This document shows positions 1 to 44,174 of a stretch of DNA of 44,174 nt, one piece after another (the stretch's first letter is position 1; every line of letters starts with the position of its first letter). Location: assembly GCA_015063165.1 (NCBI GenBank), contig SUSZ01000016.1:1-44174 (forward strand). The letters run 5' to 3'. Made by a program: the position numbers and the translations under genes. Source of the stretch: Thermoplasmata archaeon (GTDB taxonomy: Archaea > Thermoplasmatota > Thermoplasmata > Methanomassiliicoccales > Methanomethylophilaceae). The notes under the pieces were generated by a model. The model had not been told where the DNA came from. It saw only the letters and a program-made list of their open reading frames with translations, and did no database searches.

Positions 1-18
1 TGTCACACAGGCTTCATA

Positions 19-36
19 CAACCTGTTACCAGGTTG
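19..36. other. Inverted repeat downstream of the permease gene
   Basis: A 7-bp perfect stem (19-25 with 30-36, loop TTAC) is followed by a second hairpin at 53-58/67-72. Both lie just past the 3' end of the leftward permease gene and may help end its transcript, although no clear T-tract follows. Function uncertain. Confidence 0.3.
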
Positions 37-84
37 CATGCTGTGTTAGGGTCAGACAGAACAGATTGTCTGGTTACTCATCTT

Positions 85-1272
85 CTAGATTTTCGCAATC
101 CTCCATATCACTTTCACGTCACACGTATTCTTCCTGATTATTAGCCAGAGGAACAGAGGCCCGCCCATGAAAGCGGTGACGACTCCGACCTGGAGCTCGG
201 CAGGAGCGATGATCACACGGCCCACCAGGTCCGCGAATATCAACAGAAGAGCTCCGAAAGCTGCTGAAGCAGGAAGGAGGAACCTGTTGTCAGGACCTAC
301 GAATATCCTCACGATATGCGGGGCGACAAGCCCGACGAATCCAATGAGCCCAGTGAAGCTGACGACTGCCGCTGCTATGAGGGCCACCACGAGCAGGATG
401 ATCCTGCGCATCCTGTCTGCGTCCACCCCGAGAGACTTCGCCGTGTCGTCCCCGGTGGACAGAATGTTGAGCTTGCTGGTTAGGAACTGCAGTATTACGA
501 TGCCCGGAATGACAAAAACTGCCATGACCAGCACATCGCTGGAACCTGCAAAGGTCAGAGAACCGACGGTCCAACGATACAGCTGTTCCAATTTGGTCGG
601 CTCGGCCATCAACGAAATCAATGTCGTGAAAGCATTGAAGATGTACATTATCGCGATTCCTGCCATGATCATGGTAGTCGGCGAGCCATTCCTGGCCTTA
701 GACAGCAATATGATCATCGCCATAGGGATCAGCGAGAAGACGAACGCATTGATGACCGTGGTGTACTGAGCGGAAACGCCGAAAAGGGATATCTCCAGAA
801 CGATCCCGATGGTAGCCCCGAAGCTTGCTCCTGACGATACCCCGGTGGTGTATGGGTCGGCCAACGGATTCATCAGGGTGCTCTGCATAGCGACTCCTGC
901 TGCAGCGAGTCCGGCACCAGCGAGTATCCCGACGTATATCCTGGGCAGCCTGATATCGAAGATTATGCTGTTCTCCAGAGTCTCTGAAGCGTTGGCAGGC
1001 TGATGACCTGTTATGAACTGCCAGATGATCTCGTAGCATCTCTCTACGCTTAGAGGGTATTCCCCGATTGTCAGAGCAAACAGAATCATCACCATCATGG
1101 CTACGATACATACGAAAATGAAGACCCATTTCCGCATTACGTACTTCTTGTACTTGTCTATAATGGAATTCGTGGTGTCATCCCTGTCCGCCTCAGCAGG
1201 GGCGTTCCATATCTCCAACGAATTTCTTACAACGTCCTTTATAAGAGGATCGTCGGCAACATTCTCCACCAT
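85..1272 (-). CDS. FecCD-family ABC transporter permease (iron chelate/cobalamin type)
   Basis: Inner-membrane permease of a FecCD/BtuC-type importer for ferric chelates, haem or cobamides. About 60 N-terminal cytoplasmic residues precede a long series of hydrophobic segments. The family landmarks are visible: RLPRI and the AAAGVAMQ stretch around residues 110-130, NPLADPYTTGVSSGA just after, and GLIGFVGLVAPHI near residue 310, which contacts the ATPase. It starts 54 nt after the binding-protein gene, with a good GGAGG Shine-Dalgarno, so the two form an operon; the ATPase is not in the window. Oddity: the stop is TAG at 85-87, and the frame stays open for ten more codons to TGA at 52-54. If TAG encodes pyrrolysine here, the protein is 11 residues longer. 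Substrate cannot be decided from sequence. Confidence 0.93.
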   Translation of the reverse strand: MVENVADDPLIKDVVRNSLEIWNAPAEADRDDTTNSIIDKYKKYVMRKWVFIFVCIVAMMVMILFALTIGEYPLSVERCYEIIWQFITGHQPANASETLENSIIFDIRLPRIYVGILAGAGLAAAGVAMQSTLMNPLADPYTTGVSSGASFGATIGIVLEISLFGVSAQYTTVINAFVFSLIPMAMIILLSKARNGSPTTMIMAGIAIMYIFNAFTTLISLMAEPTKLEQLYRWTVGSLTFAGSSDVLVMAVFVIPGIVILQFLTSKLNILSTGDDTAKSLGVDADRMRRIILLVVALIAAAVVSFTGLIGFVGLVAPHIVRIFVGPDNRFLLPASAAFGALLLIFADLVGRVIIAPAELQVGVVTAFMGGPLFLWLIIRKNTCDVKVIWRIAKI

Positions 1273-1295
1273 TTGAATCCTCCGAGAGGGAAGGT

Positions 1296-1318
1296 GATGG
1301 GCGGTTTAACCGCCCATC
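1296..1318 (-). promoter_or_regulatory. Intercistronic hairpin between binding protein and permease genes
   Basis: A 9-bp perfect stem (1296-1304 with 1310-1318, loop TTTAA) sits between the binding-protein stop and the permease Shine-Dalgarno. It is a plausible partial terminator or mRNA-stabilising structure that would keep binding-protein output above permease output, as is common in ABC operons. Inferred from position and pairing only. Confidence 0.5.
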
Positions 1319-1326
1319 GTTTAGAA

Positions 1327-2949
1327 TCAGTCCATCTTGTAGGGCTGAGCGTTACCCATGTTCTTGACGTCTGGGTTGCTGTACATGGAGAAGTTCTCGT
1401 AGCAGTACTGCATTGCCTGCCATCCCTCTTCCTCGCTGAAGATGTCTGGCCAGATGTATGATGCCATCAGCAGGAGCTGAGGGATTCCATAGTAGTTGGC
1501 TATGTTGTAGTAATTGACACCATAGATCTGTTTATTCGCATAAGCACCGGTCATCTTGAAGACTTCCGCTTTGTTGTCGAAATCCTCCTTCACATCTGCA
1601 ACCGTCTTGGTCCCATTCTGGAACTGTATGATGAATATCACATCCGGGTTGACGGAGTAAACCCATTCAAGGCTCACATCGGGGCATCCAGAGTCCACCA
1701 CCAGGTTAACACTTCTCATAGGAAGCTTGCTGAGAGTGTAGACATCCCCAGGAGCGGATCCGTTGGTGTAAGGAGAGTCGAGGGAGATCGTAGCTCCAGA
1801 ATCGCTCAGAGAGAGGAAAGGAGAAATGAATGTGTACTTCTTATCCAGCTGAGCCACTCCGTCAGCTACCTTCTTCTCGATTCCGTCTGCCCAGTCCAAG
1901 TACTTGTGCGCCTTGTCCATGTCGTCCAAGATGAAACCGAGGATCAACAGGGACCCATACTGGTCGACATAGTCTGCGGAGACCTTGGTGATTGGCAGCA
2001 TGATTATCTGCATGTCGAGCCCGTTCTTGATCAGCGTCTCGAGTTTGGAATAATCGTTGTACCAGGGTGCGATGAAGAGGTTGGCACCGGATGCTGCGAG
2101 AGTCTCGGGGGAACCTTTGTTGGGCTCTCCGACGTTGGCAATCTTGCTGCCGACGCCTGGATACCTGTCCTCCGCTGTAATGGAGTTGCTGAAGGATTGC
2201 TGGGTGGTACCGATGATCTTGTCATATTCTCCCAGGATGATGAGCGCATCGATGGGGTAAATGTGATGGGTCGCAATCTTCAGATTGGCCTTGTCGATCG
2301 GCCACTGGATGCTCGCGATTTTAGGCTCGACGTCCCAGTAGTAGAGGGTGGTCTTCTCCTTGTTCAGGATCTTCTGCAGAGAGTCGATATCCTTGGAGTC
2401 TATCATTCCATCAGCGTTGACGTCGGCATATGCGTTCTTTTTCTTGTCGAAAAGGACCTCTCCGTTTAGAATCTGCTTCAAAGCAGTCATGTCCTTCTGG
2501 TCAATGTCGTCATCTCCGTTGACGTTTCCGAAGACTGCGAGCCTGATGCTGTCAGTGTACTCGAAATCGTACTTGTATCCTGTAGGCGTCGAATCTTTGA
2601 CCGTGACGTTGCAGGTCGCAGTCTTCTTCCCGTCATCCGTAGTGACGGTGATAACCGCAGAACCTGGGGCAATGCCTGTGATGGTCCCTTCGGAGACCGC
2701 TGCTACCGAGGGATTGCTAGTCGACCATTTGACGCCCTTGTTGGTGGCGTTGGATGGCAGAACATTGGCCGTGATCTTGCTGATAGCACCCTTTTCAATT
2801 GTGATGCTATCCTTGTCTAAGGAAACGCTGGATACCTGGACATCCTTGCTGTCGTTCCCGTTTCCAGATGTGAGGACCACCGCAGCCGCAATCGCCGCAA
2901 TCACGACAATAACAGCAGCGATGATCGCAATCATCTTACTGTTTTCCAT
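1327..2949 (-). CDS. Anchored ABC-transporter substrate-binding protein with Big_2 and dockerin-like modules
   Basis: An N-terminal hydrophobic anchor (residues about 6-30) is followed by a Big_2 Ig-like domain (about 36-118) and a dockerin-type module with two calcium-loop repeats (loops near residues 145-156 and 177-188, each followed by a helix such as ALKQILN or SLQKILN). A FepB/TroA-like periplasmic-binding domain (about 205-520) follows. It would capture a metal chelate outside the membrane and pass it to the permease encoded next. The chosen ATG has GAGGT six nt upstream; an in-frame ATG two codons earlier (2955) is also possible. A cohesin partner was not seen. The order Ig-dockerin-binding domain in one uptake protein is unusual. 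Family call firm; substrate unknown. Confidence 0.9.
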   Translation of the reverse strand: MENSKMIAIIAAVIVVIAAIAAAVVLTSGNGNDSKDVQVSSVSLDKDSITIEKGAISKITANVLPSNATNKGVKWSTSNPSVAAVSEGTITGIAPGSAVITVTTDDGKKTATCNVTVKDSTPTGYKYDFEYTDSIRLAVFGNVNGDDDIDQKDMTALKQILNGEVLFDKKKNAYADVNADGMIDSKDIDSLQKILNKEKTTLYYWDVEPKIASIQWPIDKANLKIATHHIYPIDALIILGEYDKIIGTTQQSFSNSITAEDRYPGVGSKIANVGEPNKGSPETLAASGANLFIAPWYNDYSKLETLIKNGLDMQIIMLPITKVSADYVDQYGSLLILGFILDDMDKAHKYLDWADGIEKKVADGVAQLDKKYTFISPFLSLSDSGATISLDSPYTNGSAPGDVYTLSKLPMRSVNLVVDSGCPDVSLEWVYSVNPDVIFIIQFQNGTKTVADVKEDFDNKAEVFKMTGAYANKQIYGVNYYNIANYYGIPQLLLMASYIWPDIFSEEEGWQAMQYCYENFSMYSNPDVKNMGNAQPYKMD

Positions 2950-2995
2950 TAACATACCTCACTAGAAGTGATTGGAGACATAATCCAGAATCATT

Positions 2996-3019
2996 ATTTA
3001 ACATTAATGGGTGTTAAAT
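2996..3019. promoter_or_regulatory. Palindromic candidate operator upstream of the uptake operon
   Basis: Perfect 8-bp arms ATTTAACA and TGTTAAAT are separated by 8 nt. The left arm overlaps a TATA-like TTAAATAAT on the leftward strand, 45-70 nt before the binding-protein start. The geometry fits a dimeric metal-responsive repressor blocking TATA-box access; DtxR-type regulation would be typical for iron uptake, but the regulator is not identified here. Confidence 0.5.
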
Positions 3020-3337
3020 ATCAACTCATTGACAATATTATCCAGATATGATATAAAGGCAACATAATATGAAATCCATTTCTTGTTTTTGCATCCAACT
3101 ATAGCTGGTCGCTATTCATCGAACGAAAGATCCCCATCCAAACTTGAATATTATATCGCCTGAAGACAAAAAAAAGACGCTTCAGACTCGGCATCTAAAA
3201 AATCCAATGCTCGACCGCATGTTTTCACACAAAGAGCTCCCGTTATAGGAAGCGGAAGATACGGCACGCCCCGTTATTGGCTCAGGCGACTATTTCATGC
3301 CGCTCCTGATGATGATCGATCGGAACCCTATATTCGA
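3020..3337. other. Intergenic region without a recognisable gene
   Basis: About 320 nt between the uptake operon promoter and the hel308 stop. Contents seen: AT-rich DNA near 3020-3080, and a leftward T-rich stretch with eight consecutive T (3168-3175, read on the minus strand) flanked by complementary CTGAAG/CTTCAG arms. No tRNA or convincing ORF was found. Confidence 0.5.
3161..3187 (-). terminator. Probable terminator for hel308
   Basis: On the minus strand, downstream of hel308, an octa-T run lies between CTGAAG and CTTCAG arms. Archaeal RNA polymerase terminates on T-runs, so this is a natural end for the leftward hel308 transcript. Confidence 0.5.
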
Positions 3338-5659
3338 TCAGAAGTCGAACAGGTTGGACTGCTGCGGCGAAGTATTCGTCTTGCTCGTCTTGCCCTTTTT
3401 CTTGGGAGCGGGCTTCGGCTTCTCCTCTGGAACCGGCTCCGGCTCCGTCTGAGCGGCTGCTTCCCCGTACTCGGCGGCCATGGCGTCCAGCATGGCCTCT
3501 TCCTCCTCGTCGGTCATCTCCCTCGGAGGCTCTCTGCTGCTGGTGGTGCCGAAACGTGCCTTCATGCTCTTGGCCAGGGCGTTACCTATCCTCGGGATCG
3601 CGGCAAGGGCGGCCTCGTCTATCGTCATGACGTCCAGCTCGGAGACCACGCCGTTGTCGTAGAGGCTTCTGGCCCTGGTGCGTCCCACGCCTCTGAACCC
3701 TACGAGCTCCATGAGCTCCTCCTTCACCCCGTATTTGATGCGGGTGATGAGAGGCCTTATCTTGACGATGGCGTCGGGGTTGAATATCAGGGCGATCTCG
3801 TTCATCGCGTAGAGGATCCAGTCCATCATGTCTATCCTGGACCTGATGTCTCCCGGCCCGATGCCCATGGAATCGGTTATGATGTCCTCCGGGACCTCCT
3901 CGATCCACCTCTCCACGAGGAGAGCGGTCTTCAGGTCGCTGAACAGGAACTCGTAGTCGTAGTCCTCGAGTTCGTCCGGGTCCACCAGATACCTGCCGTC
4001 CATCGTGTTGGCTGCCGCGGAGATGGATTCCTCGTCGCACTTCTTGGGGTACATCCCCATGACGTCAGGGGTCATGGCGGCCGCCACCAGTATCGGGAAC
4101 GGCTCGGTGTCGTCCGTTATCTTCATGACGGCGTCCCTGAGCATCGATGCAGACACAGGGTCGATGCACATGTCGGAGACCCTCTTTCCGAACGGCAATG
4201 CCTCTATCCTGTCGCCTGTGCGGGCGATGAAGCACTCCTCCTCGAGGAACTCCACGGTCCTCTGGACGACGGATTCGATGCCGAACATCTGCGATGTGGT
4301 GCCGAAGAAGGTATCCCTCAGGAAATCCAGGATGGAATCCTCGGACCAGGCGTCGCCGGTCGCGATCAGACCGAGCATATGGCTCCTCAGGACCTTCTCG
4401 CTGAACAGCTTGGATGTGAGCCTCTCGGTGTCGTGGTTCACATAGTCGTCCATCAGGTGGTCCAGATCCATCTGGTTCTTCGCTACCAGCACGGCTTCTC
4501 CGTAAGGATCGAACCTGGGCCTTCCAGCACGGCCGCACATCTGCTTTATCTCCATCACCGGCAGAGGCACGTTCCCCGCGTTGGTGTCGAAGCGGGTGGT
4601 GTCGCGGATGACCACCCTTCTGGCCGGGAGGTTTATCCCTGCGGCGAGGGTGGGCGTCGCTATTATGCATTTGATCCTGCCCTGGCGGAAGCCGTCCTCT
4701 ATGAACCGCCTCTGCCTGTAGGTGAGGCCGGCGTTATGGAATGCGGCTCCGCACTTCACGCACTCGGCCAGCTTCCTTCCCGACGCGGTGGACTCGGCAT
4801 CGCCTTCCAGGATGTACTCCTCGGCGGGAGTCAGGCTCTTGCCGACCATGCTCGCCAAAGGCTTGCTGAACTTTACAGCCAGAGCCTCGGTGGAACGGCG
4901 GCTGTTGACGAACACGATGCTCTGGCCGCCTTCCTTTATCGTCTGCTCCACAAGGCCCCAGACCTCGTCCTTGCTCTGAGAGTCGACTGTCTTCCTGCTG
5001 CCGTCGCCGAAGGTTATCTCGCCTCCGAAATAGGCGCCTTCCTTGAGCGGGATGGGACGCCAGTCGCTTCTGACGAGATCGGCATGGAGCCATGCGGCCA
5101 GGTCGTCGGCGTTGGATATCGTCGCGGACAGCGCGATGACCTGGAGGTCGCTGTTCCTGCGCATGAGCTTGGTGAGGGCCACCTCCAGGGTGGGGCCTCT
5201 CCCAGCATCGTGTATCATGTGGATCTCGTCCGCTATCACAAGCCCGATGTCGCGTATCCAGTCGCTTCCATGGCGTATCATGGAATCCGCCTTCTCGGAG
5301 GTGGCCACGACCACGTTGGCATCGGCAAGGCCCCTGTCCTCGGCATCGAGGTCTCCGGAGCTCAGATGGACCTTCACCCCTAGGTCCGCGAACCTGTCCA
5401 AGTCGTCCTTCTTCTCCGACGCCAGAGCTTTCAGCGGAACGATGTACAGGACCTTGCGCCTGTTGGTGACTATCGTCTTGAGAGCAGGGACATAGCCGAT
5501 GAGGGACTTCCCGCTTGCCGTAGGGATCGCGGCGACCAGGTTCTTCCCTTCCAGAGCTAGTGGGATAGCCTCCGCTTGGGGAGGATGGAGCTCCACGAAG
5601 CCCTCGGCGTTGAGAGCCCTTACGATGCTCTCTGGAATGTCCAATTCGTCTACTCTCAT
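3338..5659 (-). CDS. hel308: ATP-dependent DNA helicase Hel308
   Basis: Superfamily 2 Ski2-like 3'-5' DNA helicase that acts on stalled or broken replication forks. Visible motifs: Q-motif region HPPQAEA (25-31), Walker A PTASGKS (46-52), DEIH Walker B (144-147, Ile in place of the usual Val/Ala), LSATISN (motif III) and QMCGRAGR (motif VI). A winged-helix/ratchet region follows, then a helix-hairpin-helix segment around GFRGVGRTRA. After an acidic, Pro/Lys-rich linker the protein ends in QSNLFDF (767-773), a PCNA-interacting (PIP-box) peptide that should tether it to the sliding clamp. At 773 residues it is slightly longer than typical because of this tail. A TATA-like element about 26 nt before the ATG implies a leaderless transcript. 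Confidence 0.97.
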   Translation of the reverse strand: MRVDELDIPESIVRALNAEGFVELHPPQAEAIPLALEGKNLVAAIPTASGKSLIGYVPALKTIVTNRRKVLYIVPLKALASEKKDDLDRFADLGVKVHLSSGDLDAEDRGLADANVVVATSEKADSMIRHGSDWIRDIGLVIADEIHMIHDAGRGPTLEVALTKLMRRNSDLQVIALSATISNADDLAAWLHADLVRSDWRPIPLKEGAYFGGEITFGDGSRKTVDSQSKDEVWGLVEQTIKEGGQSIVFVNSRRSTEALAVKFSKPLASMVGKSLTPAEEYILEGDAESTASGRKLAECVKCGAAFHNAGLTYRQRRFIEDGFRQGRIKCIIATPTLAAGINLPARRVVIRDTTRFDTNAGNVPLPVMEIKQMCGRAGRPRFDPYGEAVLVAKNQMDLDHLMDDYVNHDTERLTSKLFSEKVLRSHMLGLIATGDAWSEDSILDFLRDTFFGTTSQMFGIESVVQRTVEFLEEECFIARTGDRIEALPFGKRVSDMCIDPVSASMLRDAVMKITDDTEPFPILVAAAMTPDVMGMYPKKCDEESISAAANTMDGRYLVDPDELEDYDYEFLFSDLKTALLVERWIEEVPEDIITDSMGIGPGDIRSRIDMMDWILYAMNEIALIFNPDAIVKIRPLITRIKYGVKEELMELVGFRGVGRTRARSLYDNGVVSELDVMTIDEAALAAIPRIGNALAKSMKARFGTTSSREPPREMTDEEEEAMLDAMAAEYGEAAAQTEPEPVPEEKPKPAPKKKGKTSKTNTSPQQSNLFDF

Positions 5660-5718
5660 TCTAATCCGGCCATATCCTTGCGTAATAGATAATATGATGC
5701 AGTGCTCCAGTAAGTACC

Positions 5719-5728
5719 TTTAAAAATA
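5719..5728 (+). promoter_or_regulatory. TATA box for the gene at 5749
   Basis: TTTAAAAATA is centred 26 nt upstream of the ATG at 5749, so the predicted transcription start coincides with the start codon (leaderless). Confidence 0.55.
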
Positions 5729-5748
5729 ATCCCCTATATCGGCTACTC

Positions 5749-6753
5749 ATGATTTCCAGGACCGGCATGCTGTTGACGCTTGTGGCGGTTGCGCTACTCC
5801 TGGTGCCAACGTCCTATTCGTATGCGGACGGATCCAGCTCCGAATACGTCTCCCAGCTGGACGAGAACGGCAAAGCGGTGTACGATTCCCTTTCCGTGTT
5901 CGAGACCAGCGTGGACGCCGTGCTGTCGATAAGCGCCGAGTTCCCGCGCATCGTGCTCTACGACTCGGAAGAGAGCGCGAAGAATGCCGCGATTCTGACC
6001 ACGAATAACGCCCTCGCGGCGAAATACCTCGGCGACCCGTACGGGATCTGGCTGTGGAACCTTCCGACCAAGAGCGTTGCGATCACCCCCGAGGTGTCGC
6101 CCGTCACGCTCGGAGACAAGAGCTACTTCACCGTGGTCTCCGTGTCCTTCGACCTGTCAGTTCCCGAGAAGTACCGGGACGACGTCCCCGGAATCCTGAA
6201 AGGGGTCAAGGAGGCGGCGAAGACCTTCACCGGCTCCGATTCCGACAAGGCCAAGGCGATCGCCAAGCACCTTTCCGGAATCTCCAAGGAGGACGAGGAG
6301 GGCACCGTCAGCGACCTTTACGACGCTCTCGTCAAGAAGTCGGCATCCTCGTACGGCATCGCGGCAGCATACACCTATCTCGCAGAGCTGAACGGTCTCG
6401 AAGCCATCACCGTGAAGGGGACCTACTACGGCAGCACCGACGAGGGGAGCTCCCACTGCTGGAACGCGGTCCGCGTCGACAACGTGTGGTACGCGGTGGA
6501 CGCATCCAAGAACTGCATCATGGCCGGAACCGGCACCGCGATAGGCACCGCTACCTTCGCTTCCGCATACTCGGCCAATCTGGACATGAAGGACGCCAAC
6601 GACCTCGTGTCCCCTGACATCAACAGGACTGCATACCCTTATCCAGACGATACGCCATTCCTGGAGAAATATGGGGCATACATCCTGGTCGCGCTGATGG
6701 TCGCCATAGTCGTCGCATCCCTCTACTATGGAGTGCGCAGAGGTTACGCCTGA
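5749..6753 (+). CDS. Secreted, C-terminally anchored transglutaminase-fold protein lacking the catalytic Cys
   Basis: A signal peptide (about 1-26) leads into an extracellular region and a transglutaminase-like core (about 185-255), and a C-terminal transmembrane helix (about 310-328) ends in a short basic cytoplasmic tail. In the core the family pattern C-x-G-x-A-x-A-[YF] reads S201-Y-G-I-A-A-A-Y, so the nucleophilic Cys is replaced by Ser. The His (H236, in HCWN) and Asp (D251, in WYAVDAS) of the triad are kept. It may be a non-catalytic binding module or a Ser-based variant. It stands alone between hel308 and lonB with its own promoter. Function unknown; the fold is fairly clear. Confidence 0.75.
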   Translation: MISRTGMLLTLVAVALLLVPTSYSYADGSSSEYVSQLDENGKAVYDSLSVFETSVDAVLSISAEFPRIVLYDSEESAKNAAILTTNNALAAKYLGDPYGIWLWNLPTKSVAITPEVSPVTLGDKSYFTVVSVSFDLSVPEKYRDDVPGILKGVKEAAKTFTGSDSDKAKAIAKHLSGISKEDEEGTVSDLYDALVKKSASSYGIAAAYTYLAELNGLEAITVKGTYYGSTDEGSSHCWNAVRVDNVWYAVDASKNCIMAGTGTAIGTATFASAYSANLDMKDANDLVSPDINRTAYPYPDDTPFLEKYGAYILVALMVAIVVASLYYGVRRGYA

Positions 6754-6766
6754 AGAATACCAAACA

Positions 6767-6774
6767 TTTTATAC
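6767..6774 (+). promoter_or_regulatory. TATA box for lonB
   Basis: TTTTATAC lies about 37 nt upstream of the lonB ATG, leaving a short leader that may include part of the AAAGGGG Shine-Dalgarno. Confidence 0.5.
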
Positions 6775-6807
6775 AAGTACAAACAGTTCCAAAGGGGTCA
6801 TCGAATT

Positions 6808-8925
6808 ATGAAAAAGAAAGACGAGAAAAGGTCGGAGCTCTCCGTCGAAGAGTGGGCGGACAAGCAGACCTTCGAGTCCACTGCGGACATAGAGATCCCC
6901 GCCGGCATGGCCGACCGTGTCATAGGTCAGGACGAAGCGGTGGAGGTCATGCGCAAGGCAGCTTCCCAGAAAAGGCATGTCATGCTCATAGGCGAGCCCG
7001 GTACGGGTAAGTCGATGCTGGCGAACTCCATGGTCGAGGAGCTCTCTCCCGAGGATCTGCAGGATATCGTGTCATACCACAATCCTGAAGACTTCAACGA
7101 GCCCAGGATCAGGACGTTCCCCGCGGGAAGAGGCAAGGCCGTAGTAGCGGAGCAGAAAGCGGCCGCAGCCGCCAGGAAGAACCAGTCCAACACGTTCTGG
7201 GTCTATGCCTGCATGGGCCTCATCATCCTGGGACTCCTAGGAGCTTTCATGTTCAACAACTTCACGATCGCGCTGGTAGCCATGCTCGGCGCCTTCATCA
7301 TAATCATGCTCTTCAAGACCCCGATGCAGCAGAGGAACGACACCGCGATCGTTCCCAAGCTGCTGGTAGGCCACGACCCCGGAGAGACCCCTCCGTTCGT
7401 GGATGCCACGGGTACCCATGCTGGAGCGCTGCTCGGAGACGTCAGGCACGATCCGTTCCAGTCAGGCGGGTTGGAGACCCCCTCCCATGACAGGATCGAG
7501 GCGGGAGCCATCCACAAGGCCAACAAGGGAGTCCTGTACATCGACGAGATCAACGTCCTCAGGATGGAGTCCCAGCAGGCCCTCCTCACCGCGATGCAGG
7601 AGAAGCAGATGTCCATCACCGGCCAGTCCGAGAGGTCCTCCGGAGCGCTCGTAAAGTCCGAGCCCGTCCCTTGCGACTTCATCCTCGTCTGCGCCGGAAA
7701 CCTCGACGCCATCCAGGGAATGCACCCCGCCCTGAGGTCGAGGATAAGAGGATACGGATACGAAGTGTACATGCGCAACACGATGCATGACACCGACGAG
7801 AACCGTTCCAACATCGCCCGTTTCGTGGCCCAGGAGGTCAAGAAGGACGGCAAGATCCCCGCGTTCGACAAGTACGCCGTCGGAGAGATCGTAAGGGAGG
7901 CCCAGCGCCGTTCCGGAAAGAAGGGCGAGCTCACCCTCAGGATGAGGGAGCTGGGAGGTCTCATACGCGTCTCCGGAGACATAGCGTACCAGAGGGGATC
8001 CGACCTGGTCACCGTCGACGACGTCGTCGCGGCCAGGAGGACCGCCCGCAGCATCGAGCAGCAGATCGCGGACAGGTATATCGAGTCCAGCGCCGCCTAC
8101 TCCATGTTCAGGACCGAAGGAAGCGAGATCGGAATGATCAACGGCCTTGCGGCGCTCAACGCGAGCTCCAACATGGCCGAGTACTCCGGAATCGTCCTTC
8201 CCATAGTGGCCGAGGTTTCGCCCTCGCAGGTCCGCAAGGGAGGCCGCATTATAGCCACCGGTCAGCTCGGAACCATAGCCAAGGAGGCCGTGGACAACAT
8301 CTCCGCTGTCATCAAGAAGTACACGATGACCAACCTCTCAGACAGCGACATCCACCTCCAGTACATCGGAACCTACGACGGAGTCGAGGGAGACAGCGCG
8401 TCCATCACCATGGCGACCGTCATCATCTCCGCTCTCGAGCGCATCCCCATCCGCCAGGACCTCGCGATGACCGGCTCCCTGAGCGTCAGGGGAAAGGTCC
8501 TTCCCGTCGGAGGAGTGACCGCGAAGCTGGAGGCCGCGGCGGCTTCCGGAATCAAGATCGCACTCATCCCCAAGGACAACGGACAGGACGTCATGATCGA
8601 GAACAGGTACTACAAGACCATGGAGGTCTACACCGTGGAGACCCTCAGGGACGTCTTCGAGTACGCGTTCGTGGACTGCCCCATGAAGCAGCAGTACATG
8701 GACAAGCTCCTTCCGCTCAACGAGGGCGGAGTGTCCACCGTGAAGAAGATCGACCCTCCTAAGGAGTGGGAGGGCAAGGTCGAGCACAGGACCGAGCATA
8801 AGAAGAAAGTCCATGAGGATGCCCCTGTGGAGGACCCTGTGGTCTCCGACGACGCTTCCCCGGACATAATCCCTCCTAACCTCGGAAGAGGCCCTACGGA
8901 CCCTCTGAAGCCTTTCAGAGGATGA
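6808..8925 (+). CDS. lonB: Membrane-anchored ATP-dependent protease LonB
   Basis: Archaeal-type Lon, the essential membrane AAA+ protease. Walker A GEPGTGKS is at 62-69; two transmembrane helices (about 129-170) are inserted within the AAA+ module, the hallmark of LonB. Walker B is LYIDEIN, and the C-terminal S16 protease domain has the Ser-Lys dyad: Ser530 in GDSAS and Lys573 in [10 protein letters not shown]. After the protease domain comes an additional Lys/Glu/Pro-rich tail of roughly 80 residues, longer than in many archaeal LonB proteins. A G-rich Shine-Dalgarno precedes the ATG. It acts at the cytoplasmic face of the membrane on damaged or regulatory proteins. Monocistronic, convergent with the LRR gene. 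Confidence 0.97.
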
Positions 8926-8930
8926 GGTCC

Positions 8931-8943
8931 TGAAACGGTTTCA
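8931..8943. terminator. Short palindrome between convergent lonB and the LRR gene
   Basis: TGAAAC-G-GTTTCA, a perfect 6-bp inverted repeat, occupies most of the 20-nt gap between two convergent stop codons. Possible bidirectional terminator; no strong T-tract. Confidence 0.35.
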
Positions 8944-8945
8944 TA

Positions 8946-9974
8946 TCATTTCTTCCCGGTCGGAGCCGGGGGACGTCCTCTGACGACCGCGGCTCCCTCC
9001 GGGACCCAATACATATCCTCGAGCTTGTCGCCTTCCACGTACACCCTCCTGAGGCTCTCGCACCCTTGGAATGCGTCGTCGCTCACGTAATACACATCGG
9101 GAGGGATGTTTATGTCCTCGAGGCCGGTGCAGCGGCTGAACGCCTTCTCCCATATCGCTGTCACCGACTGGGGAAGCCTTATGCTCCTGATCCTGGGGTT
9201 GTCCATGAGGGCGGAGTTGTTCACATCGCGGATGCCTTCTGGGATGGTCACCCTCTCGAGGCTCTCGCATCCTGCTATCGCAGCATAGTCGAGCTGATCG
9301 AACCCGGGCGGGATGTCGAACTCCTTTATCCTGTTGCAGAAGCAGAACGATTCCGAGCCGAGATAATCCAGCTTCTTCGGCAGGACGACGTCGCCCAGCG
9401 AATAGCAGCAGAAGAAAGCGTACGAGGGGATGCCTTCCACGCCGTCAGGAACGGATATGGACTCCAGGCTCTCGCACCATTCGAACGCTCCGGAGCCTAT
9501 CTTCCTGAGCCCTTCCGGCAGGGATATGCTATTCAACTTCCTGGCGTAGGCGAAAGCATCGGGGGATATCGTCTCCACGGCGTCTGGAACGGCGTAGGAA
9601 TCGGCTTCCTTGTTCTGAGGATACTGGATCAGGGTCTTCATGTCCTTCGTGAACAGGACGCCGTCCACAGAGCAGTAACGGGGATTCTCGGGGTGGACGT
9701 CGAAGCTCTCGAGGATGCCGTCGGACCCTACGAAGAACGAATCGTCCTTGATATCGACAAGGGTGGACGGCAGGCTTATGCTGGGGATCATCGGGCTGTC
9801 CTGGAAGATGAAGCCTTCTACGGACTCGAGGCCTTCAGAGAAGACGACCTTCCTGAGCTGATGGCATTCGCAGAAGGCTCTGTCCCCTATCGTCCTGACG
9901 TTCTTTCCGATCTCTAGGGCCCTTATCTTCCTGTATCCGAACTCTTGGCTCCTGACGTCCCTGTCTATCCTCAT
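8946..9974 (-). CDS. BspA-type leucine-rich repeat protein (LRR_5)
   Basis: Made almost entirely of BspA-like LRR_5 repeats of about 23 residues with the pattern I(x)xxAFxxCxxLxxVxLPxxLxxI. At least ten repeats can be followed, with recurring CESLE and IPEG/LPEG elements. There is no signal peptide or transmembrane segment, so unlike most BspA-family proteins this one looks cytoplasmic. A TATA-like AAATAACG about 25 nt before the ATG suggests a leaderless transcript. The C-terminus is a short Pro/basic tail. Probable protein-interaction scaffold; ligand unknown. Such repeats are common in gut-associated archaea and bacteria, and lateral origin is plausible. Confidence 0.85.
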   Translation of the reverse strand: MRIDRDVRSQEFGYRKIRALEIGKNVRTIGDRAFCECHQLRKVVFSEGLESVEGFIFQDSPMIPSISLPSTLVDIKDDSFFVGSDGILESFDVHPENPRYCSVDGVLFTKDMKTLIQYPQNKEADSYAVPDAVETISPDAFAYARKLNSISLPEGLRKIGSGAFEWCESLESISVPDGVEGIPSYAFFCCYSLGDVVLPKKLDYLGSESFCFCNRIKEFDIPPGFDQLDYAAIAGCESLERVTIPEGIRDVNNSALMDNPRIRSIRLPQSVTAIWEKAFSRCTGLEDINIPPDVYYVSDDAFQGCESLRRVYVEGDKLEDMYWVPEGAAVVRGRPPAPTGKK

Positions 9975-10081
9975 AAGGGGGACATCCGAATGGCGTTATT
10001 TCAAAATCGAGCCAGCATCGGACGGAATGGAACATCGTCAAAGAAACTAGGATTTTATACACCATCGCAGTACGCACCATC

Positions 10082-10651
10082 ATGACCCATAAAGACTACA
10101 GCGCGTACTCGATGATTGTGGGAAGGTTCCAGCCGTTCCACAACGGGCACATGGACGTCGTCCGCAAGTGCGCGTCTGAGTCAGAACACCTGATCATCGG
10201 AATCGGAAGCGCCCAATACTCTCACCACCCGGAGAATCCGTTCACCGCCGGGGAGAGGTACATGATGATTGATAACTCCATGGCGGATGCCGGGATCGAC
10301 AACTACAGCATCGTTCCGATGGAGGACCTCAACCGCTATTCCGTGTGGGTCGCCCACGTCGTATCCATGTCGCCTCCTTTCAGGCGCGTGTACACCAACA
10401 ACCCCCTCACCCGCCGTCTCTTCGAGGAGTCCGGGTTCGAGGTCCGCGCATCGCCGATGTACAACCGCAGCGTCTATTCCGGAACCGAGATCCGCCGCAG
10501 GATCGTCGCCGGAGAGGAATGGAGGTCCCTGGTACCCAAGGCCACTGCCGAGGTTCTGGACGACATCGACGGCGTCGGAAGGCTGAAGGACATCACCGGT
10601 GGTAACGACAATGCCCCTCTGCGAAGCCGAGAAGCTGGTGGAGCTGCTTAA
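10082..10651 (+). CDS. nadM: Nicotinamide-nucleotide adenylyltransferase, archaeal type
   Basis: Joins NMN and ATP to make NAD+. Nucleotidyltransferase signature GRFQPFHNGH at residues 14-23 (HxGH-type) and the second signature YSGTEIRRRI near residue 137 are both present. The C-terminus carries an extra Gly/Ala-rich tail of about 17 residues that overlaps the next gene. TATA-like ATTTTATAC is centred 26 nt before the ATG (leaderless). First gene of a three-gene run with pncC and a ThiF-like gene; the neighbour also acts on NMN, so the pair links NMN repair or deamidation to NAD synthesis. Confidence 0.95.
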   Translation: MTHKDYSAYSMIVGRFQPFHNGHMDVVRKCASESEHLIIGIGSAQYSHHPENPFTAGERYMMIDNSMADAGIDNYSIVPMEDLNRYSVWVAHVVSMSPPFRRVYTNNPLTRRLFEESGFEVRASPMYNRSVYSGTEIRRRIVAGEEWRSLVPKATAEVLDDIDGVGRLKDITGGNDNAPLRSREAGGAA

Positions 10652-11093
10652 GAAGACGGGCAAGACCCTCTCCACAGCGGAATCCTGCACCGGCGGACTC
10701 ATCGGGGGAGCCATAACATCCGTCCCCGGATCCTCGGAGATATTCCTCGGGGGAGCCATATCGTACTCCAACGAGGTGAAGGAGAGGCTCCTGGGAGTCA
10801 AGGAGGACACCCTCGTAGCCCATGGAGCCGTCTCGGAGGAGACCGCCAGGGAGATGGTGATGGGCGCACGGGACCTTTTCCGCACGAGCACGGCCATAGC
10901 CGTCACCGGGATAGCTGGACCCGGAGGAGCCACCCCTACGAAGCCTGTAGGGCTTGTCTACATCGCTGTAGCCGACGGACCTAGGGTGGTCGTCTGCCGC
11001 AACATTTTCAAAGGCGACCGCGAACAGGTGAGAAGCCAGACGGTCGCCACCGCATGCGATCTTATGAGAGAACTAATAGAGGGGAAGCTATGA
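10611..11093 (+). CDS. pncC: Nicotinamide-nucleotide amidase, CinA C-terminal family
   Basis: Stand-alone CinA C-terminal domain of 160 residues, the fold of the NMN amidohydrolase PncC that converts NMN to nicotinate mononucleotide and ammonia. Conserved signatures: STAESCTGGL near the N-terminus, GGAISYSNEVKE, and VTGIAGPGG around residue 105. The chosen ATG has a GGTGG Shine-Dalgarno within the end of nadM; an in-frame GTG at 10599 is the alternative. The 41-nt overlap with nadM implies translational coupling. No N-terminal COG1058 domain is attached, as is usual for the short form. Confidence 0.9.
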   Translation: MPLCEAEKLVELLKKTGKTLSTAESCTGGLIGGAITSVPGSSEIFLGGAISYSNEVKERLLGVKEDTLVAHGAVSEETAREMVMGARDLFRTSTAIAVTGIAGPGGATPTKPVGLVYIAVADGPRVVVCRNIFKGDREQVRSQTVATACDLMRELIEGKL

Positions 11094-11761
11094 TCGGAGG
11101 AAGATTCGAACGCCAGCTGCCGATTTTCGGCGAGGAAGGACAGCAAAAGCTAATGAGCGTCACCGTCGGAGTCGCCGGATGCGGAGGACTCGGGGTCACG
11201 CTAATCACCGAGCTCGCGGAAGCGGGGGTCAGCCATTTCGTACTCGCGGATCCCGACTACCCCGAGATATCCAACCTCAACAGGCAGTTCATCTACGCCA
11301 TGTCCGATCCCAGGCCCAAAGCCCAGATCTCCGCTCAGTGGATTACCGCCATCAACCCCCTTGCGGAGATCGAGGTCCATGCCGAGTCCTTCAGGGAGGG
11401 GACCGAGAGCATGTTCGACTGCTGCGACATCATAGCCGACTGCCTCGACAGCATCAAGGACAGGCTGAGGCTCGCCGACTACGCCTACAGCAGCGGCAAG
11501 ACCCTGGTCCACGGAGGGGTCTGCGGTCTGGAGGGGCAGATAGCCGTCTCCGTCCCCGGTAAGACCCCCAGCCTCAGGGAGATGATCGGCACCAGCAAGG
11601 GCGACAGCGAGGTCCCCTCCTTGGGTGCGGCGGTCTCCGCGATAGCTTCCCTGCAGGCCACCGAGATTCTCAAGATAGCGTCCGGACTGGGCACCGAGAA
11701 CGAGGGCAAACTCGTCACCGTCGACCTCAAGTCCATGACGATGGAGAAGATAGCCTTCTGA
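11090..11761 (+). CDS. ThiF/MoeB/HesA-family (E1-like) adenylyltransferase
   Basis: E1-like enzyme that would adenylate the C-terminal glycine of a ubiquitin-like sulfur carrier (ThiS/MoaD/SAMP type). The Rossmann nucleotide loop GCGGLG is near residue 27, the Arg-containing NLNRQF motif follows, and the Asp-containing DCLDSIKDR region comes later. At 223 residues it is a minimal adenylation domain: the paired CxxC zinc motifs of MoeB are not visible and there is no rhodanese domain. Its ATG overlaps the pncC stop (ATGA), giving an operon nadM-pncC-thiF-like. No sulfur-carrier gene is adjacent, so the partner is unknown. Confidence 0.87.
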   Translation: MIGGRFERQLPIFGEEGQQKLMSVTVGVAGCGGLGVTLITELAEAGVSHFVLADPDYPEISNLNRQFIYAMSDPRPKAQISAQWITAINPLAEIEVHAESFREGTESMFDCCDIIADCLDSIKDRLRLADYAYSSGKTLVHGGVCGLEGQIAVSVPGKTPSLREMIGTSKGDSEVPSLGAAVSAIASLQATEILKIASGLGTENEGKLVTVDLKSMTMEKIAF

Positions 11762-11822
11762 GCCCCCAGCTCCATGCCGGACGTTGCAAGTCCTTATCTA
11801 AGACCTGCCTAATCACCGTCCC

Positions 11823-12725
11823 ATGGAGCACATAATGACCGGCAAGGTCAAAGAGGTCTACAAGGTGGACGACGACACCCTCGAGTTCGCCTACACCGAC
11901 AACATCTCCGTATTCGACAAGATCATTCCTTCCAAGATCCCCCACAAGGGCGAGACCCTCTGCAGGACCGCGAAGTACTGGTTCGGGATCCTCTCCAAGA
12001 ACGGAATCCGCAACCACTTCATCAGCGAACCCTCCAAGGACAGGATGAGGGTCGAGAGGGTCGACATCATCCGCGACTACAGCAAGATCGACGGCAGCAC
12101 CAAGAACTACCTCATCCCGCTGGAGGTCATCTGCAGGTACTACGCCGCAGGATCCCTGCTGGACAGGCTCAAGTCCGGAAAGGTGAAGGCCGAAGACCTC
12201 GGATTCCCCGCAGGATACCAGGTCAAGAAGGGCGACAAGCTGCCCGTGCCTTTCATCGAGTGCACCACCAAGCTGGAGGCCCACGACGAGAACCTAACCG
12301 ACGCCGAGGCCAAGAAGATGGCAGGGCTCTCCGATGCGGAGTACGAGGAGATCAAGGCGACCGTCCTCAAGATCGATTCCCTCATCGCCGAGGAGGCCGG
12401 AAAGCGCAACCTCATCCACTGCGACGGAAAGAAGGAGTTCGCATACGACAAGAACAGGAAGCTCATGGTCGTCGACACCTTCGGAACCCTGGACGAGGAC
12501 CGCTGGTGGGACGCCGAGGAGTACGCCAAGGGCAACATCGTCGAGCTCTCCAAGGAGTTCGTCCGCCAGTACTACCGCGAGATCGGATACCACGAGGCTC
12601 TCTACTCCGCCCGCGAGGCCGGAAAGCCCGAGCCCGACATACCCGCGCTCCCTCAGGAGATCGTAGACCGCGTGAGCAAGCTCTACGTCGACATGTACGA
12701 GAGGATCACGGGAGAGAAGTTCTGA
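11823..12725 (+). CDS. purC: Phosphoribosylaminoimidazole-succinocarboxamide synthase
   Basis: SAICAR synthetase of purine biosynthesis, joining CAIR and aspartate with ATP. The N-terminal GKVKEVYKVDDD is the family's phosphate-binding strand-loop, followed by ISVFDKIIPSKIPHKGE. The C-terminal half has the VDTFGTLDEDRWW segment and the usual long helical end. At 300 residues it is of the longer PurC class. A TATA-like CTTATCTA is centred 27 nt upstream of the ATG (leaderless). Alternative in-frame ATG four codons later (MTGKVKE) is less well placed. Monocistronic; no other pur genes nearby. Confidence 0.95.
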   Translation: MEHIMTGKVKEVYKVDDDTLEFAYTDNISVFDKIIPSKIPHKGETLCRTAKYWFGILSKNGIRNHFISEPSKDRMRVERVDIIRDYSKIDGSTKNYLIPLEVICRYYAAGSLLDRLKSGKVKAEDLGFPAGYQVKKGDKLPVPFIECTTKLEAHDENLTDAEAKKMAGLSDAEYEEIKATVLKIDSLIAEEAGKRNLIHCDGKKEFAYDKNRKLMVVDTFGTLDEDRWWDAEEYAKGNIVELSKEFVRQYYREIGYHEALYSAREAGKPEPDIPALPQEIVDRVSKLYVDMYERITGEKF

Positions 12726-12746
12726 AAACGGTTTAGGAGGGTGGCC

Positions 12747-13175
12747 TCAGAAGAGGTCTACCCTCACCATCTTGTCCCCTTTGGGACATTTCATGTCGCC
12801 CAACACGGACTTGACGGAATACTTCGTTCCCTCGGTCTTTCCGGGCGCGTGGCAGAGCCAGTAGTTGTCGCAGCTGAGGTCCTGGCACTTGGACTCCTGG
12901 TATGTTATCATGCTGCCGTCTATGGCCTGCTTCTTTGGTATCGCGGCGGGCGTGGCTATCTTCTCCACCACGGCGGCGGTGACCTCGTCGTCCATGAACT
13001 CGTGGCAGGAATGGGTCTGGTCCCTTACCTCGATCACCCTGTATCTGGAGCCTGGCTCAAGGTTGAAGCAGACCCCTTTCAGCTTGCAGTCCCTGCAGTC
13101 GTTGAGCGGGCCGAGGAAATAGAACTCTTTGCCCACCTCGGCCTGGGATTTACCGAGAAGCGTTATCAATGTCAT
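12747..13175 (-). CDS. UPF0179 family protein
   Basis: Conserved archaeal protein of 142 residues. It has the family's cysteine pattern: CRDCKLKGVC (27-36), a middle HSCHE, and CQDLSCDNYWLC near residue 100, suggesting a zinc- or iron-sulfur-binding fold. The start reads MTLITLLGKSQAEVGKEF, matching the expected N-terminal strand. It follows egsA by ten nt on the same strand, so they are co-transcribed. The molecular function of the family is not known to me; a lipid connection is only suggested by the neighbour. Confidence 0.85.
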   Translation of the reverse strand: MTLITLLGKSQAEVGKEFYFLGPLNDCRDCKLKGVCFNLEPGSRYRVIEVRDQTHSCHEFMDDEVTAAVVEKIATPAAIPKKQAIDGSMITYQESKCQDLSCDNYWLCHAPGKTEGTKYSVKSVLGDMKCPKGDKMVRVDLF

Positions 13176-13184
13176 TCGAAAACC

Positions 13185-14246
13185 TCAGATGACGCCTGTA
13201 TTCTTCGCGACGGTCTCCGCGACCTCTTTGCTTATTCCCGTCGCGCCTAGGATCGTGAACCTGTCCGATCTGATCTCGTGGGCGTGGATCATGGCGTCTA
13301 TGATCTCCTCGTCCGTAACATTCAGCTGTTTGGCGGTGATGGGGGCGCCTATCTTGCGCAGCGCGTCCCTGATGCTCTTCCAGTCGCCTCCGTGGAGGTA
13401 CATGGTGAGTATGGACGCCACACCGCATTGCTCCCCGTGCAGCGCACGGCCGGGATACTTGAGGTCGAGCATGTGAGAGATCATGTGCTCCGCGCCGCTG
13501 GTGGGCCTGGAGCTCCCTGCGATGCTCATGGATATCCCAGAGACTATAATCGGCTTGATGGCGAGCCAGACGCTCGTCTCCAATCCTGGTTTGATCATGT
13601 CCGCGGAATTCATCACTGACTCCGCGGCGTACTTTGAGAGCGTGTATGCTGTGCCGCTGAACTCGTCGTTCTTAAGCCTCCTTGCGAAGTCCCAGTCGCG
13701 GAGAGCGGTCATGTTGGAGATGACATCCGCGCATCCCGCCGCAAGGAGCCTGTAAGGGGCCTTGACGATGACCGCGGTGTCGGCGATGATCCCCATAGGG
13801 GAGCCGGATTCTATGGATTTGGAACCGGTGGACACCTTCAACGATGCCCTGTTGGATGCTATCCCATCGTGCGAGGCGGACGTGGGGATGCTTATGAACG
13901 GGAGGTCCAGGTCTTTCGAGACGACCTTGGCGGTGTCTATCTTGCTCCCTCCTCCTACAGCGAGGATCATGTTGGAGCCGAACTCCTTGATCTGGTCCTC
14001 GGCGAGCTTCGCGTTCTCCAGGGTGGCGTCTCCGATGAGGCAGACATCTATGTCGTAGCCGTCGAGGTAGCTCATGACCTCCTTTCCGGCCGCCTTCATG
14101 GTCTTGTCGCCGGATATGATCGTGAGGGTCTTCCCGGCCTTCAGCTCGTCGCACATCCCCTTGACGGAGCTGAGCACGTCGTGGCCGGCTATGACATTGC
14201 GCGGGAATTCCGCTACCTTCCATTTCATGAACTCTTCTGCCGGCAA
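13185..14246 (-). CDS. egsA: sn-Glycerol-1-phosphate dehydrogenase
   Basis: Makes sn-glycerol-1-phosphate from dihydroxyacetone phosphate with NAD(P)H, setting the stereochemistry of archaeal membrane lipids. Iron-containing alcohol dehydrogenase-like fold: AVGGGSKIDTAK (about 95-106) binds the nucleotide, and metal ligands are expected at the Asp of CADVISN, the His in SGAEHMISH and the His in LHGEQCG. PTSASHDGIAS is the conserved substrate-side loop. The start is uncertain: TTG at 14246 or ATG at 14225, with a GGAGG somewhat far upstream. A TATA-like CTATAAAT lies near 14285. Shares its promoter region with the divergent gene at 14359. Confidence 0.96.
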   Translation of the reverse strand: MPAEEFMKWKVAEFPRNVIAGHDVLSSVKGMCDELKAGKTLTIISGDKTMKAAGKEVMSYLDGYDIDVCLIGDATLENAKLAEDQIKEFGSNMILAVGGGSKIDTAKVVSKDLDLPFISIPTSASHDGIASNRASLKVSTGSKSIESGSPMGIIADTAVIVKAPYRLLAAGCADVISNMTALRDWDFARRLKNDEFSGTAYTLSKYAAESVMNSADMIKPGLETSVWLAIKPIIVSGISMSIAGSSRPTSGAEHMISHMLDLKYPGRALHGEQCGVASILTMYLHGGDWKSIRDALRKIGAPITAKQLNVTDEEIIDAMIHAHEIRSDRFTILGATGISKEVAETVAKNTGVI

Positions 14247-14358
14247 GTGAATACCATCCTTTCCTCCGTATAGGTGCCCGGATTTATAGAATATACGCTA
14301 CAATCAAACCAGAGGCTTGTTGTATAAAATACAAATACAGGCCCTCGGATGGAGCGCC

Positions 14359-14649
14359 ATGGACCTGAACTCGCTTTCTAGGATGATTTCCGTGATATGG
14401 CTGGGCATCCTCGTCTTCCGCCTCATGATGATGACCATTCCGTTCTCCGCGACCCCTGAAGGCCAGACGTTCATGACAGCTGTGAACATAATCCTGATCG
14501 GAGGGCTGGTCCTCGTAGGATACTTCCTGCTGAAGAGGTTCCTCGGATACACGGCGGCGAAGACGATGAAGTCCACCCACTGCCAGCAATGCTATGCGAA
14601 GCTGGAGGAAGGGGCCGAGTTCTGTCCCAATTGTGGTAAGAAGGTCTGA
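14359..14649 (+). CDS. Small membrane protein with C-terminal zinc ribbon
   Basis: A 96-residue protein with two hydrophobic helices (about 10-28 and 42-62) and a C-terminal zinc ribbon (CQQC then CPNCG). The TATA box TATAAAATAC at 14322-14331 places transcription start just before this ATG; the open frame to its left overlaps the TATA box and is not used. Two other zinc-ribbon membrane proteins occur at 31.2-32.0 kb, so this is a repeated local theme. Function unknown. Confidence 0.7.
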   Translation: MDLNSLSRMISVIWLGILVFRLMMMTIPFSATPEGQTFMTAVNIILIGGLVLVGYFLLKRFLGYTAAKTMKSTHCQQCYAKLEEGAEFCPNCGKKV

Positions 14650-14828
14650 TGCGGGTTCCCCGTACCCGCCCTCGCCTCTCCGGCCGGTGCAGCGGTAGTT
14701 ACCGTACGCCGTATGCGTAGGATGTGACCATCGGGGCTATATACGTGAACGCCCAGCCCAGAGGCCCATAATGTCGCTTAACCCCGCGACGAGGGTTGCA
14801 CCCGCTCCGGATCGGTTACCGTCCCGCA

Positions 14829-15284
14829 TCAGATGAGATCGGTAGTCCAGTTGAGCTCCTGGATGGTGTTGTCCGTGGCCCTTGCGACGGCGGCCATATG
14901 GTCCGCCTGCTTCCTCAGCTCCCTCACATCGACCGTGCTGATGATCTTGATGTCTGTAGCCGTGCGGCGCTCGGTCTTGCGGCTGGCTTCGTTCAGGAAG
15001 TTTCTGAGAATTTCCGCCTTCCTCATTGATACGTCTCTGCGAGCCAGAAGGGCCGCCAGACTCTCGCCGTCCTTGCTCATGGTACGACTGTTGGTGAGGT
15101 TTATCCTCGTTATGAGGTCCTCCAGCTGCGCTGTTATGGTATCGAGCTCAGCCAGAAGGACCTTCGGGTCTTCGCTGGGCTTGTCTCCTTCCTGCACTTT
15201 GGAATTGAGGTTCAGCCTCTCCTGCAACTGTCTCAGCCTGATGTCCAGATCGGACCTCATCTTCAACGCTTCTGCGAGCTTCAT
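14829..15284 (-). CDS. DIP1984 family protein
   Basis: Helical protein of 151 residues matching the DIP1984 (septicolysin-like) family: N-terminal MKLAEALKMRSDL with repeated RLRQLQERL heptads, a central LTNSRT and SLAALLARRDV segment, and the C-terminal TVDV-LRKQAD-IQELNW signature. The whole protein is predicted coiled coil. Chosen start fits a TATA-like box centred 27 nt upstream; longer open-frame extensions are not supported. Divergent from the flavoprotein at 15337 and apparently served by the same TATA element. Cellular role unknown. Confidence 0.85.
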   Translation of the reverse strand: MKLAEALKMRSDLDIRLRQLQERLNLNSKVQEGDKPSEDPKVLLAELDTITAQLEDLITRINLTNSRTMSKDGESLAALLARRDVSMRKAEILRNFLNEASRKTERRTATDIKIISTVDVRELRKQADHMAAVARATDNTIQELNWTTDLI

Positions 15285-15306
15285 GAAAGCATGAATGCGT
15301 TCTGAT

Positions 15307-15315
15307 GTTATAAAC
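15307..15315. promoter_or_regulatory. Shared, near-palindromic TATA element for two divergent genes
   Basis: GTTATAAAC reads GTTTATAAC on the other strand. Its centre is 26 nt from the ATG at 15337 (plus) and 27 nt from the ATG at 15284 (minus), so a single element could direct two leaderless transcripts in opposite directions. Confidence 0.55.
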
Positions 15316-15336
15316 TCTGACAACATACAACGGCTC

Positions 15337-15864
15337 ATGCGTGTTCTAATCATCTGTGGTAGCGCGAATCCGAACGGAACCACCGCTTCCATGTGCCGTT
15401 CGGCAGCGGAATCCGTATGGAACGCCGGATCCGTACCCGAACTGATCCTCGCATCGGAGATGACCATCGGCCATTGCACAGGCTGCGGATGCTGCAAGGA
15501 CGGGGAATGCGCCGAGAAGGACGACATGGCTAGGATATTGGACGCCGTGGAAAGGTCGGACATCTTGATTCTGGCTTCTCCGATACACTTCAGCGGGCCT
15601 TCCTCCCTCACTAAGACGGTCATGGACCGCTTCCAGCCGTACTGGTACAGGAAGGAGCGCCATGGAGGCAGGATGGCGGCGATGCTCTGCGGAGGCAGTC
15701 CGGAGCCGCGTTTCCATTGCGCCGTGTACATAATGCGCGCGTTCTCCATCACCGTAGGGATGGAATGGTGCGGCCATCTCGAAATACCAGGAACCGACAG
15801 GGACGACTTCGAGGTTCCGAAGGACGATATCGATAGGTTCGTCCGGGATCTGGTCAGAAGCTGA
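15337..15864 (+). CDS. NADPH-dependent FMN reductase-like iron-sulfur flavoprotein
   Basis: Flavodoxin-fold protein of 175 residues. The N-terminal strand and FMN phosphate loop read MRVLIICGSANPNGTTA, and SPIHFSGPSSLTK is the second FMN-contact region. A cluster CTGCGCCKDGEC near residue 50 resembles the compact cysteine motif of archaeal iron-sulfur flavoproteins. Probably carries electrons between ferredoxin-like donors and small acceptors. Its 3' end overlaps the convergent gene by 11 nt. A paralogue of the same family lies at 35864-36406. Confidence 0.82.
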   Translation: MRVLIICGSANPNGTTASMCRSAAESVWNAGSVPELILASEMTIGHCTGCGCCKDGECAEKDDMARILDAVERSDILILASPIHFSGPSSLTKTVMDRFQPYWYRKERHGGRMAAMLCGGSPEPRFHCAVYIMRAFSITVGMEWCGHLEIPGTDRDDFEVPKDDIDRFVRDLVRS

Positions 15865-16486
15865 CAGGGACGATGCTGTCCTCGAACTCCACGCCCGGGA
15901 TCTCGATGATCCCCCTCACCGGGAAAGGCATGGCGGAGGGGTACTCGTCCGCGATGTACCTCCACTTCTCCTCGGATACGGACATGTCGGTGTCGACCAC
16001 GCAGGTCTTGTAGAATCCCATGTCGCGAAGGTCTCCGAGGATGTCCTCTATCTCGGCCCTCCTCCCCTTCCTGCGGACGCCCATGCCGGAGACGGCGTAT
16101 ACAGCGGGTATGAAGCTGTCAGAGATGTCAAGGATGTCCAGGAGGTCCGCGTCCGAGAGCGAGGCGTGATAGGGCGAGATCATCCTCTCGGCATTCCCGT
16201 TGAAGGCGTCGAAGAGGTCGTCCGCCGTCTCGATGTAGGTCATCATCCAGAGGTACGCTCCCCTGACCCTGAGGTGCTTCATTATCTTCTCGCAGAAGTA
16301 CCTCTGGGCGAGGCTGTTCAGATCCACGACCACCAGCGGCATGCGGGACTCGTGGTTGAGCTTCCCAGCGATGTCCGAGAGGGGGTGCGTGGGACCGTCC
16401 GCTATGGGAATCGTCCTCCTGAAATGCACCTCGGATAGCGTGATCGCCGAATCGCGATGCCTTGCGAACACTGCTGGTATGTACAT
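15854..16486 (-). CDS. Conserved hypothetical protein, possibly HisA/HisF-like barrel
   Basis: A 210-residue soluble protein. Short beta-strand/helix alternation (LVVVDLNSL, AYLWMMTYIE, FIPAVYAVSG, YKTCVVDTD) and a leading MYIPAVFARHRDSAI resemble the HisA/HisF-like barrel proteins of some archaea, but the catalytic aspartates cannot be assigned with confidence. The start at 16486 is preferred because an AAATATC element is centred about 25 nt upstream; the longer frame from 16531 would run through that promoter. Its stop overlaps the convergent flavoprotein. Function unknown. Confidence 0.6.
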   Translation of the reverse strand: MYIPAVFARHRDSAITLSEVHFRRTIPIADGPTHPLSDIAGKLNHESRMPLVVVDLNSLAQRYFCEKIMKHLRVRGAYLWMMTYIETADDLFDAFNGNAERMISPYHASLSDADLLDILDISDSFIPAVYAVSGMGVRRKGRRAEIEDILGDLRDMGFYKTCVVDTDMSVSEEKWRYIADEYPSAMPFPVRGIIEIPGVEFEDSIVPVSF

Positions 16487-16628
16487 GCCGAACCCATCCG
16501 TTAAATGATATTTGGATGTGTTGCAAGTCACTCCTCAAGGCAGGTGCAGATAAGCGGACTTAACTTCCTGGCGTTCCGTGGTAGGTTATTTATCCCATCC
16601 TAGCCACTGTATGCCTCGAGGTTCGGAA

Positions 16629-17003
16629 ATGAGCAAAATTTTCGTCTGTTCAAAATGCGGCACCGCTGTAGAGCTCCTCTACAAAGGCGGATGCAACCCC
16701 AGCTGCTGCGGCGCCCCCATGACGCCCATGGAGCCCAAGACCGAAGATTTCGTCAAAGAGAAGCACGTCCCCTACATCGAGAAGAAGGACGGCGGATTCC
16801 TCGTCAAAGTCGGAAAGGAGACCGCCCACCCCATGGCCGACGATCACTACATCGTCTACATCCAGATCTGCGTCGACGGCGTCATGATGAGGAAATACCT
16901 CAAGCCCGGAGACGCTCCCGAGGCGTTCTTCAAGACCTCCGGAGAGAAGGTCACCGCTTGGGAGTTCTGCAACAAGCACGGACTCTGGAAATCCAACCAG
17001 TGA
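16629..17003 (+). CDS. dfx: Desulfoferrodoxin (superoxide reductase)
   Basis: Reduces superoxide to peroxide in anaerobes. The N-terminal rubredoxin-like centre has CSKCG (8-12) and CC about 15 residues on. The C-terminal superoxide reductase centre has the four His and one Cys expected: EKHVPYI, AHPMADDHYI and the final CNKHG. At 124 residues it is a normal two-centre desulfoferrodoxin. TATA-like TTATTTATC is at about 16587-16595 and GAGG precedes the ATG by 7 nt. Electron donors are probably rubredoxin or flavoproteins; two flavoproteins are in the window. Confidence 0.96.
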   Translation: MSKIFVCSKCGTAVELLYKGGCNPSCCGAPMTPMEPKTEDFVKEKHVPYIEKKDGGFLVKVGKETAHPMADDHYIVYIQICVDGVMMRKYLKPGDAPEAFFKTSGEKVTAWEFCNKHGLWKSNQ

Positions 17004-17010
17004 ATTCAAT

Positions 17011-17037
17011 GGGGGCCGGTCCCCCGCCTTTCTTTTT
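17011..17037 (+). terminator. Hairpin and T-tract terminator after dfx
   Basis: GGGGG-CCGGT-CCCCC stem-loop followed by a CTTTCTTTTT tract, a few nt past the dfx stop and abutting the end of the convergent helicase gene. Confidence 0.65.
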
Positions 17038-20000
17038 CATCCGTTCACCGGCGAGTACGCGAGTATCTCCGGCGGCATCCTCTCCTCCATCTCCCACACG
17101 ATGCTAATCGGCTTGCTCCCGCTGTGCGACTTGTGGTGTCCCTTTCCGAGATACATGAAAGGCATGGACTGCCCGTTCACGCTCTTGTTCTCCCTGACGA
17201 ACAGCAGGGCGCGATGCTCGGGCTTTCCGGAGGTGTACCTCTTTCCTGTAGGGGACTCGATCGATGTGGTGCTCTGGCTCTGCCAGTGGAAGTTCCTCTC
17301 GTCTATCGCGTAGTCCTCGTACATCGTGGTGGGGGAGAAGTCGTCCTCCGACTTGTTCAGATTGATCATGAGGATGTCTGTGTCGTCATCGATGTTCAGG
17401 ACGCCTTCGCGGAAAGGATACTTGTAGTCGAATGTAGTCTTACCTATGGCGGCCAGCACCTGGTTCCTGTGGTACCTGCAATGAAGCCTTAGGGCGCTCT
17501 CGAATCCCAATGGGATCTGCTTGCCGGCGTTCTTCACGTTCTTCATCCGAAGGGACACTATAGTCTTCATCTCTCCCATGTAAGGGATCTTGGACAGAAG
17601 GAAATCGAAGAAATCAGTTATCTTTTTGAACTTCTCCTTCGGCCCAGCGTTGTCGTAGAAGGTATAGTACAGCATGGTGGCGAACCTCTCCTCCAGCTTG
17701 TTCATGGCGCCCAATCCGTAGGCTATGGTCTTCTGGATCCACGCCATCCACTCCTTGCTGTCGGCTGCTGCGAGCCTGGAGAACCCTCTTGAGAAAAGCT
17801 TCTCGTCATTCTCGTCCGTGCTCTTTCCTTCAGCGATGGCGCAGAGGCCGGTGTAGGTCACCTTGTTCTTGTAGATGTCGTAGAGCTCTATGCCGTTCTC
17901 CTCGAGGAAGTCCTCGAGCCCGGAGGCCTTCCCGTCTGACCTCATCCTATCCCTGACCCTGTCCAGAAGACGCTTCTTACCTGATGGGAAGCTCCCCTTG
18001 ATGCTGTTCACGATGCGGTCCCTCGCGACCTCCTCCAGCTTGATGCTGCATCCGTTGGGAAGCCCGCAGAACCCGTTCTCCAGCTGCGCCATAACGGATA
18101 CGCTGTTCAACGACGTGAGATACCTGAGCTTGCGCTCGTACATCGTATAGCGCTTGTCGAACTGGCCGACGAAATCCAGTACGGTCAGCTCGCTCTTCCC
18201 CTCGCATCTCCTCAGACCGCGACCCAGCTGCTGGACGAACACGGTCATGCTGTCGGTAGGACGGAGGAAGAGGATCGTGTTCACCTCGGGGATGTCCACG
18301 CCTTCGTTGTAGATGTTCACGGAGAAGATGAACCTGATCTCGCCCTTGCCGAGCTTTCTTGGAGCGTCGCCTCTGCTGTCGCAGTCCGAAAGAGAAGACA
18401 GGGCGATGGACGGAATGCCTGCCTCGTTGAACTTCCTGGCCATGTACTCCGCGTGGCCGATGTTGACGCAGAATCCCAGGCCCTTTATCGCATCGATGTC
18501 CGGCTGGTATCTGGACAGCGCATCTAGGATGGCGTTCACCCTCGTGTCGCCGTTTTCGGTGTAAAGTGATTCGAGGTCGTCCTCCCTGAACTTCCCTCTC
18601 TCGAACCTGACTCCGACAAGGCTCGCTGGATCAGTCACCGCGAAGTACTGGAACGGCACGAGCAGCTCCCTGTTTATGGCCTCTGGAAGCCTTATCTCGC
18701 TAGCGATCCTGTCGTTGAAGTACTTCAGGATGTCCTCGCCGTCCATCCTCTCAGGAGTGGCCGTGAGTCCGAGCATTATCTTCGGCTTCATGCCTAGAAG
18801 GTCCTGGTAGCTCTTGGCCGCGCTGTGATGCGTCTCGTCGACGACTATGTAATCGTAGAAATCCGGCCCGACGGCCTTGCTGATGTCCCTGGTTCCGAAC
18901 GAGGAGATCGTCATGAACACGTGTCCCAGGTCTGCAGGCTCGTGGTTCCCGTCGCAGAGGCTCCCGAAGTTGCTGTCGTTCAGGATGGTGCGATAGGTCG
19001 CCAGGCTCTTCTTGAGAATGTCCGTCCTGTGGGCAACATATAGAAGCCTGTCCCTCTCGGCATAGGCTCTGAACCTCTTGTAGTCGAAAGCCGAGACCAC
19101 CGTCTTTCCTGTTCCGGTAGCCGCGACAACCAAGTTGCGGTACGAACCGTAGACGTCGCGCTCGATCTCGAGATCGTCAAGGATCTGCTGCTGGAACAGA
19201 TAGGGGCGGATGTCGAACCTGGCAAGATTCACATCCACTCCCTTTCCTGATTCCTTGTCCAGAGCGACCAGGAGCTTCGCCTTGTCCTCCTCAGGAGTGT
19301 ACAGCTCGAAATCTGGAGATGCCCAATAGGTGTCGAAGGCAGATTTCATCACCGAGACGACCTGCGGAGCGTCCTGCTCGGTGAGCTTCACGTTCCATTC
19401 CATTCCGTCGCTTATGGCGGCGTTGGAGAGGTTGGAAGAGCCGATGAAGGCTGTGTCGAACCCATTGCTCCTTTTGAATATGTATGATTTAGCATGAAGA
19501 CGGGTGCTCTTGGAATCGTAAGAGACCTTGACCTCGGTGTTCTTCATCGCGGAAAGACGCTCTATGGCCATCGCATCCGTGGCGGCCATGTAAGTGGTCG
19601 TCAGGACCCTGACCCTTCCTCCCCTCTCGGTCAGCCTCTCCAGGGAGTCCTGTATAAGCCTCAGGCCGGAGTTCTTGATGAAAGACACGAGGAGATCCGC
19701 CTCTTCCGACGTCTCGATCTCCCTGCAGAGCTCCTCGTACACGGGAAGGTCCCTCCTTCCGCCTGTGAAGAGCGTGCTTACCGAAATAGGGGTATTGGGA
19801 CGGCGCAGCCTGGCGTCCATCTTGTTCCATATCGACAGGAGCCTCTCGCCGCTCTCCCCGATCCTCCAGTCCAGTATGTCCTCGTCTTCGGACATCTCGG
19901 AGATGCGCTCCAGGATGTCGTTGCAGGCGTCTATCTCAGCCCTCAAGGCCGCGGATTCGCGGTTCTCGGTAGCTTTTGAGACCGCCTTGTCGCGGATGAC

Positions 20001-20168
20001 AGCCAGCCCTTTCTTCAGGATCTTCTGGACATAGCGTGACAGCACGTCGCTGCTCGCATCGTACGGGATGGGCTCGCGGTCTATCTCGACACCTTTGTCC
20101 ATGCTCTTCAGAGACAGCTCCATGGCATCGCTGATCACGCTCTCGTAGATTCCCGGGACGAGGTCCAT
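17037..20168 (-). CDS. Phospholipase D-like nuclease/SF2 helicase with DUF3427 domain
   Basis: A 1043-residue fusion. After an all-helical N-terminus comes a phospholipase D-like domain with HAK at 225-227 and GSSNLS at 243-248 (HxK plus downstream N/S), expected to cut nucleic acid or bind ends. A type III restriction/SF2 helicase core follows (GTGKT 351-355, DETHH 443-447, LTATPERMD, then QLGRGLRR as motif VI), and about 400 residues that fit DUF3427. No methyltransferase or partner gene is adjacent, so it appears to be a single-gene system. Stand-alone proteins of this architecture are candidates for anti-phage or DNA-repair roles; that is inference. It follows mgtA on the same strand after a strong hairpin, so it is probably transcribed separately. 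Confidence 0.88.
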   Translation of the reverse strand: MDLVPGIYESVISDAMELSLKSMDKGVEIDREPIPYDASSDVLSRYVQKILKKGLAVIRDKAVSKATENRESAALRAEIDACNDILERISEMSEDEDILDWRIGESGERLLSIWNKMDARLRRPNTPISVSTLFTGGRRDLPVYEELCREIETSEEADLLVSFIKNSGLRLIQDSLERLTERGGRVRVLTTTYMAATDAMAIERLSAMKNTEVKVSYDSKSTRLHAKSYIFKRSNGFDTAFIGSSNLSNAAISDGMEWNVKLTEQDAPQVVSVMKSAFDTYWASPDFELYTPEEDKAKLLVALDKESGKGVDVNLARFDIRPYLFQQQILDDLEIERDVYGSYRNLVVAATGTGKTVVSAFDYKRFRAYAERDRLLYVAHRTDILKKSLATYRTILNDSNFGSLCDGNHEPADLGHVFMTISSFGTRDISKAVGPDFYDYIVVDETHHSAAKSYQDLLGMKPKIMLGLTATPERMDGEDILKYFNDRIASEIRLPEAINRELLVPFQYFAVTDPASLVGVRFERGKFREDDLESLYTENGDTRVNAILDALSRYQPDIDAIKGLGFCVNIGHAEYMARKFNEAGIPSIALSSLSDCDSRGDAPRKLGKGEIRFIFSVNIYNEGVDIPEVNTILFLRPTDSMTVFVQQLGRGLRRCEGKSELTVLDFVGQFDKRYTMYERKLRYLTSLNSVSVMAQLENGFCGLPNGCSIKLEEVARDRIVNSIKGSFPSGKKRLLDRVRDRMRSDGKASGLEDFLEENGIELYDIYKNKVTYTGLCAIAEGKSTDENDEKLFSRGFSRLAAADSKEWMAWIQKTIAYGLGAMNKLEERFATMLYYTFYDNAGPKEKFKKITDFFDFLLSKIPYMGEMKTIVSLRMKNVKNAGKQIPLGFESALRLHCRYHRNQVLAAIGKTTFDYKYPFREGVLNIDDDTDILMINLNKSEDDFSPTTMYEDYAIDERNFHWQSQSTTSIESPTGKRYTSGKPEHRALLFVRENKSVNGQSMPFMYLGKGHHKSHSGSKPISIVWEMEERMPPEILAYSPVNG

Positions 20169-20257
20169 GCCCGGTGATCAAAAATTGCAGCTAAAGCGAT
20201 TTCGATCTGAAGTAAGATAAAAACAATACAAAATCAGGTGAAAAGGTTTGGAAGGGC

Positions 20258-20269
20258 CGGGGATCCCCG
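20258..20269 (-). terminator. Strong palindromic hairpin downstream of mgtA
   Basis: CGGGGATCCCCG with extra flanking GGG/CCC pairing lies just past the mgtA stop, followed on the minus strand by T-rich DNA. The same 12-bp core recurs after the transglycosylase gene at 25795-25806. Confidence 0.5.
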
Positions 20270-20280
20270 ACCCTCCGCTT

Positions 20281-22983
20281 TCAACAGGCGAAGTACCCGT
20301 GCGTCCTGAGCATGCGCTTCTTGACCAGGTGCGATCCGAAGAAGTAGAACACCGCGATGAACGGCATCCACAGCAGGGACCACAGCGGGATCTCGAGGAC
20401 GTTCTCCATTCCTACGGACTCGGCAATGGCGAGCCAGAGGTCTCCGGTGAACGGCAGGAGGGTTCCAGCCAGGAGAGCCAGGATCGTGGTCACGACGAGT
20501 ATGTTGGAAGGCCAGCTCTTGAAGAAGGGCAGCTTGTTTGTACGTACGATGTGGATGGCCCATACCTGCATCCAGTACTGCTCGATGCACCAGAGGGTCT
20601 CGAACAGCAGCTCGACGTTGGTTCCGCCGAGGTCCTCTCTGGCGAGGATGGCGGCTCCGGCGCTCTCGAATCCCTCGTACGGGATGGTGGCGAACACGAC
20701 GAAGATCATGAACGCCCAAGTCATCAGGTCGGTGAGAGGACACATCAGACCGTACCTGAACATGACGTTCTTCAGGTTGATATGATCCCATTTCCTGGGT
20801 TCGCGGACGAACTCGTCCTCGACCTTGTCCCAGGGGATGACCAGGCATGCGAAGTCGTTGATCAGGTTGAAGATCAGGATCATGATCGCGCCCATGGGCT
20901 CGAAGTTGAACAGAAGGGTGGCCAGGATCAGCGAGAACATGTACCCGAAGTTGATCGAGCCGATCATCTTGACGTACTTGATGCTGTTGACGTAGACCTT
21001 CCTTCCCTCGATCGCTCCGTTCTTGAGGATTCCGAGGTCCTTCTCGAGAAGGATCATGCTGGCGGTCTCCTTCGCGATGTCGCTTCCGGTGTCGACCGAG
21101 ATGCTCACGTCGGCGTTCCTCATGGCGACGACGTCGTTGATGCCGTCTCCCATCAGACCGACCGTGTGGCCGTTGTCGCGCAGGGAGGTGACGATACGGG
21201 ACTTGTTCTCGGGGGTAAGCCTGGCGAACACGTTGTGGGTCTCCACGGCCTCCTTGAGCTCCGCATCGGACATGGCGTCGATCTGGTCTCCCACGAGGAG
21301 CCCGCTGCTGTCTATCCCGATCTCGTCGCAGACGTATCCGGATACGTACTCGTTGTCTCCGGTGAGGACCTTGACGGAGATCCCGTAATCCGCCATGTCC
21401 TTGATGGCGGACTTGGCGGAGGGCTTGACAGGGTCGGTGAACACGACGAAACCGTCGAAAATCAGGTCGCACTCGTCTGCGGCGGTGACCCCGGTCCCAT
21501 CGGGCATGAACTTGTGGGCGACGGCGAGGACACGCATTCCCTTGGTGCTGTACCACTCCACGAGCCCCATGATGTCGTTGACGGTGATCTCGTCGAGGAC
21601 CTGGATGTCCCTGTTCTCGTCGATGTATCCGGTGGATATGCTGAGTATCTCCGCAACCGCTCCTTTCGTGATCATCATGTCCACATCGTCGTTCTTCTCG
21701 ACGACGACGGACGCCCTCCTCCTGATGAAGTCGAAGGGCACGTCCGCGACGAACTTGTACGCTTCCAGCTCTTCCTCGAGCCCTTCCTCCTCGGCGTACT
21801 CGTCTATCGCCCAGTCGATCTGGTTCGTGGACGAGGTGAGGTTCCTGCTGTTGAGGCAGGAGTAGAGCTCGATCGTGTGGCTCGGATTCCCGTACACGTC
21901 GTTGCATGACTGCAGGGAGATCCTGTTCTGCGTCAGGGTTCCGGTCTTGTCGGAACATAGGACGTCCATGGCTCCGAAGTTCTGGATCGCGGTGACGTCC
22001 TTGACGATGACCTTGTTCTTGGACATGTCTATGGCGCCCTTCGCGAGGTTGGTGGACACGATGGTCGCCAGCATCTCCGGCATAAGGCCTATCGCCAATG
22101 TGAGCGAGAATATGACCGCCTCCATGACCCCGTCGAAAGTGAATCCGCCTTCGTTGAAGTAGCTCTTGAGGAGCATGATGATGAAGACGGGAGGGACCAT
22201 GTAGAGCATGATCTTGATGAGGACGCCTGCGATGGCGTTGCTTCCCTTGTCGTAGGTGGTGGCCGACTTCTTCCTGGAGAGCTTCTCTGCCATGGAGCCG
22301 AAGATGGTGTCGTCTCCGACTGCGACCACGATCGCCTCGGCGGAACCGCCGGTGACGTTGGTTCCCATGAAGGCCATGTTGTTGCATCCGAGGATGTTCC
22401 CGGTTGATCCGGAGGGGTCTGCGACCTTGGTGACCGGTCCGGACTCTCCGGTGAGAGAGGACTGGTCGACCTGCAGATGGTTGGACTTGAGGATTCTGAC
22501 ATCCGCGGGGATGACGTCCCCGGTATCGAGAATGATGATGTCTCCGACGACGAGCTCTTTCGAGTCCATCTCGACCTCTACGCCCTCACGGCGGACCGTG
22601 ATGATGGTCGTGACCATGCTCACGAGCTTCGAAGCCGCTTTGCTGCTCCGAGTCTCCTGGATGAAGGTCATCGTACCGCTGACCAGGATAAGGGTGGTCA
22701 GGATGATGAAATAGATAATGTCCGGATCGAGAACCATCCAGAGGATGTCGATCACGGCCAGCGCGATTATGAAGATGTTGACGAATGCGTGATAAAGCCT
22801 CTTCAGGACCTGATGCTTGTTATGATTGGTGACTTCGTTCCTTCCATACTGGATACGGGAAGTCGTCACTTCTTCGTTATACAGGCCGTCAGGGTTGCTT
22901 CCTAGGAGCTTCACCACTGTCTCCGAGTCCAAGGACGCGGCAGACTTCATCCTTTGTTCAGGTGATATCGAACCATTTACCAC
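20281..22983 (-). CDS. mgtA: Magnesium-transporting P-type ATPase, MgtA/MgtB family
   Basis: P3B-type ATPase of 900 residues that imports Mg2+ using ATP. Actuator-domain TGES at 178-181, phosphorylated Asp345 in SDKTGTLT, GDGIND hinge, and the MgtA-typical M5/M6 region ending LINDFACLVIPWDKVE are visible, with about ten membrane helices. The start is GTG at 22983; a TTTAAA element centred about 27 nt upstream indicates a leaderless message. An inverted repeat at 23020-23051 may regulate it. No recognisable Mg2+-sensing leader is seen, and a leaderless transcript would leave no room for one. Confidence 0.95.
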   Translation of the reverse strand: MVNGSISPEQRMKSAASLDSETVVKLLGSNPDGLYNEEVTTSRIQYGRNEVTNHNKHQVLKRLYHAFVNIFIIALAVIDILWMVLDPDIIYFIILTTLILVSGTMTFIQETRSSKAASKLVSMVTTIITVRREGVEVEMDSKELVVGDIIILDTGDVIPADVRILKSNHLQVDQSSLTGESGPVTKVADPSGSTGNILGCNNMAFMGTNVTGGSAEAIVVAVGDDTIFGSMAEKLSRKKSATTYDKGSNAIAGVLIKIMLYMVPPVFIIMLLKSYFNEGGFTFDGVMEAVIFSLTLAIGLMPEMLATIVSTNLAKGAIDMSKNKVIVKDVTAIQNFGAMDVLCSDKTGTLTQNRISLQSCNDVYGNPSHTIELYSCLNSRNLTSSTNQIDWAIDEYAEEEGLEEELEAYKFVADVPFDFIRRRASVVVEKNDDVDMMITKGAVAEILSISTGYIDENRDIQVLDEITVNDIMGLVEWYSTKGMRVLAVAHKFMPDGTGVTAADECDLIFDGFVVFTDPVKPSAKSAIKDMADYGISVKVLTGDNEYVSGYVCDEIGIDSSGLLVGDQIDAMSDAELKEAVETHNVFARLTPENKSRIVTSLRDNGHTVGLMGDGINDVVAMRNADVSISVDTGSDIAKETASMILLEKDLGILKNGAIEGRKVYVNSIKYVKMIGSINFGYMFSLILATLLFNFEPMGAIMILIFNLINDFACLVIPWDKVEDEFVREPRKWDHINLKNVMFRYGLMCPLTDLMTWAFMIFVVFATIPYEGFESAGAAILAREDLGGTNVELLFETLWCIEQYWMQVWAIHIVRTNKLPFFKSWPSNILVVTTILALLAGTLLPFTGDLWLAIAESVGMENVLEIPLWSLLWMPFIAVFYFFGSHLVKKRMLRTHGYFAC

Positions 22984-23019
22984 GACCTCTGTTATAAGGC
23001 TCTCGGATTTAAAGTGATG

Positions 23020-23051
23020 CCTATATATAGATTAGGATGGGCATATATAGG
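23020..23051. promoter_or_regulatory. Inverted repeat upstream of mgtA
   Basis: Perfect 9-bp arms CCTATATAT and ATATATAGG separated by 14 nt, starting about 7 nt upstream of the mgtA TATA element. Candidate operator, or two extra opposed TATA boxes. Confidence 0.4.
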
Positions 23052-23103
23052 GGCAGAATCGCGCATCCGATTCCTGAATACAAGACCGATCGAGCAATGT
23101 GAT

Positions 23104-23496
23104 TTACTCGCTCCATTCCAGCCAGAACGAGACTGCCGTGTCGCCGCATCCGAGAATCTCAGCTATTTCGTCCGCATCCTTGTACCTGATTCTTGCTAGC
23201 CTGACGTTTCCCTTGACGCCTTCGCCATAGCAGATGGAGACCTCGTTCTCTCCGCGAAGGAATATATCCCCCGGGTCCGCATCGAATTCCGTTCCTTTAA
23301 AAGGCAGATTCCATGGAAGAAAGCCGGACTTCTCCGCTCCGTCCCTGTCCTCCAAGGTCAGATCCAAAGCCTTCGGACGCAGCCTGCGGAAGAGCTCCTC
23401 CGCTGAAGGGTTGTCCTCCAGATCGGGATACAGAATGAAGCCGTTGGCCTCCATCACCAGCTGGGCGGTCGGTCTGATCGATTCGAGTTCCTCCAT
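23104..23496 (-). CDS. Cyclophilin-like fold protein
   Basis: Small protein resembling the archaeal/bacterial cyclophilin-like family (Cyclophil_like2/DUF369 type): a first strand AQLVMEANGF, the DNPSAEELFRRL helix, LDLTLEDRDG, a loop with LPWNLPF, then DADPGDIFLRGENEVSICYG, which is the most characteristic strand pair. The chosen ATG has GGTGA close upstream and a TATATC element; an in-frame ATG at 23556 would add 20 residues. These proteins lack proven prolyl isomerase activity. Lies 3' to 5' ahead of mgtA on the same strand, with about 120 nt between. Confidence 0.65.
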   Translation of the reverse strand: MEELESIRPTAQLVMEANGFILYPDLEDNPSAEELFRRLRPKALDLTLEDRDGAEKSGFLPWNLPFKGTEFDADPGDIFLRGENEVSICYGEGVKGNVRLARIRYKDADEIAEILGCGDTAVSFWLEWSE

Positions 23497-23599
23497 GCAG
23501 TCACCGTCCTCGATATAACATGCGAACTCTAAACTGTTTTTGGGACGCGATTCCATCCCGGCAAGAAACTATATTCGCATGTACTGGATTCGAGCGGAC

Positions 23600-23839
23600 A
23601 TGCTTTCCCTGGAGATACGCGCGGAATACCCGAACGAGCGCACGGCCAGAGCCGTCATGGATGCTCTGGCTCCCGAGAACGAAGGCTACGTGTCGTCATC
23701 CCTCGAGGGATCCGCCATCGTCTTCAGGATGGAATCCGCCTCCGCAGGGACCTTGAGGAACACGGCCGACGACCTGATGGCCTGCATCAAAGCCGCAGAG
23801 GATTCCATAGGCGCTTCTGGCAATTCAATTATAGGATGA
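23600..23839 (+). CDS. pcc1: KEOPS complex subunit Pcc1
   Basis: A 79-residue protein with the Pcc1 pattern: LSLEIRAEYPNERTARAVMDAL, then IVFRMESASAGTLRNTADDLMACI. Pcc1 is the dimerising, tRNA-binding subunit of KEOPS, which makes N6-threonylcarbamoyladenosine at position 37 of ANN-decoding tRNAs. The start is placed at 23600 from the family length and from a TATA-like ACTATATTC centred near 23570; an ATG at 23579 is in frame. It precedes tgtA by 16 nt, so two tRNA-modification genes form an operon. Confidence 0.88.
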   Translation: MLSLEIRAEYPNERTARAVMDALAPENEGYVSSSLEGSAIVFRMESASAGTLRNTADDLMACIKAAEDSIGASGNSIIG

Positions 23840-23855
23840 CCTTTTAACATTCGCC

Positions 23856-25781
23856 ATGTTCGAGATCGTCAAGCGCGATGGCATGGCGCGCATGGGCAAA
23901 TTCGAGGTCCACGGCAAGATAGTCGAGACCCCCGCCCTTCTTCCTGTTGTCAACCCCAAGATCAACACGATACCTCCCCGCGAGCTGTACGAGAAGTTCG
24001 GATTCAAGGCCCTGATCACGAACTCCTACATCATACGCAACACCCCCGAGCTCAGGGACAAGGCCTTGGAAGTGGGGCTGCACGAGATGCTGGACTATCC
24101 CGGCGTGATCATGACCGACTCCGGAACCTTCCAGTCCCACATGTACGGGGAGGTCGACCTCAAGAACGAGGAGATCGTCCAGTTCCAGCACGACATAGGG
24201 ACCGACATCGGAACAGTCCTGGACATCTTCACCGAGCCTTTCTGGACCAAGGAGCAAACCGCGGAATCCATCGAGGTCACCCTGGGGAGGACCAAGGTCG
24301 CCTGCGACATGAAAGGCGACATGCTCATCAACGGAGTCGTCCAGGGTTCGATCTACCAGGACCTGAGGGAGGACTGCGCCAGGAAGATGGCATCCATGGA
24401 CATCGACGTCCACCCCATAGGAGGGGTCGTACCCCTGATGGAGCAGTACCGCTACTCCGAGCTCGTCGATGTCGTCATGTCCTCGAAGAGGGGGATAAAC
24501 CACAGCCGCCCGGTCCACCTGTTCGGAGCCGGACACCCTATGATCCTGGCTCTGGCCACACTCATGGGATGCGACCTTTTCGACTCCGCAGGATACGCCA
24601 AGTTCGCCAGGGACGAGAGGATGATGTTCATCGACGGGACATTCAGGCTTTCCGACATGCAGTCCCTCGACTGCGACTGCCCCGCATGCCGCGGACACAC
24701 CCTCCAGGAGCTCCGCAGGATGGAGAAGAAGGCCAAGACCCGGCTCATCGCGGAGCACAACCTGTACCAGATCACACACGAGCTCGCCCTCGTCAGGAGA
24801 TACCTCCAGGAAGGCCGCCTGTGGGAGCTCGCCGAGCTTCGCTGCAGAGCCCACCCGGCGCTTCTGGACGCCCTCCGCAGGCTCAAGGAGCACCAGGCGC
24901 AGATGGAGCTCAGCGACCCCATCAGCAGGGACGGAGCGATTTTCTACACCGGACCCGAGTCCAGAGGAAGGCCGACCTACCTGCGCTATCTCCAGAGGAT
25001 CAGAGACAGGTACGTGCCTCCCACAGACAAGGCCGTCATATTCCCCGAGTGCCAGGGCAAGCCCTACAGCAGGCCGTACGCCGAGGATTTCGACAAGGCC
25101 CGCAGGGCAGGGTTCACCCCGATCGTGGTGTCCCCATTCGGACCTGTTCCCGCCGAACTGGACGAGATGTACCCCCTGGCGCAGTCGCTGTTCCCCTCGA
25201 TCCCCGACATGGAGACGGACACCGAATCCGAGAGGCTCACGTTCCAGTTCCTCAGCGCCGCAGGGTTCAAAGGAGCCATCACCCCCGAGCAGATACCCGA
25301 GGACGGGACCATGGAGTACGACGCCGATCTCCTCAGAGCGAAGGCCGTTGCGAGATACCAGTTCGGCATCCCCGCGGCGGACGCCCTGTTCAGAGGCGAG
25401 ATACAGCTCGTCAGGAGCAAGAAGACCGGCAAGATCAGGAACGTCATCTCCGATGGGGAGCACGTCCTGTCCATGCGCGCCGGGGACGGCCTCTACACCC
25501 TCAGGATGGAGGGAGCCAAGAGGATCGTCGAAGCGGTTCCGGCGCCTCACATGCGCGTAGTCGTGATGGACGATGCGGTGCCCTTCGTATCTGACGGACG
25601 CAACGTGTTCGCCCAGTTCGTCCTGTCCTGCGACCAGAACCTCCGCCCCATGGAGGAGGTCATCGTCACCGACGGCAAGGACAACCCGGTAGCTACCGGA
25701 CGCATGTTCCTGACCCCGTTCGAGATACCCTTCATGAAGAAAGGGATGGCGGTGAAGGTCCGTTCGGGATCGGATGATTGA
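23856..25781 (+). CDS. tgtA: tRNA-guanine(15) transglycosylase (archaeosine synthesis)
   Basis: Exchanges guanine 15 in the tRNA D-loop for preQ0, the first step to archaeosine. N-terminal TGT barrel: KRDGMARMGKF, MTDSGTFQSH containing the catalytic Asp (near residue 88), NGVVQGS, and the zinc site CDCPACRGH with a later His. The middle C1/C2 region is present, and a C-terminal PUA domain (about 565-641) with VVMDDAVPFVSDGRNVFAQFV binds tRNA. Full length at 641 residues. Translated from an ATG 16 nt after pcc1. It ends at a strong hairpin. Confidence 0.96.
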   Translation: MFEIVKRDGMARMGKFEVHGKIVETPALLPVVNPKINTIPPRELYEKFGFKALITNSYIIRNTPELRDKALEVGLHEMLDYPGVIMTDSGTFQSHMYGEVDLKNEEIVQFQHDIGTDIGTVLDIFTEPFWTKEQTAESIEVTLGRTKVACDMKGDMLINGVVQGSIYQDLREDCARKMASMDIDVHPIGGVVPLMEQYRYSELVDVVMSSKRGINHSRPVHLFGAGHPMILALATLMGCDLFDSAGYAKFARDERMMFIDGTFRLSDMQSLDCDCPACRGHTLQELRRMEKKAKTRLIAEHNLYQITHELALVRRYLQEGRLWELAELRCRAHPALLDALRRLKEHQAQMELSDPISRDGAIFYTGPESRGRPTYLRYLQRIRDRYVPPTDKAVIFPECQGKPYSRPYAEDFDKARRAGFTPIVVSPFGPVPAELDEMYPLAQSLFPSIPDMETDTESERLTFQFLSAAGFKGAITPEQIPEDGTMEYDADLLRAKAVARYQFGIPAADALFRGEIQLVRSKKTGKIRNVISDGEHVLSMRAGDGLYTLRMEGAKRIVEAVPAPHMRVVVMDDAVPFVSDGRNVFAQFVLSCDQNLRPMEEVIVTDGKDNPVATGRMFLTPFEIPFMKKGMAVKVRSGSDD

Positions 25782-25789
25782 GAAGGGAA

Positions 25790-25811
25790 GCCGGCGGGGA
25801 TCCCCGTCGGC
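25790..25811. terminator. Hairpin between convergent tgtA and the gene at 25820
   Basis: CGGGGATCCCCG core (25795-25806) extended by GCCG/CGGC pairs, placed between two convergent stop codons. Likely terminator; same core as at 20258-20269. Confidence 0.5.
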
Positions 25812-25819
25812 CATCCCGT

Positions 25820-26218
25820 TCAATTCATCAGAGGGATGTCGTTCTTGTTGGAATCGGCATAAGCCTTCGCGATAGCGTTCTTCATTATGGTGTCGGGAAC
25901 GTCCTCGACGAACTCCTTCTTCCAGTCGAGGATCGGACGTCCGAAGGTGACCATTCCGGAGCTGGAATCCTCGTCGGCCTCGAGGTATTTGATCTGAAGC
26001 CCTTCTATGATCTCGGGGATGGTCTTTCCGTTGATGAGCACGGTGTTGGGCCCCTCTTCCACGATGGTCTCGATGAACTTGGACGAGATGTCTTCCATCT
26101 GCATCTCGCAGACGAGGTCGTTGATGTAGGAAGCCATGGCGGCCGTGGTCCTTCTCCTGATGGAAGGGTCGCCCAGAGGGGCGGTCGTGTGCATGTACTC
26201 TATGTCGATCTTCGCCAT
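25820..26218 (-). CDS. Conserved hypothetical protein, possibly thioredoxin-like (DUF2703-like)
   Basis: Soluble acidic protein of 132 residues. The segment PNTVLINGKTIPEIIEGL resembles the part of DUF2703/DF-family thioredoxin-fold proteins that follows their redox site, but the CxxC (or CxxU) expected near the N-terminus is absent: the corresponding stretch is IEYMHTTAPLGDPS. If the relationship is real, the redox centre has been lost. ATG start has GGGC-rich upstream DNA; no obvious operon partner. Function unknown. Confidence 0.5.
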   Translation of the reverse strand: MAKIDIEYMHTTAPLGDPSIRRRTTAAMASYINDLVCEMQMEDISSKFIETIVEEGPNTVLINGKTIPEIIEGLQIKYLEADEDSSSGMVTFGRPILDWKKEFVEDVPDTIMKNAIAKAYADSNKNDIPLMN

Positions 26219-26379
26219 GGTGGGCTCAATGCACCGCCCACGATAAAACGATGGCGGTCGCTTTATTTTCAGCTATCCAGGAGTGCTTGCAAGATTTAAT
26301 ATCCATGCTGGGATGAATTCGTGTTTTTGCGTGAACCTAATCGCTTTTTTTAAATCAAGGTACCAACTTGTGTTATTAT

Positions 26380-28182
26380 ATGTCAAGAGGAGCGGCACTC
26401 ATCGTCCTCATCGTCGCCATGATAGCGATAGTGGGCGCAGTCGTTCTTTTCGCTCCGAGCGAAAAAAGCGATGACGACAACAATATCGTCAAAGAAGAAG
26501 TATACAGCATAAGTTACGTGCTGAACGGGGGCACCTTGAGCAGCGATGCTCCCGCCAAATACACCACCGGCGGATACATGGATCTCCCTGTTCCCGAGAA
26601 CGGAGACAAGTTCTTCGAGGGATGGTACACCGACGAGGAGTGCACCATACCTATCGGAGCTATCCGCAAATCCACCACTGGAGACCAGGTCCTGTACGCT
26701 TCCTGGGCCGACAACCTCGTCGGAACCGGATTCGTGATGGACATCGAAGGGAAGGCCGACTCGTTCCTTTTCAAGAAGAATTACTCCGGGACGATGTCCT
26801 GGCAGTATGAGGCATACGCCGACGGCGCATACTACGTCCAGCACGACACCAACCTCAGGATCGGCGGATTCGGACCGTTCGGTGGGAACTACATCAACGA
26901 GACCGACTACTACTGGACCGACGAAGAGGACGACGATGTGGTCTACGTCTACACCGGAAACAAGACCATATCCGGCAACTTCTTCGGAGAGAAGGGTTCC
27001 TACCTCTGCGAGGTCTGGGAGTCCGAAGAGGATACCCAGTACGTCTATCGCAGCAACTATGCCCTCAAGATCGAGTCTTCCAGCAATGGGATCGACCTCA
27101 CCTATACATTCAAGGAACCTCTGACCTTCGAGCCTGTTACCGAGTTCGAGCCCACGGTCTACGCCTACGTCGGCTTATCCGTCGATGCGCCCAAGACGGC
27201 GAAGATCGGCCAGAGCTACACTGTGACCGCCAGCGGATCGGACTTCTACGGATGGTACGTCGACGGCCAGCTGGCCACCACTTCCAAGACGTTCACCGAC
27301 ACCCGCGCGTCACCCGACAAGGTCTACGTGGCCCGCACGAGCGAGGAGTACCTCGTATACGAAGACAGAACCCTGCTGTTCTCGGACTACGGATTGGTGA
27401 GCCCTGTGACCATTGTCTACGATGACGGAACGACGGACGAGTTCAAGACCGGAATCGAGTTCAAAAACAACGCAAACGGATACTTCACCCTGATAGACAG
27501 CAGCGAACCCGTGCAGCACATATTGAGGCTGTACAAGGAGAAGACGACGATATTCTCCGTCACCTGGGAATACGGAACGTCGTACTGGTCCATCTTCAGC
27601 AAGAAATACACCATATCGTTCGATATGAAGTACAGCGACGTGTACGACTACACCAGCAACGGAAAGGACAGGGACGAGTTCCGGTCCTACTCCGATGTGT
27701 CACCCTACTTCACGGTGAACGACAAGTACGTGCAGCTGATGTGCAGCGAGCTACTGAAGTACAAGGCGCAGGAGTCCATGACCGACCGCGAATTCGCGGA
27801 ATTCGTTATGATCTGCGTCCAGACGATCCCGTACCAGTACGACGAGATCTCCCGCCATGCGGAGGAATACTGGAAGTACCCTGCGGAGACGTTCTGGGAC
27901 GGCGGAGGGGACTGCGAGGACTCTTCCATACTGTACTGCACGCTCATGAAGGCGATGGGATACGAGACCGCCCTGATCGTGTTCTACGACCACGCGATGG
28001 CCTCCATACACTTCGCCAACGACAGCGACAACTACGGAGACGAGGTCGTCACCATAAGCGGAAAGAAGTATGTCCTGGTCGAGACCACGAGCACCGGATA
28101 CGAACTCGGAGAGGTCTTCGACTACAACTACGGCGTGAACAAGATCAGGAAGACCTTCGTCGTGGGGGCAGAACCGACATGA
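26380..28182 (+). CDS. Large surface protein: InlB-type repeat and C-terminal transglutaminase-like domain
   Basis: A 600-residue protein. An N-terminal membrane anchor (about 4-24) leads to an acidic linker and a Listeria-Bacteroides (Flg_new) repeat at about 36-105 (LNGGTLSSD, FFEGWYTDEECT, LYASW). Beta-rich extracellular sequence follows, including a second GWYVDG element. The C-terminal transglutaminase-like domain has Cys512 in GGGDCEDSS and His538 in YDHAMASIHF, so unlike the protein at 5749 it keeps the catalytic Cys. TTTAAATC is centred about 27 nt upstream of the chosen ATG. The stop overlaps the thiM start. Probably an adhesin or cell-surface cross-linking or protease-like enzyme. 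Confidence 0.82.
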   Translation: MSRGAALIVLIVAMIAIVGAVVLFAPSEKSDDDNNIVKEEVYSISYVLNGGTLSSDAPAKYTTGGYMDLPVPENGDKFFEGWYTDEECTIPIGAIRKSTTGDQVLYASWADNLVGTGFVMDIEGKADSFLFKKNYSGTMSWQYEAYADGAYYVQHDTNLRIGGFGPFGGNYINETDYYWTDEEDDDVVYVYTGNKTISGNFFGEKGSYLCEVWESEEDTQYVYRSNYALKIESSSNGIDLTYTFKEPLTFEPVTEFEPTVYAYVGLSVDAPKTAKIGQSYTVTASGSDFYGWYVDGQLATTSKTFTDTRASPDKVYVARTSEEYLVYEDRTLLFSDYGLVSPVTIVYDDGTTDEFKTGIEFKNNANGYFTLIDSSEPVQHILRLYKEKTTIFSVTWEYGTSYWSIFSKKYTISFDMKYSDVYDYTSNGKDRDEFRSYSDVSPYFTVNDKYVQLMCSELLKYKAQESMTDREFAEFVMICVQTIPYQYDEISRHAEEYWKYPAETFWDGGGDCEDSSILYCTLMKAMGYETALIVFYDHAMASIHFANDSDNYGDEVVTISGKKYVLVETTSTGYELGEVFDYNYGVNKIRKTFVVGAEPT

Positions 28183-28973
28183 GATTGGAGATCTCTGTTC
28201 AACTGATAAGGACTGTGAGGGCCAAGCGCCCTCTCGTCCACCACATAACCAACTACGTGACCGTCAACGACTGCGCGAACGCCTGCATCTGCTGCGGGGG
28301 CTCGCCGGTCATGGCGGACGCGAAGGAGGAGATGGAGGAAATGGCCTCCATAGCCTCCGCTCTCGTCCTGAACATAGGGACGCTGAACTCCAGAACCTTG
28401 GAATCCATGGAGATCGCCGGGAGAGCGGCTAACAAGGCCGGGACCCCGGTCCTCCTTGACCCCGTAGGCGTCGGGGCCACGAAGCTCCGCACCGAGTCCG
28501 TCCAGAGGATTCTCGACAGGGTCGAGGTTTCCGTTCTCAAAGGCAACCAGGGCGAGATAGGCGTCCTCTCAGGAACAGGAGGGGACGTCAAAGGCGTCGA
28601 TTCCGGAGGGGCTTCGGATCCCGCATCCGCCGTCGAGAAGCTTTCCGAAGAATTGGGATGCGTGGTGGCAGCCACCGGGGAGAATGATTACGTATCCTCG
28701 AACGGAAGAACCTTGGAGCTCTCCAACGGCCATCCGCTACTCGGATGCGTCTCGGGCACCGGGTGCATGCTGTCGTCCATCACTGGCACTTATATAGGCG
28801 CCAACGGGCCTTCCATCGATTCCGTGGCGGCAGCCATATCGGTGTTCAACCTGTCCGCAGAATACGCCGCAGAGCTCTCCAGAGGCCCTGGGACGTTCAA
28901 GCCTGCTCTAATGGACGCCCTCCACAATTTCCACGAGGAGAGCGTCTCCCGCGCCAGAATACAGGAGATCTGA
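28179..28973 (+). CDS. thiM: Hydroxyethylthiazole kinase
   Basis: Phosphorylates 4-methyl-5-(2-hydroxyethyl)thiazole for thiamine salvage. Ribokinase-like fold of 264 residues: VHHITNYVTVNDCAN near the N-terminus, LLDPVGVGATKLRT, LKGNQGEIG, and the C-terminal anion-hole loop GCVSGTGCMLSS with the catalytic Cys. The ATG overlaps the stop of the upstream surface-protein gene (ATGA), so it is translationally coupled to a gene with no obvious thiamine role. No thiE/thiD is in the window and no thiamine riboswitch was recognised. Confidence 0.94.
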   Translation: MRLEISVQLIRTVRAKRPLVHHITNYVTVNDCANACICCGGSPVMADAKEEMEEMASIASALVLNIGTLNSRTLESMEIAGRAANKAGTPVLLDPVGVGATKLRTESVQRILDRVEVSVLKGNQGEIGVLSGTGGDVKGVDSGGASDPASAVEKLSEELGCVVAATGENDYVSSNGRTLELSNGHPLLGCVSGTGCMLSSITGTYIGANGPSIDSVAAAISVFNLSAEYAAELSRGPGTFKPALMDALHNFHEESVSRARIQEI

Positions 28974-29351
28974 TCAGAGCATCTTCAGAGAGCCTGTGAC
29001 ACGGTCGATATCCCCTGCGACGGCGGGCCCGATGCCCACGCAGGTGACCGTCCCAGGCTCTATCTGGGTCCTTCCGGCATCCGTGATCGTGGATGTGTGG
29101 AGGCCTACGCTTCTTGCCTCAGCCATGTAGCGGGTGAGCTCCTCGAAGGAATCCACCTTGAGGACGACCTTGGCCTGGCCGGAGCTGTACCATCCGTCGA
29201 AGCTCTTCTTGTCCTTCTTCTCGGCGTACAGGGCGCAATCGACGGCCGCATGGGCCACCTGGGCGGCAGTCTTGCCCTTGCCCATCTTGAGGTCGTTCCT
29301 CACCAACACCACGAGCTTGTACTCGTCCGATCTCAAGAAAGATGCTACCAT
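28974..29351 (-). CDS. pth2: Peptidyl-tRNA hydrolase, archaeal/eukaryotic type
   Basis: Releases tRNA from stalled peptidyl-tRNA. Pth2 fold of 125 residues: YKLVVLVRNDLKMGKGKTAAQVAHAAV carries the conserved Lys/Gln/His set, followed by KVVLKVDSFEEL and the C-terminal DAGRTQIEPGTVTCVGIGPA signature. Start 29351 is preferred because a CTTTAAGG element is centred about 26 nt upstream; an in-frame ATG at 29363 would add four residues. Convergent with thiM with no gap between stop codons. Confidence 0.94.
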   Translation of the reverse strand: MVASFLRSDEYKLVVLVRNDLKMGKGKTAAQVAHAAVDCALYAEKKDKKSFDGWYSSGQAKVVLKVDSFEELTRYMAEARSVGLHTSTITDAGRTQIEPGTVTCVGIGPAVAGDIDRVTGSLKML

Positions 29352-29476
29352 GAAACGTCGCATGTCCGTCCCCTTTAAGGGTCTTTCGCATGTCAGAAGG
29401 GCTGATCGGAATAAGTTGAATTGACGGAACCATTCGTCCCCTGCGCTCCTTTCCCAGAAGCCATCCGACCTATGGT

Positions 29477-30838
29477 CTATCCGGCATCCGTGAATGTCAG
29501 GACCCCGTCCGCAGAATAGACCCCTAGGGAATCGCCGTACATGGAACGTACCTTCCGGCACACCATCCCCTTGATTACCGACCTGACGGGATCGTCGTCG
29601 TCCCCGGAGATCCTGATCATCAAGGGATTCCTTCCGATGACCTCGGTCGTGATGCCCAGGCGTTCCGCGAACAGGTCTGTGATGTCCTTGTCGTAAGCTT
29701 CCTTGCTGACCTGCCCTATGGATTCCATCATGACCGAGGCGTCGAAACCCATGTTCTCGACCTAGGATGCAACGAATCTGAGATAGCCGTCCATGAAGCC
29801 GTACCTCTCGGTGATGGCCTCTATCCCGGAGTACCTCTTGGAAGAAGTTGAGGTCATCAAGAAAATATGATAGTTGGAGTGATAGCGGCCGACTCCGTTC
29901 TCGTCCACACGGAACTCCAGCAGCCCGTCCTCCATCATCTTCCCGATGTTGTATGAAAGGGTGGATCTTGGAGTATCGAAGCAGCTTATGATCTCCTGCA
30001 TGCTGACAGGGCACTCCGAAATGAACTTCAGGACGTCGATCTGGATGTCGTTCGTCAGGACTTTGGTCCACCTATCCTTCTCCAGTATGGCGAAGCGCTG
30101 CATCTCCTCGTTCCTCTTGATGGTGCGGCAGGAGCTGAGATCCTCGGAAGACTCGAAGACGGTCTTGAACCTGGTCACTCCGTCTACCTGATGCTCCTCT
30201 TTCGGCTCTGCGCACAGGTTCGTTCCTGAAAGCCTGCGGATGATCGCGGAGAACGTGTACAGCATCATATTGAGGAACCCCTTCAGGGATTCGTCCCCAT
30301 CGATTATCACCGTCAAAGGGCTCACCGAGTAGACGTTCACTTTGAATCCGGTGGCCTCATTCAGGATGCGCTTGGCGATGACGATGGCCTCTTCGAACTT
30401 GCATGAGCTAATGAAGCGGACCTTCGATTCGGCCACGGCTTCGGAATACCACTTCTCCATGACCAAGGCGTCTATCCCTATGGATTTCAGATACACCTTC
30501 ATCAGATAACCCATAGAGCAGCTGGTCTAGATGTCGGGGACGTCCTCGAACGGGTTGTACCCTATGAAAACCGTATCGGAGCATGTGGAATAGATCACGG
30601 TCTTCTTTCCAGGCGTCTGGCGGCACCTGACTATGATATCCTTCTTCACCATCTTTTCTAGAATGAAATGTAGCGAGGACGAGGGCATCCCAAGCTCTGA
30701 TGCGAGTATGCTGGGCCTCTTCTAAGCTCCCTCCAGCATGTCGTAGATCTGCATCTGATGAGGGTCGGTGACCACAACGGCTCCTTTGTCGGTCATCTAG
30801 ATTGCGAATCTGACCTTTTCCCAATCATGTGGGCACAT
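29477..30838 (-). CDS. Duplicated winged-helix transcriptional regulator with four in-frame TAG codons
   Basis: One frame runs from ATG 30838 to TAG 29477-29479 (454 codons) with internal TAG at 30797-30799, 30722-30724, 30527-30529 and 29762-29764, and no TAA or TGA. It contains two copies of the same unit: winged helix (copy 1 with ILASELGMPSSSLHFILEKM; copy 2 with SMQEIISCFDTPRSTLSYNI) plus an alpha/beta domain (GYLMKVYL... GIDALVME... PLTVIIDGDE; GYLRFVAS-TAG-VENMGFDASVMME... PLMIRISGDD). The last internal TAG lies inside copy 2, so that copy is whole only with readthrough. A TATATC box centred about 26 nt before ATG 30838 supports this start; ATG 30796 is the alternative. If TAG is always sense, the frame ends at TGA 29393-29395. 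Most likely pyrrolysine-containing; a decayed gene is the alternative. Confidence 0.7.
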
Positions 30839-30878
30839 CGTCCGAATAATATAGCAAATGGATATAACCCTTGTTAAG

Positions 30879-30912
30879 TAATACAAATGTATTATCTATT
30901 TTAGTTGTATTA
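30879..30912. promoter_or_regulatory. Palindromic candidate operator for the TAG-rich regulator
   Basis: TAATACA-AA-TGTATTA (30879-30894) is a perfect 7-bp dyad, with another TGTATTA half-site at 30906-30912. It sits directly upstream of the regulator's TATA box, where autoregulation by a dimeric winged-helix protein would be expected. Confidence 0.45.
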
Positions 30913-30955
30913 TATTTAAACATTTTTTAATTTCTACTATTTTTTTATTTTTATA

Positions 30956-30998
30956 AAGAAATAATGGTTAACGAATGATTCAAAAACCGTTATTTCTT
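30956..30998. repeat. Long inverted repeat in the AT-rich island
   Basis: Arms 30956-30969 and 30985-30998 pair over 14 positions with a single T-G wobble (AAGAAATAA...TTATTTCTT plus GGTT/AACC), loop 15 nt. Could be a terminator-like RNA hairpin or a protein-binding cruciform; not followed by a clean T-tract on the plus strand. Confidence 0.5.
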
Positions 30999-31213
30999 AT
31001 TCCAAATATAAAAATCACACATTGTTAGCATATAATCAGGATAACTTTCAAAATATTATTTAGGAATGATTAAATTTTAAAATTTTTTATCCAACAAAAT
31101 CGTATAATTTATAAAACAAAAAGATGAATTAAAAATCGTTGATATTGCCAAGTACACTAAAAACTGTTAGAGAGCCGACGGCGTTTCTCCGCAAGCCCTC
31201 GGAATTCGAGCCT

Positions 31214-31588
31214 TCACGAAGTACTTGAACTCAGTGGAACAGACAGACTGCTGCTCCTCATGAAAATGCCGATCACCAGGCCTATGACGAGCCCCAGCGC
31301 GAAGAAGCTCAGAACCCTCCTGATTTCTCCGGATCCTGTTCCGAACAAGACTATCGGAACGAGTATGAACAGCGTCCACCCCAGGTAATACGATATCGAG
31401 AAGCCTAGCGCCGCGCCCGCAGCTGCTGCCCCAGCACGGATGGCCCACGTCTTGCCGGTCGCCTCCGGTTCCGCATGAAACGGAGCCTCCGGACGTTCCG
31501 GAACCGTCGAGGGATCGAGCCTAGCACCACATACCGGGCAGAATCCGTACTCGCCCGACACTTCTGAACCGCAGGACTGGCAAAGCAT
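31214..31588 (-). CDS. Zinc-ribbon membrane protein
   Basis: 124 residues. The N-terminal zinc ribbon CQSCGSEVSGEYGFCPVCG (3-21) is followed by a Pro/Glu-rich linker and three closely spaced hydrophobic segments (about 48-65, 68-82 and 88-108), ending in a Ser-rich tail. A TAATTATA element is centred about 26 nt before the ATG (leaderless). Divergent from a similar zinc-ribbon membrane protein at 31660. Function unknown; the DZANK-type ribbon suggests a regulatory or assembly role. Confidence 0.65.
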   Translation of the reverse strand: MLCQSCGSEVSGEYGFCPVCGARLDPSTVPERPEAPFHAEPEATGKTWAIRAGAAAAGAALGFSISYYLGWTLFILVPIVLFGTGSGEIRRVLSFFALGLVIGLVIGIFMRSSSLSVPLSSSTS

Positions 31589-31659
31589 GCTGCTTCGATA
31601 CGCCTGCTCGTATAATTAGGCTCGCAACAGATATGAACCCCTCGCACTTACACACGCCT

Positions 31660-32007
31660 ATGAAATGTCCGAAGTGCGGATTCGACAATCCCGAAGACGT
31701 CCTCTTCTGCAAGGAGTGCGACTGGAGGGTCGACATCCCCTACGTCCCTGAGAAGAAGCCCAACGCGATGCTGTACTGCGCTGCAGCCCTCGCTATCGGC
31801 GTCGTGGCGATAGCCCTCGTGTTCACCGTAGGGGGATACGGAGCTGTCGCAGCAGGAGCCATAGGCCTCGTCGCCGGAGGATACGCGGTAAACGTCCCCA
31901 GGCTGCTCAAAAGCTCCAACAGGACTGTTCTCACCATAATCGCCGGAATCGGCCTCATGCTCAGCATGATCGCGTTCATGTACGGCCTTTACCAGGCGGT
32001 GATGTGA
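31660..32007 (+). CDS. Zinc-ribbon membrane protein
   Basis: 115 residues: zinc ribbon CPKCG...CKECD (3-20), then three hydrophobic helices (about 38-57, 61-78 and 90-112). ATG 31660 starts right at the ribbon; an in-frame ATG at 31633 is possible but adds a poorly conserved-looking nine residues. Followed after one base by a YkgJ-family gene, so the two are co-transcribed. Resembles the divergent gene at 31214 in layout, though the sequences differ. Function unknown. Confidence 0.65.
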   Translation: MKCPKCGFDNPEDVLFCKECDWRVDIPYVPEKKPNAMLYCAAALAIGVVAIALVFTVGGYGAVAAGAIGLVAGGYAVNVPRLLKSSNRTVLTIIAGIGLMLSMIAFMYGLYQAVM

Positions 32008-32008
32008 G

Positions 32009-32539
32009 GTGGCCGTCTACCGCGGGAAGTACATTCTCGAGGGCCTCGGCACCATAACGCCCGAGATGGAGCACAACCTCGACGTGGCCTACGAGATATG
32101 CATGTCGTACCGCCCGGAATTCCCCTGCGAGATGTGCGGGAAGTGCTGCCACCAGCCCAACATCGTGGTCAGACCCGACGAGTTCGAGAGGATCGCCTAC
32201 GCCGCGGACCTCTCCATATCCGAGTTCATCGACGAATACCTCGCTCGTACCCCTGACGGTAGATTCCTCCTCGCCAAGACCGCGCCCTGCGCCTTCCTCG
32301 GGAAGGACAACAGGTGCACGATCTGGAAGGACCGCCCCCAGATATGCGACGACTTCCCTTACGCTGTCTCGATGTTCATGAGCAGGGTGTACCTCGCGCT
32401 CACCAATCCCGACGCGGACATCCTCGAGCTGATCGCCTACATGGACGAGACCTGGCCCTGCACCAAGGTCATCAGGTCCACCATCAAGGACAAGATCGAG
32501 GAGCGCAGGAAGGACATCGTTGGCCTATCGAAAGCGTGA
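32009..32539 (+). CDS. YkgJ-family cysteine cluster protein
   Basis: 176-residue protein of the YkgJ/CxxCxxCC zinc- or iron-chelate-binding family. Cluster CEMCGKCCHQPN lies at about 40-51, and further Cys occur at CAFLGKDNRCTIWKDRPQIC (about 90-110). GTG start overlaps the G-rich end of the preceding gene. Members of this family are often modifying-enzyme partners or metal-binding proteins; the exact role is unknown. Its 3' end overlaps the convergent pilin-like gene by 56 nt. Confidence 0.82.
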   Translation: MAVYRGKYILEGLGTITPEMEHNLDVAYEICMSYRPEFPCEMCGKCCHQPNIVVRPDEFERIAYAADLSISEFIDEYLARTPDGRFLLAKTAPCAFLGKDNRCTIWKDRPQICDDFPYAVSMFMSRVYLALTNPDADILELIAYMDETWPCTKVIRSTIKDKIEERRKDIVGLSKA

Positions 32540-32954
32540 TGCGGATGGTCCCTCCGGAGGAGACGGGGAACTCTCCCGAAGCTCCGGAGCGGACCTCCGT
32601 CCCGCTTCCAATCTCCTTGTTCTCTTCTCCGAATTCCATCTTGGCGCTGTAGGGATGCCCCCTGCAATGCTTGTCCAGAATCTCTTCCAGGTAGCTAATG
32701 GGTCTCTCATCACCTGTATGGACAGAATAAGCCAGCACATCGGTCAGATACACTACGGCATCGTCGTCCATATCGGTGAGGTCGCTGAGCCTCACCTTGG
32801 ATGACGATATTACGTCCAGGGCCTCCGACGCGTTTGGACCGGTCTCCTCCTCGAACCCGTAGGTGTCCGAGAGCGCCGACAATGCCAGCATGAGGATCAC
32901 CATGAACGCCATCGCATCGATGTAGGCGGTCATCCCATGCTCGTCCCTCAGCAT
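32484..32954 (-). CDS. Pilin-like secreted protein
   Basis: 156 residues. N-terminus MLRDEHGMTAYIDAM leads straight into a hydrophobic helix (about 14-30) with no other membrane segment, the arrangement of archaeal type IV pilin-like proteins processed by a prepilin peptidase. It aligns with the upstream neighbour (MIRNAEGDMGFLEAM plus helix). The remainder is acidic, and the last residues are Cys-rich (CPSC, SCP). ATG overlaps the end of the upstream gene by 7 nt. The overlap of its 3' end with the YkgJ gene is unusually long. Probably a minor pilin or pseudopilin. Confidence 0.6.
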   Translation of the reverse strand: MLRDEHGMTAYIDAMAFMVILMLALSALSDTYGFEEETGPNASEALDVISSSKVRLSDLTDMDDDAVVYLTDVLAYSVHTGDERPISYLEEILDKHCRGHPYSAKMEFGEENKEIGSGTEVRSGASGEFPVSSGGTIRITLSIGQRCPSCAPRSCP

Positions 32955-33343
32955 GCTATCACCCTGAAAACGGCAGGTAGGACGCGTTCCCCGTCGCCGG
33001 AGACCGTAGCCGTCCTGAACAGAGTGGTATATCCTGAACCGGGATCCTTGCCGGCGCTCGTCGTGATCTTGGCGCAGAAGCCTGGCACCTCCGCCTCCAC
33101 CGAGACGTAGACCCTGCCGGTGACGTCCAGATACTCCTGCAGGTAGTCCTCGTAGGAAGGCTCGAACTCGTCTCCGACGACCTCTCCGCCCAGCTTGTCA
33201 AGGTCGAAACGCAGGTCCGTGTCGGCATCGGCGGATATCAGCAGAGCGGCGGCTCCGATGAATGCCGTCAAGGCCAGAACAACCGCCATCATCGCAAGCA
33301 TGGCTTCGAGGAACCCCATGTCCCCCTCCGCATTCCTAATCAT
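32948..33343 (-). CDS. Pilin-like secreted protein
   Basis: 131 residues. MIRNAEGDMGFLEAMLAM precedes a long hydrophobic helix (about 13-36), then a mainly beta extracellular part with a DP/GSGYTT segment. TTAAATCC is centred 26 nt before ATG 33343, and the alignment with the downstream pilin-like N-terminus supports the same start; a GGAGG before ATG 33319 is the alternative. First gene of a two-gene pilin-like operon about 4 kb from a type II/IV secretion ATPase. Likely cell-surface pilus subunit; assignment is by architecture only. Confidence 0.6.
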   Translation of the reverse strand: MIRNAEGDMGFLEAMLAMMAVVLALTAFIGAAALLISADADTDLRFDLDKLGGEVVGDEFEPSYEDYLQEYLDVTGRVYVSVEAEVPGFCAKITTSAGKDPGSGYTTLFRTATVSGDGERVLPAVFRVIAC

Positions 33344-33403
33344 GCTTAATATTCGGACGAACAGGGATTTAACCAGGGCGTGTGCATGCACGCGAAACCG
33401 ATG

Positions 33404-35311
33404 TCAGACGCCGCGCTGGTAGAGTCCTCTGGTGGTGGCTCCGCCTACCATCTCGACGAGCCTCTCCCTTCCGCTCTTGGAAGGCTCGAAGCACATCTCC
33501 CCTACGGCCTTGGCGAGCGCCGGAGGCCTCTTCCTGAGGTCTATTCCGGCGGACGTTATGCCCATCTTCTTGAGGTCGAGAAGGCTGTCCACCAGGTACA
33601 GATCTACCGAGTTCAGGATGTGGGAGTATCCGCGCTTGTCCTTGTATACAGGGAACTTCGCCTCGGTCTCGTCCTTCAGGGTGCAGCTCTCCATACCGGG
33701 ATCGCGGGTGACCATCAGCTCGGTCCTTCCGAACACCATTACCTCGGCGTTCCCCGGATAATGGGCCATGAGGTCGGCTATCTCGGGCTTGGAGAGCTCG
33801 GTGGAAAGGGTGATCTGATTGAGGTTCAGCGGGAAGTAGGAGTTGAACGCGTTCAGGTTGCTGCTTCCGTAGATCCTCTTCGCTCCCTTGCAGGCGCGGT
33901 ACTGGCTGACAGTATTGACCATGACCGGGTACTCGTTCTCCCTGAACTCGTCCAGAGGGTCGAACCTCGGAAGGAGGGTGACGAACTCCCTGCTGGCCTG
34001 GGTGCATATCTCCCTCGCTTCGTCCATCTTGTCGAAGTTGTCGAAGTAGATGCGGTCCGCGTACGGGAGCGCGGCCTCCATGGTCTTGATGGTCGAGACA
34101 TAGAACGAGAGGAGGGTCCTGTTCTCCCTGTGGGAGGCGTTGGGCAGCTTCGTCCTTACAGCCTTCCTCTGGGTCTCCCCCTTAAGCTTGGGCGCCCCGC
34201 CGATGAGGTTCTTGATCTCGTCTATGCGGGGGTCGTAGGTGCGGTAGATGCTGTATCTGCCGTCCTTTATCTTGAACGGGACGTGGATCGGGTCGAGGTC
34301 CATTATCTTGAACCCGCCGATCTTCTCGTCGCCGCTGAATATGGAAATTCCGTCCTTCAGGCCCACAGGCTCTTCGATCTGGGACGGGTCGATCGCGCCG
34401 TTGACGATCCTGACGTCGGCGATGAAAAATCCCCTGTTGTCAGGGTAAAGGGACTGCACCGGGGAGACGACGCCTCCGAGGTATCCGTCGCAGGTACCGC
34501 GGTTGAACACGGTCCTGAGGAGCTCCATGGTCTCGTCGAACTCCTTCCCGGTCTCGCCCTTGTCGGCCATGGCGTACGCCTTGGTGGCCAGGTACGAGTA
34601 TGCGGGAGACCTCATCCTGCCCTCGATCTTGAGAGAGGTGACCCCCAGATCGCGGAGGTCGTCCATGTAGTCCATGCCGAACAGGTCGGCGCAGCTCAGA
34701 AGGTATCCGACACTGGCGTCTGTGGTGTACTTCTTCCTGCAGGGCTGGGCGCAGGAACCGCGGTTGCCGCTCCTTCCGCCTATGTGACTGGACATCAGGC
34801 ATCCGCCGGAGATGCAGTAGCACAGCGCGCCCTGGATGAACACCTCGGTCTCTATCGGCGAATCCGGAACGATGGCCTTGAGCTCGTCCAGAGTGAGCTC
34901 CCTTGCGAGGACAGCCCTGTCCAGGCCGTTCTCCGCGCACCATTTGAGGCCTTCCAGCGAATGGATCTGCATCTGGGTGGAGGCGTGCTTGGCGATGTCC
35001 ACGCTGCTGAGATTCTTCAGAAGGCCCAGGTCCTGCACGATGATTGCATCGGCGTCGATATCCCTGAGGAATCTGACAAAGGCGACCGCCTCGTCCATCT
35101 CCCTGTTCTTGACCAGGGTGTTGACGGTCACGTGGACCTTGACCCCGTGGTCGTGAGCGTATCCCACTGCCCCCTCGAGCTCGCTGTCGCTGAAGTTTCC
35201 AGCGAAGGCGCGAGCCCCGAAGCTCTTGCCTGCAAGATAGACCGCATCGGCACCGGCTTTTATGGCCGCCGGGAGGCTCTCTGGTGACCCAACGGGCGAT
35301 AGTATCTCCAC
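33404..35311 (-). CDS. U32 family peptidase / RNA hydroxylation-type protein
   Basis: 635 residues. N-terminal barrel with SPVGSPESLPAAIKAGADAVYLAG, QDLGLLKN and the U32 signature region around residues 165-200, where Cys residues occur as CYCISGGC and SCAQPC; these are proposed iron-sulfur ligands. Members such as E. coli RlhA and TrhP take part in prephenate-dependent hydroxylation of rRNA and tRNA, so a tRNA or rRNA modification role is more likely than proteolysis. GTG start at 35311 lies 26 nt from the centre of a CTTATAAAC element (leaderless). Divergent from the acetyltransferase gene. Confidence 0.9.
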   Translation of the reverse strand: MEILSPVGSPESLPAAIKAGADAVYLAGKSFGARAFAGNFSDSELEGAVGYAHDHGVKVHVTVNTLVKNREMDEAVAFVRFLRDIDADAIIVQDLGLLKNLSSVDIAKHASTQMQIHSLEGLKWCAENGLDRAVLARELTLDELKAIVPDSPIETEVFIQGALCYCISGGCLMSSHIGGRSGNRGSCAQPCRKKYTTDASVGYLLSCADLFGMDYMDDLRDLGVTSLKIEGRMRSPAYSYLATKAYAMADKGETGKEFDETMELLRTVFNRGTCDGYLGGVVSPVQSLYPDNRGFFIADVRIVNGAIDPSQIEEPVGLKDGISIFSGDEKIGGFKIMDLDPIHVPFKIKDGRYSIYRTYDPRIDEIKNLIGGAPKLKGETQRKAVRTKLPNASHRENRTLLSFYVSTIKTMEAALPYADRIYFDNFDKMDEAREICTQASREFVTLLPRFDPLDEFRENEYPVMVNTVSQYRACKGAKRIYGSSNLNAFNSYFPLNLNQITLSTELSKPEIADLMAHYPGNAEVMVFGRTELMVTRDPGMESCTLKDETEAKFPVYKDKRGYSHILNSVDLYLVDSLLDLKKMGITSAGIDLRKRPPALAKAVGEMCFEPSKSGRERLVEMVGGATTRGLYQRGV

Positions 35312-35389
35312 GTGCTAGCTTATGACGAGTGGTTTATAAGTATTTCCCGCCAGCGGACATGGTTTATCAATGGAACCCTTTTTCAGGCC

Positions 35390-35830
35390 ATGGAGTTCGC
35401 CGTCAAGAGGTTCGAGGAGCTAACCTTGGAGGAGCTGTACGAGATCCTAAGGCTGAGAGTCGACGTGTTCGTTGTGGAGCAGGACTGCCCTTATCCGGAG
35501 ATAGACGGCATCGACTACGACAGCATCCACGTTTTCTCGATGGAGAACGGTCGTGTCACGGCATACCTGCGCTATTTCGAATCCGACGGATGCATGAGGA
35601 TCGGCCGCGTCATCGCCGCGGAGCGCGGGAAAGGCCACGGAAAGGAGCTGATGACCAAGGGCATCGACCTCATCAGGACGACGACAAATGCCGACAGGAT
35701 AGTCCTGGGCGCGCAGGTCGTCGCGATGGGATTCTACGAATCTTTAGGATTCAAAGCCTGCTCCGAGCCCTACGACGAGGACGGGATAATGCATATCGCC
35801 ATGTCCTTACAGTTGAATAAAGAAAAGTGA
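35390..35830 (+). CDS. GNAT acetyltransferase, ElaA family
   Basis: 146 residues with ElaA-type start FEELTLEELYEILRLRVDVFVVEQ and acetyl-CoA-binding loop IGRVIAAERGKGHGKELM (R/Q-x-x-G-x-G/A pattern as RGKGHG), followed by GAQVVAMGFYESLGF. Transfers an acetyl group to an unknown amine or protein N-terminus. TTTATC is centred about 25 nt upstream of ATG 35390; the open frame further upstream overlaps the promoter. Monocistronic. Confidence 0.88.
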   Translation: MEFAVKRFEELTLEELYEILRLRVDVFVVEQDCPYPEIDGIDYDSIHVFSMENGRVTAYLRYFESDGCMRIGRVIAAERGKGHGKELMTKGIDLIRTTTNADRIVLGAQVVAMGFYESLGFKACSEPYDEDGIMHIAMSLQLNKEK

Positions 35831-35863
35831 CAATCTACGATAAAATGGTTTGACGGGCCCGAC

Positions 35864-36406
35864 TTAATTCACGCCGAGCCCCATCCTGTACGCTTCCTCC
35901 ATGGCAGGGGTGTCCTTGACCTCTCCCTTCACATGGACGCCTGTGCCGTAGACGATGCCCTTCTCGACGGCGCCTTCGACGCAGTCCGCATATCCGCGGA
36001 AGCATTCTATAGTGCGCTCCTGGGACTTGCGGCTCTCGTCGGCGCAGGTGACAATGTAGTAGAACTCCTTGTTCTTCACTTCCAGCCACCTTGCGACGGT
36101 CCTGTCTATGACGGCCTTCAGCTGAGCGTCGATCGAATAGAAGTACACCGGGCTCGAGAGCACGATGACATCAGCATCGATGATCTTCTGAAGGATCGCC
36201 TCCATGTCGTCCTTTATCGCGCACTTGCCGCCCGATTTCTCGCAGTAGTAGCACGCCCTGCAGTACCCGATGTTCTTCTCGGAAACGCGGATCTTCTCCA
36301 CTTCGTTGCCGGATTCGACGGCTCCGCGCATGAATTCGTCGCATAAGGTGTCGGAATTGCCGTTCTTGCGAGGGCTTCCCGACAGTATCAGCACTTTCTT
36401 CGACAT
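35864..36406 (-). CDS. NADPH-dependent FMN reductase-like iron-sulfur flavoprotein
   Basis: 180 residues, flavodoxin fold: KKVLILSGSPRKNGNS (FMN phosphate loop), CRACYYCEKSGGKC near residue 50 (Cys cluster), SSPVYFYSIDAQLKAVIDR (second FMN loop). GAGGTGA precedes the ATG by four nt. It lies 30 nt after the DUF3795 gene on the same strand, so the two are probably one operon. Paralogue of the flavoprotein at 15337. Likely low-potential electron carrier or reductase with an unknown acceptor. Confidence 0.87.
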   Translation of the reverse strand: MSKKVLILSGSPRKNGNSDTLCDEFMRGAVESGNEVEKIRVSEKNIGYCRACYYCEKSGGKCAIKDDMEAILQKIIDADVIVLSSPVYFYSIDAQLKAVIDRTVARWLEVKNKEFYYIVTCADESRKSQERTIECFRGYADCVEGAVEKGIVYGTGVHVKGEVKDTPAMEEAYRMGLGVN

Positions 36407-36436
36407 CTCTTCACCTCAACTCCTGGACAGTCATGA

Positions 36437-36997
36437 TCACAGCTTGATTCCTTTCTTGCTAGCGAATTTCCTCAGCGCGCTCTCTGCGTATTTCGCCCTT
36501 TCCGAGAGCGACATGCCTGCGGTCTCAGAATCGGCCTTGTCGATAATCGAACTCATGTCGTCGACCGAGAGAATATTCACTGCCGCACAATATAAAACCT
36601 GGTTCTGGCCGTCGTCGTAGCTCTCGAGCAGCCTGTTCAGGAGTCCAACCTTCTGGCGCTGCTCGGCGAGGTACGCCTCGATTCCAAACTCCTTGGCCTT
36701 CTGCATGTCCTTGCGCTGGTTGCGATGGAGAACGAGGGTGTCGTAGCTGTCGAAGCCGTCGTAGTGCTTGCAGGGGTACTCGGGGCATTCGAAGCAGTAC
36801 TGCAGATTGCCATGCCTTACGCTGCAGGGGGCCATCGGGCATCTGGCCGCGCAGAAGCTGTCCTTAAAGCATCCGTTGCAGTTGCCTTGGAGGCGGAATC
36901 CGCACAGCCCGCAGTTGAGCCCGCACAGAGAGAAGAGGCTGTCCGTCCTATCGAAATGCTCCAAGTCGGTTTTCGGCACCTGTTCCCTTTGGCTCAT
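36437..36997 (-). CDS. DUF3795-containing cysteine-rich protein
   Basis: 186 residues. The first half has dense Cys: CGLNCGLCGF, CNGC, CAARCPMAPC, YCFECPEYPCKHY, the pattern of DUF3795 proteins, which are probably metal or cluster binding. The second half is helical (KAKEFGIEAYLAEQRQK). ATG 36997 is chosen because AGGGGCG lies six nt upstream; the frame remains open further upstream. Co-transcribed with the downstream iron-sulfur flavoprotein, which suggests a redox pair. Function unknown. Confidence 0.8.
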   Translation of the reverse strand: MSQREQVPKTDLEHFDRTDSLFSLCGLNCGLCGFRLQGNCNGCFKDSFCAARCPMAPCSVRHGNLQYCFECPEYPCKHYDGFDSYDTLVLHRNQRKDMQKAKEFGIEAYLAEQRQKVGLLNRLLESYDDGQNQVLYCAAVNILSVDDMSSIIDKADSETAGMSLSERAKYAESALRKFASKKGIKL

Positions 36998-37212
36998 GCT
37001 ATCGCCCCTGGTCAGTATCCGTTGTTTGCGTATACAAGTTTCTGAAAAACGCAACAGGATGAGCTATTTTCTACCATGAACGCTCTTCGACATCGGCGTT
37101 TCGACTTGCGACCTTGACCGTTTTTCAAAATTACAGAGCTTCCGCGGCGAGAGACGATGTCGCGTGCGCGCACACGCACCCGTCATAAACCCTCTAGTCG
37201 AAAACACCCCTT

Positions 37213-37764
37213 ATGGACCTAACGAAGATTCTACCCGGAAAATCTCCCGGCAAGAGGGCCAGGAGCGATTCGGACAGGAAGCCCGAGCCCCCTCCTGCGG
37301 CGCTCTCAGGAGGCGCCCTGATAATAAACTGCTCCCGGTGCATGTACGCGCCCGATCCCGGGACCGCCGAATGCATCAGGTGCATGGTGGCCACGATGTG
37401 CTCGGTCGGAAGCACCGACAGGATAGTGCTCCGCACAGGGAAGGACATGGAGATCTCCGGACGCTCCGGGAAGATCGTCAAGGACACCGCTTCGGTGATG
37501 AGATGGTCGTTCCCTCAGGAAGAAGAAAAGGGCAGATGCAGGATGTGCGAGCTCTCCAGGAAAAAGGTTATGGACGACGTTTGGGACTCCTTCCCCAAAG
37601 ACACCATAGTCTCCGCCGAAGCCAGGCTACAGGGCAAGCACCCGCAGGGGAAGGACTGCGACATGTGCATCCTCCGCACCCGCCGCGCCCTGGAGCAGAT
37701 AGACCTCGGACTGAAGGACATCTCGGAGCGCATGTCCGAGGCAGCAGGGAGGCCTCTGCGATGA
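37213..37764 (+). CDS. Cys-rich protein preceding the secretion ATPase
   Basis: 183 residues, no family recognised. A basic, Pro-rich N-terminus is followed by four CxxC pairs: CSRCMYAP and CIRCM (about 40-60), CRMCELSRK (about 117-120), CDMCILRTRR (about 156-159), suggesting two zinc sites, with helices after each. CATAAAC is centred 26 nt before the ATG (leaderless). The stop overlaps the ATPase start (ATGA), so it is translationally coupled and probably works with the ATPase in pilus assembly. Confidence 0.7.
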   Translation: MDLTKILPGKSPGKRARSDSDRKPEPPPAALSGGALIINCSRCMYAPDPGTAECIRCMVATMCSVGSTDRIVLRTGKDMEISGRSGKIVKDTASVMRWSFPQEEEKGRCRMCELSRKKVMDDVWDSFPKDTIVSAEARLQGKHPQGKDCDMCILRTRRALEQIDLGLKDISERMSEAAGRPLR

Positions 37765-38855
37765 AAGAGCGCCTTCCACCCTGGAAACGGCTTATGATAA
37801 AGCCGGCCGACAGCATGGACCCTCTGCAGTGGGACTACGACCCGATAGACGCCGTGGGACGCTCCTTCGACAGGGGCGAGCAGCCGATGCCGCATGATCC
37901 GTTCGCGTCCAAGAACGACTTCACATCCAGATTCTCCGCCCTGGTGGCCAAGGACGTCCGTACGAAGCCGTCGTACACCGACTGCTGGCTGACCAGCCCT
38001 TCCAACGAAATCAAGGTGATATCCCGCTACAACACCCAGTTCGCATCGGTAGTAGTAGAGCTGGCGGACGACGGGCAGACGGAGTATTCGGTCACCCCCG
38101 TGGAATACTCGTTCCCGGACATGGCCAACGCGATCATATCCGACGTGATCAGGACCATACGCTCCAGATACCGCGTCCAGGGAGGGAGGCTGGACAGGGA
38201 TTCCGTCATGGGCGCCGCCCGTTCCGCATTGACGGACCGCTACGACGATATCAAGGCCGCCTGCGAGGACTCCTCCGACCTGGAGAGGCTCGTCGACGAC
38301 ATGTGCTCGGCATCCTACAGGCACTCCGTCGGTGCCGGGATCTTCGAGGTCCTCCTGTCGGACCCGCACATCGAGGACGTGTATCTTGACGCCCCCTGCG
38401 ACAAGAACAGGATCCACGTGACGATGAACGGGGTGGACGGCGTGAACGCGCATATGCGTTGCAGGACGAACCTGATGGTCGACCACAGGGAGATGGACAA
38501 CATGGTCAACATCCTGAAGAGGGAGAGCGGCCTGAGGTTCTGCGAGTCCAACCCGGTGCTGGAGACCGATTTCAGGGAGTTCGACGCGAGAGCGACGGTC
38601 ATAGGCTACCCGATGAGCCCCAACGGCTACGCCTTGGCCATCAGGAAGCACTCCGTGAGGCCTTGGACCCTCACCAGGCTCGTGGCCAACAACACCATCG
38701 ATGCACGCTCTGCGGGCCTCCTGTCGTTCCTGGTGAACAACCGTTCCACGTTCCTGATCTGCGGACCGAGGGGAGCAGGGAAGAGCTCGCTACTATCGGC
38801 GCTGATGCTGGAGCTCCCTCTCTCGCAGAGGATACTGACCATAGAGGACACGTAA
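37761..38855 (+). pseudogene. Type II/IV secretion (pilus) ATPase, truncated at Walker B
   Basis: VirB11/CpaF/FlaI-family ATPase that would power type IV pilus-like assembly. The N-terminal domain and linker are intact, with FEVLLSDPHIEDVYLD and RKHSVRPWTLTRL recognisable. Walker A GPRGAGKS is at 335-342. The protein stops at LTIEDT (361-364) with TAA, exactly where the Asp box/Walker B begins. The remaining 130-150 residues (Walker B, His box, arginine fingers) are missing, so the product cannot hydrolyse ATP normally. A perfect dyad sits on the break and the mobile element begins there. The 3' part was not found in the window. Confidence 0.82.
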
Positions 38856-38864
38856 GAAGTGTCC
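38846..38864. repeat. Dyad at the ATPase/element junction, candidate attachment site
   Basis: GGACAC-GTAAGAA-GTGTCC: perfect 6-bp arms around a 7-nt centre, spanning the last codons of the truncated ATPase and the first bases of the element. Serine recombinases recombine at short dyads with a central dinucleotide, so this is a candidate attL. The right end was not found. Confidence 0.5.
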
Positions 38865-39018
38865 AGAAGGGCCCTGAGGGCGTGCGCGGCGGGGCTGCGG
38901 CGGCCTGCCGGAGCGGGGCGTCTCCTTCCCCGGGAGACGTTCTCATGGAACGGAAATCAACAGAGACAAGGGAAAGAGGAAGAGAGCAAGCAACCGTCCG
39001 CCGGAAATTGGAGGGGGC

Positions 39019-39334
39019 TCCAATTTTGGACACGGGACGGACACCGCGCGATAATCCAATTTTGGATTGCCTGGACATGTCCGAAAACTGTAATTCCAAC
39101 GTACCCCCCGACGTACCGCTTTTGCACGCCCCAGTGGTACGCGGAGGCCCGGCCCCGGACCGCCTGGCCATGCCGAAGAACCCCCGTTCCGGCGCGCCCC
39201 GTCCGGCTCCAATTTTGGACGCCTGCTGCGTACCCCGTGGGAGCCCGATTTTGGACCGCCTGGCCGCGTCCGAAAACTGTGACCGCGGCGTACCCCCCGA
39301 CGTACCGTCTTCGCGCCCCGCCTCCAAAATTGGA
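39019..39334. repeat. 189-bp-period direct repeat with five palindromic boxes
   Basis: TCCAATTTTGGA occurs at 39019-39030, 39055-39066 and 39208-39219; variants are CCCGATTTTGGA at 39244-39255 and the inverse TCCAAAATTGGA at 39323-39334. GTACCCCCCGACGTACCG occurs at 39101-39118 and 39290-39307, and TCCGAAAACTGT precedes each copy. Every pair is offset by exactly 189 bp, so the region is two divergent copies of one unit of about 130 bp plus a terminal box. It lies between the truncated ATPase and the first element gene (39361). Could be recombinase arm sites, an origin, or operators for the HTH protein. Confidence 0.8.
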
Positions 39335-39360
39335 GCTTACCATCCCCCGGAGGCGTCCGC

Positions 39361-40431
39361 ATGACTGGCCGCGCAGACGCGGAGAAGCGGAACAGGAGGA
39401 TCAGGGAGCTGGTCCTCGAGCACGTGCCGATCAGGAGGATAGCCAGCATATTCGGGATGCACCCCAACTCGGTCCGCGCCGTCATCGAGAAGTTCGTGAG
39501 GGCCGGCGAGCTCGTCAGGGTCCACGACACCAACCCGGCGATATACCTCGACCCCCGCGCACGCGTTCCCTCTACTATGGCAGCAGAGGGCGAGAATGTC
39601 GGTGACGGGGGGTACGCCGGATCCGACGGCCCGATAATGGACTGCCTGCCCGAGTCGGGGAGGCTCCCCCGGGGATGGGTCAACCACCATCTCTCCGGGT
39701 TCGTGGCCTTCAAGGTCAGGGCCGCCGGCACCTTCGACCCCGTGCCCGACCCGAGGATCGGTTTCTGCGGGTACTGGGAGGAGCCGACCTCCGGCGGGAA
39801 CGGCCAGACGCTGCGCGTGTGCCGCCTGAGGCGGTTCGGCCAGGAGCTCACGGTCGCGTTCTTCCTCTCCACGCACGGGAGGATGCAGTTCAGGGTGCAC
39901 CCCGGTCGCGTCTACGTGGACGCGGAGAAGGTGGGCGTCCAGAGGAGCAAGGACATCCTGGTCGAGAGGGCGGAGCACATCGCCAGGCTGCTGGGCGCGA
40001 CCGGATGGCAGGTCTCCGACCCGGAGATCCGCGGGGTGCTCCACACGGCGAGGGAGAACGACCCCCTGACGAGGCTGATCCCGGCGGACAGGAACGACGA
40101 GTCGGACGACATCGTGGTGGACTCGTCGCCCGGGGTCCCGGAGACCGAGATGGAGGGGTGCGAGGACGACGAGGCGATCCGGATATACGCCAACATACCC
40201 AGCGCCGTCAAGGAGGTCCGCGAGGGGGTGTCCGCCTGCGGGGAGGACATCGAGAGGCTGAACGGAAGGGTCAGGGGCCTGATGGAGGCCCTACGCCTGC
40301 AGTCCGATGCGCTGGCCGTCATGGCCGGGAACGCCGAGACCTTGGCGGAGGTCCAGGCCAGGATGGGGTCGATGGCGATGGCCGACATGCAGGCCAGGTT
40401 CACCCAGTTCGACGGGAGGGGGTACCAGTGA
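39361..40431 (+). CDS. HTH protein with C-terminal coiled coil, first gene of the element
   Basis: 356 residues. The N-terminal helix-turn-helix (about 8-62: RRIRELVLEHVPIRRIASIF then HPNSVRAVIEKFVRAGELV) is followed by an unrecognised globular middle with GRMQFRVHPGRVYVDAEKV and an acidic linker. The last 90 residues form a long helical region (VREGVSACGEDIERLNGRVRG...). It is the first gene after the 189-bp repeats, so a role in binding those repeats as a replication, partition or control protein is plausible. No homologue recognised. Confidence 0.65.
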   Translation: MTGRADAEKRNRRIRELVLEHVPIRRIASIFGMHPNSVRAVIEKFVRAGELVRVHDTNPAIYLDPRARVPSTMAAEGENVGDGGYAGSDGPIMDCLPESGRLPRGWVNHHLSGFVAFKVRAAGTFDPVPDPRIGFCGYWEEPTSGGNGQTLRVCRLRRFGQELTVAFFLSTHGRMQFRVHPGRVYVDAEKVGVQRSKDILVERAEHIARLLGATGWQVSDPEIRGVLHTARENDPLTRLIPADRNDESDDIVVDSSPGVPETEMEGCEDDEAIRIYANIPSAVKEVREGVSACGEDIERLNGRVRGLMEALRLQSDALAVMAGNAETLAEVQARMGSMAMADMQARFTQFDGRGYQ

Positions 40432-40568
40432 CCTCCTGCTACTACGGCCCGTCCCGCAAGAGGGTGGTCGAGTACGTTTGCCCCTGGTGCGGCAGAAGGT
40501 TCTGGGCCATACCGTTCTCGCCGTGCGCCACCCCGGTCTGCCCCAAGTGCATGGAGGCGTCGGAATGA
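40428..40568 (+). CDS. Small zinc-finger protein
   Basis: 46 residues starting at GTG that overlaps the upstream stop (GTGA). Contains CPWCGRRFW and CPKCM, a rubredoxin/zinc-ribbon-type pair, with basic residues before it. Likely a nucleic-acid-binding or adaptor protein of the element. Too short for confident family placement; supported by the overlapping gene chain and codon use. Confidence 0.6.
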   Translation: MTSCYYGPSRKRVVEYVCPWCGRRFWAIPFSPCATPVCPKCMEASE

Positions 40569-40738
40569 GCCGCTCATACATAGTCGTACTGACCAACGGA
40601 TGGCAGGTGCTCTCCGACGACCCGACGTTCCTGGACGACTTCTGCAACGGGGAGCCCACCCTCACCGTGAGGACCAACAACAGGACCTACCACGTGAACC
40701 GCGACCGCGTCGTCTGCATACAGGAGGTGAGGCAGTGA
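40565..40738 (+). CDS. Small orphan protein of the element
   Basis: 57 residues, ATG overlapping the previous stop (ATGA). Predicted beta-rich (SYIVVLTNGWQVLS, PTLTVRTNNRTYHVN, RVVCIQEVR), possibly an SH3-like small barrel. No family recognised. Its stop overlaps the GTG start of the recombinase gene, so it is coupled to recombinase translation and might act as a directionality or control factor. Confidence 0.55.
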   Translation: MSRSYIVVLTNGWQVLSDDPTFLDDFCNGEPTLTVRTNNRTYHVNRDRVVCIQEVRQ

Positions 40739-41721
40739 CCGGGGAGTACGAGGGCCAGACGGCCGTGCTATACGCCAGGGTGTCCACCGACGACAAGGAC
40801 CAGAGGCCGGAGTCCCAGATGGAGGTCATCGAGGGCTGGTGCCGGAGGGAGGGCGTGTCCGTGGTTGGGCGCTACATGGAGGAGCAGTCCGCGAAGGACA
40901 TGTCCAGGCCGCAGTTCCAGGCAGCGATCGGGCGGATAGTGACCGGGGCGATATCCTCCGCGCCGGCGAACGGGGAGGTCGACCCCAGCACCTGCAAGGT
41001 GAACCTGCTGGTCGCCTGGCACCAGACCCGCATATCCAGGGACCAGGCCGACTTCCTGAACATCAAGCGCCTGGTCGAGGGGTACGGCTGCGTCATACGC
41101 TTCGTCTCGAACCTCATCAGGACGGAGACCTCGGCGGGGCAGCTCATTACCTCGATAGACGCATGGCACGGGCAGGTCGAGAGGGAGAAGCTCTCCGACA
41201 ACACCAGGATGGGGATGCGCCAGAGGAAGGCCGCCGGCCAGTACCTGTCCAGGCCCCGGGCGGTGGTGTTCGAGGAGGACCTCCCCGGATACAAGCTGAG
41301 GGGCGAGGTACGCACCGACGACGGCGTGAGGCACAAGACGGTGATCACCACCGAGCGGGACGTCTACCGCTGGGCGGCCGAGGGCCTCTCGGTGGAGCGC
41401 ATCGCGAAGGAGAAGCTGTTCGTCTCGTACGGGGCGCTCTACCAGCTGCTCAAGGACACGGGGCGCCTCGGGAGGTTCCGGGAAATCGGTCTGTCGTCAA
41501 GGGGTGCCCCCCTTCCGAACGCCGAACCTCTGTCGGAAAGGGGTGCTGTCGGAAAGGGCGGGGAAACCCCGGCTTTTCCTGTCGTCAAGGGGTGCATCCC
41601 CGGGCTGTCATCAAGGGAACCCTTGCCGACAGGCGACGACCCCTGCCCGACGGACGAGGGGGAGGCGAGCCGATGGACGAGCCGACCGACAGGAGGACCG
41701 TCGTCGTGGACACCGGGGTGA
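40735..41721 (+). CDS. Serine recombinase (resolvase/invertase family)
   Basis: 328 residues from GTG. The catalytic N-terminal domain (about 8-160) has YARVSTDDKDQRPESQ with the nucleophilic Ser17, then the arginine region HQTRISRDQADF and the helix E leading into IDAWHGQVEREKLSDNTRMGMRQRKAAGQ. A DNA-binding helix-turn-helix (GLSVERIAKEKLFVSYGALYQLLKDTG) follows. The last about 75 residues are low-complexity because a repeat cluster is embedded in the 3' end of the gene. Most likely the integrase/excisionase of this element. The C-terminus overlaps the PIN gene in another frame. Confidence 0.9.
   Translation: MTGEYEGQTAVLYARVSTDDKDQRPESQMEVIEGWCRREGVSVVGRYMEEQSAKDMSRPQFQAAIGRIVTGAISSAPANGEVDPSTCKVNLLVAWHQTRISRDQADFLNIKRLVEGYGCVIRFVSNLIRTETSAGQLITSIDAWHGQVEREKLSDNTRMGMRQRKAAGQYLSRPRAVVFEEDLPGYKLRGEVRTDDGVRHKTVITTERDVYRWAAEGLSVERIAKEKLFVSYGALYQLLKDTGRLGRFREIGLSSRGAPLPNAEPLSERGAVGKGGETPAFPVVKGCIPGLSSREPLPTGDDPCPTDEGEASRWTSRPTGGPSSWTPG
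41491..41632. repeat. Cluster of six short repeats inside the 3' end of the recombinase gene
   Basis: The motif CTGTCGTCAAGGGGTGC and close variants (CTGTCGGAAAGGGGTGC, CTGTCGGAAAGGG, CTGTCATCAAGGG) start at 41491, 41530, 41546, 41579 and 41605, and an inverted copy lies at 41620-41632. Spacing is irregular (39, 16, 33 and 26 nt). Resembles iterons or multimer binding sites; it lies immediately before the PIN gene. Confidence 0.7.
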
Positions 41722-42164
41722 TAATGGCCGTGGTGGCCTACCGCTCCAAGTCCCTCGTCCCCGTGTTCGACAAGGCGAGGCGGGAGGACGACCTCGTCAT
41801 CTCGAACATCATCCTGATGCAGTGCGCGAGGCAGGCCGGGAAGAAGAAGTGCTCCCTGGACCGCGACGAGATCATCGCGAGGGTGAGGGAGCTCTGCCCG
41901 AACGTCGTGGAGATCGCCATCGTCCCCCTCGAGGAGCTGAGGAAGCGGTACCGCATGAGGGACGACTCCGATCTGGAGGTCCTCTACTCCGCCGACGTCC
42001 TGGACGCCGACATCCTGATAACCAGCGACGGGGACTTCTTCGACGAGAAGAGGCCTCCGAGGGGCATACGCGCCAGGATAATGAGGCCGCTCGAATACCT
42101 CATGGGGAGGCGGCGAGATGGCTATATATACATCCGAGCCGCATGGGACATCCGGCCGCGATGA
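41673..42164 (+). CDS. PIN-domain protein (putative RNase)
   Basis: 163 residues. The first acidic residue is in VVVDTGVIMAVV (about 9-20), and the later acid cluster is in SDLEVLYSADVLDADILITSDGDFFDE (about 108-134), matching the metal-binding Asp/Glu set of PIN ribonucleases of the VapC-like group. GGAGG precedes the ATG by seven nt. It overlaps the recombinase 3' end by 49 nt. No antitoxin of a known family is obvious; the small HTH protein encoded next (42118) overlaps its 3' end and could be a partner. Confidence 0.82.
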   Translation: MDEPTDRRTVVVDTGVIMAVVAYRSKSLVPVFDKARREDDLVISNIILMQCARQAGKKKCSLDRDEIIARVRELCPNVVEIAIVPLEELRKRYRMRDDSDLEVLYSADVLDADILITSDGDFFDEKRPPRGIRARIMRPLEYLMGRRRDGYIYIRAAWDIRPR

Positions 42165-42450
42165 CTCCCGCTCTTCGGACGGGAGGTCGACCCTACAGGC
42201 GGAGGAGCTCGGTCGCGCCGCCCTTCGCGGCACGCCTCCCGGCGTCTCTGGAGCCGGGGCGGCTGCTTTTTTCCCCGATAACGAGCGGAAGGTCGTCGAG
42301 CGCATACGCTCCGAGGGGGGACATGCCGTCATTCGCTCCGCCGACCTCGGCATGGGCAGGGGCGATCTGCGCCTGGCGCTCTACCGCCTGGTGAAATCCG
42401 GAGCCATCGTCCGCGTCGGGCCGTGCACATGGGAGGAGGCGCCCGAATGA
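42118..42450 (+). CDS. Small HTH protein
   Basis: 110 residues; the N-terminal 45 are disordered and low complexity. The C-terminal winged-helix-like part reads NERKVVERIRSEGGHAV, LRLALYRLVKSGAIVRVG. It starts 47 nt inside the PIN gene at an ATG preceded by GGAGGCGGCG. Candidate antitoxin-like or regulatory partner of the PIN protein by position. Note TATATATA just after the start codon, which might also act as an internal promoter for later genes. Confidence 0.55.
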   Translation: MAIYTSEPHGTSGRDDSRSSDGRSTLQAEELGRAALRGTPPGVSGAGAAAFFPDNERKVVERIRSEGGHAVIRSADLGMGRGDLRLALYRLVKSGAIVRVGPCTWEEAPE

Positions 42451-42821
42451 CTTCGCACGAAGCGGAAAATGGCCTTTCCGGGCGGCCTGACGCGATCCTT
42501 GAGAACGAGACGGACGCAAGGGCCGTCGTCTTCATCCGCGACCGCCTGGCGGATGCCGGCGGCCTTTGGACGAGCAGGGAAGGGTGCCCGGCCTCCCACG
42601 GCTACAAGACGGAGCTCGACGCCATCAGGTCCAGGATCGACTCCCGCCTCAGAGGCTGCGTCGGCCAGTGCAGGTGCGGCGGCTCGCCGGAGATAGGGTT
42701 CGACGGGCGCAGATGGGAAGCCATCTGCAGGTGCGGCAGGGCCTCCTGCTGCGACAGCCTGCGCGGGCTCGCCTATTCCTGGGGGGACGAGCGATGGAGG
42801 ACGCCAAAACGCTGTCCCTGA
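42447..42821 (+). CDS. Cys-rich orphan protein of the element
   Basis: 124 residues, ATGA overlap with the previous gene. The first half is helical (ARAVVFIRDRLADAGGLWTSREG, TELDAIRSRIDSRL). The second half has CVGQCRCGG and CRCGRASCC, a zinc-binding cluster. No family recognised. The 3' end overlaps the next gene by 28 nt. Confidence 0.5.
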   Translation: MTSHEAENGLSGRPDAILENETDARAVVFIRDRLADAGGLWTSREGCPASHGYKTELDAIRSRIDSRLRGCVGQCRCGGSPEIGFDGRRWEAICRCGRASCCDSLRGLAYSWGDERWRTPKRCP

Positions 42822-42970
42822 TCCACGACGTCAGGTACGCCATGGACTCGGCCCGCATACTCGCGGGTTATCTGGACCGCCTCGGCCACGAGGACCTGAT
42901 CCCGGCCTCCGGCCTGCTTCAGGATGCCGCGGACTCCATGGGCGCCTTCATCGGGGAGGCGGGGGAATGA
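42794..42970 (+). CDS. Small helical orphan protein
   Basis: 58 residues, predicted as two or three amphipathic helices (LSLIHDVRYAMDSARILAGYLDRLG, GLLQDAADSMGAFIGEAGE). Starts inside the preceding gene, stop overlaps the next start (ATGA). No family recognised. Confidence 0.5.
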   Translation: MEDAKTLSLIHDVRYAMDSARILAGYLDRLGHEDLIPASGLLQDAADSMGAFIGEAGE

Positions 42971-43155
42971 CCCGCTGCGGCACATGCTTCTGCGCCGGCT
43001 CCGTCATGGACCACGCGACCCTGACCAGGACACCGGAGGGCATGGTGGTCACGGTGGTCCAGGGCGGGAGGCCGGCGTCTTTCGTGCTGGACATGGGCGA
43101 GTCGCTGGAGATGTCGAGGTCTCTGGCCAGGGCGGTCGAGGGGTGGCGCGAATGA
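42967..43155 (+). CDS. Small orphan protein
   Basis: 62 residues. N-terminal CGTCFCAG resembles half of a zinc site; then a two-stranded sheet (MVVTVVQGGRPASFVLD) and a helix (SLEMSRSLARAVEGW). ATGA overlaps at both ends. No family recognised. Confidence 0.5.
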   Translation: MTRCGTCFCAGSVMDHATLTRTPEGMVVTVVQGGRPASFVLDMGESLEMSRSLARAVEGWRE

Positions 43156-43463
43156 CCAGAGTTCTCGACGTACGCGTCCCTGGGGAGCTGCACGTGAGCC
43201 TATCACGCGGATGCGTCGAGCTGGGGCTGGCGGTAGCGGGCCGCATGGTAGCCTGGGAGCCGCTTTCTACCGGGAAGGCGATGGCGGTCGCCGACGCCCT
43301 GGAAGGCGGCGGCCCCGACGTGGACGAGCTCGGGTTCACCGCCGGGAGGTGCGGGGGCGGTGCGCTCCTGTCCTTCCTCGGGACGTCGGTGATACTCGGG
43401 GCCGGCGACGCCAGCAAGCTAGTCTCGCACCTTCGCAAGGCTGCGGGGGGCGCGGACCCATGA
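43152..43463 (+). CDS. Small orphan protein
   Basis: 103 residues, alternating strands and helices (VLDVRVPGELHVSLS, VELGLAVAGRMVAWEPL, KAMAVADAL). Its middle echoes the previous gene (strand pair then helix), suggesting that the two small proteins may be distant paralogues. ATGA overlaps at both ends. No family recognised. Confidence 0.5.
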   Translation: MTRVLDVRVPGELHVSLSRGCVELGLAVAGRMVAWEPLSTGKAMAVADALEGGGPDVDELGFTAGRCGGGALLSFLGTSVILGAGDASKLVSHLRKAAGGADP

Positions 43464-43705
43464 CGCCCAGCATGGACGCCGGCCCCATACTCCACGCCCT
43501 GTCCGATGAGTGGCGGACCGTGGAGTCGATAAGATCCGAGCTATTCGGGCCGGAGGGGGACGGCGACAGGAGGAGGCTCCAGTGCGCGATGGTCCGCAGG
43601 AGGCTGGAGCGTCTGGAGTCGCTGGGGATGGCGGAGAGGGACTTCGCCCGCAGCGTCAGGAAGACTATAGTCTGGAGGAGGATTAGACAAAGGTCAACGT
43701 TATGA
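43460..43705 (+). CDS. Small winged-helix protein, last gene of the cassette
   Basis: 81 residues: ILHALSDEWRTVESIRSEL, then RLQCAMVRRRLERLESLGMAERDF, a winged-helix DNA-binding pattern with a basic C-terminal strand. Third HTH protein of the element. Its stop marks the end of the overlapping gene chain and of the G+C-rich stretch. Confidence 0.55.
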   Translation: MTPSMDAGPILHALSDEWRTVESIRSELFGPEGDGDRRRLQCAMVRRRLERLESLGMAERDFARSVRKTIVWRRIRQRSTL

Positions 43706-43908
43706 ACATTAAAACCGCAGGGCTAGCCAGGTGCCCGCTTGACTTGGTGCCATTGATGGCCATGGTCAATGCGGACATCACGGCATGCTCTGTCAGGCCT
43801 TTCCACTCATGTTGCTGGATGCGGCGTACTGCCCTGGGATGACAGCCCAAGCCTCTTAGATGTTTCATAACATCGACCTGACCGTGAAGGAGTTTGAGAG
43901 ATGCCCAT
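43683..43908 (-). pseudogene. Possible transposase C-terminal remnant
   Basis: An open frame of about 75 codons with no clear promoter, beginning after a TGA. Reads ...WASLKLLHGQVDVMKHLRG then HPRAVRRIQQHEWKGLTEHA and a hydrophobic end. The basic RAVRRIQQHEWKGLTEH segment and the composition differ from the element genes and look like the end of a transposase, but no DDE motif is visible. Overlaps the last element gene by 23 nt on the opposite strand. Low confidence. Confidence 0.3.
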
Positions 43909-44055
43909 ATAGATGGTGGTCAAAGGACTCGAGATCCTTTGAGCGAAAGGGCCTGCAATCCACACTGTTTCCAACTGAAATAGATGGTTTAATCCTTGAA
44001 ACCAGGCTAGACAATGTGGTAGACATGATCGGCCGTCATAACTATAGTGACTCCA
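43706..44055. other. Region between the element and the right-edge gene
   Basis: About 350 nt of lower G+C than the element. Apart from the possible transposase remnant at its left I see no supported gene; a plus-strand open frame near 43860-44075 has no Shine-Dalgarno, promoter or family likeness. No copy of the ATPase 3' half and no second junction dyad was found. Confidence 0.4.
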
Positions 44056-44174
44056 TCAGATCATGGCCGTCTTGAAGAATCTGTCAAGTTCCGTATCCAC
44101 ATCAATCAGGACCTGATCGTCCGACTTAATACGGATATACAATTCGTCCTGCGGATCCACGTTTGAAGTCTTGA
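44056..44174 (-). CDS. 3' end of a leftward gene, truncated by the window edge
   Basis: The minus strand is open from the right edge to TGA at 44056-44058, encoding about 38 C-terminal residues: NVDPQDELYIRIKSDDQVLI, then DTELDRFFKTAMI. Too little to identify. Codon use looks genuine; it belongs to the lower-G+C flank. Confidence 0.45.
   Translation of the reverse strand, partial: KTSNVDPQDELYIRIKSDDQVLIDVDTELDRFFKTAMI

Follow-up and report, generated by a model that had tools for sequence, protein, structure and literature searches.

A fast-evolving two-module regulator gene of a Methanomethylophilaceae archaeon with four interior TAG codons, most likely read as pyrrolysine

Introduction

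In the methylamine methyltransferases MtmB, MtbB and MttB, an in-frame TAG specifies pyrrolysine, and the residue is both catalytic and conserved. In MsvR of methanogens, a DNA-binding domain and a V4R-type sensor are joined in a single archaeal regulator. Kivenson et al. are said to have described, in Science in 2025, archaea whose genetic code assigns every TAG codon to pyrrolysine. Beyond the methylamine methyltransferases, the use of this amino acid has been predicted and little tested. In ‘Candidatus Methanomethylophilus alvus’, in-frame TAG codons were predicted in 16 genes that do not encode methyltransferases, one of them commented on as an Rv0623-like transcription factor; TAG accounts for only 1.6% of the stops of that genome, and constitutive decoding of the codon as pyrrolysine has been proposed (Borrel et al., 2014; PMC4153887). 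The regulation of pyrrolysine insertion by competition with the release factor has been reviewed (PMC9499178).

Here, we report the computational analysis of a gene in a DNA stretch of 44,174 nt (the window) from a thermoplasmatal archaeon of the Methanomethylophilaceae (genome G000), a methanogen of the gut type. An earlier note on this DNA had proposed that the gene encodes a transcription factor with four or five pyrrolysines, whose synthesis could report on the supply of this amino acid.

The Reading Frame and Its TAG Codons

On the minus strand, translation from the ATG at 30838 meets TAG at codons 14, 39, 104, 359 and 454 before the TGA at 29393-29395, the sole TAA or TGA of the frame. 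The lowest bases that had been claimed for the five TAGs (30797, 30722, 30527, 29762 and 29477) are exact, and the translation bears out that neither TAA nor TGA occurs before 29393. The features of the frame are the following:

30862..30872, minus strand: promoter element AAGGGTTATAT, identical in the closest relative (G026)
29393..30838, minus strand: regulator reading frame, 481 codons ahead of the TGA at 29393, with homologues and a syntenic orthologue in G026
30797..30799, minus strand: TAG codon 14; TAG at the same position in G026, Leu in 21 of 24 TAG-less homologues
30722..30724, minus strand: TAG codon 39; first winged helix, loop; a variable column, with Arg (CGG) at the G026 site
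30527..30529, minus strand: TAG codon 104, in the linker that joins the winged helix to the sensor domain; G026 has Trp (TGG)
29762..29764, minus strand: TAG codon 359; second sensor domain, helix; TAG in G026 too, column highly variable elsewhere
29477..29479, minus strand: TAG codon 454, where conservation ends; either a terminator or a pyrrolysine codon

Judged from the sequence and its relatives, the gene is predicted to encode one protein of 481 residues in which TAG is read as an amino acid; the orthologues show that the segments belong together, as the earlier note had claimed. Its count of four or five pyrrolysines holds for the four interior sites, which are well supported, and is less certain for codon 454: since this codon lies near the point where homology ends, and the structure model is of low confidence after residue 437, it may be either a terminator or a pyrrolysine codon.

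The TATA part of the promoter element is centred about 27 nt before the ATG at 30838 in the upstream alignment of G000 and G026 and, from archaeal promoter spacing, the element fits the TATA box of a leaderless transcript that would begin at this ATG, upstream of the first TAG. An ATG immediately follows TAG 14 in G000 and has no counterpart in G026, so that a start skipping this TAG is possible in G000 alone. The gap upstream of the regulator (30839-31160) is very AT-rich and is present also in G026.

Homologues and Comparison With the Closest Relative

A search of the whole genomes of 60 relatives found the regulator in most members of the same genus; it is absent or undetected in several congeners. 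Apart from G000 and G026, 23 copies from the same genus and one from the same family align over approximately residues 10-427, and none of them has a stop within the alignment; TAG is missing from this region in 24 of the 26 homologues aligned. The homologues are continuous over all segments. One locus with this archaeal regulator (L088) belongs to a record titled uncultured Eggerthellaceae bacterium; the bin is probably chimeric or carries the wrong label.

The closest copy, that of G026, is 44% identical and carries TAG at its codons 14, 96 and 357 with no other type of stop. Two of these, codons 14 and 357, are the homologues of codons 14 and 359 in G000 and are thus TAG in both species; codon 96 corresponds to Phe (TTC) in G000. 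The conservation of the TAGs among orthologues is therefore partial: two sites are shared with G026, and the other 24 aligned homologues have no TAG there. Over about 450 codons neither G000 nor G026 shows a TAA, a TGA or a frameshift, and the differences between them fall at codon positions 1, 2 and 3 in numbers of 184, 139 and 240 (over 450 codons), a coding-like distribution. Constraint is significant on both sides of TAG 104 (segment 15-103, p = 0.009; segment 105-358, p = 2e-6); segments 1-13, 15-38 and 360-452, taken singly, are too short or too diverged and gave no significant constraint.

Domain Organization and Predicted Structure

In the structure model (mean pLDDT 75; 82 for module 1 alone), a unit made up of a winged helix and then an alpha/beta domain occurs twice:

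30131..30805, minus strand: module 1, winged helix (residues ~12-95) and V4R/H-NOX-like sensor (~109-230), from Pfam, model and fold search
29525..30100, minus strand: module 2, winged helix (~248-330; Pfam MarR_2 and HTH_20 at 263-313) and second sensor domain (~339-435), from Pfam and model

The winged-helix matches exceed the curated Pfam cut-offs (MarR_2, 39.2 bits against 27; HTH_20, 36.7 bits against 27) and Foldseek matches the regulator to CzrA/SmtB/ZitR, whereas the Pfam search gave no match to a methyltransferase family (MtmB/MtbB/MttB). Both parts of the earlier description, a transcription factor and a protein outside the methylamine methyltransferases, are thus supported, as far as a protein resembling transcription regulators is concerned. 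For the alpha/beta domain, the second of the repeated unit, Foldseek returned H-NOX (E ~1e-4) and the MopR sensor (E ~1e-3), with E values of ~1e-4 to 4e-3 over H-NOX and the MopR/PoxR sensors and TM-scores of only 0.33-0.49, and Pfam gave no V4R or H-NOX match at E 0.01; the sensor domains may therefore resemble V4R/H-NOX, by fold only, and would presumably bind a ligand. The gene would specify two ArsR/MarR-type winged helices, each with a V4R/H-NOX-like sensor, in a protein that is presumably made and presumably binds DNA.

Gene Order at the Locus

The loci of G000 and G026 are syntenic, in the order zinc-ribbon gene, AT-rich gap, regulator, pth2, thiM (in the window) and TGT. The gene next to the regulator is:

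28974..29348, minus strand: pth2, peptidyl-tRNA hydrolase (PF01981, 143 bits); adjoins the regulator in G026 too and lies one gene further on in the congener locus L076

Neither pyl genes nor methylamine/methyltransferase genes were found beside the regulator, whose neighbours are thiM, TGT and pth2. In congeners the gene lies at a related locus and is mostly longer (~815-835 aa), its product extending through a membrane-like segment to an additional domain, as at L076; there thiE comes first, then the regulator, the zinc-ribbon gene and pth2. From this gene order and from the longer proteins of the congeners, it seems that both the membrane tail and the gene in between have been lost in G000 and G026.

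Two other observations concern the locus. In G026 (L055 6148-8004) no stop separates the regulator frame from pth2 and the open frame runs on through the latter, so that the regulator appears to be fused in frame to Pth2; pth2 nevertheless seems to retain a promoter element of its own there (CGAAAGGCCCTTAAAT). In most congeners, as at L076 6001-8508, a membrane-anchored regulator is followed by the zinc-ribbon gene; the pair is possibly an undescribed one-component system of the genus.

Pyrrolysine Machinery and Release Factor

The presence of pyl genes is established: G000 encodes PylB, PylC and PylD over the NCBIfam cut-offs and PylS over the cut-off by its C-terminal model, and a tRNA-Pyl with a CUA anticodon lies beside them (ARAGORN). 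No other CUA tRNA was found in the 286 kb of G000 that were scanned. A gene of the mttB family carries the canonical TAG, and most congeners have PylS over the cut-off. The single-copy aRF1 has unchanged NIKS and YxCxxxF motifs. An altered release factor was considered as an explanation of TAG reading; with these motifs intact, none is apparent. As aRF1 looks ordinary, competition at UAG is to be expected, and the yield of a protein with four TAGs could be low.

TAG as a General Sense Codon

The use of TAG in G000 was measured on 286 kb of stretches. Where TAG has coding sequence before it, in-frame coding sequence also follows in 8 of 19 cases (two of the eight from the regulator), against 8 of 194 for TAA and TGA together (Fisher p = 7e-6), where the TGA cases include neighbouring genes that share a frame by chance (e.g., pylS to pylB). 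The corresponding figures for G026 are 6/12 (one of the six from the regulator) and 4/85 (p = 1.6e-4), while in two relatives without PylS coding sequence lies beyond TAG in 1 of 18. Apparent internal TAGs in antisense frames or in upstream extensions of a frame (e.g., window 35317-35449) are artefacts and were left uncounted. Of the terminators, TAG accounts for 2.2-6.9% in the four congeneric genomes sampled and for 12% in the two relatives without PylS (G035 and G047), all from small samples; in G000 it is 11 of the 197 scored terminators, some of which may read through to the next stop.

The genes concerned are diverse. In an O-acetylhomoserine sulfhydrylase (L041 2590-4005), TAG codon 444 stands where congeners have Gln, and the C-terminal extension beyond it is shared by two of them; a nitroreductase near pylS (L035 18448-18960) has an in-frame TAG at codon 81, where others have Glu, and would depend on the adjoining pyl system. 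In a large, conserved protein of 990 residues, the TAG is kept in G026 and is Lys in G025; a kinase-like protein is among the G000 genes interrupted by TAG, and in-frame TAGs are also present in the genes of an AMP phosphorylase (G014) and a RarA-like ATPase (G026). Neither a common sequence context nor a downstream PYLIS-like fold was found around the TAGs. The occurrence of TAG in many unrelated genes and its rarity as a terminator show that it behaves as a general sense codon in this lineage. The residue inserted is most likely pyrrolysine. Where gene calls in this genus stop at TAG, real proteins come out divided or shortened.

TAG Density and Conservation of the Sites

About 15 other supported interior TAGs were found in the ~80,000 codons sampled. 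With 20 taken as a generous bound, at most 0.11 TAGs are predicted for the 453 codons of the regulator, which has 4 (Poisson 6e-6; ~0.015 after ~2,300 genes, an estimated number). Most of the sites lie in variable columns, with entropy percentiles of 90 for codon 39, 72 for codon 104, 92 for codon 359 and 91 for codon 96 of G026; codon 14, at the 33rd percentile, is the exception. The regulator is the fastest-evolving of the locus genes compared (44%, against 91% for TGT), and the retention of 2 of its 4 TAGs in G026 is close to the general residue identity of 44%. With fast evolution, variable TAG columns and retention at the level of general identity, the gene is most simply read as one under weak constraint that gathers TAG as it would any rare codon; a role as sensor would call for a degree of conservation that these sites do not show.

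Discussion

The explanation that we favour, and regard as very probable, is that the gene encodes one full-length soluble regulator with two modules, each a winged helix and a V4R/H-NOX-like sensor, and that its four interior TAGs would be read by tRNA-Pyl(CUA) as pyrrolysine. As TAG works as a general sense codon in this lineage of the Methanomethylophilaceae, no special signal would be needed at the regulator. The TAGs probably arose through ordinary point mutations, for the most part at sites where substitutions are tolerated, and may be near-neutral; the gene is a fast-evolving member of a genus-wide regulator family and has probably lost its membrane anchor and outer domain in this lineage.

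The same rapid evolution could be taken as decay, the regulator being on its way out of the lineage and the TAGs tolerated nonsense mutations, and the lost membrane tail, the absence or non-detection of the gene in some congeners and the joining of its frame to pth2 in G026 point the same way. A gene in decay should not, however, have remained free of TAA, TGA and frameshifts over ~450 codons in two species that diverge in a coding manner, share two TAGs at identical positions and conserve the promoter element, and we consider this unlikely. The proposal that synthesis could report on the pyrrolysine supply fares slightly worse. It would have the TAGs kept by selection, so that the full regulator is made only with ample pyrrolysine or Pyl-tRNA and a translational sensor adjusts transcription. 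A TAG density far above the sampled genome rate, the retention of two TAGs in a species whose protein is otherwise so diverged and the DNA-binding type of the product speak for it. However, such retention is no higher than the general identity predicts, the sites are mostly variable and nearly all aligned homologues do without them; many other genes carry TAG, none of them a dedicated reporter, the 990-residue protein likewise keeps its TAG between G000 and G026, and the neighbours have no link to pyrrolysine. The sensor proposal is thus not borne out, and we give it very little credence.

Further still from the evidence is a division of the frame into several short genes ending at ordinary TAG stops, for example 29762-30514 (250 aa) and 29477-29752 (91 aa). 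ATG codons after TAG 14 and inside later segments, together with a normal-looking aRF1, would allow it; yet homologues run through all segments, most of the cuts would fall inside predicted domains, G026 is interrupted at partly different places and TAG is sense in many other genes of the genome, which makes it highly improbable. The least credible alternative accepts TAG as sense and assigns it to a standard amino acid carried by an unseen suppressor tRNA. The tRNA scan did cover only part of the genome (286 kb), but the sole CUA tRNA in that part is tRNA-Pyl, and no residue is preferred at the homologous positions, where Leu, Arg, Met, Ser, Trp, Gln, Glu and Lys all occur, so that we assign it next to no weight. 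The gene, with pyrrolysine very probably at its four interior TAGs, is a rich example of a known habit of the genetic code and unlikely to be a special pyrrolysine sensor.

With four TAGs, two of them common to diverged species, the gene offers a good test of whether pyrrolysine is tolerated or functional outside the methylamine methyltransferases, and of the efficiency with which several UAGs in one message are read in an archaeon whose release factor looks ordinary.

Comparison With Known Systems

In MtmB, MtbB and MttB the TAG codon is conserved, whereas the TAGs of the regulator are several, lie mostly at variable positions and are missing in most homologues. The protein itself is like MsvR in combining DNA-binding and sensor domains; it differs from MsvR in having two tandem modules and no Pfam V4R match, the likeness being one of fold comparison only. 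The code reported by Kivenson et al. likewise involves genome-wide sense TAG in archaea that encode pyrrolysine, while in the present genome TAG may still terminate some genes. A parallel in kind is ‘Ca. M. alvus’, from the same archaeal family, where TAG also occurs in genes other than those of methyltransferases; the published table gives no number of TAGs per protein and no two-module winged-helix/sensor regulator (PMC4153887), whereas the gene described here has four TAGs, two of them shared with a second species. The regulator thus adds to a known kind of pyrrolysine gene an example with unusually many sites and with support from two species.
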